Assembly: GCF_023734135.1 (NCBI RefSeq) | Contig: NZ_AP025730.1 | Span: forward strand, 2,108,001-2,172,000 | Length of the DNA: 64,000 nt | Source of the DNA: Sphaerotilus microaerophilus | GTDB lineage: Bacteria > Pseudomonadota > Gammaproteobacteria > Burkholderiales > Burkholderiaceae_C | Reading direction: 5' to 3' | In this document: positions 1 through 64,000 of the stretch, in pieces | How the letters are laid out: each line of letters starts with the position of its first letter | How positions within the stretch are numbered: the first letter of the stretch is position 1 | The notes under the pieces: model-generated | What the model was told of the DNA's origin: nothing | The model's database searches: none | The model's input: only the letters and a program-made list of their open reading frames with translations | Made by a program: the position numbers and the translations under genes

Positions 1-377
1 TGCCGGTAGGCCCACAGCGCGGCCCACCAGGCGGCCAGCAGGGCAATGCCGATGAGCAGCAGCAGGCCGTCCAGCGCTGCGGCCTCGGTGCGCACGCCAC
101 CGAAGGGGAAGGTCCAAAGGCCGTTGAGCCCGCCCATCAGCAGGGCGGCCGTGTGCAGCCCCGCCAGCGGCAGCGCCGCGCGAAAGAAGTAGCCCGTCCC
201 GGCGTCCCTGCTGCGCCGCGCCGCGCTGCGGCGCTCGGGCTGCCGCGCCGCGCCGCGCATGGCGGCCTCGGACGGTTCCGGGACGATCTGCAGCCGCGTC
301 GTCACGGCCTGCTGGGGTGTCTCGGAGGCAGGCGGGGGGGCGTTAGCAGGGGTTGGCTGCGCTGCCGCGGCGGTCAC
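1..377 (-). CDS. Partial membrane protein of unknown function
   Basis: An open frame runs from a GTG at 377 off the left edge, starting 8 bases after the stop of the response regulator gene, so the two are probably one operon. The first 40 residues are rich in Ala and Pro, then Arg-rich. Hydrophobic stretches follow (around FFRAALPLAGLHTAALLMGG and GLLLLIGIALLAAWW), suggesting at least two membrane segments. An in-frame ATG at 260 is an alternative start, and I see no strong ribosome binding site for either. The visible 125 residues do not let me name a family. The position next to a response regulator hints at a signalling or envelope role, but that is inference only. Confidence 0.4.
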   Translation of the reverse strand, partial: MTAAAAQPTPANAPPPASETPQQAVTTRLQIVPEPSEAAMRGAARQPERRSAARRSRDAGTGYFFRAALPLAGLHTAALLMGGLNGLWTFPFGGVRTEAAALDGLLLLIGIALLAAWWAALWAYR

Positions 378-384
378 AGGGGAC

Positions 385-1095
385 TCAGCGGAACAGGCTG
401 ATCAGGTGCGAGCGCGAACGCACGTCCAATGCCAGCAGCAGTGAGGACACGTAGTTCTTCACCGTGCCGAGCGACAGCTGGGTGGCGCTGCTGATCTCCT
501 GGTTGGTGCAGCCCGACAAGACCAGCTCCAGGATCTCCAGGTGCCGCGCACCGAGTTCGGCCACGCGGTCATACATGGCCGATGAGGGGAAGCGTGGGAA
601 CAGGGCCGAACTGGGCATGCCACCGGGCGCAGGGGCGGGGGTGCCGGCCGGCCGCAGCAGGTTCAGCAGGGCGGTGCGCAGCGATGCCGCGTCGCCCCCC
701 TTGCCGACATAGGCCACCGCGCCGAGCGCGCGGGCCTGGCGCACGACGAACTCGTCCTGCGTGCCGCTGAAGATCGCCACACGGGCATCAGGCTGGCTCT
801 GCAGGAACTGACGCAGGCCCTGCAGGCCCTTGCAATCGCTCAGGTTGAGGTCCAGCAGCACGGCGTCAATGCCCTGCTCGCGCTGGTGGACCTGGATCGC
901 TTCCTGCAGCGTCGAGGCTTCGAGCCACTCGATGTCCAGATCGTCGATGCGGCTGTACATCGACTTGACACCGCAGCGTACCAACTCATGGTCGTCAACG
1001 AGGAGTACGCGTGCTCGGCGCCCGGCGGCCTGGGGCGGCCCGTCGAAGGGCCGTGTCACTCGCGTGACCTCGGGTGCGCTGGCGATCATTTCCAT
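385..1095 (-). CDS. LuxR/NarL-family two-component response regulator
   Basis: DNA-binding response regulator of 236 residues. The N-terminal receiver domain shows the acidic pocket in VLLVDDHELVRCG, the phospho-acceptor Asp in DAVLLDLNLSD, the conserved Ser/Thr region in FSGTQDE and the Lys in YVGKGG. The C-terminal LuxR helix-turn-helix reads CTNQEISSATQLSLGTVKNY. I chose the ATG at 1095 because GGAGGAA lies 8 bases upstream; the open frame continues further upstream without a better start. No cognate histidine kinase is visible in the window. It is co-oriented with the truncated membrane gene downstream. The family regulates transcription after phosphorylation; the target genes cannot be told from sequence. 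Confidence 0.9.
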   Translation of the reverse strand: MEMIASAPEVTRVTRPFDGPPQAAGRRARVLLVDDHELVRCGVKSMYSRIDDLDIEWLEASTLQEAIQVHQREQGIDAVLLDLNLSDCKGLQGLRQFLQSQPDARVAIFSGTQDEFVVRQARALGAVAYVGKGGDAASLRTALLNLLRPAGTPAPAPGGMPSSALFPRFPSSAMYDRVAELGARHLEILELVLSGCTNQEISSATQLSLGTVKNYVSSLLLALDVRSRSHLISLFR

Positions 1096-1317
1096 AAGGC
1101 TGTTCCTCCGTGCCTCCCATGGATCGTGGCCCGAAACATCTGGCACCACCCTCCATGGTCTGATTTGAAAACACTGGCAAGACCTGCTATTGACCTGCGT
1201 TGTCTCCTTGCGGCGCAGAGTGTCGTCTTTTGTGACTTTAGTCACGCTCCGTTGGGCCGTCGACATTACCTTGGTCAGCGGCAGGGATCTGTTGCGCTGC
1301 GTAAGGTCCGCGCTGCC

Positions 1318-3183
1318 ATGACTGAACAGTGTCTAGCCTCGCTTGTACCCCGTTGGTCACCCATAAGGGGGGTGTGCGGCCTGATCGGGGTCACCCTGAT
1401 GCTGGTGGGGACGGCCTGTTCCACGGGGGGAACCGTGTCGCGGCCGGTGTCGCCCGCTGCGGCCAGCCCGGCCGACACGGACCGGATGGCGCCCGCCGGG
1501 ACCGTCGAGGGGGCCCGCGGCGGCGTGTCGCCCGTGCCGCCCGGGGCCGCGGCCAGCGGGCCCACGGAGCCCGATCGAGACCGCGAGGCCTTGCCGGCGG
1601 GCAGCCGCGCGGACCCGGTGCCCGGGGCCGAGTTGCGCACGCGCACGGCCCGGCTGCGGGTGGCCCGCTTCGAGGACCTGCCGGGCTGGTCGGACGACGA
1701 TCCCGCCGCGGGTTGGGACGCCTTCCAGCGCTCCTGCAAGGTACTGGCCCGGCGTGCGCACTGGGCCGCACCCTGCGCCCAGGCGCTGGCACAGCGTGAG
1801 CGCAGCAGCGAGGCACTGCGGGCCTTCTTCGAGCGATCCTTCACGGCGCTGCAGTTGCTGCACCCCGATGCCTCGGCCGAAGGGGCCGTCACCGGCTACT
1901 TCGAGCCCCTGCTGGCCGGCGCGCTTCAGCCGCAGGGGGGCTTCCGCGTGCCGGTCTACGGCGTGCCGCGCGACCTGCTGCTGCTCGACCGGCGTGAGCT
2001 GGCGCCAACGCAGCGCAGCGGGGTCATCGACGTGCGGCAGGAGGGGCGCGAGCTGCGTCCACTGGCGCGCGCCGAGCCCGGCAGCCTGCGGCTGGACCTC
2101 GACAGCGTGGCCGGCGAGCCGCACGACCGCCGCCTGCGCCTGCGCCGGGAAGGCGACCGGGCGGTGCCCTACTTCAGCCGGGCCGAGCTGACCAGCCGCG
2201 GCGAGGTCGATGCCCCGGTCATTGCCTGGGTGGATGACCCACTGGCGCTGTACGCGATGCAGATCCAGGGCTCCGGGCGCATCCGGCTCACCGACGGCCG
2301 GGTGCTGCGCCTGTTCTATGGTGAGCAGAACGGCCACCCCTTCCGCCCGCTGCGGGTAAAGCCGCGCGATGTGGCGCCCGCCTTGCGCACGCGCGGCCTG
2401 GGCCTCGCCGCCGGTGAGCCGGCTGGTGAGGAGCCGCAGACCTTTGAACTCGAAGGGGACATGCCGCCCGAACCGGCGCCGCCCACGCGCGGCCTGCAGC
2501 GCCCCGCAGCGAAGCCGGAGCCCCGGCGTGGCGCGGCGGCCGATGGCCAGGAGGCCACCCGGGCGGTGATCGAACAGCTCCTGCCGGCGCAGGACGGCGC
2601 AGCCGCGCCGGCGCGCGCCCGGGCCCGCCCGCCCGCCCGGCCCGCGGCGGCCCGTCCGGCTCCTTCAGCCCCTTCAGTCACTTCAGCCGCCCCGGCAGCG
2701 CCTGCCACAGCCCCCACGAAGGCCGCCCGCCCGGGAGTGGCCGAGGCCCTGGCCCGCGACCCCAGCTATGTGTTCTTCCGCATCGCCGAGGATCAGGCAC
2801 CCGACCCCGGGCCGGTCGGGGCGCTGGGTGTGGCACTGACGGCCGGCCGTTCGGTGGCGGTCGATCCCCGCAGCGCACCGCTGGGCTACCCGCTGTTCCT
2901 CACGGCCGAATCCGACCGGGCTGGCGGTGGGGGCATGCGCAAGCTGGTGTTTGCACAGGACACCGGCGGTGCGATCCGCGGCGCGGTACGCATCGACCAC
3001 TTCTGGGGCTTCGGCCGTGAGGCCGGGCGGCAGGCGGCGCGGACCAACCACCGCGGCCGGGTCTGGCTGCTGGTGCCCAGGGCCGAAGCGCGCGAGTGGT
3101 TCACCAGGGCGCGGCCGGCGATGCGCGGCAGCGCGGCCCTGCCGGTGTGCCTGGTGGCCGATGCCGAACACTGCTTTGAATGA
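1318..3183 (+). CDS. mltA: Membrane-bound lytic murein transglycosylase A with a long insertion
   Basis: MltA cleaves the glycan strands of peptidoglycan to give 1,6-anhydro products, usually from the outer membrane as a lipoprotein. The N-terminus carries a hydrophobic segment ending in a Cys (LMLVGTACSTGG), which looks like an atypical lipobox. The MltA domain begins near residue 190 (VTGYFEPLLAG) and includes IQGSGRIRLTDGRVLRLFY and QNGHPF. The 3D domain follows near residue 480, with VDPRSAPLGYPLF, QDTGGAIRGAVRIDHFWG and its conserved aspartates. Between the two parts, residues about 360-476 form a Pro/Ala/Arg-rich stretch absent from ordinary MltA, so the protein is 621 residues long against fewer than 450 usually. 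It reads into the T6SS block; peptidoglycan remodelling would suit trans-envelope assembly, but that link is inference. Confidence 0.87.
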   Translation: MTEQCLASLVPRWSPIRGVCGLIGVTLMLVGTACSTGGTVSRPVSPAAASPADTDRMAPAGTVEGARGGVSPVPPGAAASGPTEPDRDREALPAGSRADPVPGAELRTRTARLRVARFEDLPGWSDDDPAAGWDAFQRSCKVLARRAHWAAPCAQALAQRERSSEALRAFFERSFTALQLLHPDASAEGAVTGYFEPLLAGALQPQGGFRVPVYGVPRDLLLLDRRELAPTQRSGVIDVRQEGRELRPLARAEPGSLRLDLDSVAGEPHDRRLRLRREGDRAVPYFSRAELTSRGEVDAPVIAWVDDPLALYAMQIQGSGRIRLTDGRVLRLFYGEQNGHPFRPLRVKPRDVAPALRTRGLGLAAGEPAGEEPQTFELEGDMPPEPAPPTRGLQRPAAKPEPRRGAAADGQEATRAVIEQLLPAQDGAAAPARARARPPARPAAARPAPSAPSVTSAAPAAPATAPTKAARPGVAEALARDPSYVFFRIAEDQAPDPGPVGALGVALTAGRSVAVDPRSAPLGYPLFLTAESDRAGGGGMRKLVFAQDTGGAIRGAVRIDHFWGFGREAGRQAARTNHRGRVWLLVPRAEAREWFTRARPAMRGSAALPVCLVADAEHCFE

Positions 3184-3317
3184 GTGGTGCGCTGTGTGGA
3201 CGGGGGGCGCCGCTGCGTTACCTAAGTCACCCTGGGCGGCCGCAGCGAGTGACTAAGCTGATTGCAGGCCGTGCGGTGCCTGCATGAGCGGGCCACCTCG
3301 GCGGCCCCACAAGGTCA

Positions 3318-3356
3318 CCACCACAGGCAGCCACCAGAGGCGGCCACCAGAGGCAG
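3318..3356 (+). repeat. Three tandem copies of a 13-bp unit before tssJ
   Basis: Three adjacent 13-base units (consensus CCACCAGAGGCAG, with one or two substitutions between copies) end 7 bases before the tssJ ATG. The last copies supply the only purine-rich sequence that could act as its ribosome binding site. The rest of the 3184-3363 gap shows no further structure I can support. Confidence 0.7.
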
Positions 3357-3363
3357 CGTGAAG

Positions 3364-3936
3364 ATGCTCCCCACCGTTGTTGGATTTCCCTCCGCCCCGC
3401 CACAGCCAAGCGGCGCCTTCGGCGGCGATGTCGGCGCTGATGCGGCGCGCCGCGGGCTGCTCCTTCCCATGGCCGCACTGGGGCTGTGGGCCCTGGCCGG
3501 CTGTGCCAGCCGCGGCTCCGGCGTGGTCGATGCAGTCATCGGCCAGAAGCTCACCCGCCTGGGTGGCGTGGTGCAGGCTTCCACCGACGTGAATCCGGAC
3601 CTGCGCCGCCGGCCCTCGCCGATCCTGCTGCGGTTGTACGAGCTCAAGGCCGCGGCGGTGTTTTCGAACCTCGACTTCATGTCGCTGTTCCAGCGCGACC
3701 AGGCCGAGCTGGGCGCCGATGTCGTCGCCCGCGAGGAGTTCATCCTCCAGCCCGGCGAGAGCCGCAAGCTCGATCGCACCGTCGATGCCCAGGCGCGCTT
3801 CGTGGGCGTCTTCGCTGCCTATCGCGATCTGGACCGGGCGCGCTGGCGGGCGCTGGCGCCGCTCAAGGTGGGGGCCAGCCAGACCTGGGAGATCAAGGCG
3901 GACGCGCTGGGCGTGTCGATCAACCCGGCGCGCTGA
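3364..3936 (+). CDS. tssJ: Type VI secretion outer-membrane lipoprotein TssJ
   Basis: TssJ is the outer-membrane lipoprotein that anchors the TssL-TssM trans-envelope complex of the T6SS. The 190-residue product has a long N-region, a hydrophobic segment and a clear lipobox (ALAGC). A beta-sandwich-type region follows with family features such as PSPILLRLYELKAAAVFSNLDFMSLF and the EEFILQPGES segment. The first ATG of the matching frame is at 3364, directly after the tandem repeat. The gene is followed 27 bases later by tssK and heads the visible tssJKLM-tagF series, so it is most likely the first gene of the operon. Confidence 0.9.
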   Translation: MLPTVVGFPSAPPQPSGAFGGDVGADAARRGLLLPMAALGLWALAGCASRGSGVVDAVIGQKLTRLGGVVQASTDVNPDLRRRPSPILLRLYELKAAAVFSNLDFMSLFQRDQAELGADVVAREEFILQPGESRKLDRTVDAQARFVGVFAAYRDLDRARWRALAPLKVGASQTWEIKADALGVSINPAR

Positions 3937-3962
3937 GCGCCCAGCAGGAACCGGGGCGACCC

Positions 3963-5303
3963 ATGAGCGTTTACGACAAGGTCGTGTGGTCGCAGGGCAT
4001 GTTCCTGCAGCCGCAGCATTTCCAGCAGGAAACCCGCCACCTGGAGCAGCTGGTCGAGGCCCGGGCGCAGGCGCTGCGGGCCCACGGCTGGGGCCATGCC
4101 GAGCTGGTGATCGACGAGGCGCTGCTGGCCCAGGGCCGCGTGGGCCTGACCCGCGCGCGCGGCGTGCTGCCCGATGGCACGCCCTTCTCTGTGCCCGACC
4201 AGCTGCCGTTGCCCGCGCCGCTGGACGTCGGCGACGACTTGAAGGACGAGGTGGTCTTCCTGGCCGCGCCGCTGCAGCGGGTGGGGGCGACGGACTTCGA
4301 TTTCGGTGCCGAGGTGGCGCCCGGCCCCTGCCGCTATGCGGTGCAGGAGGATGCGGTGCGAGACCTGACCGATGCGACGGAGGACCCGGTGCCGATCCAG
4401 ACCGGGCGCCTGCGCCTGCGCCTGGTGCGCCGGCGTGACCTCAACGATGGCGAGGCCGCGCTGGGCGTGGTGCGGGTGCTGGAGCGCCGTGCCGACCGGC
4501 AGCTGGTGCTGGAGCGGGGCTACATCGCGCCACAGCTGCGCATCGACGCCAGCCGCCAGCTTTCCGATCAGGCCGGCAAGCTGGTTGCGGCGATGGACGC
4601 CTATGCGCGGGCCCTGACGGCGCGCATGGGCGACGCCCGCCAGGGCGTGTCGGAGATCGCCGACTTCCTGATGCTGATGCTGCTCAACCGCCACCAGCCG
4701 GTGCTGCGCCAGTTTGCGCTGGGCCCCCACGTGCACCCAGAGACGCTGCACCTGGCCTGCCTGTACCTGGCCGGTGAGCTGAGCAGCTTCGGCAGCGATG
4801 CCGGTGCGCGCCTGCCCCAGGCCTTCCCACCTTACCGGCATGACGACCTGCAGGGCTGCTTTGCGCCCCTGCTGCAGTTCATCGCGGTGCAGCTGGCGCA
4901 GGTGCCGGTGCCGCGTGCGACGATCATCGAGCTGACCGACCGCCAGCACGGCTTCCGGACCGCCGTGGTGCGTGACACGGAGCTGCTGCAGCAGGCCAGC
5001 TACGTGCTGGCGGTGCAGGCCCAGCTGCCCGCCGAACAGCTCTGCCAGCGTTTCCTGGCCCAGGCCAAGGTTGGCCCGGTGGAGCGCATCCGCGAGATCG
5101 TCAGCCTGGCGCTGCCCGGCATGGGCCTGCGCAACCTGCCGGTGGCGCCGCGGCAGCTGCCCTACCACGCCGGCTACCACTACTTCGAGGTGGACCGCAG
5201 CGGCGAGCTGTGGAAGCAGTTCGAGCGCAGCGGCAACCTGGCGCTGCACGTGGCGGGCGATTTCCCCGGCCTGGAACTGCAGCTCTGGGCCATCCGGCCC
5301 TGA
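3963..5303 (+). CDS. tssK: Type VI secretion baseplate protein TssK
   Basis: TssK is the cytoplasmic trimeric adaptor that docks the T6SS baseplate to the TssJLM membrane complex. The 446-residue length and the N-terminal signature VVWSQGMFLQPQHFQQ are typical of the family. The C-terminus ends in HVAGDFPGLELQLWAIRP, also typical. The ATG at 3963 is preceded by a GGGGCGAC stretch. It sits between tssJ and tssL in the order seen in many proteobacterial T6SS loci. Confidence 0.95.
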   Translation: MSVYDKVVWSQGMFLQPQHFQQETRHLEQLVEARAQALRAHGWGHAELVIDEALLAQGRVGLTRARGVLPDGTPFSVPDQLPLPAPLDVGDDLKDEVVFLAAPLQRVGATDFDFGAEVAPGPCRYAVQEDAVRDLTDATEDPVPIQTGRLRLRLVRRRDLNDGEAALGVVRVLERRADRQLVLERGYIAPQLRIDASRQLSDQAGKLVAAMDAYARALTARMGDARQGVSEIADFLMLMLLNRHQPVLRQFALGPHVHPETLHLACLYLAGELSSFGSDAGARLPQAFPPYRHDDLQGCFAPLLQFIAVQLAQVPVPRATIIELTDRQHGFRTAVVRDTELLQQASYVLAVQAQLPAEQLCQRFLAQAKVGPVERIREIVSLALPGMGLRNLPVAPRQLPYHAGYHYFEVDRSGELWKQFERSGNLALHVAGDFPGLELQLWAIRP

Positions 5304-5333
5304 TGCACTGCGACGAGCTGAGGAGGCTTGCCC

Positions 5334-6734
5334 ATGTCCGTTCCTGGTCCCAGCAACCCCATCGACCCCAACGATCCCTTCGCCCTGCCCGACAGCGGCG
5401 CGACCATCATCCGCCCGAACCCGGGCGGGCGGCCCGCGCCAGCGCGTCCTGCGATGGCCGGCCTGGGCAGTGCAGGGCTGCCGGACGTGGCCTGGCCCGA
5501 CCAGGCCCTCAACCCGCTGCTCGCGCTGGCCAATCGGCTGCTGCTGGCGGTGCCGCAGATCCGCTCGACCCGCCACGTGGCCGACCCGGCGGCGCTGAAG
5601 CACAGCCTGGCGCAGGCGCTGCGCGACTTCGCCTCCGCCACGGCCGCGCAGGGCATCACGCCGCAGACGGCGATGGCGGCCCGCTACGTGCTGTGCACCC
5701 TGATCGACGAGGCGGCCGGCGACACGCCCTGGGGTGGCTCGGGCGTGTGGGCCCAGCACAGCCTGCTGGTGCTCTTCCACAACGAGGCCTGGGGCGGCGA
5801 GAAGCTCTTCCAGCTCATGGCCAAGCTGGCGGCCCAGCCCGAGCAGCACCTCGACCTGCTGGAGCTGATCTACGTGGCGCTGGCGCTGGGCTTCGAGGGG
5901 CGCTTTCGCGCCGTCGAGAACGGCCGCGCCCAGCTGGACGCGGTGCGCGACAAGCTCGGTCGCATCCTGCGCCAGGCCCGCGGCGACTACCCGCAGGGGC
6001 TGGCGCAGCACTGGCAGGGCACGCCCGCGGCGCGGCGGCGCCTGCCCGGCTGGCTGCCCTGGGGGGTGAGTGCGGCGCTGGCCTGCCTGCTGCTGAGCCT
6101 GTCCTACATGGGCTTCAGCTACGCGCTGGGCGAGCGCTCCGACCCGGTGTTCGGCCAGATCCAGGGCCTGCGCCTGCCCGCCCCGGTGGCGGCGGTGGCA
6201 CAGCCGGCGGCCGAACCGCGGCTGGCGCAGTTCCTGCGGCCGGAGATCGCCGCGGCGCAGGTGGCGGTGCGTGACGAGGTGGACCGCAGCGTGGTCATCC
6301 TGCGTGGCGACGGCCTGTTCGATGCCGGTAGTGCCCAGCTGCAGCCGGCCCGCGAGGCGCTGCTCGGGCGCATTGCCGAGGCGCTCACGCAGGTGCGCGG
6401 GGCGGTCCTGGTGACCGGCCACACCGACAGCCAGCCGATCCGTTCGGCACGCTTTCCCTCCAATTGGCACCTGTCCGAGGAGCGCGCCCGCACGGTGCGC
6501 GACCTGCTGGTGGCGCGCCGCGTCGATGCCGCGCGTGTGCGAGCCGAGGGCCGTGCCGACGGCGAGCCGGTCGTGGCCAACGACACGCCGGGCAACCGGG
6601 CGCTGAACCGCCGGGTGGAAGTGACGCTGTTCGTCGGCCGCGAGCCGGGCCAGGCGGCGGCCGTGCCCAGGCCGACGGCGCCGGCCGCCTCGCAGGCGGC
6701 CCCCTCGGCCCAATCGGGCGGGAGTGCATCATGA
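5334..6734 (+). CDS. tssL: Type VI secretion inner-membrane protein TssL with C-terminal OmpA domain
   Basis: TssL (DotU/IcmH family) spans the inner membrane and partners TssM in the T6SS trans-envelope complex. The 466-residue protein has an N-terminal cytoplasmic DotU domain (for example LCTLIDEAAGDTPWG and AWGGEKLF), one transmembrane helix near residue 245 (VSAALACLLLSLSYMGF), and a periplasmic OmpA-like peptidoglycan-binding domain with GHTDSQPI and NRALNRRVEVTLF. The ATG at 5334 lies 7 bases after AGGAGG. Its stop overlaps the tssM start (ATGA), implying translational coupling. The extended OmpA-bearing form replaces a separate TagL-type peptidoglycan anchor. Confidence 0.95.
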   Translation: MSVPGPSNPIDPNDPFALPDSGATIIRPNPGGRPAPARPAMAGLGSAGLPDVAWPDQALNPLLALANRLLLAVPQIRSTRHVADPAALKHSLAQALRDFASATAAQGITPQTAMAARYVLCTLIDEAAGDTPWGGSGVWAQHSLLVLFHNEAWGGEKLFQLMAKLAAQPEQHLDLLELIYVALALGFEGRFRAVENGRAQLDAVRDKLGRILRQARGDYPQGLAQHWQGTPAARRRLPGWLPWGVSAALACLLLSLSYMGFSYALGERSDPVFGQIQGLRLPAPVAAVAQPAAEPRLAQFLRPEIAAAQVAVRDEVDRSVVILRGDGLFDAGSAQLQPAREALLGRIAEALTQVRGAVLVTGHTDSQPIRSARFPSNWHLSEERARTVRDLLVARRVDAARVRAEGRADGEPVVANDTPGNRALNRRVEVTLFVGREPGQAAAVPRPTAPAASQAAPSAQSGGSAS

Positions 6735-9700
6735 TCCGCAAGCTCCTGGGCTGGATCTTCAGTCGCTGGACTCTGGCGGTGCTCGGCCTGCTGGCACTGA
6801 GCCTGGTGATCGCGTGGATCGGGCCGGCGGTGGCGGTGGGCACGGCGCGCCCCTTCGAGCGCGCCACGGTGCGCTGGACCTGCATCGGCCTGCTGTGGCT
6901 GCTGGTGCTGGGCGGCCTGCTCTGGCAGCACTGGCGTGCCGGGCGGCGCAACCAGGCGGTGGTGGATCAACTGCTCGCGGCGCCCGCCGCCGGGGCGGCC
7001 ACACCGGCGGAAAGCGCTGACCTGGCCGCCGTGCGCCAGCGCTTCGAAAAGGCGATGCTCACCCTGCGGCGGGCGCGCTTTGAAGGCCCGGCGGTGGGCG
7101 GCAGCGGGGCCGCTGCGGTCGGCAAGAAGGGCTGGCCTGCCTGGCGCGACCGCCTCGCGGGGCGCTTCGGCCAGCTGGGCGGGCGCTACCTCTACGAGCT
7201 GCCCTGGTACCTGATCATCGGTGCGCCCGGCTCGGGCAAGACCACCGCGCTGCGCAACGCCGGCCTCCACTTCCCGCTCGGCGATGCGCTCGGCCAGGAG
7301 CGCGTGCGGGGCGTGGGCGGCACGCGCGACTGCGACTGGTGGTTCACCAGCCAGGCGGTGCTGATCGACACCGCCGGGCGCTTCACCACCCAGGACAGCG
7401 ATGCCGCGCGCGACCGCGACACCTGGAGCGGCTTCCTCGGCCTGCTCGGCCGGGCGCGAGCGCGCCAGCCGGTCAACGGCGTGCTGGTCACCGTGTCGGC
7501 GCAGGACCTGCTGGCGCGCAGCCTGGCCGAGCGCGAGGAGCAGGCCACCCGGGTGCGCCAGCGCCTGCACGAGCTGCACGAGCAGCTGGGCATCCGCTTC
7601 CCGATCTACCTGCTGGTGACCAAGACGGACCTGCTGCCCGGCTTCACCGACTACTTCGCCACGCTGGACAAGGACAGCCGTGCCACCCCCTGGGGCGTGA
7701 CCTTCCGCCTCGGCCCCGATGGCGAAACCGCCGCCGGCAGCCTGGACGGCCTGCCGGGCGAGCTGCAGGCGCTCACGCAGCGGCTGCAGGCCGGGCTGAT
7801 CGACCGCCTGCAGGCCGAGCCGGATGCGCCGCGCCGCCAGCGCATGTACGGCTTCCCGCTGCAGTTCAGCGCCCTGCAGGAGCTGCTGCTGCCCTACGTG
7901 CGCCAGGTCTTCGCGCCGTCGCCGTTCGAGGCCCAGCCCTTCCTGCGCGGCGTCTACTTCGTCAGCGGCACCCAGGAGGGCTCGCCGATCGACCGGCTGC
8001 TGGGCAGCATCGCGCGCAGCTGGCAGCTCGACCGGGCGGTGTTGCCGCCGCTGCAGTCCAGCGGGCGCAGCTATTTCCTGGAGCGCCTGCTTGGCGAGGT
8101 GGTGTTCGCCGAGGCCGGTCTGGCCGGTACCCAGCGGCGCTGGGAGCGCCGCCGCAACCTGCTGCTGGGCGTCGGCTATGCGCTGCTGGCGCTGCTGAGC
8201 GTCGGCGCGCTGGCGGCCTGGACGGTGAGCTGGTCCAACAACCGCCGCTACGTGGACGAGGTGCGTGCGCGCGTCGAGCAGGTGCGCCAGCTGGTGCAGA
8301 CCACGCCCAACCGGGCCACGCCCGATCTGCTGCCCCTGCTGCCGGCGCTGGCCGCCACGCGCGAGCTGGCCCAGGCCGGGCGCAGCGAGGGCGAGGTGCC
8401 GCCGGGCCTGGGCTTCGGCCTGTTCCAGGGACCCAAGCTGGATGCGGCCTCGCGCACCGTCTATGAGCGCATGCTGGTGGACGCGGTGCTGCCGCGGCTG
8501 GCGCTGCGCATCGAGGAGCAGCTGCGCCAGCGTGCCGATGCGCCCGAGTTGCAGTACGAGTCGCTCAAAGCCTATCTGATGCTGCACGATCCGCAGCACT
8601 TCGACGCCAAGGCGCTGGGCGAGTTGGTGCGTGCCGACTGGGAGGCCGCGCTGCCCCGCTCCGTGGGCACGGCCGAGCGCGAGCAGCTGCGCCAGCACCT
8701 GGCGGCGCTGCTGGCGCTGGGTCCGGCGGTGTCGCCGCTGCCGCAGGACCAGGCGATGGTCAACGAGACGCGGGCCCGGTTGGTGGCGTTGCCGCTGCCG
8801 CAGCGGGTCTACAACCGGCTGCGCCAGCAGGGCGTGGGCGCCAACGCGCCGGACTTCGTCATTGCCAAGGCCGGCGGAACCGCGGCCAGCCTGGTGTTCG
8901 TGCGCCGCAGCGGCGAGCCTCTGGCCAAGGGTGTGGCCGGCCTGTTCACCCGTGCCGGCCACCAGGAGGTGAGCGCCCGGCTCGATGCCGTGGCGCGCGA
9001 GCTGGCCGAGGAACAGGGCTGGGTGCTGGGCATCGCGGCGCCCGCAGCGGCGGCGGCCGACGTGCGGCAGATCGCCGACAACGCCCGGCGCCTCTACCTG
9101 AACGAGTACGCCAGCACCTGGGAGGCCTTCATCGCCGATGTGCGCCTGCGCCCGGCGCAGGGCATGTCGGACCTGGTGCAGCTGACCCGCGTGCTCTCAG
9201 GCCCTGACAACCCGATGGGCACGCTGCTCAAGGCGGTGGTGCGCGAGACCACGCTGGCTGAGCCCGACGACCCCGGCAGCCGCAAGGCGGCGCTGACGGA
9301 CAAGGTGCGCGAGGTCACCCAGGCGGTGAAGGAGGGCATTGCCAGCGTGGCGGGCGACCAGGCGGTGCCAGGCGCGCTGCAGGGCCAGCCGCCGCTGGAG
9401 AAGACGCTGGTCGACGACCGCTTCGCCCTGCTGCGCCGCTACGTGCAGGCGCCCCCAGGCGGCGGCAAGGCGCCGATGGACGAGAGCATCGCCCTGCTCG
9501 CCGAGGCGCAGCTGTACATGGCGGCAGCAGATCTGGCGCTGCGCGGCGGGGGGCAGCCACCGCCGTCCGATGTGCCGCTGCGGTTGAAGAACGAAGGGGG
9601 AAGGGCTACCGCTCCGGCATCCGGGCTGCTCAACGAATTGGCCGCCCGCAGTGCCAACCTCTTTGGTGAGTTGCTGCGCGAGCAGCTCTCGCGCGAGGTC

Positions 9701-10375
9701 CGCTCGGCGGTGGGGGACTTCTGCACCCAGGCGGTGGCGGGGCGCTACCCGCTCAACCCGCGCGCCAGCGCGGACGTGCGGCCGGCCGACTTCGGCGAGC
9801 TGTTCGGCCCCGGCGGGCGCATGGACCGGGTCTTCCAGGAAAAACTGGCGGCCCAGGTGGACACGAGCGCGCGTCCGGTCTGGCGTTTCCGCAACAAGGA
9901 CCTGGGCGAGGACGCCGGCACGCTGCGGCAGTTCCAGCGCGCCCAGGTGATCCGCGAGACCTTCTTTGCCGCCGGGGGCAACCTGCCGGCAATGCGGCTG
10001 GAGTTCAAGCCGGTGGAGATGGATGCGCGCATCACCCAGTTCGTGCTGGACGTCGACGGCCAGGTGGTGCGCTATGCCCACGGCCCGCAGATCCCCGCGG
10101 CCGTGCAGTGGCCCGGCCCGCGGGGCAGCAACCAGATCCGGCTGCAGCTGAGCCCGCCCGGGCCGAGCGGCAACGGCATCGGCATCGATGGCCCCTGGGC
10201 GCTGCATCGCCTGTTCGACCGCATGCAGGTCGAGGCCGGGCGCGGCAGCGAGCGCTTGCGGGTGACCTTCGACCTCGATGGCCGCAAGGCGGTCTTCGAG
10301 GTCACCGCCAGCAGCGTGCGCAACCCGCTGCGCCTGCGCGAGCTGGCCGAATTCGGTTGCCCGCAGGGGCTGTGA
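6731..10375 (+). CDS. tssM: Type VI secretion inner-membrane protein TssM (IcmF)
   Basis: TssM is the large inner-membrane component linking TssL to TssJ across the periplasm. The 1214-residue length fits the family. Two N-terminal transmembrane helices (residues about 10-35 and 50-70) are followed by a cytoplasmic NTPase domain with an intact Walker A (GAPGSGKTT, near residue 164). A third helix (near residue 480, LLGVGYALLALLSVGAL) precedes the long periplasmic region. The C-terminal beta-domain includes DVDGQVVRYAHGPQ and the terminal FELAEFG-like tail. The start overlaps the tssL stop by 4 bases. An intact Walker A is seen in some but not all TssM proteins. Confidence 0.95.
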   Translation: MIRKLLGWIFSRWTLAVLGLLALSLVIAWIGPAVAVGTARPFERATVRWTCIGLLWLLVLGGLLWQHWRAGRRNQAVVDQLLAAPAAGAATPAESADLAAVRQRFEKAMLTLRRARFEGPAVGGSGAAAVGKKGWPAWRDRLAGRFGQLGGRYLYELPWYLIIGAPGSGKTTALRNAGLHFPLGDALGQERVRGVGGTRDCDWWFTSQAVLIDTAGRFTTQDSDAARDRDTWSGFLGLLGRARARQPVNGVLVTVSAQDLLARSLAEREEQATRVRQRLHELHEQLGIRFPIYLLVTKTDLLPGFTDYFATLDKDSRATPWGVTFRLGPDGETAAGSLDGLPGELQALTQRLQAGLIDRLQAEPDAPRRQRMYGFPLQFSALQELLLPYVRQVFAPSPFEAQPFLRGVYFVSGTQEGSPIDRLLGSIARSWQLDRAVLPPLQSSGRSYFLERLLGEVVFAEAGLAGTQRRWERRRNLLLGVGYALLALLSVGALAAWTVSWSNNRRYVDEVRARVEQVRQLVQTTPNRATPDLLPLLPALAATRELAQAGRSEGEVPPGLGFGLFQGPKLDAASRTVYERMLVDAVLPRLALRIEEQLRQRADAPELQYESLKAYLMLHDPQHFDAKALGELVRADWEAALPRSVGTAEREQLRQHLAALLALGPAVSPLPQDQAMVNETRARLVALPLPQRVYNRLRQQGVGANAPDFVIAKAGGTAASLVFVRRSGEPLAKGVAGLFTRAGHQEVSARLDAVARELAEEQGWVLGIAAPAAAAADVRQIADNARRLYLNEYASTWEAFIADVRLRPAQGMSDLVQLTRVLSGPDNPMGTLLKAVVRETTLAEPDDPGSRKAALTDKVREVTQAVKEGIASVAGDQAVPGALQGQPPLEKTLVDDRFALLRRYVQAPPGGGKAPMDESIALLAEAQLYMAAADLALRGGGQPPPSDVPLRLKNEGGRATAPASGLLNELAARSANLFGELLREQLSREVRSAVGDFCTQAVAGRYPLNPRASADVRPADFGELFGPGGRMDRVFQEKLAAQVDTSARPVWRFRNKDLGEDAGTLRQFQRAQVIRETFFAAGGNLPAMRLEFKPVEMDARITQFVLDVDGQVVRYAHGPQIPAAVQWPGPRGSNQIRLQLSPPGPSGNGIGIDGPWALHRLFDRMQVEAGRGSERLRVTFDLDGRKAVFEVTASSVRNPLRLRELAEFGCPQGL

Positions 10376-10386
10376 GAGCCGCCACG

Positions 10387-11142
10387 ATGTCCGCCTTGCC
10401 CATGTTGATCGACGCCCCCGGCTGGTACGGCAAGCTCGGCGCGCTGGGGGATTTCGCCACACGCCGTCTGCCCGAGGCGCACGTGCAGGCCTGTGACCGC
10501 TGGCTGGCGACCGTGATGGACGGCAGCCACGCCGTCCTGGGCGAGCGCTGGCTGCAGGCCTACCTCCAGGCGCCGCTGTGGCGCTACGCCTGGGCGCCGG
10601 GGGTGGCGGGCGCGGCGGACGAAGGGCTTTGGTGGTTTGGCGTGCTGATGCCCAGCTGCGATGCCGTGGGCCGCTACTTCCCGCTGCTGCTGGCGCAGTC
10701 ACGGCGCCAGCCACCGCAGGACCGCATCGCGCTGGACCACCTCGAGCTGTGGTGGCAGCAGCTGGGACAGGCGGCACTGTTGACGCTGGCTGAGGGCGCC
10801 ACCGTGGAGGACTTCGAGGCCGCGCTGGCGGACCTTGCTCCCTGGCCGACGGCCCGCTCGGGGGCCTCCGCTGCCTGGGCCGGCCTGTCGTTGCAGCGTG
10901 CGCCGCAGGCTTCGCCATGGGTCCCGGGCGCATCGGTGTCGGCGCAGCGGCTGCAGTGGCCCGCCCGCACCGGCCTGGGCGACGGCCTGGCTGCCATGGC
11001 GGCGCAGGCGCTGCAGGCGCAGCTGGAGGGCTGCAGCGTCTGGTGGCCCCAGACACCGGCCGGAACGGCCTCGCCCGTCACCGTGCTGCGGGGCCTGCCG
11101 GACGGCCGGGCCTTTGCCGAGCTGATGGCGCCGGCGGCCTGA
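10387..11142 (+). CDS. tagF: Type VI secretion-associated protein TagF
   Basis: TagF is a cytoplasmic accessory protein that represses T6SS assembly post-translationally in Pseudomonas aeruginosa by interacting with Fha. The 251-residue product shows the family's N-terminal pattern GWYGKLGALGDFATRRLP and the WWFGVLMPSCDAVGRYFPL motif. It starts 11 bases after tssM and is followed by a Ser/Thr kinase gene. Together with the FHA and PP2C genes nearby, this completes a threonine-phosphorylation control set. It is co-oriented and tightly spaced with tssM, so probably co-transcribed. Confidence 0.9.
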   Translation: MSALPMLIDAPGWYGKLGALGDFATRRLPEAHVQACDRWLATVMDGSHAVLGERWLQAYLQAPLWRYAWAPGVAGAADEGLWWFGVLMPSCDAVGRYFPLLLAQSRRQPPQDRIALDHLELWWQQLGQAALLTLAEGATVEDFEAALADLAPWPTARSGASAAWAGLSLQRAPQASPWVPGASVSAQRLQWPARTGLGDGLAAMAAQALQAQLEGCSVWWPQTPAGTASPVTVLRGLPDGRAFAELMAPAA

Positions 11143-11176
11143 TCGGCCCTTGATCCGCCATCGGCGCCGCGACCCC

Positions 11177-13054
11177 ATGACCATGCCGGATGACGACCGC
11201 ACGCGGATGCCGCCCGCCGGGGCGACCCGGTCGGCCGCCACCACGCTGACCACCGCGCTGCCGCCGGCGGCGCTGCCACCGGGCACGGCGCTGGCCGAGT
11301 TCGTCATCGAGGGCACGATCGGCGAGGGCGGCTTCGGGATCGTCTACCGGGCCCACGACACGCAGCTGCAGCGCACCGTGGCGGTCAAGGAGTACATGCC
11401 CGCTTCGCTGGCGATGCGCGCGGGCGACGGCCAGATCACGCTGCGCAGCGAGCGCCACCGCGAGACCTTCGAGCTGGGGCTGCGCAGCTTCATCAACGAG
11501 GCGCGGCTGCTCGCCGCCTTCGACCACCCGGCGCTGCTCAAGGTCTACCGCTTCTGGGAAGACCATGGCACGGCCTACATGGTGATGCCCTGTTACGAGG
11601 GCATCACGCTCAAGGACTGGTTGAAGGAGCGCAGAGCCGCTACCGGCCAGCCCCCGGACGAGGCCTGGTGGCGCGAGCGGCTGCCGCCGCTGCTGGACGC
11701 GCTGGCGCTGATGCACGGCCAGCACTGCTACCACCGCGACGTCGCGCCCGACAACATCATGCTGGTGGGGGAGGCGCTGCAGCCGCTGCTGCTGGATTTC
11801 GGCGCCGCGCGCCGCGTCATCGGCGACGCCACGCAGGCGCTCACCGTCATCCTCAAGCCGGGCTATGCGCCGGTGGAGCAGTACGCCGAAGTCGCCTCGA
11901 TGAAGCAGGGTCCGTGGACCGATGTCTACGCCCTGTGCGCGGTGCTGTACTGCGCGCTGACCGGCGCGCCGCCACCGCCCGCGGTGGGGCGCATGGTCCG
12001 CGACGAGTGCGTGCCGGTGCGCGTGGCCTGCGCGGGCCGCTACAGCGAGGACTTCCTGGCCACCATCGACGCCGGCCTGGCTGTGCGGCCCGAGGACCGC
12101 CCGCAGGACATGGCCGCGCTGGCGCAGCGGCTCGGATTGGTGCCGCAGCGCGGGCAGCCGGTGCGGGCCGCCGCTGCGCCGCCCCCGGGCGCTGTCGGCG
12201 TATCGGCAGCGACGGCCGGTGCGGCAACCTCCGCGTTGCCTTCCACCGCCACCGCCGCCCCAGCAGTCCGTCGCGGCGGGCGGTGGGTGGTCGGTGCCGT
12301 GGCTGCGACCCTGGTGCTGCTCGCCGCCGGGTGGGTCCTGCTGGGCCGCCGACCGGCGCCGCCGGACGCCTCGGTGGCCGGAGCAACGGCAGCCACACCG
12401 GCAGCGTCGGCCATCGCCCCCGGCCTGGGGGGCGCCGCGGCGGCGGCGTCATCGCCGGGCACTGCCGTCGGCTCCGCCGTGGCTGTGCCCCCCCTCCCGC
12501 CACCGCCGGCACGTGGGCCGTTCAGCCCGGTCGCGGCGCTGGAGGAGGTCTTGCGCACGGCCGATGCGGCCATCCAGGTCGATGCCCGGGCGGACCAGGA
12601 GCGTCTCGTGATCGACCGCGACCGCCTGCAGTTCCGCCTGCGCGGCAACGTCACCGGTCACGTTTACGTGCTCTTCGTCGGCACCGACGGGCGAGCGTTG
12701 CAGATGCTGTTCCCGAATGCGATCGACGCCGACAACCGCCTGGCCGCCGGGCAGGAGCTGGTGCTGCCGCGGCCGAAGTGGCGCATCACCGCGGGTGGTG
12801 CGCCAGGCACCGACCACGTGCTGGTGCTGCTGTCACCGCAGCCGCGCCGCTTCGAGGCCGCCGGGGCCCGGCGTGATGCCCGCGAGGCGCTCACCGGGTT
12901 CGACCTCGCGTTGGCGCGGCGGGCCTGGGCTGCCCCGGCGGGCCCCCGCAGCGCTTTCGCGGGGGAGGCGGCCTGTCCGACCGGTGCGGACTGCGACCCG
13001 CGCTACGGCGCCGTGCTGCTGCGCATCGACGAGGTGGCGGCGCCGGGTCGCTGA
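11177..13054 (+). CDS. Membrane Ser/Thr protein kinase with C-terminal DUF4384-like domain
   Basis: 625-residue protein likely filling the PpkA role in T6SS activation. The kinase domain (residues about 40-310) has a glycine-rich loop GEGGFGIVY, the ATP Lys in VAVKEYMP, the catalytic loop HRDVAPDN, DFGAARR, and an activation segment with GYAPVEQY. The usual Lys two residues after the catalytic Asp is Ala here. One transmembrane helix follows (near residue 380, VVGAVAATLVLLAAGWVLL). The periplasmic C-terminal domain (VTGHVYVLFVGTDGRALQMLFPN) resembles DUF4384. ATG 11177 was chosen over a GTG/TTG further up; the Shine-Dalgarno is weak. It follows tagF by 34 bases on the same strand. Confidence 0.85.
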   Translation: MTMPDDDRTRMPPAGATRSAATTLTTALPPAALPPGTALAEFVIEGTIGEGGFGIVYRAHDTQLQRTVAVKEYMPASLAMRAGDGQITLRSERHRETFELGLRSFINEARLLAAFDHPALLKVYRFWEDHGTAYMVMPCYEGITLKDWLKERRAATGQPPDEAWWRERLPPLLDALALMHGQHCYHRDVAPDNIMLVGEALQPLLLDFGAARRVIGDATQALTVILKPGYAPVEQYAEVASMKQGPWTDVYALCAVLYCALTGAPPPPAVGRMVRDECVPVRVACAGRYSEDFLATIDAGLAVRPEDRPQDMAALAQRLGLVPQRGQPVRAAAAPPPGAVGVSAATAGAATSALPSTATAAPAVRRGGRWVVGAVAATLVLLAAGWVLLGRRPAPPDASVAGATAATPAASAIAPGLGGAAAAASSPGTAVGSAVAVPPLPPPPARGPFSPVAALEEVLRTADAAIQVDARADQERLVIDRDRLQFRLRGNVTGHVYVLFVGTDGRALQMLFPNAIDADNRLAAGQELVLPRPKWRITAGGAPGTDHVLVLLSPQPRRFEAAGARRDAREALTGFDLALARRAWAAPAGPRSAFAGEAACPTGADCDPRYGAVLLRIDEVAAPGR

Positions 13055-13073
13055 GCGCCGCTGCGGGAGGGGC

Positions 13074-13676
13074 TCAGGGCATGCGCGTGATGATCGTGAC
13101 GCGGCGGTTTTCTGGCGCGGCCACCACCGCCTTGTTCAATGGCTCGGCGTCGCCCTTGCCCACCGGGGCCAGCCGGGCAGCGTCGATGCCGTGCGTGCGC
13201 ACCAGGTAGTCGCGCACGCTTTCGGCCCGTCCCTGCGACAGCGACAGGTTGTTCTCGGTGCTGCCGCGCCGGTCGGCGTGGCCTTCCAGCTCAAACTGGT
13301 AGGACTGCAGCTTGTCGCTCTTGAGTGCGGCGGCCACCACGTCCAGCTGCTGCTGGGCGGCCGGTGTCAGCTCGGTGGAGTTGGTCTGGAAGGTGATCAG
13401 CAGCGAGGCACTCGGCCGCCGGACCGCAGCCGGCTTGCTGGACTCGCGGTCCACGCGCAGGCTGCGTGTCTTCACCTGCGGAGGCGGGGTCAGCACCTCG
13501 ATCAGCTTTTTTGAGTTGACGTCGCCGCCGCGCAGCACTGTGGTGTCGGCGGCCCCCTCCTGGGCGTGGACGGCGCCAGGCAGGAGCCCGGCAGCGAGGA
13601 CCAGCGCGGTGGCCACCAAGCTGCGGTTCAGCGTGTTGACGGGGGGGGAGTGAAGGGGAGCGCGGGGCATCGACAT
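13074..13676 (-). CDS. Exported OmpA-family peptidoglycan-binding protein
   Basis: 200-residue protein with a signal peptide (SLVATALVLAAGLLPGAVHAQ) and a C-terminal OmpA-like domain (ITFQTNSTELTPAAQQQLD, then FELEGHADRRGS and NRRVTIITRMP). Such domains bind diaminopimelate in the cell wall. The ATG at 13676 has GAGGTGA upstream, within the end of the PP2C gene; the two genes are separated by 6 bases and surely share a transcript. Its role in secretion is inferred from position only, because TssL already carries an OmpA domain. Confidence 0.85.
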   Translation of the reverse strand: MSMPRAPLHSPPVNTLNRSLVATALVLAAGLLPGAVHAQEGAADTTVLRGGDVNSKKLIEVLTPPPQVKTRSLRVDRESSKPAAVRRPSASLLITFQTNSTELTPAAQQQLDVVAAALKSDKLQSYQFELEGHADRRGSTENNLSLSQGRAESVRDYLVRTHGIDAARLAPVGKGDAEPLNKAVVAAPENRRVTIITRMP

Positions 13677-13682
13677 GGGGCG

Positions 13683-14510
13683 TCACCTCGACAGGGGCGA
13701 TGGGAAGGGCGGGCGCGTCACGTCGCCGGGCTGGCCGATCCACACCGCGATGGCGCTGTGGTTGTCCTGCCGAGCCGGGGCGTGGGCGGTGATGTGTTCG
13801 AGCAGGGCCGCCAGCCAGGCCTGCGCCGTCAGGCTGCGGGCCAGCGTGTCCTCCAGCACCCGCGCGTCCAGCGGGTCCCACCAGCCATCGCTGCACAGCA
13901 GGTAGGCGTCGCCCTCCTCGATGTGGTCGTGGTGGCTGTGCGGCTGTACCTGCTCGGCCATGCCCAGCGCGGCGACGAGCTGGTTCTTGTTCGGGTGGGT
14001 GCGGGCCTGCACCGGGCTGAGCCAGCCGGCGCGCACCATCTGCTGGACGACGCTGTCGTCCTCGCTGACGTGGTCGAGCCGGCCGTGGCGCAGCCGGTAC
14101 AGGCGCGAATCGCCCACGTGCGACCAGACTGCTTCGCGCGTTTCGCGGTCGATCCACAGTGCCACCACGGTGGCGTGCATGCGCCGGCTGGCGTGCTGGT
14201 CGCTCTGGAGCTGGCGCAGTTCGTCGTGCGCGGCGCAGATCGCCTCTGCCAGCACCGTGGCGTCCGGGCTGGCGCCGCTCTGGGCGTGCTCGGCCAGCCG
14301 GGCGTCGAGGTGGTCGACGACGCGGCGCGAGGCCTCCTCGCCGCGCTGGTGCCCGCCTGCGCCGTCGGAGACGATGAAGTGGCACACCGGGCCGATTTGG
14401 GCCACGCGCAGCGCATCCTCGTTGCGGCTGCGCTGGCCGGTCTCGCTGCGGTAGGCCAGCGTGAGCGGGAGCAGGTCGGGCAACGCAACCTCAGCCACGG
14501 TGGATGGCAT
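13683..14510 (-). CDS. PP2C-type Ser/Thr phosphatase (PppA-like)
   Basis: 275-residue PP2C phosphatase. Metal-binding and catalytic motifs are present in order: RNEDA, VSDGAGGHQRGEEAS, WSHVGDSRLYR, LLCSDGWWD and DNHSA. In known T6SS regulation the PppA phosphatase reverses PpkA phosphorylation of Fha. Here it lies between the FHA gene and the OmpA gene on the minus strand, and opposite the kinase gene at 11177, which fits that role. The ATG at 14510 overlaps the last 20 bases of the FHA gene; a longer open frame upstream lacks a supported start. Confidence 0.88.
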   Translation of the reverse strand: MPSTVAEVALPDLLPLTLAYRSETGQRSRNEDALRVAQIGPVCHFIVSDGAGGHQRGEEASRRVVDHLDARLAEHAQSGASPDATVLAEAICAAHDELRQLQSDQHASRRMHATVVALWIDRETREAVWSHVGDSRLYRLRHGRLDHVSEDDSVVQQMVRAGWLSPVQARTHPNKNQLVAALGMAEQVQPHSHHDHIEEGDAYLLCSDGWWDPLDARVLEDTLARSLTAQAWLAALLEHITAHAPARQDNHSAIAVWIGQPGDVTRPPFPSPLSR

Positions 14511-16521
14511 GGCGGGCGTCGCCAGCGGAAGCAGGCCCCTCAGGCCCCTCGGGCGCCGCAGGGGTGGCACGCTGGCGGGCGTGCTGCTGTTCGTGCAGGC
14601 GGTCGAGCTGCTGCTCGTAGGCGGCCACGAAGGCCTTGCCGAACAGGGCGTGGAAGTCCTCCTGGGCTTCCTGCCGGATCGTCTCGTAGTGCTGCAGGTA
14701 AAGCTCCCAGAGCCGCGCGCGCCGGTTCATCGGCAGCAGCGTGTCCAGCACCGAGGAGCCCACCAGCTTGCCCTCCAGCACCGAGGGCTGGAAGCGTTGC
14801 AGCACGCCTTCGAGCGCCGCGCGCATGCCGGCCATGGTGCCGATGGTGTGGCCGACGAGGTCGTGCATCGCATCGTTGACCGCGGCCGGCCCGGCCATGA
14901 AGCCGCGCAGCGGCGGCTGCAGCAGCTGTTCCAGCGCGCCCTGGGCATCGGGCGAGAACTTCAGCGGGTTGTTGTTGCGCGACTGGATCATCGTCACGTC
15001 GGCCCGCAGCTCGTGCTTGGTGGCGGCGCGGATCGCCATCAGCTGCACGACGCCGTCGATCGAGGCGCGCAGCAGGCTGCCGATCACGCGCATCAGCTCG
15101 GGGTTGAGCCCCTGCGGCAGCTCAATGCGCACGCCGGCGCTCTCGCAGAAGGCGCGCCAGAGGGCGTCGTCGTCGGCCGCGCTGGCGCTGGGGGGCGGGG
15201 TGGCTGCGCCCGTTCCGGCAGTGACCACGGGTGGCGCTGACACCGGCTCGGACCAACGCAGGGGCTCGGCCGGCGCGGCGGGCATGGGGGGGCGCACGGG
15301 CGCCGGTGTGGTTGCCGTTGCTGTTGCGCTTGCTCCTGCTGTTGGGATGGGGGCTGGTCGTGCACGCGGCGCAAGGGAGGCCGCTGGCGTGGGTTCAGCC
15401 GGAGCGATTGGTGTGGGGGCTGACTGTTGCAGTGGCGGCAACGGTGGCTCGATCGCCGCAGGTGCCGTTCGCACCGCCGGCAGTTCCAGCGCCGCCTGGG
15501 TGGCGGGGACATGGTCGGGCCATGCCGGCAGGGAGCCGGCATCGGCTGCAGGCGTGGCCGAGTGCTCCGGGCGCTGCGCCGCTGTGGCCTCGCTCGGGCT
15601 GAGCGGTTGGCGCAGGAAGGCGTCGATGTCCGAGCCGGCCGTGCCGGGGGAGCCGAACAGGGCGTCGATCGACTGCTCGGGCATCGCACCCAGCGCAGCA
15701 AAGGGGTCGGCCGCCGCCGCGTCGCCGGCCGTGGGCCGTGAGGGTGCGCCGGCCGGCCTCGCCGCGGCGGCAGGAGGGGGTGGCGCGCGCAGCCAGTCGT
15801 CGAACGGGTCCGGGCCAACCGCAGGCGGGGGCGTGGTCGCCGCCGATGCTGCACCCACCCGGGCTGGCAGGGGCTCGTTGAGCACGGCGAAGGGGTCGAC
15901 GGTGGATGTTGGCGGCGTTCCACCGCCTGTGGCTGGGGTGGCGCTGTTGCGGGGGGCAGGACTGGCCACCGCTGGGCCGAACAGGGCCAGGAAGGGGTCG
16001 TCTGCGGCGCCGCCGGTGGCGCCCGGTGCGCCTGCCGCAGGGGGAGTGAAGGCTGCCGTGGGTGTGGCCGGGGGCAAGGGGGGCAGCGGCGCGGGGGGGG
16101 CGTCGCGGGTGGCTGCCGGTGCGAACGGGTCGGCCACCCCCGCCGCGGGCCGGCTCACCGAGGCCCGGCCGCGCGTGATGGTGCGTACCGCCTCGCCTGG
16201 CATCGCGTCATCGCTCACTTCCAGCAGGAAGCCGCCGATGCGCACCAGGTCGCGGTGCCGCACCGGCGCGGACTCGCCCTGTGCCAGGGTGCGCCCGGCC
16301 ACGGTCACGGCGTTGGCGGCGCTGAGGTTGGTGATGCGCCAGCCGGCCCCCTCGGCCTGGATGCTGGCGTGCTGGCGCGAGATGTGGCGCTCCGGGTCGG
16401 GCAGCGTCAGCGTGTTGTGGTCACCGCGGCCGATCGTGCCGCCCGACGCATCGAAATGCGCCACCACCGGCTGGGTGAGCGGCTGATCGTTCAGGGACAG
16501 GGCACTGAGGGTCAGGGTCAT
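14491..16521 (-). CDS. tagH: FHA-domain type VI secretion scaffold (TagH/Fha-like)
   Basis: 676-residue protein with an N-terminal FHA domain that binds phosphothreonine (GTIGRGDHNTLTLPDPERHI, then SRQHASI, with the conserved Arg, Ser and His). A long Pro/Ala-rich linker spans residues about 130-490. The C-terminal domain (residues about 495-676: CESAGVRIELPQGLNPELMR, SRNNNPLKF, FHALFGKAFVAAYEQQL) matches the type VI FHA C-terminal region. In characterised systems phospho-Fha triggers T6SS assembly. The ATG at 16521 follows the last in-frame upstream extension that lacks coding character. It is divergent from the LysM lipoprotein gene. Confidence 0.88.
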   Translation of the reverse strand: MTLTLSALSLNDQPLTQPVVAHFDASGGTIGRGDHNTLTLPDPERHISRQHASIQAEGAGWRITNLSAANAVTVAGRTLAQGESAPVRHRDLVRIGGFLLEVSDDAMPGEAVRTITRGRASVSRPAAGVADPFAPAATRDAPPAPLPPLPPATPTAAFTPPAAGAPGATGGAADDPFLALFGPAVASPAPRNSATPATGGGTPPTSTVDPFAVLNEPLPARVGAASAATTPPPAVGPDPFDDWLRAPPPPAAAARPAGAPSRPTAGDAAAADPFAALGAMPEQSIDALFGSPGTAGSDIDAFLRQPLSPSEATAAQRPEHSATPAADAGSLPAWPDHVPATQAALELPAVRTAPAAIEPPLPPLQQSAPTPIAPAEPTPAASLAPRARPAPIPTAGASATATATTPAPVRPPMPAAPAEPLRWSEPVSAPPVVTAGTGAATPPPSASAADDDALWRAFCESAGVRIELPQGLNPELMRVIGSLLRASIDGVVQLMAIRAATKHELRADVTMIQSRNNNPLKFSPDAQGALEQLLQPPLRGFMAGPAAVNDAMHDLVGHTIGTMAGMRAALEGVLQRFQPSVLEGKLVGSSVLDTLLPMNRRARLWELYLQHYETIRQEAQEDFHALFGKAFVAAYEQQLDRLHEQQHARQRATPAAPEGPEGPASAGDARHAIHRG

Positions 16522-16649
16522 GGGGCAACGCCTCGCCGGCCCCTGGCGGGGTACCAGGGCACCAGGGGACCGGCGCATCGTCTTCCACGGGCTGCCCCTG
16601 GGCAATGTCCGAAAGTCACTCGCCCGCGCGAGGGGGGCGGCGCAATATC

Positions 16650-17777
16650 ATGGTTGCCCGGCGGCTGCCCCTTCACGTCATGCCCGACTTCGTCAAACCC
16701 CTTGCCCTGTCCTCGTGCGGCGACGTTGCGTGCCTCGCCGTTGGGCGCACCCCGTCCCGCCTGTCACGGGCATGGCCCCCGGTCCTGTGGGCGGCGGTGA
16801 TGATCGCCGTGCTGCTGTGTGCAGGCTGCTCCATGGGACGAAAACGCGGCGACACGACCCACGCCACGCCCTCCGCGCCAAGCTCGGCCGCCGAGCCGGA
16901 GCGCGGTGGCGCCGACCCCGCGCCCACGACGAAGGAGCCGGCCGGTGCCGCGCCTGCGGCGGTGGCGCTGCCCGCGGCCGAGGTGAGCAAGCTCGTCAGC
17001 AGTGCCGAGGCCGCCCTGCAGGACGGACAGGAAGATCGTGCCCGTGCCGACCTGCAGCGCGCCCTGGCGGCCGACCCGGGTCACAAGCTGGGGCAGTTGC
17101 TGATGCAGCAGATCACCGACGATCCGGTGGTGCGCCTCGGCAAGGAGTCGTCGCCCTACACGCTGCGGCCGAACGATTCGCTGTCCAAGCTGGCCAGGAC
17201 CTGTCTGGGCGACGTGCACCTGTTCTACATCCTGGCCCGCTACAACGACATCAAGGTGCCCAGCCGGGTGGCCGAAGGCCAGGTGGTGCGCATCCCGGCG
17301 CGCTGCGCGACGGTGGTGCGAACAACCGAGCGCCACCCGTCGGCGCCTCCAACGCCGGCGCCTGCCCCGACCCCACCTGCGCCAGCCCCAGCCCCGGTGC
17401 CTGCCCCGGTGCCTCCCGCTCCACCCCCACCTGCGACGCCTGCACCCCCGGCACCCCCGCCGGTGGTGAGCGAGGCGGAGCGGGCCTTCGCGGCGGGTTC
17501 AGCAGCGCGCCGGGCGGGCCAACTGGACGCGGCGCTGGTGCAGTTCCAGAAGGCGGAGGCCGCCGGCCACCCCAAGGCGGCGGCCCAGGTGGCCGAGGTG
17601 CGCAAGGCGCTGGTGGAGCGCCACAGCCGCGACGCCCGGGCGGCCGTGGCGCAGCAGAAGCTCGATGCGGCGCTGCGCCACTGGGACCGCGTGCTGGAGC
17701 TTGATCCGGGCAACGACACCGCGCGCGTCGAGCGGCAGCGGGTGGAGAAACTGAAGGCCAAGGCTGAAAGGCTCTGA
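16650..17777 (+). CDS. LysM lipoprotein with Pro-rich linker and TPR-like C-terminus
   Basis: About 375 residues. The N-region is followed by a hydrophobic segment and a lipobox (LLCAGCSMG). A LysM-like domain (SPYTLRPNDSLSKLARTCLG, then VHLFYILARYNDI and GQVVRIP) should bind peptidoglycan. A long alternating Pro/Ala linker follows, then a C-terminal helical repeat region (AFAAGSAARRAGQLDAALVQ, LDAALRHWDRVLELDPGND) of TPR type. The ATG at 16650 has GAGGGGGGCGG upstream; ATG 16680 is an alternative. The function is unknown. Its place beside FHA, kinase and OmpA genes suggests an envelope accessory of the T6SS. Confidence 0.78.
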   Translation: MVARRLPLHVMPDFVKPLALSSCGDVACLAVGRTPSRLSRAWPPVLWAAVMIAVLLCAGCSMGRKRGDTTHATPSAPSSAAEPERGGADPAPTTKEPAGAAPAAVALPAAEVSKLVSSAEAALQDGQEDRARADLQRALAADPGHKLGQLLMQQITDDPVVRLGKESSPYTLRPNDSLSKLARTCLGDVHLFYILARYNDIKVPSRVAEGQVVRIPARCATVVRTTERHPSAPPTPAPAPTPPAPAPAPVPAPVPPAPPPPATPAPPAPPPVVSEAERAFAAGSAARRAGQLDAALVQFQKAEAAGHPKAAAQVAEVRKALVERHSRDARAAVAQQKLDAALRHWDRVLELDPGNDTARVERQRVEKLKAKAERL

Positions 17778-17806
17778 CCCGGGACCTCGCTCCCTGATCC
17801 CGGTGG

Positions 17807-18358
17807 CTACGGGCCACCGCGTGGTGCGGACGGCGGCATCGTGGCGGGTGAGGGCGGTGTCGACGGGTTGGGACGCCGCTGGCGCTGCAGGTCGATGCGG
17901 CGCAGCGCCTGCAGCGCCTCGGCGTGGCCGGGGTCCAGCGCCATCAGCTTCACGAGGTGGTGCTCCGCGCTGTCGAGGTCGTTGCGCTTCAGCGCGGCGC
18001 TGGCGCGCTGCCAGTGATCGGAGGCGGCCTCGGCCATGCGACCGGCCAGCCGGTGGTGCTCGCGGCGGGCCGCCTCGTCCCCGGGCGGGAGCAGGGCGAG
18101 TGCGTCCCACAGCCGCAGCGCCTGCGGCCAGTCGCCGCTGTCTTCGAGCCGCCGGGCGCGCTCGCGCTGGCGGATGCGCCAGGCGGTGTCGGCATCCATG
18201 GGCACTGCAGCGGGTCCGGTCGCCGATGGCCGTGGCGCCGCGGGGCTGCCACTGGCCGAGGGGCGCTGGCCCGCGCAGCCGAGCAGCACCACGCCGGCCA
18301 CACCGAGCAGGCCGGGCGCCAGCCACCGGGGAAGGTGATGCCGGGCACGGTGCGACAT
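17807..18358 (-). CDS. TPR-containing lipoprotein
   Basis: 183-residue putative lipoprotein: signal segment LAPGLLGVAGVVLLGCAGQ with the Cys of a lipobox, a short disordered stretch, then helical repeats (RARRLEDSGDWPQALRLWD, LKRNDLDSAEHHLVKLMALD) resembling tetratricopeptide repeats. It resembles the C-terminal repeats of the convergent neighbour at 16650. I chose ATG 18358 over the GTG two codons earlier. It lies 11 bases after the deacetylase gene stop and probably shares its transcript. No enzymatic motif is seen. Confidence 0.75.
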   Translation of the reverse strand: MSHRARHHLPRWLAPGLLGVAGVVLLGCAGQRPSASGSPAAPRPSATGPAAVPMDADTAWRIRQRERARRLEDSGDWPQALRLWDALALLPPGDEAARREHHRLAGRMAEAASDHWQRASAALKRNDLDSAEHHLVKLMALDPGHAEALQALRRIDLQRQRRPNPSTPPSPATMPPSAPRGGP

Positions 18359-18369
18359 GATCACTGGGC

Positions 18370-19671
18370 TCAGGAGCGGGCGGGGGGCAGTGGGCGCTGG
18401 GCCTGCAGCCGGGCCTTGAAGGCCTCCAGGTCATGGCTGCCGAAGATCATGGTGCGGCGCAGCATGAGCGGATGGGCCTGGAAGGGATTGCCGCCGGGGT
18501 TCACCGTCAGCCCCAGCTCGTAGCGCTGGCGGCGCAGCGCCTCGCGCGCGGCCTCGTTGCCATCGCCGAAGGGGTAGGCGAAGTGCTGCACCGCGGCGGC
18601 GGCCGGGTCGGCCGGGGCCGCCTCCATCCTTGCCGTCGGCGCTGCAGGCGTTGGTGCCGGTGCCTGTGTCGATCCCGGGACCGTGCGCGATGACCGCGTG
18701 GCCGTCCTGCTGCGCGAGGGCGCCGCCGTGCCGGCCGTCGCGCCGGCCAGTTCACGCTGGATGGCGTCGCGGGGTGCGCGCACCTCCTCGTCGATGCGCT
18801 GGCGGTAGGTCGGCTCCGCTTCGTCGGCGTGACGCTGCGTCAGGTTGGCATGGGAGCGCGAGTGGGCCTGGAAGTCGATCAGGCCGGTGGCGGCCATCTC
18901 GCGCGCCTGCGCCCAGCTGAGGGCATCGCCACCGGCGCCGACGAAGTCGGTGTAGAGGAAGAGGGTGGCGGGAAAGCCGAGGCGCCGCAGCACCGGGAAG
19001 GCATGTCGGTAGACCGACTCATAGCCGTCGTCGAAGGTCACCACCACGCTGCGCGGCGGCAGGGCCCGCGCTGCATTCAGGAAGCCGCTGACCTGGGCCA
19101 GCGGCAGCACCGTGTAGCCGTTGCCGGCCAGCCATTCCATCTGCTGCGCAAAACGCTCTGGTGGTACGCCCATGCGGCCCAGGCCGGTGCCGATGCGGTG
19201 ATAGCACAGGATGGTCACGGTCTGCTGCTGCTCGCCCTGCAGACCGGTCGGGTTGACCGGGCGCAGCGGCAGCATCACCGGCTCTCTGCCAGGCGGAAGC
19301 GGGGCCGTGGGGGCGGGTGCGGGCGTGGCCGGATCGGTGGCATTGAGTGCGGCCACTTCCCAGGCCCGGCTGGCGTCGTTCAGCCAGTGGCGGGCCAGGT
19401 TGGCCCAGGTGGCGCCAGGACCGGGGCGCACCAGCAGCACCTGCTCGCTGCGGGCCAGCAGCAGGCCCTCCGGGCCCGCCGCTGCCTCGGTGCGAGGCGC
19501 CGGCGCGGTGTTGGGGGCCGGTGGGCCGGGGATGGGCGGCGGCGTGCTGCCGCAGCCAGCCAGCAGCACAGCGGTGGCCAAAGCTGCTCTGGCAGCAGCA
19601 ACCCCGGCTGCGGCCACCCTGGCTGAAACCCGGGCGGGCCACCGCCAAGCTGCGGGCTGCCGCGGGGTCAT
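18370..19671 (-). CDS. Polysaccharide deacetylase lipoprotein
   Basis: 433-residue lipoprotein (lipobox VLLAGC) with a NodB-type polysaccharide deacetylase domain. Motif 1 is VVTFDDGYES (metal-binding Asp and catalytic Asp), motif 2 is HSRSH, and a later motif is FAYPFGDGN. CYHRIG precedes motif 1, as in the PgaB-like branch. A LysM-like segment (RSEQVLLVRPGPGATWANLA) may precede the catalytic domain. It would remove acetyl groups from a cell-wall or extracellular glycan in the periplasm. The start overlaps the stop of the upstream kinase gene (ATGA), so the two are translationally coupled. An 80-residue low-complexity segment interrupts the catalytic domain after motif 2. Confidence 0.82.
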   Translation of the reverse strand: MTPRQPAAWRWPARVSARVAAAGVAAARAALATAVLLAGCGSTPPPIPGPPAPNTAPAPRTEAAAGPEGLLLARSEQVLLVRPGPGATWANLARHWLNDASRAWEVAALNATDPATPAPAPTAPLPPGREPVMLPLRPVNPTGLQGEQQQTVTILCYHRIGTGLGRMGVPPERFAQQMEWLAGNGYTVLPLAQVSGFLNAARALPPRSVVVTFDDGYESVYRHAFPVLRRLGFPATLFLYTDFVGAGGDALSWAQAREMAATGLIDFQAHSRSHANLTQRHADEAEPTYRQRIDEEVRAPRDAIQRELAGATAGTAAPSRSRTATRSSRTVPGSTQAPAPTPAAPTARMEAAPADPAAAAVQHFAYPFGDGNEAAREALRRQRYELGLTVNPGGNPFQAHPLMLRRTMIFGSHDLEAFKARLQAQRPLPPARS

Positions 19672-21512
19672 GACGGCTCGCTCGTCGCTTCGCTGCGCCG
19701 GGGCAGCGGCTCGGTGGGGGGGCTGTCCGGTGGCGGGGCATCGCCCGTGCCGGGCAGCGGCTCTTCATCGGTGCCATAGCGCGCCTGCAGGCTGGCGGCC
19801 ATCGCATCGAAGGCCTCGTAGGCGAGGCCGAACTCGTCGTTGCGCTTCTCGCCGATGCGATGGTCGAGCCGCCCCTGCGCCAGCTCGGACATCGCGTCGC
19901 CGAGCTGCTTGATCGGCCGGGCGAACCAGTTGGCAACGAAGTACATCGCCACCGCCACGGCGGCCACGGTCACCAGCACCAGCGCCAGCATCAGCATCTG
20001 GCTGAGCTGCGCCACGCGCACCAGTGGCTTTTCCGCCAGGCCAAGCACCACCCGCCCGACCGCCTTGCCCTGGAAGGTGATGGGCGCCTCGAACTGGAGC
20101 ACGTCCTCCTCGTTGGCCAGGCGGTGGCGGGCCACGTTCACGCCACCGGCCAGGGCGGCCAGCCGGCTGGCCGAAGGCGCCTTGTACGGCTGGCCGACGA
20201 GGGCCACGTCGCCGGCGGCACGCACCACGCCACCGCGGTCGATGACGGTGAGGGACTGGAAGTCGCCCGACTTCATCACCTCCTGGACCGTCACCTCCAC
20301 CGGCACCCATTCCTCTTCCAGGGCGGAGACGGCGTTCTGCGCGGCGATGAAGCGCGCCAGCGAGGCGCCGTAGTCCATCACCTGCTCCGTCAGCGCGGCG
20401 TTCTGGCGCTGCGAGATCAGCGTGGCGCTGGCGGCCATCACCGCCGCGACGATCAGCGCCATCATGCCGGCCCACTTCACGCGCAGCGGCACGATGCGCG
20501 CGCGCGCCTTCTCGCGCGCCTCCTCGTCCAGGTCGCGCAGCACCTTCAGCACCGCGTCGGCCAGCTCCTTGCCGCTCTGGAAGCGCTTGGCCGGCTGCTT
20601 GGCCAGGCAGCGTTCGACGATGCGCCGCACCGTGGGCGGCAGGTCGGGGCGCTGCTTGTTCAGCGCAGGCGGCTCCTCGCGGGCGATCTTCACCGCCAGC
20701 GCGACGATGCTGTCGCTCTCGAACGGGCGCTGGCCGGTCAGCATCTGGTAGAGCACGATGCCCACGGAGAACAGGTCCGAGCGCCCGTCCACCGCGCTGC
20801 CCAGGGTCTGCTCGGGCGACATGTACTGCGGTGTGCCCAGCACATCGCCCACGCGGGTCTGCTCGCCGCCAGCGCCGCCCGCGCCCGAGACGTGGGCGAT
20901 GCCGAAGTCCGTCACCTTGATGGTGTGGCCGTCCTTGAGCCGCACGATGTTGGCGGGCTTGATGTCGCGGTGCACGATGCCCCGGGCGTGCGCGTAGTCC
21001 AGCGCGCGCGCGAGCTGCAGCGTGATCTCCATCGCCTCCTTCAGTGGCAGCGGCTGGCGCGACTCCATCAGGTCGTTGAGCGGCTCACCGTCGAGCAGCT
21101 CCATGGCCATGTAGGGCCGGCCCTCGATCTCGCCGACGTCGTGCACCGTCACGATGTTGGGGTGCGACAGCCCGCCGGCCGCACGGGCCTCACGCAGGAA
21201 GCGGGTGCGGTACTGCTCGTCCTCGCACAGCGCGGCGTGCAGGAACTTGATCGCGATGATGCGGTCGATGTCAGGGTCGTGGGCCTTGAACACCGTGGCC
21301 ATGCCACCGCGGCCGAGCAGGTCGATGATCTGGTAGCGCCCCACCTGCCGCACCGGCGCGCCGTTGGCGATCGAGCCGGTGGGCAGCGTCTGGCTCACCC
21401 GCGGGGGCAGCGGCGTGGCGGGCACAACCACCGTGGCGTCCGGGTCGTCGGGCCGGTCGGGATCGGGGGCGGGCGTGGAGGCGGGGTGGAGGGTGTCGGA
21501 GGGCAGCGACAT
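19668..21512 (-). CDS. Transmembrane Ser/Thr kinase with periplasmic sensor and HAMP domain
   Basis: 614 residues. The N-terminal kinase domain (about 55-320) is canonical: GRGGMATVFKAHD, AIKFLHAAL, HRDIKPANI, DFGIAH, GTPQYMSPEQ. A helix (AGMMALIVAAVMAASATLIS) leads to a periplasmic sensor (about 365-510) and a second helix (MLALVLVTVAAVAVAMYFVA). The C-terminus is HAMP-like (FARPIKQLGDAMSELAQGR) and back in the cytoplasm. This order, kinase first and sensor/HAMP last, is the reverse of two-component kinases. ATG 21512 was chosen because the upstream frame is non-coding in character. It is the second kinase of the block and is coupled to the deacetylase gene. Confidence 0.86.
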   Translation of the reverse strand: MSLPSDTLHPASTPAPDPDRPDDPDATVVVPATPLPPRVSQTLPTGSIANGAPVRQVGRYQIIDLLGRGGMATVFKAHDPDIDRIIAIKFLHAALCEDEQYRTRFLREARAAGGLSHPNIVTVHDVGEIEGRPYMAMELLDGEPLNDLMESRQPLPLKEAMEITLQLARALDYAHARGIVHRDIKPANIVRLKDGHTIKVTDFGIAHVSGAGGAGGEQTRVGDVLGTPQYMSPEQTLGSAVDGRSDLFSVGIVLYQMLTGQRPFESDSIVALAVKIAREEPPALNKQRPDLPPTVRRIVERCLAKQPAKRFQSGKELADAVLKVLRDLDEEAREKARARIVPLRVKWAGMMALIVAAVMAASATLISQRQNAALTEQVMDYGASLARFIAAQNAVSALEEEWVPVEVTVQEVMKSGDFQSLTVIDRGGVVRAAGDVALVGQPYKAPSASRLAALAGGVNVARHRLANEEDVLQFEAPITFQGKAVGRVVLGLAEKPLVRVAQLSQMLMLALVLVTVAAVAVAMYFVANWFARPIKQLGDAMSELAQGRLDHRIGEKRNDEFGLAYEAFDAMAASLQARYGTDEEPLPGTGDAPPPDSPPTEPLPRRSEATSEPS

Positions 21513-21729
21513 GCTCGGCTTTCGTAACAGCCCATACTGACTCGCCGGCCAGGGCGGCTCCATAGCCAAAAGTCACCCGCTGCGGCCGCCGGGCGCGGCG
21601 CGGCGTGCAGGGTGCACGGGCATCGCCGACGGGTGGTTGGCCTGGCCGTGCTCGCCGCCAGCCTGCTAGGCTCCTGCCGTTGTCCGCATCCTGAATCCCC
21701 CGATCCTCGAACCCTGGAGACCGCCCACC

Positions 21730-22713
21730 ATGTTCCGCGCCATCCTGCTGGAAAAGAACGACCAGGGCTTTGCCGCCCGCCTCACCGAGCTGGACGAGTC
21801 CCGCCTGCCTGCGGGCGACGTGCTGGTGGCCATCGAGGCCTCCACACTGAACTTCAAGGACGCACTGGCGCTCACCAACAAGAGCCCGGTGGTGCGGTCC
21901 TGGCCGATGGTGCCGGGCATCGACGGCGCCGGCACCGTGCTGGAGAGCAGCCACCCCGACTGGCAGGTGGGCGACCGCGTCGTGCACAACGGCTGGGGCG
22001 TGGGCGAGACCCACTGGGGCTGCCTGGCCGAGCGCGCCCGGCTCAAGGGCGGCTGGCTGGTGCGGCGGCCCGAGGCCTTCTCGGCAAAGCAGGCCATGGC
22101 CATCGGCACTGCGGGCTACACCGCGATGCTCTGCGTGATGGCGCTGGAGGACCACGGCGTGGCGCCCGAGTCGGGCGAGGTGCTGGTCACTGGCGCCACC
22201 GGCGGGGTGGGCAGCGTGGCGATCGCGCTGCTGCACCGGCTGGGCTACACCGTGGTGGCGGCCACCGGCAAGGCGGCCGAGGCGGACTACCTGCGCGCGC
22301 TCGGTGCCGCGCAGGTGATCGACCGGGCCGAGCTCACCGCCCCCGGCAAGCCGCTGCAGAAGGAGCGCTGGGCCGGCGTGGTCGACACGCTGGGCAGCAC
22401 CGCCTTGGCCAACGCCATCGCACAGACCCGCTACGGCGGTTGCGTGGCGGCCTGCGGCCTGGCGGCCGGCATGGACCTGCCGGCCTCGGTGGCGCCCTTC
22501 ATCCTGCGCGGCGTCACCCTGGCCGGCGTGGACAGCGTGATGGCGCCGCGCGCGAAGCGCGAGCGCGCCTGGGCTCGGCTGGCGCGCGACCTCGACCCCG
22601 CGCTGCTGGCGCAGATGACGGACGAGATCGCGCTGGGGGAGGCGGTGTTCGCACGCGCCGCGGCCATCATGGCGGGGCAGTTCCGCGGCCGCACGGTGGT
22701 CTCCCTCGCCTGA
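21730..22713 (+). CDS. acuI: AcuI/YhdH-family NADPH quinone/acryloyl-CoA reductase
   Basis: 327-residue zinc-independent medium-chain reductase. Members of the AcuI/YhdH branch reduce acryloyl-CoA to propionyl-CoA with NADPH; others are annotated as quinone oxidoreductases. Family marks include [28 protein letters not shown], the cofactor loop [12 protein letters not shown], and a C-terminal GVDSVMAP. The ATG at 21730 has GGAG about 10 bases upstream. It stands alone, divergent from the kinase gene, across a 217-base gap. The exact substrate is not determinable. Confidence 0.88.
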
Positions 22714-22732
22714 GCGAGGCTCGGCCGGGCCC

Positions 22733-22763
22733 CGGGATCACGGGATCACGGGATCACGGGATG
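22733..22763. repeat. Tandem 8-bp repeat, 3.75 copies
   Basis: The octamer CGGGATCA is repeated three times without interruption, followed by a partial fourth copy (CGGGATGG). It lies in the 56-base space between the convergent acuI and ybiB genes, so it does not affect coding. Simple tandem repeats of this kind often vary in copy number. Confidence 0.8.
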
Positions 22764-22769
22764 GGGGCG

Positions 22770-23699
22770 TCAGCCGCGCACGCTCATGGCCTGCTGGGCC
22801 CCGACCAGGCAGTGCACCTGCGTGGCGATGGGGGCCGGCACCGGCAGTGCGCCGGCCAGAATGGCCTCGATGTGCCGCGCCGTGGTGTGGGCGTCGATGC
22901 CGTCCGGCAGCGGCGGCAGGGCCAGCAGCGAACCGGTCTCGGGCTCGTGCGAGAACTGCGGTTGCGGCTCCCCGCTCAGGTAGACGTCAAAGCGCGGCTG
23001 GCGCCGGCAATCGGCCACGGGCTCGCCCTCGGTGCCGCGCATCAGCATGGCATCGCTGCCCAGCAGGCGCAGGTAGTCCGCCAGGCTGCGGGCGTACTCG
23101 GGGTGGGTGTAGTTGACCACCTGCAGCGCGCCGGGGATCGCCGGCAGCAGCTTGGCAATGGTGTGCCCCGGGTTGCGCAGGCCCAGCACGTTGCGCAGGG
23201 CGAGCAGCTGCGCCAGCGGGCGGTTGAGCAGCTCCAGCGCCATGAAGGCCGGCTGCTCGGCGGCCCAGCGGGCCTGCAGGCTGGCGGCGTCGGTTGCCGG
23301 CGGCAGCCCCAGCGCCTCGAAGATCTCCGCGCTGGTCACGCGCCCCGCATCGTGCAGCGGGCCGTGCACCAGCACCGGCAGGCCGGCGCGGGCCAGCAGC
23401 AGTGCCAGCAGCGGGGTGTAGTTGGGCAGCTTGCGCGCCCCGTTGTAGCTGGGCAGCAGCACCGCCGGGGTGGCGCTGGCCAGCGCCAGGCTGTGGGCCT
23501 GTGCTGCCTCGACGAAGCCAGCCAGCTCCTGGGGCGTCTCGCCCTTGATGCGCATGGCCAGCGCGAAGGCGCCCAGCTCCAGGTCACTGACCCGGCCGGA
23601 CAGGATGCGCTGCATCAGGTCGCGCGCCTGGAGGCGATCCAGCGCCCGGGCGCCCTCCCGGCCGCGGCCGATGATCTTGAGGTAAGGGGCGATCGTCAT
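22770..23699 (-). CDS. ybiB: YbiB/TrpD2-family DNA-binding protein
   Basis: 309-residue homologue of anthranilate phosphoribosyltransferase that belongs to the YbiB (TrpD2) branch. Those proteins bind nucleic acid non-specifically and lack the transferase activity. The N-terminus (IGRGREGARALDRLQARDLM) and the fold signatures (GAFALAMRIKGETPQEL, LPNYTPLLALLLA, LRNPGHTIAKLLP) fit YbiB. The strict TrpD PRPP-binding motif is not evident. The gene stands alone, convergent with acuI. The role in the cell is only partly known (DNA damage-inducible in E. coli). Confidence 0.82.
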   Translation of the reverse strand: MTIAPYLKIIGRGREGARALDRLQARDLMQRILSGRVSDLELGAFALAMRIKGETPQELAGFVEAAQAHSLALASATPAVLLPSYNGARKLPNYTPLLALLLARAGLPVLVHGPLHDAGRVTSAEIFEALGLPPATDAASLQARWAAEQPAFMALELLNRPLAQLLALRNVLGLRNPGHTIAKLLPAIPGALQVVNYTHPEYARSLADYLRLLGSDAMLMRGTEGEPVADCRRQPRFDVYLSGEPQPQFSHEPETGSLLALPPLPDGIDAHTTARHIEAILAGALPVPAPIATQVHCLVGAQQAMSVRG

Positions 23700-23763
23700 C
23701 GCGACATTCTGCCCCGCAGCCTCTCCCCCGGACGCCCAGAGGATCGGGAGTCCGAGCGTGCGG

Positions 23764-24960
23764 CTAGGCCTGCACCGGCAGGTAGCGCACCTTCAGCACG
23801 CCCGGAATCGCGGCGATGTGGGCCAGCGCGTCCTCGGTCACCGGGCTGTCCACGTCCACCAGGGTGTAGGCCATCTCGCCGCGCGACTTGTTGACCATGT
23901 TGTGGATGTTCAGGCCGGCGGCGGCCATCGCGGTGGAGATCTGCCCGAGCATGTTGGGCACGTTGCTGTTGGCGATCGCGATGCGATAGGCCGACTCACG
24001 CGCCATGCTGACGTTCGGGAAGTTCACCGCGTTGCTGATGTGGCCCTGCTCCAGGTACTCGCGCAGTTGGTCGACCACCATCACGGCGCAGTTCTCCTCG
24101 GCCTCGCGGGTGGAGGCGCCCAGATGCGGCAGCGCGATGACCTTCGGGTGGCCCAGCAGGCTGGCCTCGGGGAAGTCGCACACGTAGTGCGCCAGCTCCT
24201 TGGCGCCCAGCGCGTCCAGCACCGCGGAGTTGCTGACCACGCCCTCGCGGGAGAAGTTCAGCAACACGCCGTCAGCCCGCATCAGGCCGATGTTGCTCTC
24301 GTTGACCAGGCCCTTGGTGGCGGCCACCAGCGGCACGTGCAGCGTGACGAAGCGGCTGGCGCGCAGCACCTCGTTGACGCTGCCGGCGCGCCGCACCTGC
24401 GAGGGCAGGCTCCAGGCGGCATCGACGGTGATCTCCGGATCAAAGCCCAGCACGTCCATGCCGAGCTTGATGGCCGCGTCCGCCACCAGGCAGCCGATCT
24501 TGCCCAGGCCGATCACGCCCAGCGTCTGGCCGGCCAGCTCGAAGCCGGCGAAGGCCTTCTTGCCGTCCTCGACCTTCTTGTCGAGATCGGGCGAGGCGCC
24601 GTCCAGCTTGGCGACGAAGTCCAGCGCCGGGGCGATGTGGCGCGCGGCCATCAGCATGCCCACCAGCACCAGCTCCTTGACCGCGTTGGCGTTGGCGCCG
24701 GGCGCGTTGAACACCGGCACGCCGCGCGCGGTCATCGCCGGCACGGGGATGTTGTTGACCCCGGCACCGGCACGGCAGATGGCCTGCACCGTCGCCGGGA
24801 TGGTCACGCCGTGCAGGTCGGCCGAGCGCACCAGGACGGCGGCCGGGTCCGTGACGTCCTTGCCCACCTGATAGCGCTCGGCGCTCAGGCGCGACAGCCC
24901 GGACGCCGAGATCTGGTTCATCACCAGGACCGGGAAGCGTTGGGTGGCGCGATCAGGCAT
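23764..24960 (-). CDS. serA: D-3-phosphoglycerate dehydrogenase
   Basis: SerA oxidises 3-phosphoglycerate with NAD+ to 3-phosphohydroxypyruvate, the first step of serine synthesis. The 398-residue protein has the D-2-hydroxyacid dehydrogenase fold with the NAD-binding motif GVIGLGKIG, the catalytic region [11 protein letters not shown], and the His in [16 protein letters not shown]-terminal ACT domain (about 325-398, [20 protein letters not shown]) is the usual site of feedback inhibition by serine. The start overlaps the serC stop by 8 bases, so serC-serA is an operon with coupled translation. Confidence 0.93.
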
Positions 24961-26035
24961 GGGCGGCCTCGAATTCCTTCATGTAGGCCACCAGCGCTTC
25001 CACGCCGGCCACCGGCATGGCGTTGTAGATCGAGGCGCGCATGCCGCCCACCGAGCGGTGGCCCTTGAGCTGCACCATGCCACGCTCCTTGGCGCCCTTG
25101 AGGAAGGCCTCGTCGAGCGCCTCGTCCTTGAGGCGGAAGGGCACGTTCATCAGCGAGCGGCAGCCCTCGGCGATCGGGTTGCTGTAGAAGCTGGAGGCCG
25201 CCAGGTAGTCGTACAGCACCGCGGCCTTCTTGCGGTTGTGCGCTTCCATCGCGGCCAGGCCACCTTGGGCCTTGATCCACTGGAACACCAGCCCGGCGAT
25301 GTAGATCGCGTAGGTGGGCGGGGTGTTGTACATGGAGTCGGCGTCGGCCTGCTGCTTGAAGTCGAAGGCGGACGGGGTGATCGGCAGCGCCTGGCCGATC
25401 AGGTCCTCGCGCACGATCACGATGGTCAGGCCGGCCGGGCCGATGTTCTTCTGCGCGCCGGCGTAGATCAGGCCGTACTTGCTGACGTCGATCGGGCGCG
25501 ACAGGATGTTGCTCGACATGTCGGCCACCAGCGGCACGTCACCGGTGTCGGGCGTGAAGTTGTATTCCACGCCGCCGATGGTCTCGTTGCTGCAGATGTG
25601 CAGGTAGGCGGCGTCCGGGTCGCGCTTCCAGGTCTCGAAGGCCGGCACGGAGGTGAAGTTGTCCGCCTCCGAGGTGGCGACCACATTCACCTTGGCGTAC
25701 TTCTTGCCCTCCTTGATGGTCTTCTTGGACCACTCGCCGGTGTTGACGATGTCGAAGCTGGCCTTGCCGCGCAGCAGGTTCATCGGGACGATGGCGTTCT
25801 CGCCGATCGCGCCGCCCTGCAGGAACAGCACCTTGTAGTTGGTGGGGATGCCCATCAGCTCGCGCAGGTCCTTCTCGGCCTGGGCGTGGATGGCGATGAA
25901 CTCCTTGCCACGGTGGCTCATTTCCATGACCGACATGCCGGAACCATGCCAGTCGAGCATCTCGGCAGCAGCTTGTTGCAGCACGACTTCGGGAAGGGCG
26001 GCGGGGCCAGCGGAAAAATTGAAGACGCGGGTCAT
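24953..26035 (-). CDS. serC: Phosphoserine aminotransferase
   Basis: SerC transfers an amino group from glutamate to 3-phosphohydroxypyruvate (and the vitamin B6 analogue) using PLP. The 360-residue protein starts [15 protein letters not shown] and contains the PLP-Lys region [17 protein letters not shown], both hallmark motifs. C-terminal [20 protein letters not shown] residues ([17 protein letters not shown]) bind the substrate. The ATG at 26035 has GGAA upstream. It is the first gene of serC-serA; the 192-base gap to 26228 should hold the promoter, but I do not recognise boxes with confidence. Confidence 0.94.
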
Positions 26036-26227
26036 GGGCAAGTTCCTGTGTTTTTCACGGCCACGGAAGCAGCCGAGCCCCCTCTGGTGAGGGGCGCGAG
26101 GGACGCAAGGGATGAACAACGATGGTGACGAATGTCGCCGGCAAGCTTAACCGAGGCACCGGGCACTGCCCGCCGGCAGTGGCTTGCCCGTCTTGCCCTG
26201 GATCAGATTTGGCGCAGTGCAGCGCGG

Positions 26228-27955
26228 TCAGGGCGGGGTGAGCCACTCGCCCGCGGGCTGCAGGCGCTGGTGGTCCGGCGAGGCGTAGCGCATCAGGCCG
26301 ATGCCCTGGGCACCGTGGCGCTGGCCCGGCCCCAGCGTGAAGCGCGGGTAGGCGGTGGCCACGGCGGCCTCGTCCGCACTTTCGATCAGCTCCATGAACC
26401 AGGCACGGCCGGCCTGGCTGCCCATGCGGCGCAGGGCGTTGGCCGTCATCTCGCAGGCCGACAGGCTGTGCCCCTGCAGGCGCAGTAGCGCTGGCGTGGC
26501 GGCCGGCTGCTGGCCGAGGCTGGCGAGCAGCCGGCCGGTGTTGCGCAGCAGGCGCGGCAGCTGGCGCTCGGCGGGCTCGTAGGCGTGCGCCATGCGGGCG
26601 GCGGGCCGCCAGGCCGGCGCCAGCGCCTGGGCGTCCAGCCCGGGGAGTTCGCCCGACAGCAGCAGGGCACCCGTGGCCGGGGCCGGGTGGCGCGTGCTGA
26701 TCCGGCGCAGGTGCGCAGCGTCCAGCCAGAGCAGCAGCGCGTCGTCGCGGCCCAGCGTGGCCAACCAGGCGGCACGCACGGCATCGGGCTCGTCGGCGGG
26801 GTGGTCGATGACGGGCCAGCCGCTGGCGGCGAGGTGGCGGCGCAGGGCCGCGGCACCGGTGGCGGCCGCCTCGTCGTCGGGCGGCACGATCTGGTGCACA
26901 CGGCGCGCACCCTCGGCGCCGGGCGGGGCGTGCAGCGTCAGGTGCTCGGCCATGCCGGAGGCCTCCAGGCCGACGCCGCGCGAGAAGTAGACGCTCCAGC
27001 GCGACGGCAGCTGGTCGTCCACCGACACCGTGTTCGGCAGGATGCAGGGCAGGCCCTGTGCCTCGCAGTGGCGGTGCACCGCCTGCCAGGGCCCGCGCCC
27101 ATCCGCGCCGCTGGCACCGCCGATCAGCGCGAAGACCGGCTGCCGGCGCTGCCACTCGGCCAGTTCGGCCGGCCAACGGGACGGGTCGGTGCCCAGGGTC
27201 CAGCGGTGCAGGTGCCAGGCGGGTGGCCGGGCGGGTGGATTGTCGCCAGATGCGGTGACGGGTGCGGCAATTGGTGGGCTGCGGTTGCTCAGGCAGGCGG
27301 CCAGCAGGTCGCCGCTGGCGTGCTGCACGTTGGCGGGCGTGTCCGCGGTGACGATGGTGGCCAGGTGCAGCACGCCGTCGGCCAGGCCGGGTGCAGCGGT
27401 GGTGTCCAGCGTGTCGAGGTAGGCGGCGAGCTGGCGCAGGTCCTGCTCGTCGAGCCGGTAGCGCGGCATCAGGGTGTCCAGCGGCTGGCCGCCGGCGCCG
27501 AGGCCCTGGGTCAGCGCGCGCGCCAGCAGGGCCGGTGTGTAGCCCGGCCGGGTCACCGAGGCGGGCGCCTGCCGCTGCAGGCCCGCTGCGAGCCGGCCGC
27601 TGCGTGCCGCAGCCGGGCGGCCCGGCGCATTCAGCAGGGCGCCGGTGATGGGCGGCACGGCCTGGCTGCCTTCGGCACCGCCCATGCCACTGGGCCGGTG
27701 GCAGTGCACGCAGGCGGCCTCGCGCCCGCTCACCTGCAGGCCCTGCAGGCGCTCGGCGGTGATGGCCGTGCCGTCCGTGCGCCGGCCCTCGCGGTACAGC
27801 CGTTCACCCGCGGCGGCATCGGCAGCGGCATTGGCAGCAACATCGGCGCTCGGCTCGTCCATCGGCGCCGCCCAGGCCGGGGCGCAGGCGCCCAGCCAGG
27901 TGGCGACCAGCCCCGCTGCGAGCGGCCGGAACCACGTCGAACGGCGTCCCCTCAT
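26228..27955 (-). CDS. Cytochrome c fused to a periplasmic-binding-protein-like domain
   Basis: 575-residue exported protein. A signal peptide (PLAAGLVATWLGACAPAWA) is followed by a class I cytochrome c region with one haem motif (CVHCH, residues 82-86) and a likely Met ligand in LMPRYRLDEQDLRQLAAYLD. From about residue 200 the sequence resembles a type 1 periplasmic binding fold (FALIGGASGADGRGPWQAV, VYFSRGVGLEASGMAEHL, ALRRHLAASGWPV, FTLGPGQRHGAQGIGLMRY), as in amino-acid receptors. It overlaps the SCO gene stop by 4 bases and is third in the multicopper oxidase operon. It may pass electrons to or from the oxidase while sensing a ligand; that is inference. Confidence 0.75.
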   Translation of the reverse strand: MRGRRSTWFRPLAAGLVATWLGACAPAWAAPMDEPSADVAANAAADAAAGERLYREGRRTDGTAITAERLQGLQVSGREAACVHCHRPSGMGGAEGSQAVPPITGALLNAPGRPAAARSGRLAAGLQRQAPASVTRPGYTPALLARALTQGLGAGGQPLDTLMPRYRLDEQDLRQLAAYLDTLDTTAAPGLADGVLHLATIVTADTPANVQHASGDLLAACLSNRSPPIAAPVTASGDNPPARPPAWHLHRWTLGTDPSRWPAELAEWQRRQPVFALIGGASGADGRGPWQAVHRHCEAQGLPCILPNTVSVDDQLPSRWSVYFSRGVGLEASGMAEHLTLHAPPGAEGARRVHQIVPPDDEAAATGAAALRRHLAASGWPVIDHPADEPDAVRAAWLATLGRDDALLLWLDAAHLRRISTRHPAPATGALLLSGELPGLDAQALAPAWRPAARMAHAYEPAERQLPRLLRNTGRLLASLGQQPAATPALLRLQGHSLSACEMTANALRRMGSQAGRAWFMELIESADEAAVATAYPRFTLGPGQRHGAQGIGLMRYASPDHQRLQPAGEWLTPP

Positions 27956-28617
27956 GCGCTGGCAAAGGCCTCGCGGATGAGCTGCTGTGGGGTGGCAAAG
28001 CCGTCCAGCCGCACCCAGCGCCGCGCGCCGCGCGCTCGCACAAAGGTCACCGGCGTGTGGCCCATCTTGTCGGGGCGGTAGACGTTGAAGGCGCGCTGCA
28101 CGGCGTCGATGTCGGCCGGGCTGCCGGTGTGGAAGCGCCACTGCGGGCCGGCGTCGAAGCGGGCGGCGTACTCGCGCAGCCGCGCGGGGTGGTCGTGCGC
28201 CGGGTCGATCGAGATGGACACCATCTGCACCTGCGTGCGCCGTGCGCCGAGCTGCTCCTGCGTGGCGGCAAAGATCTGCGCCATCGGCGGGCAGATGGTC
28301 GTGCAGCTGGTGAAGATGAAGTTCAGCAGCACCGGCTGCTCCTCGCCCAGCGCCGCGGGCAGCAGCACCGTGGCGCCGTCGTGGCGGCGCAGGCGCACGG
28401 CCGGCAGCTGCACGGCGGCGCTGCTGCGCACCAGGCCGTCGCTGCCCGAAGCGGCGGCACCGGCGGGCGGCGTGTGGCAGAGGTCGGCAGCGGGGTCGGG
28501 CAGGGCAGCGGGTGCGGCCCAGCCAGGCGCCGCTGCACCCGCCAGCACAGCGGCCCAGCCGGCACGCAGCGCCGTCCGGCGGCCGGGGGCGGGCCTGTTC
28601 AGCGGGCTCGTCGTCAT
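27952..28617 (-). CDS. SCO1/SenC-family copper chaperone-like protein
   Basis: 221-residue exported thioredoxin-fold protein. SCO proteins deliver copper to cytochrome oxidase or other cuproenzymes in the periplasm. The Cu-binding CxxxC is present (FTSCTTICPPM, Cys105 and Cys109), as is the distal His (KMGHTPVTF, His187). The N-terminus has twin Arg and a hydrophobic segment (RRTALRAGWAAVLAGAAAPG), compatible with export. It lies 5 bases downstream of the multicopper oxidase gene and overlaps the cytochrome gene, so copper delivery to that oxidase is the natural reading. Confidence 0.87.
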   Translation of the reverse strand: MTTSPLNRPAPGRRTALRAGWAAVLAGAAAPGWAAPAALPDPAADLCHTPPAGAAASGSDGLVRSSAAVQLPAVRLRRHDGATVLLPAALGEEQPVLLNFIFTSCTTICPPMAQIFAATQEQLGARRTQVQMVSISIDPAHDHPARLREYAARFDAGPQWRFHTGSPADIDAVQRAFNVYRPDKMGHTPVTFVRARGARRWVRLDGFATPQQLIREAFASA

Positions 28618-28622
28618 GGCGC

Positions 28623-30569
28623 TCAGGCGACGACGAAGCGGCGCATCATCTCGTGGTCTTCGTGCGAGAGGATGTGGCAGTGCCAGACGTACTCGCCTGC
28701 GCGCGGGAAGGTGGCCAGGATGCGCGTGACCTCGCCCGGGTAGGCGATCACGGTGTCCTTGCGGCCAGCCTCGTTCGCCTCGGCCGCGCGGGCCGGCCCG
28801 GACAGGGCCACGTTGGTCAGCCAGCCGCCGGTGGTCGAGCCGTTGGCGCCCATCGGCTTGGGCACCACGGTGCCGGTGAAGGGCTGGCGGCTCAGCACGC
28901 GGAAGTCGACCAGGTGCAGGTGGATGGGGTGCGCGTCCACGGTGGTGTTGTGGATCTCCCAGACCTCGCTGCTGCCCATGCGGATGTTCTCCGTCACCGG
29001 GTCCGAGTAGAAGAAAGTGCCGTGCGCCGGGCTGGTGGGGTTGCCCGCCGCCGGGTTGACGGTGCCGAGCATCGTCTGCAGGCGGCCGTAGGCGTCGGTG
29101 CCTTCGAGCAGCAGCAGCTTGCGCACGCTGGCGCTCGCGGTGTTCACCGCCGGGAGCGGCCCGTGCACCGGCCGCAGGAAGACGGGCAGCGTGACATCGG
29201 GGTAGGCGGTGTCGAACTTCAGCACCACGTGGAAGGCCATGATCTGCCCGGCGGTGGCGGCGTCGACCGGGGTGCCGTTCGGGAAGGGGGTCGGCGCGTC
29301 GTTGACCAGCGCGACCGCCTGGCCCTTGGCGGACTTGAAGTTCACCACCACGTCGGCCCGCTCACCGGGCGCCAGCAGCAGCTCGGTCAGCGCCACCGGG
29401 GCGTCCATCAGGCCCAGCTCGGTGCCGACCTGGTGAAAGCCCAGGAAGCCGGTGGCCGTCTGGAAGCGCAGGCGGTAGAAACGCGAGTCCGAGCCGTTGA
29501 GCAGGCGCAGGCGGTAGGCACGCGGCTCGACCTGGTGCTTCGGCCAGGGCACGCCGTTGACGAGGATGAAGTCGCCGAAGAACTCGGGCAGGTGTGTCGT
29601 CGCGGGGGCGCTGGGGTTGAGCGGGTCCTTGGCTGGGTAGTACAGCTTGCCGGTGCTGTCGTACATGCGGTCCTGGATCGCCAGCGGGACCTCGAACTGG
29701 CTGGCTGGCAGCATGGCGCGCTGCACCAGATAGTCCTCGTTGGCATCGCGGATGAAGTAGTGGCCCGCCAGGCCCATGTGCACGTTCAGTCGCGTCACGC
29801 CCAGGGCGTGGTCGTGGTACCAGAGGTGGCCGGCCTCCTGCGCGTTGTCGAAGGCGTAGGGCACGCTCCAGAGCCGGCCCTTGTAGTCGGGGGTGCCGTT
29901 GAGGTTGGCGTCGGGCGTGCTCCAGGCGTCGGGCAGGCCGTCGCTGAGCGCCTTCTGGTTGCCGCCGTGGCGGTGCGCCACCAGGGGCACCGGTGCCTGG
30001 CCGCCCAGGTTGCCCGGGTTGGCCCACATCAGCGTGCTGTCCACCGGCAGGCGGTGCGGGATCGGCCGCAGCGACTTGACCAGCTCGTTGACATAGGTGA
30101 CCTGGATGCCACGGCCCGAGCGCACGTTGAAGGTCCGGCCCGGCGAGGTGGGGGCCTGCAGCGTCGTGCCATAGCCCCAGAGCACGGTGGTCAGCTTCTG
30201 GCCGGCGGTGTTGACCAGGCCGATCTGCGAGTTGAACTCACGCAGGCGCAGCACGTAGGCCGAGCCACCCACGGTGACCGGGTTGAAGCAGTTGGGCGAG
30301 CGGTTCGGGTCCGGCAGGGCGTTGACGAACTTGGGGTGCAGGTTGCCGTTCAGGCGGGTGCTGCCTGCAGTGGGGTTCGTGATGCTGCCGCCGCTGTCGG
30401 AGGGCAGCGTGTAGACGATCTGCTGCAGCGCGGTCTGCAGCAGCTGGAACAGGCCTCCCAGCAGGTTGCCCAGCAGGCCGAAGGCCTGCGACGTGGCGGG
30501 GGTGAGCGTGGCGGCGCCGGTCAGGCCGGCCAGGGCACTGCGCTTGAGAGCGGTACGACGATCGAGCAT
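28623..30569 (-). CDS. Multicopper oxidase (bilirubin oxidase/CotA-like)
   Basis: 648-residue multicopper oxidase coupling one-electron oxidation of a substrate to reduction of oxygen to water. Copper ligands are seen in order: HRHGG, WYHDHALG, HPIHLHLVDF and HCHILSHEDHEMM, giving the full T1/T2/T3 set with Met as T1 axial ligand. The N-terminal RRTALKRSALAGLTGAATL suggests Tat export. The ATG at 30569 has AGAGGG upstream. Relatives include bilirubin oxidase, phenoxazinone synthase, CotA and Mn(II) oxidases; the substrate cannot be told. It heads an operon with SCO and cytochrome genes. Confidence 0.9.
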   Translation of the reverse strand: MLDRRTALKRSALAGLTGAATLTPATSQAFGLLGNLLGGLFQLLQTALQQIVYTLPSDSGGSITNPTAGSTRLNGNLHPKFVNALPDPNRSPNCFNPVTVGGSAYVLRLREFNSQIGLVNTAGQKLTTVLWGYGTTLQAPTSPGRTFNVRSGRGIQVTYVNELVKSLRPIPHRLPVDSTLMWANPGNLGGQAPVPLVAHRHGGNQKALSDGLPDAWSTPDANLNGTPDYKGRLWSVPYAFDNAQEAGHLWYHDHALGVTRLNVHMGLAGHYFIRDANEDYLVQRAMLPASQFEVPLAIQDRMYDSTGKLYYPAKDPLNPSAPATTHLPEFFGDFILVNGVPWPKHQVEPRAYRLRLLNGSDSRFYRLRFQTATGFLGFHQVGTELGLMDAPVALTELLLAPGERADVVVNFKSAKGQAVALVNDAPTPFPNGTPVDAATAGQIMAFHVVLKFDTAYPDVTLPVFLRPVHGPLPAVNTASASVRKLLLLEGTDAYGRLQTMLGTVNPAAGNPTSPAHGTFFYSDPVTENIRMGSSEVWEIHNTTVDAHPIHLHLVDFRVLSRQPFTGTVVPKPMGANGSTTGGWLTNVALSGPARAAEANEAGRKDTVIAYPGEVTRILATFPRAGEYVWHCHILSHEDHEMMRRFVVA

Positions 30570-30619
30570 GGGGTCCCTCTTGTTGTTGCGGGACCAAGTG
30601 TTGCAATTGATAAATATTG

Positions 30620-30639
30620 TGTCAATTTGTGAATTTGTG
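30620..30639 (-). promoter_or_regulatory. AT-rich promoter region of the oxidase operon with tandem 8-mer
   Basis: In the 153-base gap before the oxidase gene, the minus strand carries a perfect TTGACA hexamer (complement of 30620-30625) in an AT-rich stretch. It overlaps two tandem copies of AATTTGTG on the plus strand (30624-30639). No good -10 box lies at the right distance, so promoter assignment is tentative. The low GC contrasts sharply with the surroundings. Confidence 0.35.
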
Positions 30640-30722
30640 CACACACCCAAGTCGGAAATACTGAAACCCCAGCCGTGGCACCCCGTTTGGGCCGCGATAC
30701 ACGCTGCGCGACGGGCGGCCCG

Positions 30723-33602
30723 TCAGGCCGCAACCTCCACCTGTTGCACCAGCCGCCGCAGTGTCGGCAGGCAGGAGCCGCACTGGGTGCCGCATTTCAG
30801 CGCCGCCTGCAGGCCGGTGACCCGGTCTTCCGGGCTGCCTGCGCAGCCGCCCAGATGCAGGCGGATCGCCTCCTCGCTGACGTTGAAGCAACTGCAAACC
30901 TGCGGGCTGCGTGGCGCGGAAGCCACGGGGGGCTGGTCGCCGGGCGACAGCAGCAGGCGCCCGTAGGCCTGCACGGGCTGTTCGTCCTCCAGCAGCGTGC
31001 GCAGCCAGGCCTCGGCGCGGGTGTCTCCGGCCATCAGCAGGCCCTGCAGCACCTGCCCGGCGTTGCCGTTCTGCGCCAGCCGGATCACGCGGCGATGCGC
31101 GCGCCGCGGGTCGGCGTAGCTCAGGGCCTGCGGCCCACCGAGCCCGAGGAGGGCCTGGACGCGGTCGAGCCAGTCCAGCCGCTGCTTCGCCTGGGCGGCG
31201 TCCCGCGCGTCGGTGTCTGCCGCGCGCAGCAGCACGCCGCCCAGGCCGAGGGCATGCGGCTCGCGGCCAAAGGGCACGCAGCTCGCATAGGCCACTTCAC
31301 CCATCAGCGGCTTGAGCGCCTCGCGGGCGGCCAGCGCCTCCGCCTGCGGCAGCCAGGCCAGCACCAGCACGGTCCAGGGCAGCCGGGCCGGTTCGATGGA
31401 CACCGCGGCGTGCTTGAGCTCGGGCTGCTTGGAGCCCGGGCAGAAGGCCGGGTTGGTCAGGCCGTTGACGCCGGGGATCGGCGTGCCGTCCGTGCCGAGC
31501 CCGGTGAGCACCTCGCTGCCCCAGTGCATCGCGATGTGCGCCAGCGTCGGCGCCACGCGGTCGCTGGCCTGCACGGGCAGCACCAGACTGCCGCGGCGGG
31601 AGGTGACGCGCACCAGCTCGCCGTCCTTCAGCCCGCGGCGGGCGAGGTCCTGCGGGTGCACCTCCACCACCGGTTCGCTGACGTGGCCGAACAGCCGGCC
31701 CAGCGTGCCGGTGCGGCTCATGCCGTGCCACTGGTCGCGCAGCCGGCCGCTGGTCAGCGCAAAGGGGAAGCGCGCATCGCGCGGCTCGGCCACCGGGCGG
31801 AACTCGGCGGCGCTGAAGCGGGCCCGGCCGTCGTCGGTCGGGAAGCGCCCGTCCTCGTAGAGGCGCACCCGGCCCTGGGCCTCGCCCTCGGGCAGCGGCC
31901 ACTGCTGGGGCCCCATCTCGTCGAGCAGGGCCCAGCTCAGGCCGGTGATGTCCAGGTCGCGCCCGCGGGTGGACTCGCGGTGCTCGTTCCAGATCTGCTC
32001 GGCGCCGCTGCGGCCGTCGTCGCCGGCCTGTTCGGGCAGGGCATAGGGGAAGAGCGTGGTCCTGCCGTTCAGCCGGCCGTTCAGCCGGTCGGGCAGGCGC
32101 TGCTCCAGCCGGTGCGCGAAGTCCACGCCGATGGCCCAGTCGTGCCGCGCCTCGCCCGGTGGCGGCACGGCGGCGCGCACGCGGCTGATGCGCCGCTCGC
32201 TGTTGGTGACGGTGCCGACCTTCTCGCCCCAGGTGGTGGCGGGCAGCAGCAGGTCGGCATAGGCCACGGTGGCGGTGCTGCCGAAGGCCTCCTGCACGAT
32301 CACGAAGGGGCAGCGCTCCAGCGCGCGGCGCACGGTGGCCTGGTCAGGCAGCGACTGGGCCGGGTTGGTGCAGACGATCCACAGCGCCTGCAGCGCGCCG
32401 TCGGCCGCGGCCTGGAACATCTCCACGGCGCTCAGCCCCGGCCGCTCGGGCACCGACGGGAGGCCCCAGAGCGCGGCCACCTCGGCACGGTGCGCCGGGT
32501 TGGCCAGGTCGCGGTGGGCGCCGAGCAGGTTGGCCAGGCCGCCCACCTCGCGTCCGCCCATCGCGTTGGGTTGGCCGGTGAGGCTGAACGGGCCGGCGCC
32601 GGGTCGGCCGATCTGGCCGGTGGCGAGGTGCAGGTTGATCAGCGCGGCGTTCTTGTCGGTGCCGGCCGCGCTCTGGTTCAGGCCCTGGCAGTACATCGAC
32701 AGGGTGGCGCCCGGCGCCTCGCCCGGCCGGTCGGCCTGGGCGAACCAGCGCGCGGCCTGGATCAGGTCGGCCTCGGCGATGCCGCACACGCGGGCCGCCT
32801 CCTTGGGTGTCCAGGGGCGCACCGCGTCGCGCAGCGCCTCGAAGCCGCGGGTGTGCGCGGCGATGTAGGCGGCGTCGGTCAGGCCCTCCCAGAACATCAG
32901 GTGCAGCATGCCGTGGAACAGCGCCACGTCGGTGCCGGGCTGGATCTGCAGGAAGAGGTCGGCGCCCTCGGCGGTCTCGGTGCGGCGGGTGTCCACCACG
33001 ATCCAGCGCTGCTCGGGCCGCGCGCGCTTGGCGTCTTCCAGCCGGCGGAACAGCACGGGGTGCGCCCAGGCCATGTTGCTGCCGGCGATGAACACCGTGT
33101 CCGCCTCGGCCAGGTCCTCGTAGCTGCAGGGCGGGGCATCCGCGCCCAGGGTGCGCTTGTAGCCGGCCACCGCGCTGCTCATGCACAGGCGCGAGTTGGT
33201 GTCGACGTTGTTCGTGCCGATCAGGCCCTTGGCCAGCTTGTTGAAGACGTAGTAGTCCTCGGTGAGCAGCTGGCCGCTCAGGTACAGGCCCACCGAGTCC
33301 GGCCCGTGGGCGCGGATGGCGTCGGCAAAGCGGTCCGCGGCCAGCGCCAGCGCGGCGTCCCAGCCCAGCGGCTGCGGCGCAGCACCCCGCTTGCGGCGCC
33401 ATTGCGGCTGCAGCAGGCGGGCGCTGCGCTGCACCGCGGGCGAGGCGGTCAGGTGCAGCGTGCTGCCCTTGGTGCACAGGCGGCCGAAGTTGGCCGGGTG
33501 GTCCGGGTCGCCGCGCACGCCGGTGATCTGCGCCCCTTCACTCTCGATGATCACGCCGCAGCCGACGCCGCAGTACGGGCAGGTGGACTTGGTCTCTGGC
33601 AT
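30723..33602 (-). CDS. nasA: Assimilatory nitrate reductase catalytic subunit
   Basis: NasA reduces nitrate to nitrite in the cytoplasm using a bis-MGD molybdenum cofactor. The 959-residue protein has the N-terminal [4Fe-4S] ligands Cys8, Cys11, Cys15 and Cys43 (CPYCGVGC, GRLCTKG), the molybdopterin domains (NTNSRLCMSSAVAGYKRTLG, SMYCQGLNQSAAGTDKN), and the dinucleotide-binding domain (FALTSGRLRDQWHGMSRTG). A C-terminal BFD-type [2Fe-2S] module (CSCFNVSEEAI, then CGTQCGSCLP) is fused. It is third in nirB-nirD-nasA with 32 bases after nirD, and is most likely expressed from the nirB promoter. Confidence 0.93.
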   Translation of the reverse strand: MPETKSTCPYCGVGCGVIIESEGAQITGVRGDPDHPANFGRLCTKGSTLHLTASPAVQRSARLLQPQWRRKRGAAPQPLGWDAALALAADRFADAIRAHGPDSVGLYLSGQLLTEDYYVFNKLAKGLIGTNNVDTNSRLCMSSAVAGYKRTLGADAPPCSYEDLAEADTVFIAGSNMAWAHPVLFRRLEDAKRARPEQRWIVVDTRRTETAEGADLFLQIQPGTDVALFHGMLHLMFWEGLTDAAYIAAHTRGFEALRDAVRPWTPKEAARVCGIAEADLIQAARWFAQADRPGEAPGATLSMYCQGLNQSAAGTDKNAALINLHLATGQIGRPGAGPFSLTGQPNAMGGREVGGLANLLGAHRDLANPAHRAEVAALWGLPSVPERPGLSAVEMFQAAADGALQALWIVCTNPAQSLPDQATVRRALERCPFVIVQEAFGSTATVAYADLLLPATTWGEKVGTVTNSERRISRVRAAVPPPGEARHDWAIGVDFAHRLEQRLPDRLNGRLNGRTTLFPYALPEQAGDDGRSGAEQIWNEHRESTRGRDLDITGLSWALLDEMGPQQWPLPEGEAQGRVRLYEDGRFPTDDGRARFSAAEFRPVAEPRDARFPFALTSGRLRDQWHGMSRTGTLGRLFGHVSEPVVEVHPQDLARRGLKDGELVRVTSRRGSLVLPVQASDRVAPTLAHIAMHWGSEVLTGLGTDGTPIPGVNGLTNPAFCPGSKQPELKHAAVSIEPARLPWTVLVLAWLPQAEALAAREALKPLMGEVAYASCVPFGREPHALGLGGVLLRAADTDARDAAQAKQRLDWLDRVQALLGLGGPQALSYADPRRAHRRVIRLAQNGNAGQVLQGLLMAGDTRAEAWLRTLLEDEQPVQAYGRLLLSPGDQPPVASAPRSPQVCSCFNVSEEAIRLHLGGCAGSPEDRVTGLQAALKCGTQCGSCLPTLRRLVQQVEVAA

Positions 33603-33634
33603 GGCAACCGGCTCCTGGCGGTGTCAGGACCGGC

Positions 33635-34021
33635 TCAGCAGGCGCCGGCGCGGCGGCCGCAGGGGCCGGCCGTGGGCAGGGGCAGGTCGGTGCCCAGGGT
33701 GGCCAGCTCGTCGGCGTCGAGCTGCACCTCCTCGCCCACCAGGTTCACCTGGAAGGACGGGGTCGAGCCCTCGTCGGGTGCCGCCGCGCAGCCGCTGCCC
33801 AGGCCGATGGTCCAGTTGTGCAGCGGGCAGGCGACGCTCTCGCCAAAGACGATGCCCTGCGAGAGCTGGCCGCCCTTGTGCGGGCAGCGGTCCAGCAGCG
33901 CGAAGACGCGGTTGCCCGCGGTGCGGAACAGCGCCACGGCGGCGCCCTTGTCACGCGCCACGCGGCGCGCGCCCAGCAGCGGGATGTCGTCGATGCGGCA
34001 GATGGTGGTCCAGGTGGTCAT
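33635..34021 (-). CDS. nirD: Nitrite reductase small subunit (Rieske-type)
   Basis: NirD is the small partner of NADH-dependent assimilatory nitrite reductase. The 128-residue product has a Rieske-like fold with both ligand pairs present: CPHKGG and CPLHNW. So it should carry a [2Fe-2S] cluster, unlike the E. coli NirD, which lacks the ligands. The ATG at 34021 was chosen since the open frame upstream overlaps the gap after nirB. It lies 68 bases from the nirB stop and 32 from nasA. Confidence 0.9.
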   Translation of the reverse strand: MTTWTTICRIDDIPLLGARRVARDKGAAVALFRTAGNRVFALLDRCPHKGGQLSQGIVFGESVACPLHNWTIGLGSGCAAAPDEGSTPSFQVNLVGEEVQLDADELATLGTDLPLPTAGPCGRRAGAC

Positions 34022-34089
34022 GGTCGATCCGGGGTCGAAGTCGTGGGCGCAGAAGGGGGTGGGGTGCAGGCCCGGGCGCAGGCCCAGGT

Positions 34090-36582
34090 TCAGGCGGCGT
34101 GCACCGGGATGAACTGGCGGGTGTCGACCCGGGCTTTGTCGAACTCGAACCAGGGGTCGGGCTCGCCGTCGAGCGCAAACTGCAGCTCGGCCCACAGGGC
34201 GCGGCGGCCCTCGGTGTCGTCCAGGATCTTCTTCTTCACGTGGTCCAGGCCCACGCGGCTGACGTAGTGGCAGGTGCGCTCCAGGTACCAGCCCTCACGA
34301 CGGTAGAGCTGCATGAAGGCGCCCGTGTACTCCATCACCTCCTCGGCGGTCTTGAGCTTGACGAGGAAGTGCGCCACCTCGGTCTTGATGCCGCCGTTGC
34401 CGGCCACGTACATCTCCCAGCCGGAATCGACGCCGATGATGCCCACGTCCTTGATGCCCGCCTCGGCGCAGTTGCGCGGGCAGCCGCTGACGGCGAACTT
34501 GACCTTGTGCGGCGCGTACATGCGCCACATCGCGCGCTCCAGGTCCTTGCCCATCTGGGTGCTGTCCTGCGTGCCCATGCGGCACCACTCGCTGCCCACG
34601 CAGGTCTTCACGGTGCGCAGCGCCTTGGCGTAGGCGTGGCCGCTGGGCATGCCGATGTCCTTCCAGACGTTGACCAGGTCCTCCTTCTTCACGCCCAGCA
34701 GGTCGATGCGCTGGCCGCCGGTGACCTTGACGGTGGGGATCTGGTACTTGTCCACCGCGTCGGCGATGCGGCGCAGCTCGTCGGCGGTGGTCTCTCCCCC
34801 CCACATGCGCGGGATCACGCTGTAGGTGCCGTCCTTCTGGATGTTGGCGTGGCTGCGCTCGTTGATGTAGCGGCTCTGCGGGTCGTCCTTGGCCTCCTTG
34901 GGCCAGGAGGAGATCAGGTAGTAGTTCAGCGCCGGGCGGCAGGTGGGGCAGCCATTCGGCGTCTTCCAGCCGAGGGTGGCCTGCACCGCCGGGATGCTGG
35001 TCAGGTGCTGGGTGAAGATGGCGTCGCGCACCTCCTGGTGGCTGTGCTCCGTGCAGGCGCAGATCGCCCTCTTCTTCGGCGTGGCGGAGTAGTCGCCGCC
35101 GGCGGTGAACATCAGCAGCTGCTCGACCAGGCCGGTGCAGGAGCCGCAGCTGGCGCTGGCCTTGGTGTGACGGCGCACCTCGTCCAGCGTGAACAGGCCC
35201 TTGTCCTTGATGGCCTTGCAGATGGCGCCCTTGGTGACGCCGTTGCAGCCGCAGACCTCGTCGCTGTCCGCCATCGCGGCGGCCTTGCTGTGGCCCTGGT
35301 GGCCGACGTCGCCGATGTTGCTCTCGCCGAACATCAGCTTGTCGCGGATATCGGCGATCTTGCGGCCCTCGCGGATGAGCTTGAAGTACCAGCTGCCGTC
35401 CACCGTGTCGCCGTAGAGGCAGGCGCCCACCAACTGGTCGTTCTTCACCACCAGCTTCTTGTAGACGCCGCCGATCGGGTCGGAGAGCACGATCTCCTCC
35501 GCGCTCGCGTCCTCGGGACGCCCGGAGGCGGCGCCCATGAAGTCGCCGGCCGAAAACAGGTCGATGCCGGTCACCTTCAGCTTGGTCGAGGTCTGGCTGC
35601 CCACGTAGCGGCCGATGCCGAACTCGGCCAGGTGGTTCGCGCAGACCTTGCCCTGCTCGAACAGCGGCGCCACCAGGCCGTAGGCGATGCCGCGGTGCGC
35701 GGCGCACTCGCCCACCGCGTAGATGCGCGGGTCGGTGGCGGTCTGCAGGGTGTCGCTGACGACGATGCCGCCGCGCCCGTCCTGGGCACACAGCAGGCCC
35801 ATCGATTTGGCCAGCTCGTTGTTGGGGCGGATGCCCGCGGCCATCACCACCAGGTCGGCCGGGATCTCGGTGCCGTCCTTGAACTTCACCGCCTTGACAC
35901 GGCCGCCCTGGCCATCGTCGCTGTCGCCGATCAGCGCCTGCGTCTGGGCGCCGAGCATGAACGTCAGGCCGCGCTCGGCCAGCGACTGCTGCAGCAGCTT
36001 GCCGGCCACGTCGTCGAGCTGGCGCTCCATCAACCAGGGGGCGATGTGCACCACCGTGACCTGCATGCCGCGCAGCATCAGGCCGTTGGCCGCTTCCAGG
36101 CCAAGCAGGCCGCCACCGATCACCACGGCATGTTTGTGCGTCTTCGCCGTGTCGATCATCGTCTCGGTGTCGGCGATGTCGCGGTAGGCGATCACGCCCT
36201 GCAGGTCGCGGCCCGGCACCGGCAGGATGAAGGGGTTGGAGCCGGTGGCGATCAACAGGCGGTCGTACTCGGCCTCGATCACACTGCCGTCGGCGCGCTG
36301 GGCCGTGACCAGGCGCTTGGTGCGGTGCACGCGGGTGACCTTGGCGCCCAGGTGCAGCGTGATGCCCGCATCGGCGTACCAGTCGAGCGGATTGAGGATG
36401 ATCTGCTCAATCGTCTGCTCGCCGGCCAGCACCGGCGACAGCAGGATGCGGTTGTAGTTCGGGTGCGGCTCGGCGCCGAAGACGGTGATGTCGTACAGGT
36501 CCGGTGCGATCTTCAGCAGCTCTTCGAGCGTGCGCACTCCGGCCATGCCGTTGCCGATCAGGACGAGACGAGGTTTCTTCAT
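34090..36582 (-). CDS. nirB: Nitrite reductase [NAD(P)H] large subunit
   Basis: NirB reduces nitrite to ammonium with NADH through FAD, [Fe-S] and sirohaem centres. The 830-residue protein has an N-terminal FAD motif (LVLIGNGMAGVRTLEELL), an NAD motif (AVVIGGGLLGLEAANGLMLR), the BFD-like Cys cluster (CGCNGVTKGAIC, SCGSC) and the sirohaem/[4Fe-4S] ligands (TCVGSEWCRMG and SGCPRNCAEAG). The start is ATG 36582. The leader upstream is about 220 bases from a sigma-54-type promoter and contains hairpins described separately, so transcription is probably controlled both at initiation and in the leader. Confidence 0.95.
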   Translation of the reverse strand: MKKPRLVLIGNGMAGVRTLEELLKIAPDLYDITVFGAEPHPNYNRILLSPVLAGEQTIEQIILNPLDWYADAGITLHLGAKVTRVHRTKRLVTAQRADGSVIEAEYDRLLIATGSNPFILPVPGRDLQGVIAYRDIADTETMIDTAKTHKHAVVIGGGLLGLEAANGLMLRGMQVTVVHIAPWLMERQLDDVAGKLLQQSLAERGLTFMLGAQTQALIGDSDDGQGGRVKAVKFKDGTEIPADLVVMAAGIRPNNELAKSMGLLCAQDGRGGIVVSDTLQTATDPRIYAVGECAAHRGIAYGLVAPLFEQGKVCANHLAEFGIGRYVGSQTSTKLKVTGIDLFSAGDFMGAASGRPEDASAEEIVLSDPIGGVYKKLVVKNDQLVGACLYGDTVDGSWYFKLIREGRKIADIRDKLMFGESNIGDVGHQGHSKAAAMADSDEVCGCNGVTKGAICKAIKDKGLFTLDEVRRHTKASASCGSCTGLVEQLLMFTAGGDYSATPKKRAICACTEHSHQEVRDAIFTQHLTSIPAVQATLGWKTPNGCPTCRPALNYYLISSWPKEAKDDPQSRYINERSHANIQKDGTYSVIPRMWGGETTADELRRIADAVDKYQIPTVKVTGGQRIDLLGVKKEDLVNVWKDIGMPSGHAYAKALRTVKTCVGSEWCRMGTQDSTQMGKDLERAMWRMYAPHKVKFAVSGCPRNCAEAGIKDVGIIGVDSGWEMYVAGNGGIKTEVAHFLVKLKTAEEVMEYTGAFMQLYRREGWYLERTCHYVSRVGLDHVKKKILDDTEGRRALWAELQFALDGEPDPWFEFDKARVDTRQFIPVHAA

Positions 36583-36603
36583 GGCTGAGTTCCAGGCAGA
36601 CGA

Positions 36604-36636
36604 AGGAAAAGCGGGGCCTGCGCTGCCGGGGCAGCG
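36604..36636 (-). terminator. Possible intrinsic terminator/attenuator in the nirB leader
   Basis: On the minus strand an inverted repeat CGCTGC-CCCG-GCAGCG (36621-36636) is followed after about ten bases by a T-rich stretch (CTTTTCC, complement of 36605-36611), 22 bases before nirB. The gap between stem and T-run is longer than in a classic terminator, so this is a candidate only. It would be the element that an ANTAR antiterminator overcomes. Confidence 0.35.
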
Positions 36637-36697
36637 TCAGAAGGACGAATGGAGTGGGCTGGCGGCCGGCGGACATCGCCCGGTGGAGGGGCGGTCT

Positions 36698-36718
36698 GGC
36701 CGGCACACGTTGCCGGCC
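36698..36718 (-). promoter_or_regulatory. Perfect 8-bp stem-loop in the nirB leader
   Basis: The minus strand reads GGCCGGCA-ACGTG-TGCCGGCC, an 8-bp perfect stem with a 5-base loop. If the terminal A-T pair opens, the loop begins AACG, as in the upstream hairpin at 36753-36767. It could be the second of the two stem-loops that ANTAR proteins recognise, but spacing (about 34 bases) is longer than usual. Confidence 0.45.
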
Positions 36719-36752
36719 GGCGGGAGCCGGTCAGGAACAGAAGACCATCGTG

Positions 36753-36767
36753 CGCCGCCGTTGGCGC
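36753..36767 (-). promoter_or_regulatory. Candidate ANTAR-recognition hairpin in the nirB leader
   Basis: The minus strand reads GCGCCAACGGCGGCG. It forms a 5-bp stem (with the next base) closing the hexaloop AACGGC, with A at loop position 1 and G at position 4, the two bases known to be conserved in ANTAR target RNAs. The identical 15-mer occurs in the narK leader at 40248-40262. It begins about 34 bases after the predicted sigma-54 transcription start. Confidence 0.6.
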
Positions 36768-36811
36768 GTCCTGGACGGGGACGGGAGCGCGTCGGCCCCT
36801 GCCACAGGATT

Positions 36812-36827
36812 AGCAAGCAGCGTGCCG
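36812..36827 (-). promoter_or_regulatory. Sigma-54-type -24/-12 promoter of nirB-nirD-nasA
   Basis: The minus strand reads CGGCACGCTGCTTGCT. Against the consensus TGGCACG-N4-TTGCT/A it differs only in the first base, and the GG and GC dinucleotides are exactly ten bases apart. The predicted start is near 36801, leaving a leader of about 220 bases before nirB. A near-perfect NtrC site lies about 100 bases upstream. Confidence 0.75.
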
Positions 36828-36898
36828 GGTCGATCCGGCCTGCCGAGGCGGGCCGGGGCCGCCTCCGCTGCGGGCCGGCCGAGCGCCACCGCGTTGGG

Positions 36899-36915
36899 TG
36901 CACCAGCAGGGTGCG
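36899..36915. promoter_or_regulatory. NtrC binding site upstream of nirB
   Basis: The sequence TGCACC-AGCAG-GGTGCG matches the NtrC consensus TGCACC-N5-GGTGCA in 11 of 12 defined bases. It lies roughly 100 bases upstream of the predicted nirB start, the usual enhancer distance, and 80 bases before the divergent kinase/phosphatase gene. A further half-site TGCACC lies at 36929-36934. Confidence 0.7.
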
Positions 36916-36993
36916 TAGGGCGGCTCGTTGCACCGGCTCGGGACGCCACACCGCCCCGCTTCGCGGCAAGGGACTTGCTTGCAAGGCGCCACC

Positions 36994-38781
<1,788 letters not shown>

Positions 38782-38848
38782 GCCCACCCCCGTAGCGGCT
38801 CACGCCGGTCCACGCCTGCGCAGAGCTTCGGCGGTTCGTGAGGCGACT

Positions 38849-38898
38849 GTTCCTGCGCAGGCAGGAACTGCCGTCCACACTCACCCCCCTCAAGGGGG
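38849..38898. terminator. Two stem-loops between convergent kinase and narK genes
   Basis: GTTCCTGC-GCAG-GCAGGAAC (38849-38868) is a perfect 8-bp stem, and CCCCC-TCAA-GGGGG (38885-38898) a perfect 5-bp stem. They lie between the convergent ends of the kinase/phosphatase gene and narK. Neither is followed by a T-run on either strand. They may act as bidirectional terminators or be part of a dispersed palindromic repeat that continues to about 38942. Confidence 0.4.
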
Positions 38899-38957
38899 CG
38901 CCACCAGCGGACCGGCAGAGCCGGATCCGCGGCGGCTGCTGGCAGGAACGCAGCACG

Positions 38958-40223
38958 TCAGCGGGCAAAGCTGCGGCTCGCGCTGCTGCTGCCGATGGCG
39001 GCGCCGTGAGTGGCGTCGGGGCGGGCGCGCCCGCCTTTCTCTGCCCAGGTGCGCGTCCAGCGGATCTGCACCAGCCGCAGCATGGCGAGCATGGCCAGGG
39101 CCAGCACCGCGAAGGCCACGAAGCCCCAGAGGTAGGTGCCGGCGTACTGCTTGGACAGGCCCATCGCGTTGGGCAGGAAGCCGCCGCCCAGCGCGCCGAC
39201 CTCGCCGATCATCGAGCCCGCCACCGCGGTGGCCAGTGGCCAGCGCAGCGGCACCAGCTGGAACAGCGCGCCGTTGCCGGCACCCAGCGCCGCAAAGCAC
39301 AGCATGAACAGCAGCGTGGTTGCCGCCAGCGAGGTGCCGGCAAAGCCGCAGAGCACCAGCGTGGCGGCCACCAGCACCAGCACGCCGCTGAGCGTGTTGA
39401 TGCCGCCCACGCGGTCGGAGATGGCGCCGCCCACCACCCGTACGCCCGAGCCCATCAGCGTGGCCAGCATGGTGAGCTGGCCGGCCTCGACCTTGGTGAC
39501 CTTGAACTGGTCGTAGAAGTAGGTCGGCAGGAAGCTCGCCAGGCCGATGAAGCCGCCGAAGGTGACGATGTAGATCAGGCTGAAGGCCCAGCCGTCCTTC
39601 TCGAACAGGCAGGCGATGTGTTCCCGGAAGGACTGGTGCTCGCGGTCCGGCGGCTCCTTGGCGGCAAACCACATCACCGCCATTGGCAGCAGCATCGTCA
39701 GCGCGGCCAGGCCGTAGACGGTCTGCCAGCCGAACTTCATCGCCAGCGGCGGCGCGAACAGCACCGCCAGCACCGTGCCGGAGTTGCCGGCCCCGGCGAT
39801 GCCCATGGCCAGGCCCTTGTACTTGGGCGGGAACCAGCCCGAGCCCAGGCTCAGTGCCACGCCGAAGCTGGCCCCGGCGATGCCCAGCAGCACGCCCATC
39901 GCCAGCACGCGGTCGTAGCTGTCGACGAAGAAGTAGCCAAAGGCCAGCGCGCCGATGATCAGGCCCATCTCCACCATCGCCGCGTTCTTGCGGCCGATGT
40001 ACTGCGAGAGCACGCCCAGCGGGAAGCGCATCAGCGCCCCGGCCAGGATGGGCACCGAGATCATGAAGCCCTTCTGCGCCGGGGTGAGCTGGTAGGTCTC
40101 GCTGATGAAGGGGCCCATCGCGCCGTTGAGCACCCAGATCGCGAAGCAGAAGTCGAAGTAGAGGAAGGACGCCAGCAGCGTGGGCCAGTGTCCGGAGCGC
40201 AGGAAGGTCTTGAAGCCAGCCAT
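38958..40223 (-). CDS. NarK/NasA-type MFS nitrate transporter
   Basis: 421-residue major facilitator transporter with about 12 membrane helices that brings nitrate (and possibly nitrite) into the cell. Two nitrate-signature regions are present: GIAGAGNSGTVLAVLFAP and GEVGALGGGFLPN. The RFPLGVLSQYIGRKNAA loop is also typical. ATG 40223 starts MAGFKTFLRSGHWP, usual for the family. No Shine-Dalgarno is visible; the 25 bases before it carry the ANTAR-type hairpin, so translation or leader folding may be regulated. The gene is divergent from its likely regulator at 40626 and convergent with the kinase gene. Confidence 0.92.
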   Translation of the reverse strand: MAGFKTFLRSGHWPTLLASFLYFDFCFAIWVLNGAMGPFISETYQLTPAQKGFMISVPILAGALMRFPLGVLSQYIGRKNAAMVEMGLIIGALAFGYFFVDSYDRVLAMGVLLGIAGASFGVALSLGSGWFPPKYKGLAMGIAGAGNSGTVLAVLFAPPLAMKFGWQTVYGLAALTMLLPMAVMWFAAKEPPDREHQSFREHIACLFEKDGWAFSLIYIVTFGGFIGLASFLPTYFYDQFKVTKVEAGQLTMLATLMGSGVRVVGGAISDRVGGINTLSGVLVLVAATLVLCGFAGTSLAATTLLFMLCFAALGAGNGALFQLVPLRWPLATAVAGSMIGEVGALGGGFLPNAMGLSKQYAGTYLWGFVAFAVLALAMLAMLRLVQIRWTRTWAEKGGRARPDATHGAAIGSSSASRSFAR

Positions 40224-40247
40224 GGGGGGTACGGGAGGTGGGCTGCC

Positions 40248-40277
40248 CGCCGCCGTTGGCGCCTCGCAGGAGGCACC
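40248..40277 (-). promoter_or_regulatory. Candidate ANTAR hairpin and competing stem in the narK leader
   Basis: The 15-mer found in the nirB leader recurs exactly at 40248-40262 on the minus strand, again presenting the hexaloop AACGGC on a 4-bp stem. Its left arm also pairs upstream: GGTGCCTC-CTGC-GAGGCGCC (40258-40277) is an 8-bp stem with one G-U pair. The two structures share bases and cannot coexist, the usual logic of a leader switch. The element ends 25 bases before the narK ATG. Confidence 0.55.
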
Positions 40278-40419
40278 CGGGCGACCGGAAGCGGTCAAAG
40301 GGGAGGGCGGCACGCCGGCACCGGGCCGGCCAGGCAGGGGGGCGGTGCCACGTCGGCGTGCACCGGGTCGGCCGCCCAGGGGGCCGACGCGAGCGCTGCG
40401 CTGCGCTCAACCAGCCTAC

Positions 40420-40435
40420 TGCAAGACTCGCGCCA
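40420..40435 (-). promoter_or_regulatory. Sigma-54-type promoter of narK
   Basis: The minus strand reads TGGCGCGAGTCTTGCA, one mismatch from TGGCACG-N4-TTGCA, with GG and GC exactly ten bases apart. The predicted start is near 40409, giving a leader of about 185 bases. Two TGCACC half-sites at 40529-40534 and 40551-40556 lie 120-145 bases upstream; the first continues into a degenerate NtrC-like palindrome. Confidence 0.75.
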
Positions 40436-40464
40436 TGGTGAGGTGGCCGATCCGGCGGATGCGA

Positions 40465-40522
40465 CCGGCCGCGCGGCCGCGCGGAAACGTGAAGCGCCCG
40501 GCCGCGCGGACGCGCGGAAACG
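40465..40522. repeat. 25-bp direct repeat, two copies 33 bp apart
   Basis: Copies at 40465-40489 and 40498-40522 match in 24 of 25 bases and end in GCGCGGAAACG. They sit between the narK sigma-54 promoter and the start of the ANTAR regulator gene. The helical spacing (about three turns) would suit a protein binding side by side, but no known operator is recognised. Confidence 0.75.
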
Positions 40523-40625
40523 GGCCGCTGCACCGTCCGGGGGCGTGTGCTGCACCGGGTTGGCCCGCCCTGTGCTTGTCTGGGGAAATCCCTCCGATGC
40601 CGCGCAGCAGGAAAGCGCTCCCACC

Positions 40626-41885
40626 ATGATCCAGGTCCTCGTCGTCGCCCCCTCGTCCCCGGATGTGCCCAGCCTGGTCGACGACCTTGAAGCGATGGGC
40701 TACGGCGTCTGTGCCCGCTGCCCATGCACCGAGATGGTTCGCGAGGCGGTGCGCCATGCACCGGATGTGGTGCTGGTCTGGGAGCCCCAGCCCGACGAGG
40801 CCCTGTTCCAGGCGCTGGCGTGGTTGGCCGCCGCGGCGCCGCTGCCGGTGCTGGTGTTCACCAGCGACGTGCGCGCCGAGTCGATGGAGCGCAGCCTGGC
40901 GGTGGGCGTCGATGCCTGGGAGGTCAATGGCTATGCGGCGTCGCGCCTGCGCGCGCTGCTGCAGTACACGCTGGCCCGCTCGCGCCACACCCGGCGCCTG
41001 CAGGAGGAGTTGCAGACGCTGCGGCGGCGTTTCGAGGAGCGCAAGCTGGTCGACCGCGCCAAGGGCATTCTGATGGCGTCGCGCCAGGTCGGCGAGGAAG
41101 AGGCCTTCCGCCTGCTGCGCTCGGCCTCGATGCACGCCAAGCAGCGCATCGGCCAGGTGTCGCAGCAGCTCATCGACGCGGCGCAGTACGCCGAGGCCAT
41201 CAACCGCGCCGGGCGGCTGCGCATGCTGTCGCAGCGCATCGTCAAGCTCTACGCGTTGCTGGTGGCCGGGGTGGAGCAGGCCGCCTCGCGGGCGCTGCTG
41301 GCCGATTCGCGCCAGCAGGGCGAGGCGATCTTCCTGGCGCTGGACAAGGGCCTGTCGCGCCCGACCTTCGGGGACCTGCTCGATGCCGCGGCCGGCAGCT
41401 GGTCGGCGCTGCGGGGCCTGCTCGACGCGCCGGTGCTGGCCGAGACGCTGGCGCAGGTGCATCGCCTGGGCGAGGCGCTGCTGGTGCAGGCCGAGCGGCT
41501 CACCGCCGCGGTGGCGGCCACCGGGCACGGGCCGGGGCTGCAGGTCATCAACGTCGCCGGGCGCCAGCGCATGCTGGCCCAGCGCTACGCCCAGCAGGTC
41601 CTGCTGGGCCAGTTGCTGCCCGGTCCGGCACCGGGGCGGGAGGAGGTGGCGCAGGACTTCGAGCGCGGGCTGGCCTACCTGAACGGGCTGCCGCTGAGCA
41701 CGGCCGCGATCCGCGACGACCTGGCCGCAGCACAGCAGGCCTGGGAGCGCATGCGCGCCGGTGCGGTCCACGCGGACCAGGCCGAGGGATGGGTCGCCCT
41801 GGCCGGGGCGAGCGAGGAGCTGCTGGAACGCTTCGACCGCCTCACCGGCGCCTACGAGCGCAGCATGCAGCTGCTCACCGGCTGA
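40626..41885 (+). CDS. Nitrate-responsive ANTAR antiterminator with receiver-like and PilJ/NarX-like domains
   Basis: 419-residue cytoplasmic regulator. Residues 1-120 form a receiver-like fold, but the phospho-acceptor position reads VLVWEPQP with no Asp, so it is a pseudo-receiver as in AmiR. Residues about 131-187 are an ANTAR RNA-binding domain (RKLVDRAKGILMASRQVGEE, then EAFRLLRSASM). The rest contains two PilJ/NarX-type P-box-like repeats, INRAGRLRMLSQRIVKLYALL and INVAGRQRMLAQRYAQQVLL, the element that binds nitrate in NarX. No transmembrane segment is seen. I infer it senses cytoplasmic nitrate and promotes read-through of the narK and nirB leaders. ATG 40626 is preceded by AGGAAAG. 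Confidence 0.85.
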   Translation: MIQVLVVAPSSPDVPSLVDDLEAMGYGVCARCPCTEMVREAVRHAPDVVLVWEPQPDEALFQALAWLAAAAPLPVLVFTSDVRAESMERSLAVGVDAWEVNGYAASRLRALLQYTLARSRHTRRLQEELQTLRRRFEERKLVDRAKGILMASRQVGEEEAFRLLRSASMHAKQRIGQVSQQLIDAAQYAEAINRAGRLRMLSQRIVKLYALLVAGVEQAASRALLADSRQQGEAIFLALDKGLSRPTFGDLLDAAAGSWSALRGLLDAPVLAETLAQVHRLGEALLVQAERLTAAVAATGHGPGLQVINVAGRQRMLAQRYAQQVLLGQLLPGPAPGREEVAQDFERGLAYLNGLPLSTAAIRDDLAAAQQAWERMRAGAVHADQAEGWVALAGASEELLERFDRLTGAYERSMQLLTG

Positions 41886-42110
41886 TCTGAACCGGCCGCA
41901 CGGCAGCCGCTGGGGCGACTGGGGTGACTTGGTGCTGGCGGGCGCCACCGCATCCGCGGGGTCGGGCCGTGACAGCGGTGTGTGACAGGGTGCACGGACG
42001 TGCCCGAGGCGGGCCGGGCGGGCTGCGTATCATGCCGAGGCTTTTGCCTCGTTCCGGTGCGTCTTCGGCGACGCGGGCACGGGGCTCCCGCGACCCAGCC
42101 GGTGACCAGC

Positions 42111-43118
42111 ATGTCCGAACCCACCAATCCCCTCGTGCCCGATGTCGTCCTGCAGGGCCTGCTGCAGCTCGTGCAGGCGCATGGCGGCATGGTGTCGGTC
42201 AAGGAGGCAGCCAGTGGCCGCTACCTCTGGGCCAATGACCCGATGCTGCAGGTGCTGGGCGTGCCGGTGGACCGGCTCGTCGGCCATACCGACCTGGAGG
42301 TGCTGCCGCTGGCCGATGCCAGCTCGGTGCGCGCAGCCGACCAGCGTGCCCTGGGCGGCGGTGGGGTGGTCACGGGTGAGCAGCGCTTCGAGCGCCAGGG
42401 CCAGCGGCAGGACTACCGCACCTGGCGCTGCGTGCTGCCGGCAGCCGGTGGCCAGGGCCCCGGGCACCTGCTCAGCCTGTGGTGGAACGACACACCCGCC
42501 CGCCAGAGTGCCCAGCAGCTGCAGCAGGCGCTGGCCCAGATCGAGCGCCAGCACGGGGCGATGGAGCAGATGCGCCGACAGCAGGCCGAGGGCATCGACC
42601 GGCCGAGCGAGCTGTTCCGCCGCGAGCACTTCGAGGAGCATCTGCGGCGCGAGGTGGCACTGTCCCTGCGCGAGCAGCGTGAGTTCGCGCTGGTACTGAT
42701 GGCGGTGGACCGCTTCGAGGAGTTGCGCAGCCGCCAGGGCGATGCGGCGGTGAAGCGGGTGGCCGAGAGCATCGCCCAGCTCATGCGCAGCAACACCCGG
42801 GCGATGGACGTGCTGGCGCAGCTGGGCGAGGACCGCTTCGCGATCCTGTTGTCCGGCGTGGGCCTGGCCACCGCCTACAACCGCATGGAGCAGCTGCGCC
42901 GTGCCTGCACCAGCCAGCTGGTGGTGGTGGAGGGGCGCAGCTTCAACTTCGAGATGTCGGTGGGCCTGGCCGGCTTCCCGCACACCGCAGAGACGCTCGA
43001 CGACCTCAGCCAGGCCGCGATCCGCGCGCTGCAGGATGCCCGCAAGCGCGGTGGCAGCCGGGTGACGCTGGCGCCAATCCGCCTGGGCGACGGCAGCATG
43101 ACGGGCCAGGCGGCCTGA
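42111..43118 (+). CDS. PAS-GGDEF protein with degenerate active site
   Basis: 335-residue protein. The N-terminal PAS-like domain (GGMVSVKEAASGRYLWAND, then LGVPVDRLVGHTDLEVLP) is joined by a helical linker to a GGDEF-fold domain. The catalytic motif reads GEDRF where diguanylate cyclases have GGDEF, and the flanks fit (LAQLGEDRFAILLSG). Activity in making cyclic di-GMP is therefore uncertain; it could be a sensor or a divergent cyclase. ATG 42111 begins a methionine followed by SEPTNP. A 225-base gap separates it from the ANTAR gene; I see no clear promoter there, and the link to nitrate is only proximity. Confidence 0.78.
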   Translation: MSEPTNPLVPDVVLQGLLQLVQAHGGMVSVKEAASGRYLWANDPMLQVLGVPVDRLVGHTDLEVLPLADASSVRAADQRALGGGGVVTGEQRFERQGQRQDYRTWRCVLPAAGGQGPGHLLSLWWNDTPARQSAQQLQQALAQIERQHGAMEQMRRQQAEGIDRPSELFRREHFEEHLRREVALSLREQREFALVLMAVDRFEELRSRQGDAAVKRVAESIAQLMRSNTRAMDVLAQLGEDRFAILLSGVGLATAYNRMEQLRRACTSQLVVVEGRSFNFEMSVGLAGFPHTAETLDDLSQAAIRALQDARKRGGSRVTLAPIRLGDGSMTGQAA

Positions 43119-43149
43119 ACCGGCCGCGGACCGGGCTGCGGGTGGTTGT

Positions 43150-43965
43150 TCAGCCCCGCAGGGCCTTGTTCAGCATGTAGGCCGCCAGGCCGTAGAGCAC
43201 CAGCGCGAAGACGCGCTTGAGCTGCGCCACGTTCATCGCGTGCGCGGTGTGCGCGCCCAGCGGGGCGGTGAGCACGCTGGCGCTGGCGATCACGCCGAGT
43301 GCGGGCAGCCAGAGGTAGCCGAGCGCGCCGGGCAGGCCGGTGTCGAGCGACCAGCCGCCGATCACGTAGCCGACCGTGCTGGCCAGCGCGATCGGGAAGC
43401 CCAGCGCCGCCGAGGTGGCCACCGCATTGTGGATCGCGACGTTGCACCAGGTCATGAAGGGCACGGAGATGAAGCCGCCGCCCGCGCCGACCAGCCCGGA
43501 GATGAAGCCGATCACGCTGCCCGCGGCCACGCGGCCGGCCGCACCGGGCATCTGCCGGGTCGGCTTGGGCTTCTTGTCCAGCAGCATCTGGGTGGCCGAG
43601 AAGGCCACGAACAGACCGAACACCAGCGCCAGCGCCTGGCCCTTGAGCAGCGCGAAGACGCCGGCCCCGGCGACCAGGCTGCCGATCACGATGCCCGGCG
43701 CCAGCGTGCGCACCAGGTCCCAGCGCACCGCGCCGCGGCGGTGGTGTGCCCGCACGCTCGACAGCGAGGTGAAGAGGATGGTCGACATCGAGGTGGCGAT
43801 CGCCATCTTCACGCCCAGCCCGGCGCCGATGCCGCGCGTATCGAGGATCAGCGTGATGAAGGGCACCATCAGCATGCCCCCGCCGATGCCCAGCAGGCCA
43901 GCAAGGAAGCCGGTGCAGCTGCCCAGCAGCAGCAGTTCGGCGATCAGGGTGAGGTCGAAATTCAT
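43150..43965 (-). CDS. TauE/SafE-family membrane permease
   Basis: 271-residue membrane protein with about eight predicted helices in two repeats, each with the family glycine motif (GFLAGLLGIGGGMLMVPF and GFISGLVGAGGGFISVPF). TauE/SafE proteins export sulfite, sulfoacetate or related organosulfur anions, but most members are uncharacterised. Its start overlaps the stop of the EVE-domain gene (ATGA), so they are an operon. No substrate can be assigned. Confidence 0.87.
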   Translation of the reverse strand: MNFDLTLIAELLLLGSCTGFLAGLLGIGGGMLMVPFITLILDTRGIGAGLGVKMAIATSMSTILFTSLSSVRAHHRRGAVRWDLVRTLAPGIVIGSLVAGAGVFALLKGQALALVFGLFVAFSATQMLLDKKPKPTRQMPGAAGRVAAGSVIGFISGLVGAGGGFISVPFMTWCNVAIHNAVATSAALGFPIALASTVGYVIGGWSLDTGLPGALGYLWLPALGVIASASVLTAPLGAHTAHAMNVAQLKRVFALVLYGLAAYMLNKALRG

Positions 43966-44501
43966 GCGGGTTCAGTCACGCCCAGCAGCGCCAGCACGGC
44001 CTGCCACTCGGCGAGGGTCACGGGGGTGATGGACAGGCGGTTGCCGGGGCGCAGCAGTGCCATGCCGGCCAGCTCGGGGTGGCTGCGCAGCTCGGCCAGG
44101 CCGAGCTGGCGGGTCCGGCGGACGAAGCGCACGTCCACATGCAGCCAGCGCGGGGCGGCTGGCGAGGCCTTGGGGTCAAAGTACGGGCTGGCTGCGTCAA
44201 ACTGCGTGGCATCCGGGTAGGCCGGCGAGGCCACCTCGGCCAGGCCGGCGATGCCCGGCTCGGGGCAGGAGGAGTGGTAGTACAGCACCCCGTCGCCGAT
44301 GCGCATCGCGTCGCGCATGAAGTTGCGTGCCTGGTAGTTGCGCACGCCGGTCCAGGCCACCGTCTGGCCGGGCAGGCGGGCGAGCTCGTCGATCGAGCAC
44401 TCGTCCGGCTCGATCTTCATCAGCCAGTGCCGCGGCTCGACGACGCGGTCATCGTCGCCGTCGCAGGGAAGGGGGGAGGGGAAGGGAGAGGGGGATGCCA
44501 C
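43962..44501 (-). CDS. EVE-domain protein
   Basis: EVE (PUA-superfamily) proteins bind modified bases in nucleic acids. The domain begins RHWLMKIEPDECSIDELARL and contains WTGVRNYQARNFMRDAMRIG and YYHSSCPEPGIAGLAEV. The start is uncertain. ATG 44420 lies inside the first conserved strand, so I prefer the GTG at 44501, which adds a Pro/Ser-rich leader; the next ATG up (44555) falls in the 6S RNA. Conserved linkage with zapA and 6S RNA in Burkholderiales is recalled, not tested. Confidence 0.78.
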   Translation of the reverse strand: MASPSPFPSPLPCDGDDDRVVEPRHWLMKIEPDECSIDELARLPGQTVAWTGVRNYQARNFMRDAMRIGDGVLYYHSSCPEPGIAGLAEVASPAYPDATQFDAASPYFDPKASPAAPRWLHVDVRFVRRTRQLGLAELRSHPELAGMALLRPGNRLSITPVTLAEWQAVLALLGVTEPA

Positions 44502-44527
44502 AGGCGGTGGATTGTGGCAAAGGAAAA

Positions 44528-44705
44528 GGTGTCCACCGCGAACCGAAGGCCGCATTCCTGAACCCAGGGGATTCAGGGGGGCAAGGTCAACCTGACTTCG
44601 GGTTCATCTGACGCGAGACGATCACACCAGCCAGGTGATGTTCCAAGCCCAGGCTCGCGAGAGCATCGGTTCAAGGAACTAAAAACCTCCGCGGACGCAG
44701 TGGAC
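44528..44705 (-). ncRNA. ssrS: 6S RNA
   Basis: 6S RNA mimics an open promoter and sequesters sigma-70 RNA polymerase in stationary phase. Downstream of zapA, its usual neighbour, the minus strand has the terminal closing stem: GTCCACTGCG at the 5' end (from 44705) pairs with CGCGGTGGAC at the 3' end (44531-44540). The conserved 5' side of the central bubble reads CCTTGAACCGATG, close to the E. coli CCCTGAGCCGATA. Length is about 178 nucleotides. A -10 box TAGAAT (44712-44717) ends 6 bases before the predicted start. The exact 3' end is estimated. Confidence 0.82.
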
Positions 44706-44711
44706 GAGGCC

Positions 44712-44736
44712 ATTCTAGACGTCCCCAAAGCCCTCA
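44712..44736 (-). promoter_or_regulatory. Promoter of 6S RNA
   Basis: A TAGAAT hexamer (complement of 44712-44717) sits 6 bases before the predicted 6S start. A TTGCTC lies 19 bases upstream, overlapping the zapA stop codon; this spacing is long, so the -35 assignment is weak. Confidence 0.5.
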
Positions 44737-45057
44737 GAGCAACTGTCCGTCTCCGCCGAGTGCGGCATCCACACGGCGCACCAGGCCTTCCACGTCGATG
44801 CTGCAGGGCGTGCCCTGCGAGGCCGCTGCCGCTGGCGCTGCGGCGGGCGCGGCGCTGCCGCGTTCGGCCAGCGCGTAGGCCAGGTTGAGTGCGGCCAGCA
44901 CGGCGATGCGCTCGCGCGCCTTGACCTTGCCGGCGTCGCGGATGGCGCTCATCTCGCGGTCCACACTGCCCACGGCTTCGAGCAGATCGGTTTCCCGCCC
45001 GTCCGGGCAGGCCAGGATGTAGGTCTGGCCCATGATGGCCACTTCGAGCTGCTTCAC
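44734..45057 (-). CDS. zapA: Cell division protein ZapA
   Basis: ZapA binds FtsZ and promotes bundling of the Z-ring at midcell. The 107-residue protein has the family N-terminus (KQLEVAIMGQTYILACPDGR) and the coiled-coil helix (REMSAIRDAGKVKARERIAV, then LAALNLAYAL). A short Ala/Pro-rich insert precedes the C-terminus. The ATG overlaps the stop of the upstream coiled-coil gene (4 bases). The next unit downstream is 6S RNA, the classic arrangement. Confidence 0.9.
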   Translation of the reverse strand: MKQLEVAIMGQTYILACPDGRETDLLEAVGSVDREMSAIRDAGKVKARERIAVLAALNLAYALAERGSAAPAAAPAAAASQGTPCSIDVEGLVRRVDAALGGDGQLL

Positions 45058-45290
45058 AGGCCACCTCCGGATGTCGTGTTGCGCTCGTGCGCATCCACCT
45101 CGCCCACCGGCAGGCGTTCGATCAGGGCGTCGATGCGGCTGCGCGCCGCGGCCAGGCGAGAGCGCAGGTTGTCGCGTTCGGCCGCGACCGTGGCGAGTTG
45201 CTGTTCGAGCAGGGCGTTGGTGCGCTTGAGTTCTTCATGCCGCAGCAGCAGCCGTTCAACCCGGTCGGCGAGGTCTTCGAGTGTGGACAT
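45054..45290 (-). CDS. Small coiled-coil protein, ZapB-like
   Basis: 78-residue protein made almost wholly of a heptad-repeat coiled coil (LEDLADRVERLLLRHEELKR, TNALLEQQLATVAAERDNLR). It precedes and overlaps zapA. The family (TIGR02449-like) is found next to zapA in many beta- and gammaproteobacteria and is thought to be a division accessory like ZapB; direct evidence is limited. Confidence 0.8.
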   Translation of the reverse strand: MSTLEDLADRVERLLLRHEELKRTNALLEQQLATVAAERDNLRSRLAAARSRIDALIERLPVGEVDAHERNTTSGGGL

Positions 45291-45373
45291 TGCGCAGGTA
45301 GGGGGGCGTGTGCAGGGCAGGTCGCCCCGAGCGGGATGATTGTAGTGGGCGGGGTCCGAGGTGATTACAATTC

Positions 45374-45592
45374 ACGCTGTTGGTGCTCGTGCCGGCGTTC
45401 ACGTCGGCACGGTTAAACGGGAAGCAGGAAAGCCGACTCCTCCGGAGAACGCTCAACCTGCGCTGCCCCCGCAACGGTAAGCGGACGGGAGTTCACGCTC
45501 CCTGCCACTGTGCACAAACCACTGGGTCGCATCGCGAACCGGGAAGGTCACAGGGGTTCGTCCGTCAGCCCGGATACCGGCCGACAGGAGGC
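45374..45592 (+). promoter_or_regulatory. Cobalamin riboswitch
   Basis: All conserved parts of the adenosylcobalamin riboswitch are present in order: a GAAGCAGGAAAGCC-like 5' segment, CTGCCCCCGCAACGGTAAGC in the core, GCCACTGTG, CGGGAAGGTCACAGG, and the B12 box GTCAGCCCGGATACCGGCC (45564-45582). It lies upstream of btuB with a likely promoter box TACAAT at 45366-45371. Binding of cobalamin is expected to shut off the btuB-cob cluster. The 5' boundary is approximate. Confidence 0.95.
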
Positions 45593-45613
45593 CGCTGCCG
45601 TTGTGCAGCGGCC
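45590..45613 (+). terminator. Riboswitch expression-platform hairpin
   Basis: GGCCGCTGC-CGTTGT-GCAGCGGCC is a perfect 9-bp stem starting directly after the B12 box, then GTTTCG. The T-run is short, so it could be a terminator or a stem that sequesters the 5' leader of btuB. The left arm begins within reach of the B12 box, allowing exclusive folding. Confidence 0.6.
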
Positions 45614-45669
45614 GTTTCGCGTCGACCTGCGGGGAAGCGGGTGGCGCGCACCATGTCCCTTGGCTCCCG

Positions 45670-47631
45670 ATGAAATTCCCCTCTCGAACGCTGGCTGCGT
45701 TCCCCCCGCGGCGCCTCGCCGCGGTGTCCCTGTGCGTGGCCGGTTGCGCGGCCTCCCCGATGGTTGCCGCCCAGGCAGCCGCCTCCCTGGACCAGGTGGT
45801 CGTCACCGGTTCGCGCTTCAGCGATGACCCGCGCGGCCTGCCCTTCGGCGTCAGCGTCATCACCGCGCAGGACATCCGCCGCTCCGGTGCGGGCACCGTC
45901 AACGAGGCCGTGATGAAGCTGCTGGGCGTGCCCGGGCGGCTCGACCTCTACGGCGGCGGCGAGTACGCGCTGGACCTGCGCGGCTTTGGCAGCACCTCCG
46001 ACAGCAACATGGTCATCGTGGTCGACGGCCTGCGCCTGAGCGAAGGCGACCTGGGCGGTACCCGCCTGGCGGGTATCCCGATCGACACCGTCGAGCGCAT
46101 CGAGGTGCTGCGCGGCAGCGGTGCCGTGCTGTACGGCGAGGGCGCCACCGGCGGCGTCGTGATCATCACCACCAAGGCCGGCCGGGGGGCGCAGCGGCGC
46201 AACACCGCGCAGGTCTATGCCGCCGCTGGCAGCCACGCGACCCGCGAACTGCGTGCCGGTGCCACCCTGGTGGCCGGCGACTTCTCGGTGGACGTGGCCG
46301 GCAACCGCCGCCTGTCCGACGGCCACCGCGACAACGGCGAGTCGGCCACGCGGGGCGGCTCGGTGGCCGCCCAGTGGGCAACCGACGGCCTGCGCATCGT
46401 CCTGCGCCATGGCGAGGACCGCCTCAACGCCGGCCTGCCGGGCGCGCTGTCCACCGCGCAGTACGACAGCGACCCGAGCCAGACGGAACACCCGAACGAC
46501 TGGGTGCGCATCATCAACCGGCGCAACAGCCTGCAGGCCGACTGGCGCCTGGGCGACTGGGAGTTCGGCTTCGACGCCGGGCAGCGCGCCAAGCAGGTGC
46601 GCAGCCTGAGCACCTACTTCGGCTCGGCGTCGAGCTACGACTACGACGTGGCGGCCGACCAGGTTGGCGCCCGGGCGCGCTACAGCGCTACCCTGGGCGG
46701 CCTGCGCAACAGCCTGGCCGGTGGCGTGGACCTGAGCCACTGGGACCGGGACGTGGCCGGCACCTACGGGTCGAGCGCGCGGCAGACCAACCGGGCCGTC
46801 TACCTGCGCGATGACCTGACGCTCGAAGGCGGCACCCGCCTGAGCGCCGGCCTGCGCCGCGAGGCCATCCAGAAGACCCACAGCGGCGTCACGGCCGCGC
46901 TTGAAGACACCCTGCAGGCCTGGGAGCTGGGTCTGGTGCAGCCCCTGGCCGCCCAGTGGCAGGCCTATGGTCGCCTGGGCCGCAGCTTCCGCCTGGCCAA
47001 CGCCGACGAGTTCAGCTACACCTCCGGCACGCCGCTGCGGCCGCAGATGTCGCGCGACGTCGAACTCGGGGCGCGCTGGAGGGCCGAACGCGACCGGGCC
47101 GACCTGCGCCTGTACCGCAACAGCCTGCGCGACGAGATCGGCTACGACCCGTCGGCCAACGGCGGCTGGGGTGCCAACGTGAACTACGACCCGACGCGCC
47201 GCCAGGGCATCGAGCTGGAGGGCAGCCACGCGCTCACGCCGGCGCTGGAGCTGCGCGCCACGGCCGCGTGGCGCCAGGCGACCTTTGTCGGGGGCGCCTA
47301 TGACGGCAAGGACGTTCCGCTGGTCAACGCCGGCAGCGCCTCGCTGGGGGCGCAGTGGCAGGCGCTGCCGGGGCACCGGCTGGGGGCGACCCTGGTGTAC
47401 GCCTCGTCGCGCCACCCGGACCTGGCCAACAGCTGCAGCATGCCCTCGGTCACCACGCTGGATCTGCGCTGGGCCTGGGAGCTGCCGGTGGTCGAGCTGA
47501 GCGTGGCGGTGGGCAATGCCACCGATCGCAAGTTCTACACCCAGGCCTACGCCTGTGCGAACGGCCTGCCCACGTCGATCTACCCGGAGCCCGGGCGCAG
47601 CGTGACGGCCGCGGCGCGGCTGAACTTCTGA
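45670..47631 (+). CDS. btuB: TonB-dependent outer-membrane receptor, BtuB-like
   Basis: 653-residue outer-membrane receptor. A signal peptide (residues about 1-37) precedes a TonB box-like LDQVVVTGSR, a plug domain (FGVSVITAQDIRRSGAG, VDGLRLSEGDLGG, IERIEVLRGSGAVLYGEGAT in VERIEVL form) and a beta-barrel ending in an aromatic Phe (AAARLNF). Because it lies directly after a cobalamin riboswitch and before btuFCD and cob genes, its cargo is almost surely cobalamin or cobinamide. ATG 45670 was chosen; its Shine-Dalgarno is weak. Confidence 0.9.
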   Translation: MKFPSRTLAAFPPRRLAAVSLCVAGCAASPMVAAQAAASLDQVVVTGSRFSDDPRGLPFGVSVITAQDIRRSGAGTVNEAVMKLLGVPGRLDLYGGGEYALDLRGFGSTSDSNMVIVVDGLRLSEGDLGGTRLAGIPIDTVERIEVLRGSGAVLYGEGATGGVVIITTKAGRGAQRRNTAQVYAAAGSHATRELRAGATLVAGDFSVDVAGNRRLSDGHRDNGESATRGGSVAAQWATDGLRIVLRHGEDRLNAGLPGALSTAQYDSDPSQTEHPNDWVRIINRRNSLQADWRLGDWEFGFDAGQRAKQVRSLSTYFGSASSYDYDVAADQVGARARYSATLGGLRNSLAGGVDLSHWDRDVAGTYGSSARQTNRAVYLRDDLTLEGGTRLSAGLRREAIQKTHSGVTAALEDTLQAWELGLVQPLAAQWQAYGRLGRSFRLANADEFSYTSGTPLRPQMSRDVELGARWRAERDRADLRLYRNSLRDEIGYDPSANGGWGANVNYDPTRRQGIELEGSHALTPALELRATAAWRQATFVGGAYDGKDVPLVNAGSASLGAQWQALPGHRLGATLVYASSRHPDLANSCSMPSVTTLDLRWAWELPVVELSVAVGNATDRKFYTQAYACANGLPTSIYPEPGRSVTAAARLNF

Positions 47632-47680
47632 TCCGCCACGGATTGACACGGGGCACGGGCCGCAAGGCGGGGGTGGTTGG

Positions 47681-48244
47681 ATGAAGCCGACACACGAGCT
47701 GATCCTCGGCGGGGCCAAGAGCGGCAAGTCGCGCCGTGCCGAGGACCTCGCCGCGCACTGGCTGGCCGGTGCGGGCGGCCGCTCGGCCGTCCTGCTGGCC
47801 ACCGCGCTGGCGGGGGACGACGAGATGGCCGCGCGCATCGCGCGCCATCGGCGTGACCGTGCCGAGCGTGTGCCGGACTTGGCCACGGTCGAGGTGCCGG
47901 TCGACCTGCCTGCCGCGCTGCAGGCCCAGGACGACCCGCAGCGCCTGCTGCTGGTCGACTGCCTGACGCTCTGGCTGACGCAGTGCCTGCTGCCGCCACC
48001 CGGGGCCGCCCCGCAGGACTGGGCCGCCCTGGAGCAGGCCCTGTTGCAGGCGGTGCAGGCCGCTCGCAGCCCGCTGGTGTTCGTCTCCAACGAGATCGGC
48101 CTGGGCGTGATGCCGATGTCGCCCGAGGCGCGGCGCTGTGTCGATGCGCTCGGGCTGCTGCACCAGCGGCTGGCCGCCGCTTGCGACCGCGTCACCCTGC
48201 TGGTGGCCGGCCTGCCCTTGGCCGTGAAAGGCGCCTTGCCATGA
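47681..48244 (+). CDS. cobU: Adenosylcobinamide kinase / adenosylcobinamide-phosphate guanylyltransferase
   Basis: CobU (CobP) phosphorylates adenosylcobinamide and then attaches GMP, giving AdoCbi-GDP for the final assembly. The 187-residue protein has the P-loop GGAKSGKSRRAE, a LLVDCLTLWLTQCL segment and VFVSNEIGLGVMP, all family marks. Its stop overlaps the btuF start (ATGA), and it follows btuB by 49 bases. It should be under the riboswitch. Confidence 0.93.
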   Translation: MKPTHELILGGAKSGKSRRAEDLAAHWLAGAGGRSAVLLATALAGDDEMAARIARHRRDRAERVPDLATVEVPVDLPAALQAQDDPQRLLLVDCLTLWLTQCLLPPPGAAPQDWAALEQALLQAVQAARSPLVFVSNEIGLGVMPMSPEARRCVDALGLLHQRLAAACDRVTLLVAGLPLAVKGALP

Positions 48245-49119
48245 CCCGATTCCTCCTGTGGTGGCTGCTCCTGATCGCCCAGCCCACCCTGGCCGCGGGC
48301 ATCCAGGTCACCGACGACCGGGGCGTGACGCACCGCTTTGCCGCGCCGCCGCAGCGCATCGTCTCGATGCTGCCCTCGCTCACCGAGAGCGTCTGCGCGC
48401 TGGGCGGCTGCGCCCGGCTGGTCGGCGTCGACCGCTATTCCAACTGGCCTGCGTCGGTGGAGAAACTGCCCCGGCTGGGCGGGCTGGACGATGCGCTGAT
48501 CGAAGGCATCGCCGCGCTGCGCCCGGAGGTGGTGCTGGCCTCCACCTCGGCGCAGTCGCTCGACCGGCTCGACGCCCTGGGCCTGAAGGTGCTGCGCCTG
48601 AAGTCCGACAGCCACGCCGACACCCGCCGCACCCTGGGCCTGCTGGCCGAGCTGCTGGGCAGCCCGGAGCAGGCGGCGCAGGTCTGGGCGGCGGTCGAGC
48701 GTGACCTGGCTGCCGCCGCGGCGCGTGTGCCACCGGCCCTGCGCGGCGCCAAGGTCTATTTCGAGATCGGCGGCGGGCCCTACGCGGCCGGGCGCAGCTC
48801 CTTCATCGGCGAGACGATGACCCGGCTGGGCCTGGTCAACATCGTGCCGGCAGAGCTGGGGCCGTTCCCGAAGCTGAACCCGGAGTTCGTGCTGCGTGCG
48901 CGCCCCGATGTGGTGATGGGCGTGCAGCACGAGGCCGCCGCGATGGCGCAGCGCCCCGGCTGGGCGCAGCTGCCGGCGCTGCAGCAGGGCCGCCGCTGCG
49001 ACCTGCCCACCGCGCAGTACGAGATAATGGGCCGACCTGGCCCGCGCCTGGGCGAGGCCGCCGGCCTCCTGGCCGACTGCCTGCAGCGCGTGGGCACGAT
49101 GGCGGGAGCAGGGCGGTGA
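48241..49119 (+). CDS. btuF: Cobalamin ABC transporter periplasmic binding protein BtuF
   Basis: 292-residue periplasmic binding protein of the helical-backbone metal/cobalamin type. The signal peptide is MTRFLLWWLLLIAQPTLAAG. The mature part has PQRIVSMLPSLTESVCALG, LVGVDRYSNWPASV and RPDVVMGVQHE. It delivers cobalamin from BtuB to BtuCD. The start overlaps cobU, and the stop overlaps the btuC start by one base, so translation is coupled. Confidence 0.9.
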   Translation: MTRFLLWWLLLIAQPTLAAGIQVTDDRGVTHRFAAPPQRIVSMLPSLTESVCALGGCARLVGVDRYSNWPASVEKLPRLGGLDDALIEGIAALRPEVVLASTSAQSLDRLDALGLKVLRLKSDSHADTRRTLGLLAELLGSPEQAAQVWAAVERDLAAAAARVPPALRGAKVYFEIGGGPYAAGRSSFIGETMTRLGLVNIVPAELGPFPKLNPEFVLRARPDVVMGVQHEAAAMAQRPGWAQLPALQQGRRCDLPTAQYEIMGRPGPRLGEAAGLLADCLQRVGTMAGAGR

Positions 49120-50192
49120 TGGCGCTCCCGCAGGCCGCGTCACCGGCCACCGCGTCCCGGCCAGCGCCAGGCGCGGCCGACCACCTTCGGCAGCGCCGCC
49201 GCCTGCTGGGCTGGCTGGGGCTGGGCCTGCTGGTCGGCCTGCTGGCCGGGCTGGTCACCGGCAGCGCCGGTTTCTCCCTGGAGACCCTGCAGTCGGACCT
49301 CGCGGGTGAGCAGGCCTGGCTGATCCTGGGCGAGATCCGCGCGCCGCGCACCCTGGGCGCAGCCCTGGTGGGGGCCCTGCTCGGCCTGGGCGGGGCGCTG
49401 GCTCAGGGGCTGTTCCGCAACCCGCTGGCGGATCCCTACCTGCTCGGTGCGGCTGCCGGCGCAGGCTTGGCGGTGGTGCTGGTGCTGGCCGGGGCCACCC
49501 TCGGCGGGCTGCAGCTCAGCCTGACGGCCGCGCTGTGGCTGGAGCGGGTCGGGCTGGTGATGGCCGCCTTCATTGGCGCGGTTGGAGGTGTCACGCTGAC
49601 GCTGCTGCTGGCGCGTGGGGCGCTGCACACCACCCGGCTGCTGCTGTCCGGCGTGGTGCTGGCGGTGCTGCTGGGCGCGCTGAGCGACCTGGTCACGGTG
49701 GTCTCGCCGGACGCGCTGCGGGGCAAGCAGGCCTTCATGCTCGGCAGCACCAGCTTCCTCGGCTGGTCCTCGGTGGCGCTGATGGCCGCCGGGCTGACGA
49801 TGCTGCTCGGCCTGGCGCTGCGCCACGCCCGCGCGCTGGACGCCCTCACGCTGGGCGAGGACAGCGCCGCCAGCCTGGGCCTGGACCTGGGCCGCGTGCG
49901 GCTGCTGCTGGTGCTGCTGCTCTCCGGGGCCACCGCGCTGGCGGTGTCGCAGGCCGGCCTGGTGGCCTTTGTCGGCCTGGTCGCACCGCACCTGGTGCGC
50001 CGTCACGCCCCTGGCGCACACGCCTGGCTGCTGGCGGCCAGTGCGCTGATGGGCGCGGTGCTGCTGCTGGTGGCCGACGTGATCTCGCGCGCGCTGATCG
50101 CGCCGCAGGAGCTGCCGGTGGGCGTGGTGACCGCGGTGCTTGGCGGGCTCTACCTGTGCTTGCTGTTGAACCGCCGGGTGCGGGGCGGATGA
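49119..50192 (+). CDS. btuC: Cobalamin ABC transporter permease BtuC
   Basis: 357-residue inner-membrane permease of the FecCD/BtuC family with about ten helices. Typical motifs are IRAPRTLGAALVGALLGLGG, NPLADPYLLGAAAGAGLAVV and GLVAFVGLVAPHLVRR. I chose the ATG at 49119, which shares a base with the btuF stop (TGATG) and has GGGAGCAGGG upstream; a GTG just before it is possible. A 109-base gap with hairpins separates it from btuD. Confidence 0.92.
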   Translation: MALPQAASPATASRPAPGAADHLRQRRRLLGWLGLGLLVGLLAGLVTGSAGFSLETLQSDLAGEQAWLILGEIRAPRTLGAALVGALLGLGGALAQGLFRNPLADPYLLGAAAGAGLAVVLVLAGATLGGLQLSLTAALWLERVGLVMAAFIGAVGGVTLTLLLARGALHTTRLLLSGVVLAVLLGALSDLVTVVSPDALRGKQAFMLGSTSFLGWSSVALMAAGLTMLLGLALRHARALDALTLGEDSAASLGLDLGRVRLLLVLLLSGATALAVSQAGLVAFVGLVAPHLVRRHAPGAHAWLLAASALMGAVLLLVADVISRALIAPQELPVGVVTAVLGGLYLCLLLNRRVRGG

Positions 50193-50202
50193 GACCCCCT
50201 GT

Positions 50203-50269
50203 GTCAACCCCCGCAAGCGGGCCGAGCGCCGGGCCGCTCCCAAGCCGGCCCGCCATCCCCTCGGGGGAT
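50203..50269. repeat. Hairpin-dense intergenic segment between btuC and btuD
   Basis: The gap contains CCCGCAAGCGGG and ATCCCC-TCG-GGGGAT (50255-50269) plus further GC-rich inverted pairs. The pattern is like that near 38885-38942 and may be a dispersed palindromic repeat. It interrupts an otherwise tightly packed operon and could attenuate or stabilise the mRNA before btuD. Confidence 0.4.
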
Positions 50270-50301
50270 CGGACCATGTACCCATGGGACGAGGGGCTGT
50301 C

Positions 50302-51093
50302 ATGAGGATGCCCCCGCCCGTGCTGGAGGCCACCGGCCTGCAGGTCGGCTATGGCGACCGCCCGGTGCTGAAGTCGGTGGACTGCCGCTTCGAGGCGGGC
50401 TGGACGGCCATCGTCGGCCCCAACGGCGCTGGCAAGAGCACCCTGCTGCGGGTGCTGGCCGGGCTGCTGCCGCCGCAGGCCGGCGAGGTGCGGGTGGATG
50501 GGCGCCGCCTGAAGGACCTGAGCCCGCGCGAGCGTGGGCAGCGCATCGCCTGGCTGGCGCAGCAGGGCGAGGTCACCGGCGAGCTGACCGTGCGCGAGAC
50601 GGTGGCGCTGGGCCGCCTGCCGCACCTCGGCCTGTTCGGCACACCGGGGTCAGCCGACGAGGCCGCGGTGGACCGTGCGATGGCCGAGGCCGAGTGCGCC
50701 GACTGGCAGGACCGGCGCCTCAACGCCCTCTCCGGCGGCGAGCGCCAGCGTGTGCTGCTGGCCCGCGCCCTGGCCACCGATGCCCCGGTGCTGCTGCTGG
50801 ACGAGCCCACCACCCACCTCGACCCGCCGCACCAGGTGGCGCTGGTGCGCCTGGCGCAGCAGCTGGCGCGCGCCCGCACCGTGGTCACGGTGATGCACGA
50901 CCTGTCGCTGGCGCTGGCGGCCGACCGGCTGCTGCTGTTGCAGGCCGGCCAGGTGAGCTGTGCCGGCGCACCGTCCGACCCCGCCCTGCGTGATGCCCTG
51001 GAGGCGGTGTTCCGCCACGCCATCCGCATCGTCGAGCAGGACGGCCAGTGGGTGGCGCTGCCCCGCCTGGCCGCCCCGCCGGCACCTCCTTGA
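50302..51093 (+). CDS. btuD: Cobalamin ABC transporter ATP-binding protein BtuD
   Basis: 263-residue ABC ATPase. Walker A is GPNGAGKST, the signature is LSGGERQRV, Walker B is VLLLDEPTTHLD, and the switch His is in VMHDLSL. It powers BtuC. ATG 50302 has GAGGGG upstream; ATG 50284 and 50308 are in-frame alternatives. Confidence 0.92.
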   Translation: MRMPPPVLEATGLQVGYGDRPVLKSVDCRFEAGWTAIVGPNGAGKSTLLRVLAGLLPPQAGEVRVDGRRLKDLSPRERGQRIAWLAQQGEVTGELTVRETVALGRLPHLGLFGTPGSADEAAVDRAMAEAECADWQDRRLNALSGGERQRVLLARALATDAPVLLLDEPTTHLDPPHQVALVRLAQQLARARTVVTVMHDLSLALAADRLLLLQAGQVSCAGAPSDPALRDALEAVFRHAIRIVEQDGQWVALPRLAAPPAPP

Positions 51094-51118
51094 ACCCTCC
51101 CCCTTCCTCCATTCATCG

Positions 51119-52615
51119 ATGACCGCACGCGCCATCATGGTGCTGGGCACCACCAGCGGGGCCGGCAAGAGCTGGCTGGCCACCGCGCTGTGCCGCTGGT
51201 ATGCCCGCCAGGGGCTGCGTGTGGCGCCCTTCAAGGCGCAGAACATGAGCAACAACGCCCGCGTCGTGCCCGGCCCGGGCGGTCGCATGGGCGAGATCGG
51301 CAGTGCGCAGTACTTCCAGGCCCTGGCCGCGCGCGCCGCGCCCGAGGTGCGCCACAACCCGGTGCTGCTCAAGCCCGAGCACGACACCGCCAGCCAGGTG
51401 GTGGTGCTGGGCGAGGTGCGGCGTGACCTGGGCGCCGTGCCCTGGCGCGAGCGCAGCGAGGCGCTTTGGCCCCCTGCGCGCCAGGCGCTGGCCGAACTGA
51501 TGGCGGAGAACGATGTGGTGGTGATCGAGGGCGCCGGCTCGCCGGCCGAGATCAACCTGCACGCCAGCGACTACGTCAACATGCGCACCGCGCTGGCTGC
51601 CGACGCGGCCTGCCTGCTGGTGACGGACATCGACCGCGGCGGCGCCTTCGCCCACCTCTACGGCACCTGGGCGCTGCTGCCGCCTGGCGAGGCGGCACTG
51701 ATCCGCGGTTTCGTGCTCAACCGCTTCCGTGGCGACGCAGCGCTGCTCGCGCCCGGCCCGGCGCAGATCCGGGCGCTCACCGGCGTGCCCACCGTCGCCA
51801 CCCTGCCGATGTGGCACGAGCACGGCCTGCCCGAGGAGGATGGCGTCTTCGATCACCGCGCCGGCGGGGGGGACGAGGGCGCGCTGCGGGTGGCCGTGGT
51901 GGCCTGGCCGCGCATCAGCAACCTCGACGAGTTCCAGCCGCTGCGCCACCAGCCCGGCGTGCGGTTGACCTGGGCACGCCAGCCGGCCGACCTGGACGGC
52001 GCCGACTGGGTCATCCTGCCCGGCAGCAAGCACACCAGCGCGGACCTGGCCTGGCTGCGCGCGCAGCGGCTGGATGCGGCGATTGCCGCCCACGCGGCCC
52101 GCGGCGGCGCGCTGCTGGGCATCTGCGGCGGCCTCCAGGTGCTGGGCGAAACGCTCACCGACCCGGATGGGGTCGAGGCCAGCCAGGCCGCTCCCTTCGG
52201 CGGCGATGCCCCCGGCCTGGGCCTGCTGCCGCTGGTCACCCGCTTCGAGCGCGACAAGCGCGTCGCCCCGGTGTCGGCGCGCTTCGGTCCGCTGGAAGGT
52301 GCCTGGTGCGCGCTGTCTGGCGTGGGCTTCGACGGCTACGAGATCCACCAGGGCCGCACCGTCTTCCACCCCTCGCTGGAGCGCTGCGCCGAGGTGCTGC
52401 GCAACCCCGCCGGCGAGGTGCTGGGCTGGCAGCAGGGCAACGTGCTGGGGCTCTACGCCCACGGCCTGTTCGAGTCGCCCGCGGTGCTGCAGGCCCTGCT
52501 GGGCCACCCCGGCCGCACGCTCGACCAGGTGTTCGACGGCCTGGCCGACTTCATCGACCGCCATTTCGAGCCCGGTGCGCTGGAGGGGTTGCTGCGCCCC
52601 GCCGTGTTGCGCTGA
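51119..52615 (+). CDS. cobQ: Cobyric acid synthase
   Basis: CobQ amidates four carboxylates of adenosylcobyrinic acid a,c-diamide using glutamine and ATP. The 498-residue protein has an N-terminal P-loop dethiobiotin-synthase-like domain (VLGTTSGAGKSWLATALCRW, FKAQNMSNNA) and a C-terminal glutamine amidotransferase domain (GICGGLQVLGE with the nucleophilic Cys; HGLFESP). The ATG at 51119 follows btuD by 25 bases. With no cbiB/cobD gene in the window, the pathway's aminopropanol step must be encoded elsewhere. Confidence 0.92.
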   Translation: MTARAIMVLGTTSGAGKSWLATALCRWYARQGLRVAPFKAQNMSNNARVVPGPGGRMGEIGSAQYFQALAARAAPEVRHNPVLLKPEHDTASQVVVLGEVRRDLGAVPWRERSEALWPPARQALAELMAENDVVVIEGAGSPAEINLHASDYVNMRTALAADAACLLVTDIDRGGAFAHLYGTWALLPPGEAALIRGFVLNRFRGDAALLAPGPAQIRALTGVPTVATLPMWHEHGLPEEDGVFDHRAGGGDEGALRVAVVAWPRISNLDEFQPLRHQPGVRLTWARQPADLDGADWVILPGSKHTSADLAWLRAQRLDAAIAAHAARGGALLGICGGLQVLGETLTDPDGVEASQAAPFGGDAPGLGLLPLVTRFERDKRVAPVSARFGPLEGAWCALSGVGFDGYEIHQGRTVFHPSLERCAEVLRNPAGEVLGWQQGNVLGLYAHGLFESPAVLQALLGHPGRTLDQVFDGLADFIDRHFEPGALEGLLRPAVLR

Positions 52616-52645
52616 TGCCTGGCTGCTCCTTTTGCGCTCCCCGAC

Positions 52646-53734
52646 ATGTCACACACGCCCTACCTCCTGCCTGAGGTCGCCGACCTCGCCACCCTGAACG
52701 ACGCTGCGTTGCCGGCGCGCCTGCAGGCCCTGATCGACGGCAAGACCAAGCCGCTGGGCTCGCTCGGCCGGCTGGAGGCCCTGGCGGTCCAGCTCGGCCG
52801 CATCCAGGGCCGCGAGCAGCCGCGCCTGGAGGCGCCGCAGGTGGTGGTGTTCGCGGGCGACCACGGTCTGGCCGCTCGCGGCGTGTCCGCCTACCCCAGC
52901 GACGTGACCTGGCAGATGGTCGAGAACTTCCTGGCCGGCGGCGCGGCGGTCAGCGTGCTGGCGCGCCAGCACGGCCTGGCGCTGACGGTGGTGGACGCCG
53001 GCGTGCGGCACGACCTCGCGCCCCGGCCCGGCCTGCAGATTCGCAAGATCGCCCCCGGCACCGCCGACATGCTGGCCGGCCCGGCGATGAGCGCCGCGCA
53101 GTGCCAGGCCGCGCTGGCGGCGGGTGCGGATGTCGTGCGCTTGCTGCCGGGCAACGCGCTGATCTTCGGCGAGATGGGCATCGGCAACACCTCGGCGGCG
53201 GCGCTGATCCTGGCGCGCCTGAGCGGCCAGCCGATCGAGCGCTGCGCCGGGCGCGGCACCGGGCTGGACGACGCGGCGCTGCAGCGCAAGCTGGAGCTGC
53301 TGCGCGGCGTGCTGGCGCGTCATCCCGGCCACCCCGGCCAATCCGGTGTCAGCGAACCGCTGGACGTGCTGGCCACCTTCGGCGGCTTCGAGATCGCGAT
53401 GATGGTCGGCGCGCTGCTGCAGGCCGCCGCCGAGCGCCGCGTGATCCTGGTGGACGGCTTCATCGTCAGCGCCGCGGTGCTGGTGGCCGCGCGCCTGCGC
53501 CCGGCCGTGCTGCAGCGCTGCGTCTTCGCGCACCAGAGCGACGAGTCCGGCCACCGCCTGCTGCTCGACCTGCTCAACGCCCAGCCGCTGCTGCAGCTCG
53601 GCCTGCGCCTGGGCGAGGGCTCGGGCGCCGCGCTGGCCTGGCCGCTGCTCGAATCGGCCTGCCGCATCCTGGCCGAGATGGCCAGCTTCGAGTCGGCCGG
53701 CGTATCCGACAAAGCCACGGACAAGGACGCCTGA
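52646..53734 (+). CDS. cobT: Nicotinate-nucleotide--dimethylbenzimidazole phosphoribosyltransferase
   Basis: CobT makes alpha-ribazole phosphate from nicotinate mononucleotide and 5,6-dimethylbenzimidazole, for the lower ligand of cobalamin. The 362-residue protein has [48 protein letters not shown] and [12 protein letters not shown]. It follows cobQ by 30 bases and precedes cobS by 13. Confidence 0.94.
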
Positions 53735-53747
53735 GGTCGGGGGCGCC

Positions 53748-54575
53748 ATGGGTCACCTCGCCCGCGAGCTGCGGCTCTTCCTCATCGCGCTGCAGTTCTT
53801 CACCCGCGTGCCGGTGACGGGCCGGCTGGCCGACTGGGTCGGCTGGTCGCCCGAGGCGATGCACGCCAGCGCCCGCCACTACCCGGCGGTGGGGCTGCTG
53901 GTGGGCGCCTTCAGCGCGCTGCTGCTGGCGGCGGCGCAGCTCTGGCCGCTGCCGGTGGCGGTGGGGCTGGCGATGGCCGGCTCGGTCTGGCTCACCGGCG
54001 GCTTCCACGAGGACGGCCTGGCCGACACCTGCGACGGCCTGGGCGGCGCCGTCTCGCGTGAGCGGGCACTCACCATCATGAAGGACTCCCGCCTGGGCAG
54101 CTACGGCGCGCTCGGGCTGGTCTTTGTGCTGGGCCTGAAGGCCGCCGCGCTGCACGGGCTGGCGGTGCAGAGCCTGCCGCTGGCCGCCGCGCTGCTGGTC
54201 TGGGCGCACGCCGCCTCCCGTGCGCTGCCGGTGGCGCTGCTCTGGCTGCTGCCCTACGCGGGGGATGTCGAGCACGCCAAGGCCAAGCCGATGGCGCAGC
54301 AGATCTCCGGTGCCGGCCTGGCCGTCGCGCTGGGCTGGGTGGCGCTGGCGACGGGTGCGCTGGTCGTCGTGCTCGGCGCCTGGGGGCTACCGCTGGCGGC
54401 GCTGGTGGGCCTGATCGGGATGGGCGCGTGGTGTGCACGCTGGTACCGGCGCCGGCTGGGCGGCTTCACCGGCGACACGCTGGGCGCGGCGCAGCAGCTC
54501 GGCGAGCTGGCGGCCTACCTCGGCGCGCTGGCGTTGCTGCCGCTGATGCCACCGATGGGTGGTGCCCATGGCTGA
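53748..54575 (+). CDS. cobS: Adenosylcobinamide-GDP ribazoletransferase (cobalamin synthase)
   Basis: CobS joins AdoCbi-GDP and alpha-ribazole (phosphate) in the inner membrane, the last assembly reaction. The 275-residue membrane protein has LFLIALQFFTRVPV, the acidic active-site motif GGFHEDGLADTCDGLGGA, and several helices. The stop overlaps the cobC start by 8 bases. Confidence 0.93.
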   Translation: MGHLARELRLFLIALQFFTRVPVTGRLADWVGWSPEAMHASARHYPAVGLLVGAFSALLLAAAQLWPLPVAVGLAMAGSVWLTGGFHEDGLADTCDGLGGAVSRERALTIMKDSRLGSYGALGLVFVLGLKAAALHGLAVQSLPLAAALLVWAHAASRALPVALLWLLPYAGDVEHAKAKPMAQQISGAGLAVALGWVALATGALVVVLGAWGLPLAALVGLIGMGAWCARWYRRRLGGFTGDTLGAAQQLGELAAYLGALALLPLMPPMGGAHG

Positions 54576-55146
54576 GCTCTGGATCTGGCGCCACCCGCGC
54601 CCGGACGGCGCCGCCGGGCGCTGCATCGGCGCGGGCAGCGACCTGCCGGTGGACCCGCGCCGCGCCAAGCGGCTGGCGCACCGCATCCGCCAGCAGGCCC
54701 GTCGCGCCGGGCTGCCGCGGGTGATCGCCACGTCGCCCCTGCGCCGCGGTGCCGCCGTGGGCCGCTGGCTGCGGCGCTGGGGCTGGCGGCATGGGGTCGA
54801 TGCCCGGCTGGCGGAGCTGCACTTTGGTGCCTGGGACGGTCAGCCCTGGTCGGCGATCTCCCGCGAAGCCTTCGCCGCCTGGGAGGCCGACTTCCTGGGC
54901 CACGCGCCCGGTGGGGGCGAGAGCCTGGCCGCGCTGCGCCAGCGCCAGGCCGAGTGGCTCGATGAAGCCGGCGACCTCCCGGCGCGCCTGGTGGTCGGCC
55001 ACGCCGGCTGGATCAACGCGCTGCGCACCCGCCACCACCCGCAGCTCACCGCCGCCAACTGGCCGCGCCCGCTGCGTTACGGCCAATGCTGGCGCGAGCC
55101 GGCCGCTTCCGATGCGCTCAACCCGACACCGCCCGACGCCCGCTGA
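54568..55146 (+). CDS. cobC: Histidine phosphatase, alpha-ribazole phosphatase CobC-like
   Basis: 192-residue protein of the histidine phosphatase superfamily, likely removing phosphate from alpha-ribazole phosphate or cobalamin phosphate. The N-terminal catalytic motif reads WRHPRP where RHG is usual; the catalytic His is kept and the next residue is Pro. Other marks are SPLRRGAAVG, AELHFGAWDGQPW and VVGHAGWINALR. The ATG at 54568 overlaps cobS by 8 bases. Position between cobS and the BtuF-like gene supports the assignment. Confidence 0.82.
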   Translation: MAELWIWRHPRPDGAAGRCIGAGSDLPVDPRRAKRLAHRIRQQARRAGLPRVIATSPLRRGAAVGRWLRRWGWRHGVDARLAELHFGAWDGQPWSAISREAFAAWEADFLGHAPGGGESLAALRQRQAEWLDEAGDLPARLVVGHAGWINALRTRHHPQLTAANWPRPLRYGQCWREPAASDALNPTPPDAR

Positions 55147-55149
55147 ACC

Positions 55150-55953
55150 ATGACCGCTGACCTGCTCCCCCGCCGCATCGTCTGCCTCACCGAGGAAACC
55201 ACCGAGACGCTCTACCGCCTGGGCGAGGAGGCGCGCATCGTCGGCATCTCCGGCTACACCGTGCGCCCGGCGCGGGCCCGCCAGGAAAAGCCAAAGGTCA
55301 GCGCCTACCTGAGCGCGAAGATCGACAAGATCCTCGACCTGGAGCCGGACCTCGTGCTCGGCTTCTCCGACCTGCAGGCCGACATCGCCAGCCAGTTGGT
55401 ACGCGCCGGGGTGGCGGTGCACGTCTTCAACCACCGCGACGTGGCGGGCATCCTGCGCATGATCGCGATGGTGGGGGCGATGGTGGGGGCACAGGACCGC
55501 GCCGCTGCGCTGCTGGCCGAGCTGCAGGCCGGCCTGGACGCCGCCGCCGCGCGCGTCAAGGCGCTGCCGTGCCGGCCCAAGGTCTACTTCGAGGAGTGGA
55601 TGGAGCCGCTGATTTCCGGCAACGGCTGGGTCAGCGAGCTGATCACGCTGGCCGGCGGTGAGGAGTGCTTCCCCGAGCTGGCCGGCCGCTCGCACGGGAA
55701 GGACCGCATCATTGCCGACCCGCTGGAGGTGGCCCGCCGCGCGCCGGACCTGATCCTGGGCTCCTGGTGCGGCCGCAAGTTCCGCCCCGATCAGGTGGGG
55801 GCCCGCCCCGGCTGGGAGGCGGTGCCGGCGGTGCGTGATGGCCAGGTCTACGAGATCAAGTCCAGCGAGATCCTCCAGCCCGGCCCGGCGGCGCTGACCG
55901 ATGGGCTGCGGCAGATCCAGGCGCGCATCCAGGCCTGGGTTGAACGGGGCTGA
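55150..55953 (+). CDS. BtuF-like cobalamin-binding protein without signal peptide
   Basis: 267-residue protein of the same helical-backbone binding fold as BtuF (RIVCLTEETTETLYRLGEEA, DLEPDLVLGFSDLQADIASQ, VYFEEWMEPLISGNGWVSEL). The N-terminus MTADLLPRRIV is not a signal peptide, so it should stay in the cytoplasm unless the start is misjudged. It starts 3 bases after cobC, closing the cluster. A role in binding corrinoid intermediates in the cytoplasm is possible; family members are commonly annotated only as cobalamin-binding proteins. Confidence 0.8.
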   Translation: MTADLLPRRIVCLTEETTETLYRLGEEARIVGISGYTVRPARARQEKPKVSAYLSAKIDKILDLEPDLVLGFSDLQADIASQLVRAGVAVHVFNHRDVAGILRMIAMVGAMVGAQDRAAALLAELQAGLDAAAARVKALPCRPKVYFEEWMEPLISGNGWVSELITLAGGEECFPELAGRSHGKDRIIADPLEVARRAPDLILGSWCGRKFRPDQVGARPGWEAVPAVRDGQVYEIKSSEILQPGPAALTDGLRQIQARIQAWVERG

Positions 55954-55974
55954 ACGGAGCTGAGTGCCGCTGAG

Positions 55975-56613
55975 TCAGGGCGCCGGCGTCTTGTCCTTGA
56001 AGCCGCACTGCGCCGCGATCGCGCACTGCCAGCACTTCGGCGTGCGTGCCACGCAGACGTAGCGCCCGTGCAGGATCAGCCAGTGGTGCGCGTCGGCGAG
56101 GAACTCCTTCGGCACGCGGCGCATCAGCTGCTGCTCCACCGCCAGCGGGGTCTTTCCGGGCGCCAGCCCGGTGCGGTTGCCGACGCGGAAGATGTGCGTG
56201 TCCACCGCGCAGGTGGGCTCGCCAAAGGCGACGTTGAGCACCACGTTGGCGGTCTTGCGGCCCACGCCGGGCAGGGCTTCGAGCGCCTCGCGGCTGCGCG
56301 GCACCTGGCCACCGTGCTGTTCCAGCAGGATGCGGCAGGTGGCGAGCAGGTTCTTCGCCTTGGTGCGGTACAGGCCGATGGTGCGGATGTGCTCGGCCAG
56401 CCCGGCCTCGCCCAGCGCCAGCAGCTTGGCGGGCGTGTTGGCGACCGGGAAGAGCCGGCGCGTCGCCTTGTTGACGCTCACGTCGGTGGCCTGGGCCGAC
56501 AGCAGCACGGCGGCGAGCAGCTCGAACACCGAGCTGTATTCCAGCTCCGAAGCGGGCTGCGGGTTGGCCGCGCGCAGGGTGGTGAACATCTGCTGGATCT
56601 GGCGGGTGTGCAT
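55975..56613 (-). CDS. nth: Endonuclease III
   Basis: Nth is a DNA glycosylase/AP lyase that removes oxidised pyrimidines. The 212-residue protein has the helix-hairpin-helix LPGVGRKTANVVLN with the catalytic Lys, the catalytic Asp in VDTHIFRVGNRTGL, and the C-terminal [4Fe-4S] cluster (Cys-x6-Cys-x2-Cys-x5-Cys in CVARTPKCWQCAIAAQC). The ATG at 56613 is standard for the family; the longer upstream frame is non-coding. Convergent with the cobalamin cluster. Confidence 0.94.
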   Translation of the reverse strand: MHTRQIQQMFTTLRAANPQPASELEYSSVFELLAAVLLSAQATDVSVNKATRRLFPVANTPAKLLALGEAGLAEHIRTIGLYRTKAKNLLATCRILLEQHGGQVPRSREALEALPGVGRKTANVVLNVAFGEPTCAVDTHIFRVGNRTGLAPGKTPLAVEQQLMRRVPKEFLADAHHWLILHGRYVCVARTPKCWQCAIAAQCGFKDKTPAP

Positions 56614-56846
56614 GGGGCCTGGGGCGTCGTTGGGGGTTGCGGTTTCGGGGGAAGGGATTGCCGGTTCTGCCGCCTGCGTCCGGGGTGTCCCCCGGCGAAG
56701 CAGGGGGGGCGGACCTGCGGGCCCGGGATGGGCGGGCCCCGGCGGGCTGCCGAGAATCTCTCCGTCTGCCCGCCCTGGGTCTGGATGGCACCGCTGCCTG
56801 CGATGTGCCGGCATCCGTGCACCGGGGTGGACACCCAGGAGTGTGC

Positions 56847-57422
56847 ATGTTGTTCGATTCCCCGCCACCTTCGTCCGCCGAGACGGCCATCCCCCCGCGG
56901 CGCCTGCCCAGCGAGGGCCTGGCGCCCGACGTGGCCGCACTGGCGGTGGCCTGCCTGCTGGTCGGCCTGCTGGCGCTTGCCGGTGCGCTGGTCGCGCCCG
57001 GGCTCCAGGCGCGGCCGGCGCTGCTGCTGCGGGTGCTGGGACTGGGGCTGCTCTTCAGCGGCGTGGGTGCGGGCCTGCTGGCACGCTGGCGCTGGGCGTG
57101 CAGCGCGGTGCTCGGCATGCTGGCCTACGGCGCCGTGGCCCAGCTGACCCAGGGCTGGCTGCAGGACGATGTGCTGGCAGCCTGGCTGGAGGCGATCAGC
57201 GGGCAGTCGCCCCACGCCTTCATCGCCCTGGGCGCCTTCGCGGACGGTCTCGGGCCAGCCTGGAGCGTGGCACTGTGCGGCGCCTGCGGCTGGTACCTGC
57301 TGCGCCTGTCGCTGCCGCTGTGGCACGCCCAGCTGAGCGCGGCGCCTTTCGTCAGCCCACCTCCCCATCCACGTCCCCATCCACGTAATACCAGCGCCCG
57401 CCCTCCCGCACGAAACGGCTGA
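56847..57422 (+). CDS. Hypothetical inner-membrane protein
   Basis: 191 residues with about four hydrophobic segments (LAVACLLVGLLALAGALVAP, LLLRVLGLGLLFSGVGAGLL, ACSAVLGMLAYGAVAQL, VALCGACGWYLLRLSLPL). The ATG at 56847 has CAGGAG 6-8 bases upstream. The last 71 bases overlap the end of the convergent YchJ-like gene, where the product becomes Pro/His/Arg-rich. No domain recognised. Nothing else is supported in the 233-base gap before it. Confidence 0.6.
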   Translation: MLFDSPPPSSAETAIPPRRLPSEGLAPDVAALAVACLLVGLLALAGALVAPGLQARPALLLRVLGLGLLFSGVGAGLLARWRWACSAVLGMLAYGAVAQLTQGWLQDDVLAAWLEAISGQSPHAFIALGAFADGLGPAWSVALCGACGWYLLRLSLPLWHAQLSAAPFVSPPPHPRPHPRNTSARPPARNG

Positions 57423-57780
57423 GCTCCTGCAGCCGGTGCGCCCGGCCGCTGAGTTTGCTGCGCGCCACGAATTCCACCGTGGCGTGGTCGGCGTCCTGCG
57501 GAACGTGAGCACGCACCTGCAGGCCCAGCCACTTCAGGCCGGGTTCCGGCGCTTCCAGTTCCGAGGGCCGGGTGCTCGGGTGCCAGGTGGCGAGCAGGTA
57601 CTCGCGCCGGTCCAGCACGAAGGCGCTGTAGCGCGAGCGCATGAGCGCCTCGGCGGTGGGCGCCAGCAGCCGCTGCGCCCCTTCGTGCCAGCGGCCGCAG
57701 CATTTCGCCAGCGGTTGGCCGGAGCCGCAAGGGCAGGGCAGGTGAGCGGGCGGGGCATCGGGCGGGGCAGTGCGGCTCAT
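57352..57780 (-). CDS. YchJ-family (UPF0225) SEC-C motif protein
   Basis: 142-residue protein with the N-terminal SEC-C zinc motif (CPCGSGQPLAKCCG) and the YchJ core (LMRSRYSAFVLDRREYLLAT, then WHPSTRPSELE, LGLQVRA, HATVEFVAR). Function unknown; the motif suggests zinc binding. The 3' end overlaps the convergent membrane protein gene. Confidence 0.85.
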   Translation of the reverse strand: MSRTAPPDAPPAHLPCPCGSGQPLAKCCGRWHEGAQRLLAPTAEALMRSRYSAFVLDRREYLLATWHPSTRPSELEAPEPGLKWLGLQVRAHVPQDADHATVEFVARSKLSGRAHRLQELSRFVREGGRWYYVDGDVDGEVG

Positions 57781-57852
57781 GCCGGCATCCTGCCAGAGCC
57801 GCCTGCCGCTGCTACGCTTGCGGCCGACCCGTGATCCCGCCACCGCATCGCC

Positions 57853-58632
57853 ATGCTCCTGCTGCTCTCGCCCGCCAAGTCGCTCGACTACGACACCCCC
57901 ACCGACATCGCTGCCACCACGCCGAAGTTCATGGCCGAGGCGGCGCAGCTGATCGAGCTGCTGCGCCCGCTCACGCCGGCCCACGTGGCCGGGTTGATGG
58001 ACCTGTCGGACGCGCTGGCGCAGCTCAACGTCGGCCGCTATGCCGCCTGGCGCCGCCGCGCCACGCCGGCCAACAGCAAGCCGGCGCTGCTGGCCTTCAA
58101 CGGCGATGTGTACGACGGGCTGGATGCGCGCAGCCTGGGCCGCGAGGACCTGGCCTGGGCGCAGGAGCACTTGGTGATCCTCTCCGGCCTGTATGGTGCG
58201 CTGCGCCCGCTGGACGCCCTGCAGCCCTACCGGCTGGAGATGGGCACGCGCCTGGCCAACCCGCGTGGCCGCGACCTCTACGCCTGGTGGGGCGACACGA
58301 TCTCGCGCTACCTCAACCAGCGCCAGAAGGGCGTGCGCAGCGGGCCGGTGCCGGTGGTGGTCAACCTCGCGTCGCAGGAGTATTTCAAGGCGGTGGACCG
58401 CCGCGCGCTGAAGGCCCGGGTGGTGGAGTGCGTCTTCGAGGACTGGCAGCGCGATGCCTGGCGCATCGTCAGCTTCCACGCCAAGCGGGCGCGCGGGAGG
58501 ATGGCGCGCTGGGCCATCGAGCAGCGCTGCAGCGCGCCCGAGCAGCTCAGCGGTTTCGACCGCGCCGGCTACGCCTGGGACGAGGCTGCCTCCGGGCCCG
58601 ACCGGCTGGTGTTCCGCCGCCGCACGGACTGA
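57853..58632 (+). CDS. yaaA: Peroxide stress protein YaaA
   Basis: 259-residue DUF328/UPF0246 protein that limits intracellular iron damage under hydrogen peroxide in E. coli. Family marks: LLLLSPAKSLDYDTPTDI, LLAFNGDVYDGLDA, LVILSGLYGALRPLDALQPYR and VSFHAKRARGRMARWAIE. The ATG at 57853 is alone, divergent from the YchJ-like gene over a 72-base gap. Confidence 0.92.
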   Translation: MLLLLSPAKSLDYDTPTDIAATTPKFMAEAAQLIELLRPLTPAHVAGLMDLSDALAQLNVGRYAAWRRRATPANSKPALLAFNGDVYDGLDARSLGREDLAWAQEHLVILSGLYGALRPLDALQPYRLEMGTRLANPRGRDLYAWWGDTISRYLNQRQKGVRSGPVPVVVNLASQEYFKAVDRRALKARVVECVFEDWQRDAWRIVSFHAKRARGRMARWAIEQRCSAPEQLSGFDRAGYAWDEAASGPDRLVFRRRTD

Positions 58633-58760
58633 GTACAGCGAGGCGAGCCGGGCTTGGCCGACCGCCCCGCAACGGGTGGTTGCAGCTGGAACCTGGGCTT
58701 GCCAAGCTCATTGAGGTGTCTCAGCCAAATGCGCCGCGCCGGGCTGCCAGAATTGCGCCC

Positions 58761-59684
58761 ATGAGCACGCAGACCGTTTCGTCAAAGGCTTCCGCCAAGG
58801 CTTCCACCCAGCCTACCCAGGCTGCTCAGGCCAGCTCCGCCCAGGCTGCCAGCCCCGAGCTGCGCCAGTGGATCATCGAGCAGGCCCAGGCCGGCCACAG
58901 TCCCGAGTCGGTCCTCAAGGCCATGACCGATGCCGGCTGGCACGAGGCGGTGGCCGTTGCGACGCTGGAGGACACGCTCGCGGGGCACCTGGCCAGGCAG
59001 CGGGAGCAGGATGCCCTGCCCCCGCCGTCGCCGGTGCCCGAGCCGGACCTGCGTGGCTCGCCGTCGAGCGTGTTTGCGCACGACCGCGAGGTGCAGGTGC
59101 TGCTGAGCATGCGCGACCCCCGGGTGGTGGTGTTCGGCGGCTTCATGTCGCACGAGGAGTGCGACGCCCTGATCGAACTGGCCCGCCCGCGCCTGGCCCG
59201 CTCTGAAACGGTTCACAACGAAACCGGCGGCAGCGAGGTCAATGAGGCCCGCACCAGCCATGGCATGTTCTTCCAGCGCGGCGAGTCCGAGCTGCTGCGG
59301 CGCATCGAGGCGCGCATCGCTGCGCTGGTGAACTGGCCGGTCGAAAACGGCGAGGGCGTGCAGGTGCTGAACTACAAGCCCGGTGCCGAGTACAAGGCGC
59401 ACTACGACTACTTCGACCCCGCCCAGCCTGGCACCGCCACCATCCTCAAGCGCGGTGGCCAGCGCGTCGGCACGCTGGTGATGTACCTGAATGCCGTCGA
59501 GGCCGGTGGCGGCACCTCCTTCCCGGACGTGCAGCTGGAAGTCGCCCCGGTCAAGGGCAACGCCGTCTTCTTCGCCTATGACCGCGCGCACCCGTCGAGC
59601 CGCTCGCTGCACGGCGGCTCTCCGGTGGTGGCGGGTGAGAAGTGGGTCGCCACCAAGTGGATGCGCCAGGGCCGCTTCGACTGA
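58761..59684 (+). CDS. 2OG-Fe(II) prolyl 4-hydroxylase-like oxygenase
   Basis: 307-residue 2-oxoglutarate/Fe(II) dioxygenase of the prolyl 4-hydroxylase type. The iron triad is HYD (in YKAHYDYFDP) and the distal His in SLHGGSPV, with the 2OG-binding Lys in GEKWVATKW. The N-terminal 90 residues are Ser/Ala/Gln-rich with a short helical segment (ELRQWIIEQAQAGHSPESVL). The bacterial protein substrate is unknown. The ATG at 58761 follows a 128-base gap. Confidence 0.87.
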   Translation: MSTQTVSSKASAKASTQPTQAAQASSAQAASPELRQWIIEQAQAGHSPESVLKAMTDAGWHEAVAVATLEDTLAGHLARQREQDALPPPSPVPEPDLRGSPSSVFAHDREVQVLLSMRDPRVVVFGGFMSHEECDALIELARPRLARSETVHNETGGSEVNEARTSHGMFFQRGESELLRRIEARIAALVNWPVENGEGVQVLNYKPGAEYKAHYDYFDPAQPGTATILKRGGQRVGTLVMYLNAVEAGGGTSFPDVQLEVAPVKGNAVFFAYDRAHPSSRSLHGGSPVVAGEKWVATKWMRQGRFD

Positions 59685-59693
59685 ATTGATAAT

Positions 59694-59726
59694 GGCGCGC
59701 CCCTGCTGCGACGCAGCAGGCGCGCC
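59694..59726. terminator. Long inverted repeat after the oxygenase gene
   Basis: Beginning 9 bases after the stop, CCTGCTGCG and CGCAGCAGG flank a single base, and GGCGCGCC and CGCGCC extend the stem past a small bulge. No T-run follows, so it is a candidate terminator or mRNA-stabilising structure. Confidence 0.5.
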
Positions 59727-59739
59727 CTGATGCGTCACC

Positions 59740-59766
59740 GAGAGACCCGAAAGACCCGAGAGACCC
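59740..59766 (+). repeat. Three tandem copies of a 9-bp unit before the Lys/Ala-rich gene
   Basis: GAGAGACCC, GAAAGACCC and GAGAGACCC lie end to end, 10 bases before the ATG of the next gene, and supply its purine-rich ribosome-binding region. This repeats the pattern seen before tssJ. Confidence 0.75.
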
Positions 59767-59776
59767 TGGAGACTCC

Positions 59777-60451
59777 ATGAAAACCATCCACGCCGCCTTT
59801 GCGGCCCTTGCGCTGGCCACCGGCGTGCACGTGCAGGCTCAGCAGGCGGCTTCCGCGCCCACGCCGCGTCCGATCCAGACCAGCCCGGTGGCGCCACAGC
59901 CCGGCGCCGTGCCGGCCCTGCCCGCTGCGGCACCCCAGGCCCCCATCGCGGTGAGCCCGGCGCCCACCGCGCCGGCACCGGCGCTGGGTGAGCTGCCCCA
60001 GCGCGCCGCCCCCAAGGCCGCAGCCGCAGCGGCGCCCGAGGCCTCGCGTGCCAAGGCAACGGCCGATCGCGCCGAGGCCCGCAAGCAGGCCCGTGCCGAC
60101 GCGGCCAAGAAGCGCGCCGAGCGCCGTGCAGCCCATGCGGCCGAGCGCAAGGCAGCGCCCGCCAAGGCCGGTGCGCACAAGGCCGGCCCCCACAAGGGCA
60201 AGGCCGCTGCCGCAGCCGGTGAGGGCAAGAAGGCCGCCAAGGCAGCGGTGGCGAAGGAGGCGGGTGCCAAGAAGCACAAGGCCGCTGCGGCCGAAGGTGC
60301 CAGCGCGCGCAAGGGTGCACAGGCCGCCGACCGCGCCGAGCGCCGGGCTGCTGCCGAGAAGGTGCGCGCAGAACGCCGCGCCAAGAACGGCGCGGCCGCG
60401 GCCGCCAAGCCGACCCCGGCGGGCAGCCGCAACGACGGCTCAATGCCCTGA
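59777..60451 (+). CDS. Exported Lys/Ala/Arg-rich protein
   Basis: 224 residues. A signal peptide (KTIHAAFAALALATGVHVQA) is followed by a Pro/Ala segment and then a long basic Lys/Ala/Arg region (KKRAERRAAHAAERKAAPAK and similar) resembling histone H1-like or AlgP-type tails. The signal peptide argues for the periplasm rather than DNA binding. Composition is so biased that homology cannot be trusted; no catalytic motif. Confidence 0.65.
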   Translation: MKTIHAAFAALALATGVHVQAQQAASAPTPRPIQTSPVAPQPGAVPALPAAAPQAPIAVSPAPTAPAPALGELPQRAAPKAAAAAAPEASRAKATADRAEARKQARADAAKKRAERRAAHAAERKAAPAKAGAHKAGPHKGKAAAAAGEGKKAAKAAVAKEAGAKKHKAAAAEGASARKGAQAADRAERRAAAEKVRAERRAKNGAAAAAKPTPAGSRNDGSMP

Positions 60452-60463
60452 ACGGTGCCCCGT

Positions 60464-61852
60464 TCAGGCCGAGGCCGCCGCAGGCGCGGTGGCCAGCCTG
60501 AGCACCTCGCCGTGCTGCGGCACGCGCACCGGCCAGCCCAGTTCATCCTTGATGCGCAGGCGCAGGCTGTCGGCTGCGCCCGGATCACCGTGCACCACCA
60601 TCACCTGCCCGGGGGGCTGCGGCAGGCTGCGCAGCCAGTCGAGGATGCCGTTGGCATCGGCATGCGAGGAGAACGAGGCCAAGTGGTGCACCTCGGCCTT
60701 CACCGCCACGTACTGGCCGGCGATCTTCACCTCGCGAGCGCCCGTCACCATCTTGCTGCCGCGGCTGCCCGGCACCTGGTAGCCGGGGAAGACCACCGCG
60801 TTGCGCGGGTTCGGGGCGAGCGCTGCCAGGTGCTGCAGCACCCGTCCACCGGTGGCCATGCCACTGGACGAGAGGATCAGCGCCGGCCCCTTGCGGCGTG
60901 ACAGCCGCTGCGACTCGGCCGGCGTCGCCACCACCCGCACCCCTTCGCACAGCGCACGCTCCTCGGCCGCCGAGAGCTTGAGCAGCCGGCGGTGCTGGTG
61001 GTAGATCAGCGTGGCCTCCTGCGCCATCGGGCTGTCCAGGTAGATCGGCAGGTCTGCCGGGATCTCGCCGGCATGCTTCAGGCGCTGCAGCACCAGCATC
61101 AGCGCCTGGGCGCGCCCGACCGCGAAGGTCGGCACCAGCACCGTGCCGCCACGCCGTGCGGTGCGGCGGACGATCTCGCCCAGGCGGGCCTGCGCGTCGT
61201 CGCCGGGGTGCAGGCGGTCGCCGTAGGTGCTCTCCACCAGCAGCACGTCCGCGGCGGAAGGCAGGGTCTGCGGGGCGGGCATCAGCAGGTCGTCCGAGCG
61301 GCCCAGGTCGCCGGAGAAAAGCACCTGGTGCTGGCCGTCGCCCAGGCTGACCGCGCAGGCGCCCAGCAGGTGCCCCACCGGGGTGAGCCGGGCCTGCCAC
61401 CCGGGGGTGGGCTTGAAGGCCTTGCCGGTGCTCACCGGCCTGAACTGGTCCAGCGCCCGCTGGGCATCGCGCACGGTGTACAGCGGCAGGGCCGGGGCGT
61501 GGCGGCTCCAGCCGCCGCGGTTGGCACGCCGGGCGTCCTCTTCCTGCAGGTGGGCGGCGTCCAGCAGGATCACCTGCGCCAGATCGTGTGTGGCCTGGCT
61601 GCACCAGATCGGCCCGCGAAAACCCTGCCGCACCAGCGCCGGCAGCCAGCCGCTGTGGTCCAGGTGCGCGTGGCTGAGGATCACCGCGTCGACCTCGTGC
61701 GAGGGCACCGTCAGCGGTGCCCAGTTGCGTTCGCGCAGCGCCTTCCAGCCCTGGAACATGCCGCAATCCAGCAGCACGCGCGTGCCGTTGCTCTGCACCA
61801 GGTGTCGGGAACCGGTGACGCAATCGGCCGCGCCGAGGAACTCGATTTGCAT
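60464..61852 (-). CDS. MBL-fold beta-CASP RNA-processing-type exonuclease
   Basis: 462-residue metallo-beta-lactamase-fold protein of the beta-CASP group (CPSF73-like), usually an RNA nuclease. Zinc motif HAHLDHSG, VGHLLGACAV, STYGDR, beta-CASP PTFAVGRAQALMLVLQRL, SSSGMATGGRV and SSHAD are all present. ATG 61852 (MQIEFLGAADCVTG) was preferred to an upstream ATG. The exact RNA target is unknown. Confidence 0.87.
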   Translation of the reverse strand: MQIEFLGAADCVTGSRHLVQSNGTRVLLDCGMFQGWKALRERNWAPLTVPSHEVDAVILSHAHLDHSGWLPALVRQGFRGPIWCSQATHDLAQVILLDAAHLQEEDARRANRGGWSRHAPALPLYTVRDAQRALDQFRPVSTGKAFKPTPGWQARLTPVGHLLGACAVSLGDGQHQVLFSGDLGRSDDLLMPAPQTLPSAADVLLVESTYGDRLHPGDDAQARLGEIVRRTARRGGTVLVPTFAVGRAQALMLVLQRLKHAGEIPADLPIYLDSPMAQEATLIYHQHRRLLKLSAAEERALCEGVRVVATPAESQRLSRRKGPALILSSSGMATGGRVLQHLAALAPNPRNAVVFPGYQVPGSRGSKMVTGAREVKIAGQYVAVKAEVHHLASFSSHADANGILDWLRSLPQPPGQVMVVHGDPGAADSLRLRIKDELGWPVRVPQHGEVLRLATAPAAASA

Positions 61853-62203
61853 CGCAATGCCTTTCTGCCGGTCCGGTCGTCGCTGCACGAACGTGCGAAC
61901 CGTCACGCTCAAGCATGCCAGTGCCGCGCCGCATCGGCGTGGGCCGGGCCGTCGGTCATGACCTCGGTCAACTTGGCGTAAAGCGCAGACGCTGGGCCAA
62001 AAGCGAATCCGGGTGGATCGAGGCGAGGCCGTCGTTCCTGTCGTTGCGCAAGGGAGACGGCGTCGACTGAGAACGAAGCCATGTGCAGTTTGGGGTAAAC
62101 GTTTGCTGGCGTTACATGTGGTGACGTGTCATGCTAGCAAGCTACAAAATGTGATCAATTTCTCAAATTCACACGCCTACGCCGCCCCGGAGACAGTTCC
62201 GCC
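61853..62203. other. 351-base intergenic region between divergent genes
   Basis: This gap separates the divergent MBL and GNAT genes and should hold both promoters. The stretch 62090-62175 is AT-rich compared with the rest of the window and contains the short inverted pair TTGCTAG/CTAGCAA-like bases near 62133-62142. I cannot define -35/-10 boxes or a known operator. Confidence 0.4.
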
Positions 62204-62861
62204 ATGGTCCCGATGCCCGAAGTCAGTGACACCCTTCCTCCCGCTCCCGGAGAGCCCGTGCGGTTGCGGCCGGCGCGCATCCGGGACTGGTCCCGGATGC
62301 TGTCGCTGGCGCAGCGCCACCTGCCCGAGTTGGACGAGGCGACGCTGGGGCGCTGGCTGCGCGATGAGCGCCACAGCCTCGTTGTGGCCATCACCTCCCA
62401 GGGCTTGGTCGGCCTGGCGCGGCTGGCGGTGCTGCCGGCTCGGCAGGTCAGCCAGCTGGAGTGCCTGCTGGTCCATGACGCTGCGCGTGGCCAGGGCGTG
62501 GGCACGGCGCTGCTGAACTACTGCGACGAGGTGGCCTGCGCCTGTGGTGCTCCGCGGATGGAGGCCCATGTCCCGGCCAACGACCCGGTGCTGCGGGCCT
62601 TCTGTGCCCATCACGGCTTCATCGAGGCGCGCAGGCCGGCTGCGGCCGGTGGCGCGGTGTCGGTGGGGCACCTGGGCGTGAGCCGAAGGGTGCCTGCCCG
62701 CCTGGGGCCGATGTGGGATCTGCGCCGCCTGCACGCCCCGCGCGTGCCGCCGGCGGCGCTGGAGCGTGCCGCGACACGCATGCTGTTCGACGCCTGGCTA
62801 GGCCGCAGTCTGCGGCAGCGGCCCGATGCCTCCCCGGCAGCGGGCCAGCCCTGGCGCCTGT

Positions 62862-64000
<1,139 letters not shown>

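Follow-up and report, generated by a model that had tools for sequence, protein, structure and literature searches.

A conserved two-hairpin RNA in the narK leader of Sphaerotilus microaerophilus is a candidate target of a PilJ-containing ANTAR protein

Introduction

ANTAR proteins that act on nitrate genes are described in two arrangements: NasR, with a NIT and an ANTAR domain, and NasT, a receiver-ANTAR protein that is paired with NasS, each in a system with a sigma54 promoter and a leader RNA. The targets of NasR in Klebsiella nasF and of EutV in Enterococcus eut have two hairpins with six-nucleotide loops. Rfam holds a family of narK RNAs (RF03032), whose members in the order studied here have two ANTAR-type hairpins downstream of a sigma54 promoter. 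No paper tying this motif to ANTAR proteins came up in our search of the literature, which covered its sources in part and from which we claim no absence from print. Nitrate can also be sensed through PilJ domains: according to the available part of its description (PMC6381276), the PilJ domain of the chemoreceptor McpN binds nitrate via an arginine.

Here we analyse a 64,000-nt stretch of the Sphaerotilus microaerophilus genome (NZ_AP025730.1, positions 2,108,001 to 2,172,000; "the window", whose own numbering is used throughout). Like NasR and NasT, the regulator encoded there is an ANTAR protein for nitrate genes that have a sigma54-type promoter and a leader RNA; unlike them, it has two fused PilJ domains as its sensor and a receiver-like part that is not called by Pfam. 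It also differs from McpN, a chemoreceptor whose PilJ domain is periplasmic, in that PilJ is fused to ANTAR. The narK leader beside the regulator gene resembles the nasF and eut targets in its two hairpins with six-nucleotide loops and in the G at loop position 4, which is invariant in our alignment of relatives. It departs from them in having A or G at loop position 1, in a third hairpin between the two, and in that the terminator scan found no U-tract terminator in it. When the stretch holding this leader was compared with Rfam at E values up to 10, two unrelated families were the only matches and RF03032 gave no row.

The regulator and its neighbourhood

The regulator gene (40626–41885, plus strand) is divergent to narK (38958–40223, minus strand), as a sequence-only reading of the window had stated. 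Its product has a receiver-like N-terminus, an ANTAR domain (Pfam, 1.8e-17) and two PilJ stretches (9.8e-21); Pfam finds PilJ twice in it instead of a NIT sensor domain. Two receiver-ANTAR structures, 1S8N and 6WSH, can be aligned to the N-terminus, and Pfam calls no receiver domain in the protein; we infer that this part is a pseudo-receiver. The closest named records retrieved with the ANTAR protein are from Leptothrix and Sphaerotilus, at about 60% identity. Among the papers listed by a literature search, we found no account of a fused PilJ-ANTAR protein as far as abstracts tell, and do not claim that none is in print.

The residues with which EutV contacts RNA are given by structural work (PMC8934654, in its available part). 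By alignment, they correspond to R139, K140, R144, K146, E157, F161 and M169 of the regulator, and all seven are identical in 8 aligned sequences, except that K146 is T in one (L074). The regulator thus has an ANTAR domain with RNA-contact residues, as is expected of NasR-like one-component antiterminators. The nitrate arginine of McpN corresponds to R315 in the second PilJ domain, in an alignment with 6GCV that is weak (E 0.011) and in which the arginine motif is kept; in the first PilJ domain, R199 takes this place by motif. Both arginines are invariant in 8/8 orthologs, and these conserved residues suggest that the regulator is probably a direct nitrate sensor.

The gene that we call narK, after the sequence-only reading, encodes an MFS transporter (Pfam MFS_1) of the narK type, which we take to be a nitrate carrier; nirB (34090–36582, minus strand; Pfam) encodes the nitrite reductase large subunit. 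The neighbourhood of ANTAR, narK, kinase/phosphatase, nirB, nirD and nasA genes is largely kept in relatives, apart from some genes that have moved or are absent. A gene for a PP2C phosphatase-protein kinase fusion (36994–38781), encoded on the opposite strand, separates narK from nirB and is kept in many relatives. The ANTAR gene is followed by a PAS-GGDEF gene for a putative diguanylate cyclase (41982–43118), which is near the ANTAR gene in many relatives as well. In Pseudomonas putida, c-di-GMP lowers the binding of NasT to its leader, according to the available part of a review (PMC12830290); by analogy, a c-di-GMP link to the ANTAR system of the window is possible.

A conserved element in the narK leader

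The narK leader contains an element at 40332–40435 (minus strand), made up of the promoter, hairpin H1, a middle hairpin and hairpin H2, which on comparison with relatives is the likely candidate for an ANTAR target in this leader. The sigma54-type promoter, TGGCGCG-AGTC-TTGC (40421–40435, minus), is read from the sequence and aligns to the promoter columns of R1, a covariance model described below. H1, TGAGCGC(AGCGCA)GCGCTCG (40390–40409, minus), belongs to the R1 match and has a predicted pair probability of 0.94–0.95, with 0.39 for its outermost pair in the single-sequence fold. The middle hairpin, GTCGGCC...GGCCGAC (40367–40388, minus), is seen in the sequence and has no separate score. 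H2, placed by the R1 alignment, reads GGTGCAC(GCCGAC)GTG, a bulged G and CACC (40344–40364, minus). G stands at position 4 of both hexaloops, and A at position 1 in H1 alone, H2 having G there; relatives have A or G at this position. With both helices in the R1 match, the element has the two six-nucleotide-loop hairpins of an ANTAR dual-hexaloop RNA.

These two hairpins, at 40390–40409 and 40344–40364, had been missed by the sequence-only reading, which proposed instead that the ANTAR protein acts on a 15-base repeat found in the narK and nirB leaders. The idea of ANTAR control fares well in that the ANTAR gene and a conserved target of ANTAR type in the narK leader are present; what falls away is the 15-mer as the element.

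In the single-sequence fold H2 has a probability of 0.06–0.13, as a longer hairpin further downstream competes for its bases. In this structural model, a competing hairpin that includes H2 would fit a switch, yet it counts against H2 as a stable structure. The G at position 1 of the H2 loop and the low probability of H2 count against the working of the leader that we propose below, as does the result of the terminator scan, which gave no U-tract terminator for narK or nirB.

Distribution of the element

In relatives, the leader that faces the ANTAR gene has a sigma54 promoter of the TGGCACG-N4-TTGC type and then two hexaloop hairpins. We aligned 16 such leaders, 13 of narK and 3 of nirB, each with an adjoining ANTAR gene, which is the case for the genus-derived leaders too. 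The rows of this alignment (A1) were picked by eye, leaving out the window and G274, G216, G156, G179, G195 and G160. RNAalifold returned both hairpins unaided, along with spurious pairing within the promoter. On the named structure, 91.7% of the cells of the alignment pair and both partners vary in 11 of 14 pairs, whereas slid versions of the structure give 19–55% pairing, a comparison that favours the named structure, since this alignment also served in part to draw it. Downstream of H2, many of the 16 leaders have a short motif, often CATGTGCC.

R1 was built from this alignment, the window being excluded. In the window it places the narK leader (40435–40332) first, at 42.5 bits (E 7.8e-7), the next match reaching 15.4 bits. 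In the genome, where 150 of 17638 first-look candidates were scored, the element heads the six rows obtained (E 7.4e-5; next 21.4 bits). The nirB leader, which the sequence-only reading had placed under the same control, ranks sixth in the window at 11.9 bits (E 0.82) and so does not match the narK-leader model.

R1 matches at 32 of 37 regulator loci, with 34 matches in all, and at 26 of 31 once the six loci with a training row are removed. No match was found at the other 5/37 loci (E 0.01), nor is the element present in two members of the genus that have the regulator beside narK (L107, L115). Among 120 genomes of the family, R1 is found in 13/17 with a full-length regulator versus 7/103 without (Fisher p 1.6e-9), and 10 of these 13 are training genomes; with training genomes removed, the proportions are 3/7, the window's genome being among the 3, and 7/103 (Fisher p 0.016). 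The loci and genus members that lack the element, and the seven genomes that have it without the full-length regulator, count against our preferred explanation.

The position of the element varies by genome, being before narK in some and before nirB in others. One genome (G205) has it at both places, with 46.2 bits for the copy at the ANTAR/narK locus and 85.0 bits for the one preceding nirB. The elements before nirB at L178:458-566 and L232 stand in genomes whose ANTAR locus has one as well (in L178, beside the ANTAR gene), and are thus candidate cases of a single ANTAR system acting on two leaders. The suggestion that a single system stands over both operons thus keeps its plausibility through the place of R1 in relatives, though not by way of the 15-mer: in some relatives, narK and nirB could plausibly share ANTAR control through the dual hairpin. 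For the window itself R1 does not support shared control, as its nirB leader is no match.

The repeated 15-mer

The repeat itself is real as sequence. The 15-mer GCGCCAACGGCGGCG is exact at 36753–36767 and 40248–40262, on the minus strand in both cases, which is the sense strand for nirB and narK, and the 6.06-Mb genome has no exact copies besides these two leader sites; its reversed control pattern has 1 copy. A hairpin of 4–5 bp with a C:G closing pair and the loop AACGGC, with A at position 1 and G at position 4, can be drawn at both. The narK copy lies outside the conserved element, starting 70 nt past the end of the R1 match, and the ATG of narK (40223) is 24 nt past its end.

That two leaders share such a string is unusual, with the caveat that the string was picked after the fact: in 20000 draws, a common 15-mer occurred in 0.19% of random non-overlapping segment pairs from the window of 245/212 nt and in 0.57% of pairs of 411/402 nt. 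Strings like the 15-mer are over-represented in the window anyway, as 11 matches with at most 2 mismatches were counted against a shuffled mean of 3.38, with 0/100 shuffles reaching 11. Unlike the shared string, the type of hairpin is common: the 64 kb contain, on both strands, 70 hexaloops of the A..G.. form with at least 4 Watson-Crick pairs, 44 of them closed by C:G. The 10-base core CCAACGGCGG is at genome background, with 66 copies versus 69 for the reversed control. At this rate roughly one 210-nt leader in a thousand would hold the core, which makes its presence in two linked leaders surprising if chance alone is at work; this counts against the part of our explanation that appeals to coincidence. 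Duplication as the source of both 15-mers was considered and set aside, as their flanks differ.

Each copy had been said to fold; folding is predicted for the nirB copy alone. With ViennaRNA, the nirB copy, GCGCC(AACGGC)GGCGC (36752–36767, minus), has a pair probability of 0.69–0.71 and the narK hairpin one of 0.00, because the 5' arm of the latter pairs in an 8-bp stem, GGUGCCUC-CUGC-GAGGCGCC (on the DNA GGTGCCTC-CTGC-GAGGCGCC, 40258–40277, minus), with probabilities of 0.83–0.98. Neither copy has a partner consensus hairpin beside it: the possible first hairpin (P1) of the nirB leader has the loop CGCTCC, and none aligned for the narK copy.

Conservation was counted in 42 narK and 50 nirB rows besides the window, which represent 38 and 47 distinct leaders (4 narK and 3 nirB rows are repeats). 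The count took leaders of at least 60 nt from sets of loci that include 29 of the 37 full-length-type regulator loci, leaving out the last 43 loci (L186–L228), which match little beyond the receiver-ANTAR part. Both the 15-mer and its 10-base core occur in 0/42 other narK and 0/50 other nirB rows, so that what the relatives show is the absence that the sequence-only reading had itself named as telling against it. The shorter string CAACGGCG is present in 1 other narK row (L078, at -137) and 6 other nirB rows; in five of the rows with it (L078, L081, L172, L177, L185) narK is just upstream, so the match probably falls within the narK coding sequence.

The proposal that the divergent ANTAR protein binds both 15-mers, acting by antitermination at nirB and on translation at narK, can draw on the restriction of the exact copies, genome-wide, to two leaders that are functionally linked, and on a loop and closing pair that fit the selection consensus of NasR, in the available part of PMC7496416. 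In actinobacteria, moreover, ANTAR targets are reported near start codons (PMC8164766, as far as available). Against this, the 15-mer is conserved in neither leader, the predicted fold lacks the narK hairpin, and a different, conserved target of ANTAR type lies in the narK leader. With the narK copy set aside, the contrast between antitermination and translation, which rested on its nearness to the start codon, has lost its basis. We consider this proposal very improbable. The repeated 15-mer is not a conserved ANTAR control element; its narK copy is best read as a coincidence, and its nirB copy as either a coincidence or a young, degenerate ANTAR site.

The nirB leader

nirB has a sigma54-type promoter of its own, CGGCACG-CTGC-TTGC (36813–36827, minus), read from the sequence and included in the match of R2, a model built on 20 leaders of NasT type in other genomes of the order (alignment A2, from 23 order matches of which L024, L030 and L031 were left out). 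This promoter would give a 5' leader of about 220 nt; in several relatives the sigma54-type promoter is close to the ATG. The best R2 match in the window is the nirB leader (36827–36749; 20.0 bits, E 6.3e-4), with the 15-mer aligned to the second hairpin, P2. The possible P1, GACG(CGCTCC)CGTC (36780–36793, minus), comes from the R2 alignment, has neither A at position 1 nor G at position 4 of its loop, and reaches a probability of 0.02. No terminator was recognised in this leader by the terminator scan. The nirB leader thus weakly resembles NasT-type leaders.

Two other readings of this leader were not adopted. A hairpin GGCCGGC(AACGTGT)GCCGGCC, taken as an H2, has a 7-nt loop and a probability of 0.25–0.26, and is unused in the R1 and R2 matches. 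Compared with Rfam narK RNA, the leader scores 21.0 bits, far below the gathering score of 43.2, and this similarity served as a lead only. RF03032 searched at E 10 also matches in 13/14 control genomes; in the window's genome it gives 12 weak rows, 0 of them above the cut-off, one of which (L005, beside the second ANTAR gene of the genome) has the expected parts.

Could the nirB copy be a functional ANTAR site of recent origin, in which a P2-like hexaloop follows an off-consensus P1 and the narK copy is incidental? It would be bound by the second nitrate ANTAR protein encoded in the genome, which is of NasT type (G000:C1:4.38 Mb), or by the regulator of the window. Beyond its top rank with R2 and the predicted folding of its hairpin, the nirB leader carries the core CCAACGGCGG, which is the majority P1 consensus of the 20 NasT-type leaders and is exact in 7/20 rows; a second leader of the same genome (L123) likewise has a P1 loop off consensus and a P2 that keeps AACGGC. 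In the available part of PMC8934654, the minimal ANTAR motif is redefined as a single hexaloop, and that of PMC7496416 reports binding of NasR to one hairpin at about 12 uM and to two at 1 uM. Set against this are the absence of the 15-mer from 50/50 other nirB leader rows, the missing terminator and the low probability of P1, the R1 score, and the fact that part of the 20 bits is due to promoter columns. Moreover, an unrelated hairpin with the core in the window (47152–47169) reaches 13.5 bits with R2, above the narK 15-mer (local score 9.9 bits, E 0.32). On balance we regard a working nirB site as possible though rather unlikely.

In the window's genome, one R2 match (41.7 bits) is a terminator-containing leader that precedes an nrtA-like gene beside a receiver-ANTAR gene; 150 of 2211 first-look candidates were scored in this search, whose rows do not include the nirB leader (20.0 bits). 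In the genus, 13/13 genomes (L123, L133–L144) have a sigma54-driven leader of NasT type with a terminator and a near-invariant core, CTAGGTGGGACATT..GGACAACGGCGTCC; in the window's genome it lies at G000:C1:5746129-5746213, minus (L123), where Rfam at E 0.1 gives no family. The leader is followed by an nrtA-like gene in 9/13 genomes. In the other four (L123, L142, L143, L144), the window's genome included, such a gene was not found within a flank of about 1.5 kb, and it lies elsewhere with a leader of its own that is without the core. A leader of the L123 type without nrtA could be a stand-alone small RNA, for example one titrating an ANTAR protein.

A proposed working of the narK leader

Sigma54 promoters of the kind found before narK and nirB need NtrC. 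Under nitrogen limitation, sigma54 with NtrC would start narK transcription, judging by the promoter. Nitrate or nitrite would bind the PilJ domains of the regulator, as its conserved residues suggest, and its ANTAR domain would then bind the hexaloops of H1 and H2 in the nascent narK leader. Binding would prevent the competing downstream hairpin from taking up H2, and narK would be expressed. Since the scan gave no U-tract terminator, what binding prevents may be termination by Rho or at an imperfect intrinsic site. nirB would be driven chiefly by its own sigma54 promoter.

The element, the covariation of its helices, its place beside the ANTAR gene and the conserved residues of the regulator are established by computation. 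To the reading that a conserved ANTAR target with two hexaloops, of which the 15-mer is no part, occupies 40435–40332 in the narK leader and works as proposed here, we give a probability of about 0.65. In this two-hairpin RNA a nitrate-sensing RNA-binding protein probably has the means to switch on nitrate uptake. A bolder extension is that nirB of this lineage has lately gained a single-hexaloop site, so that a PilJ-sensing and a NasT-type antiterminator jointly control uptake and reduction via different leaders. We think this distinctly unlikely; if true, it would mean that functional ANTAR sites can originate as single hexaloops, apart from the dual-hairpin design.

Conclusions

The current analysis replaces an unconserved repeat with a conserved RNA target that can be put to the test. 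It links a protein of receiver-like, ANTAR, PilJ and PilJ parts to a leader class that Rfam does not report in the narK leader of the window, and in relatives it finds one and the same leader class preceding narK as well as nirB. The nirB leader of the window offers a case in which to ask if one hexaloop is enough for a working ANTAR site.
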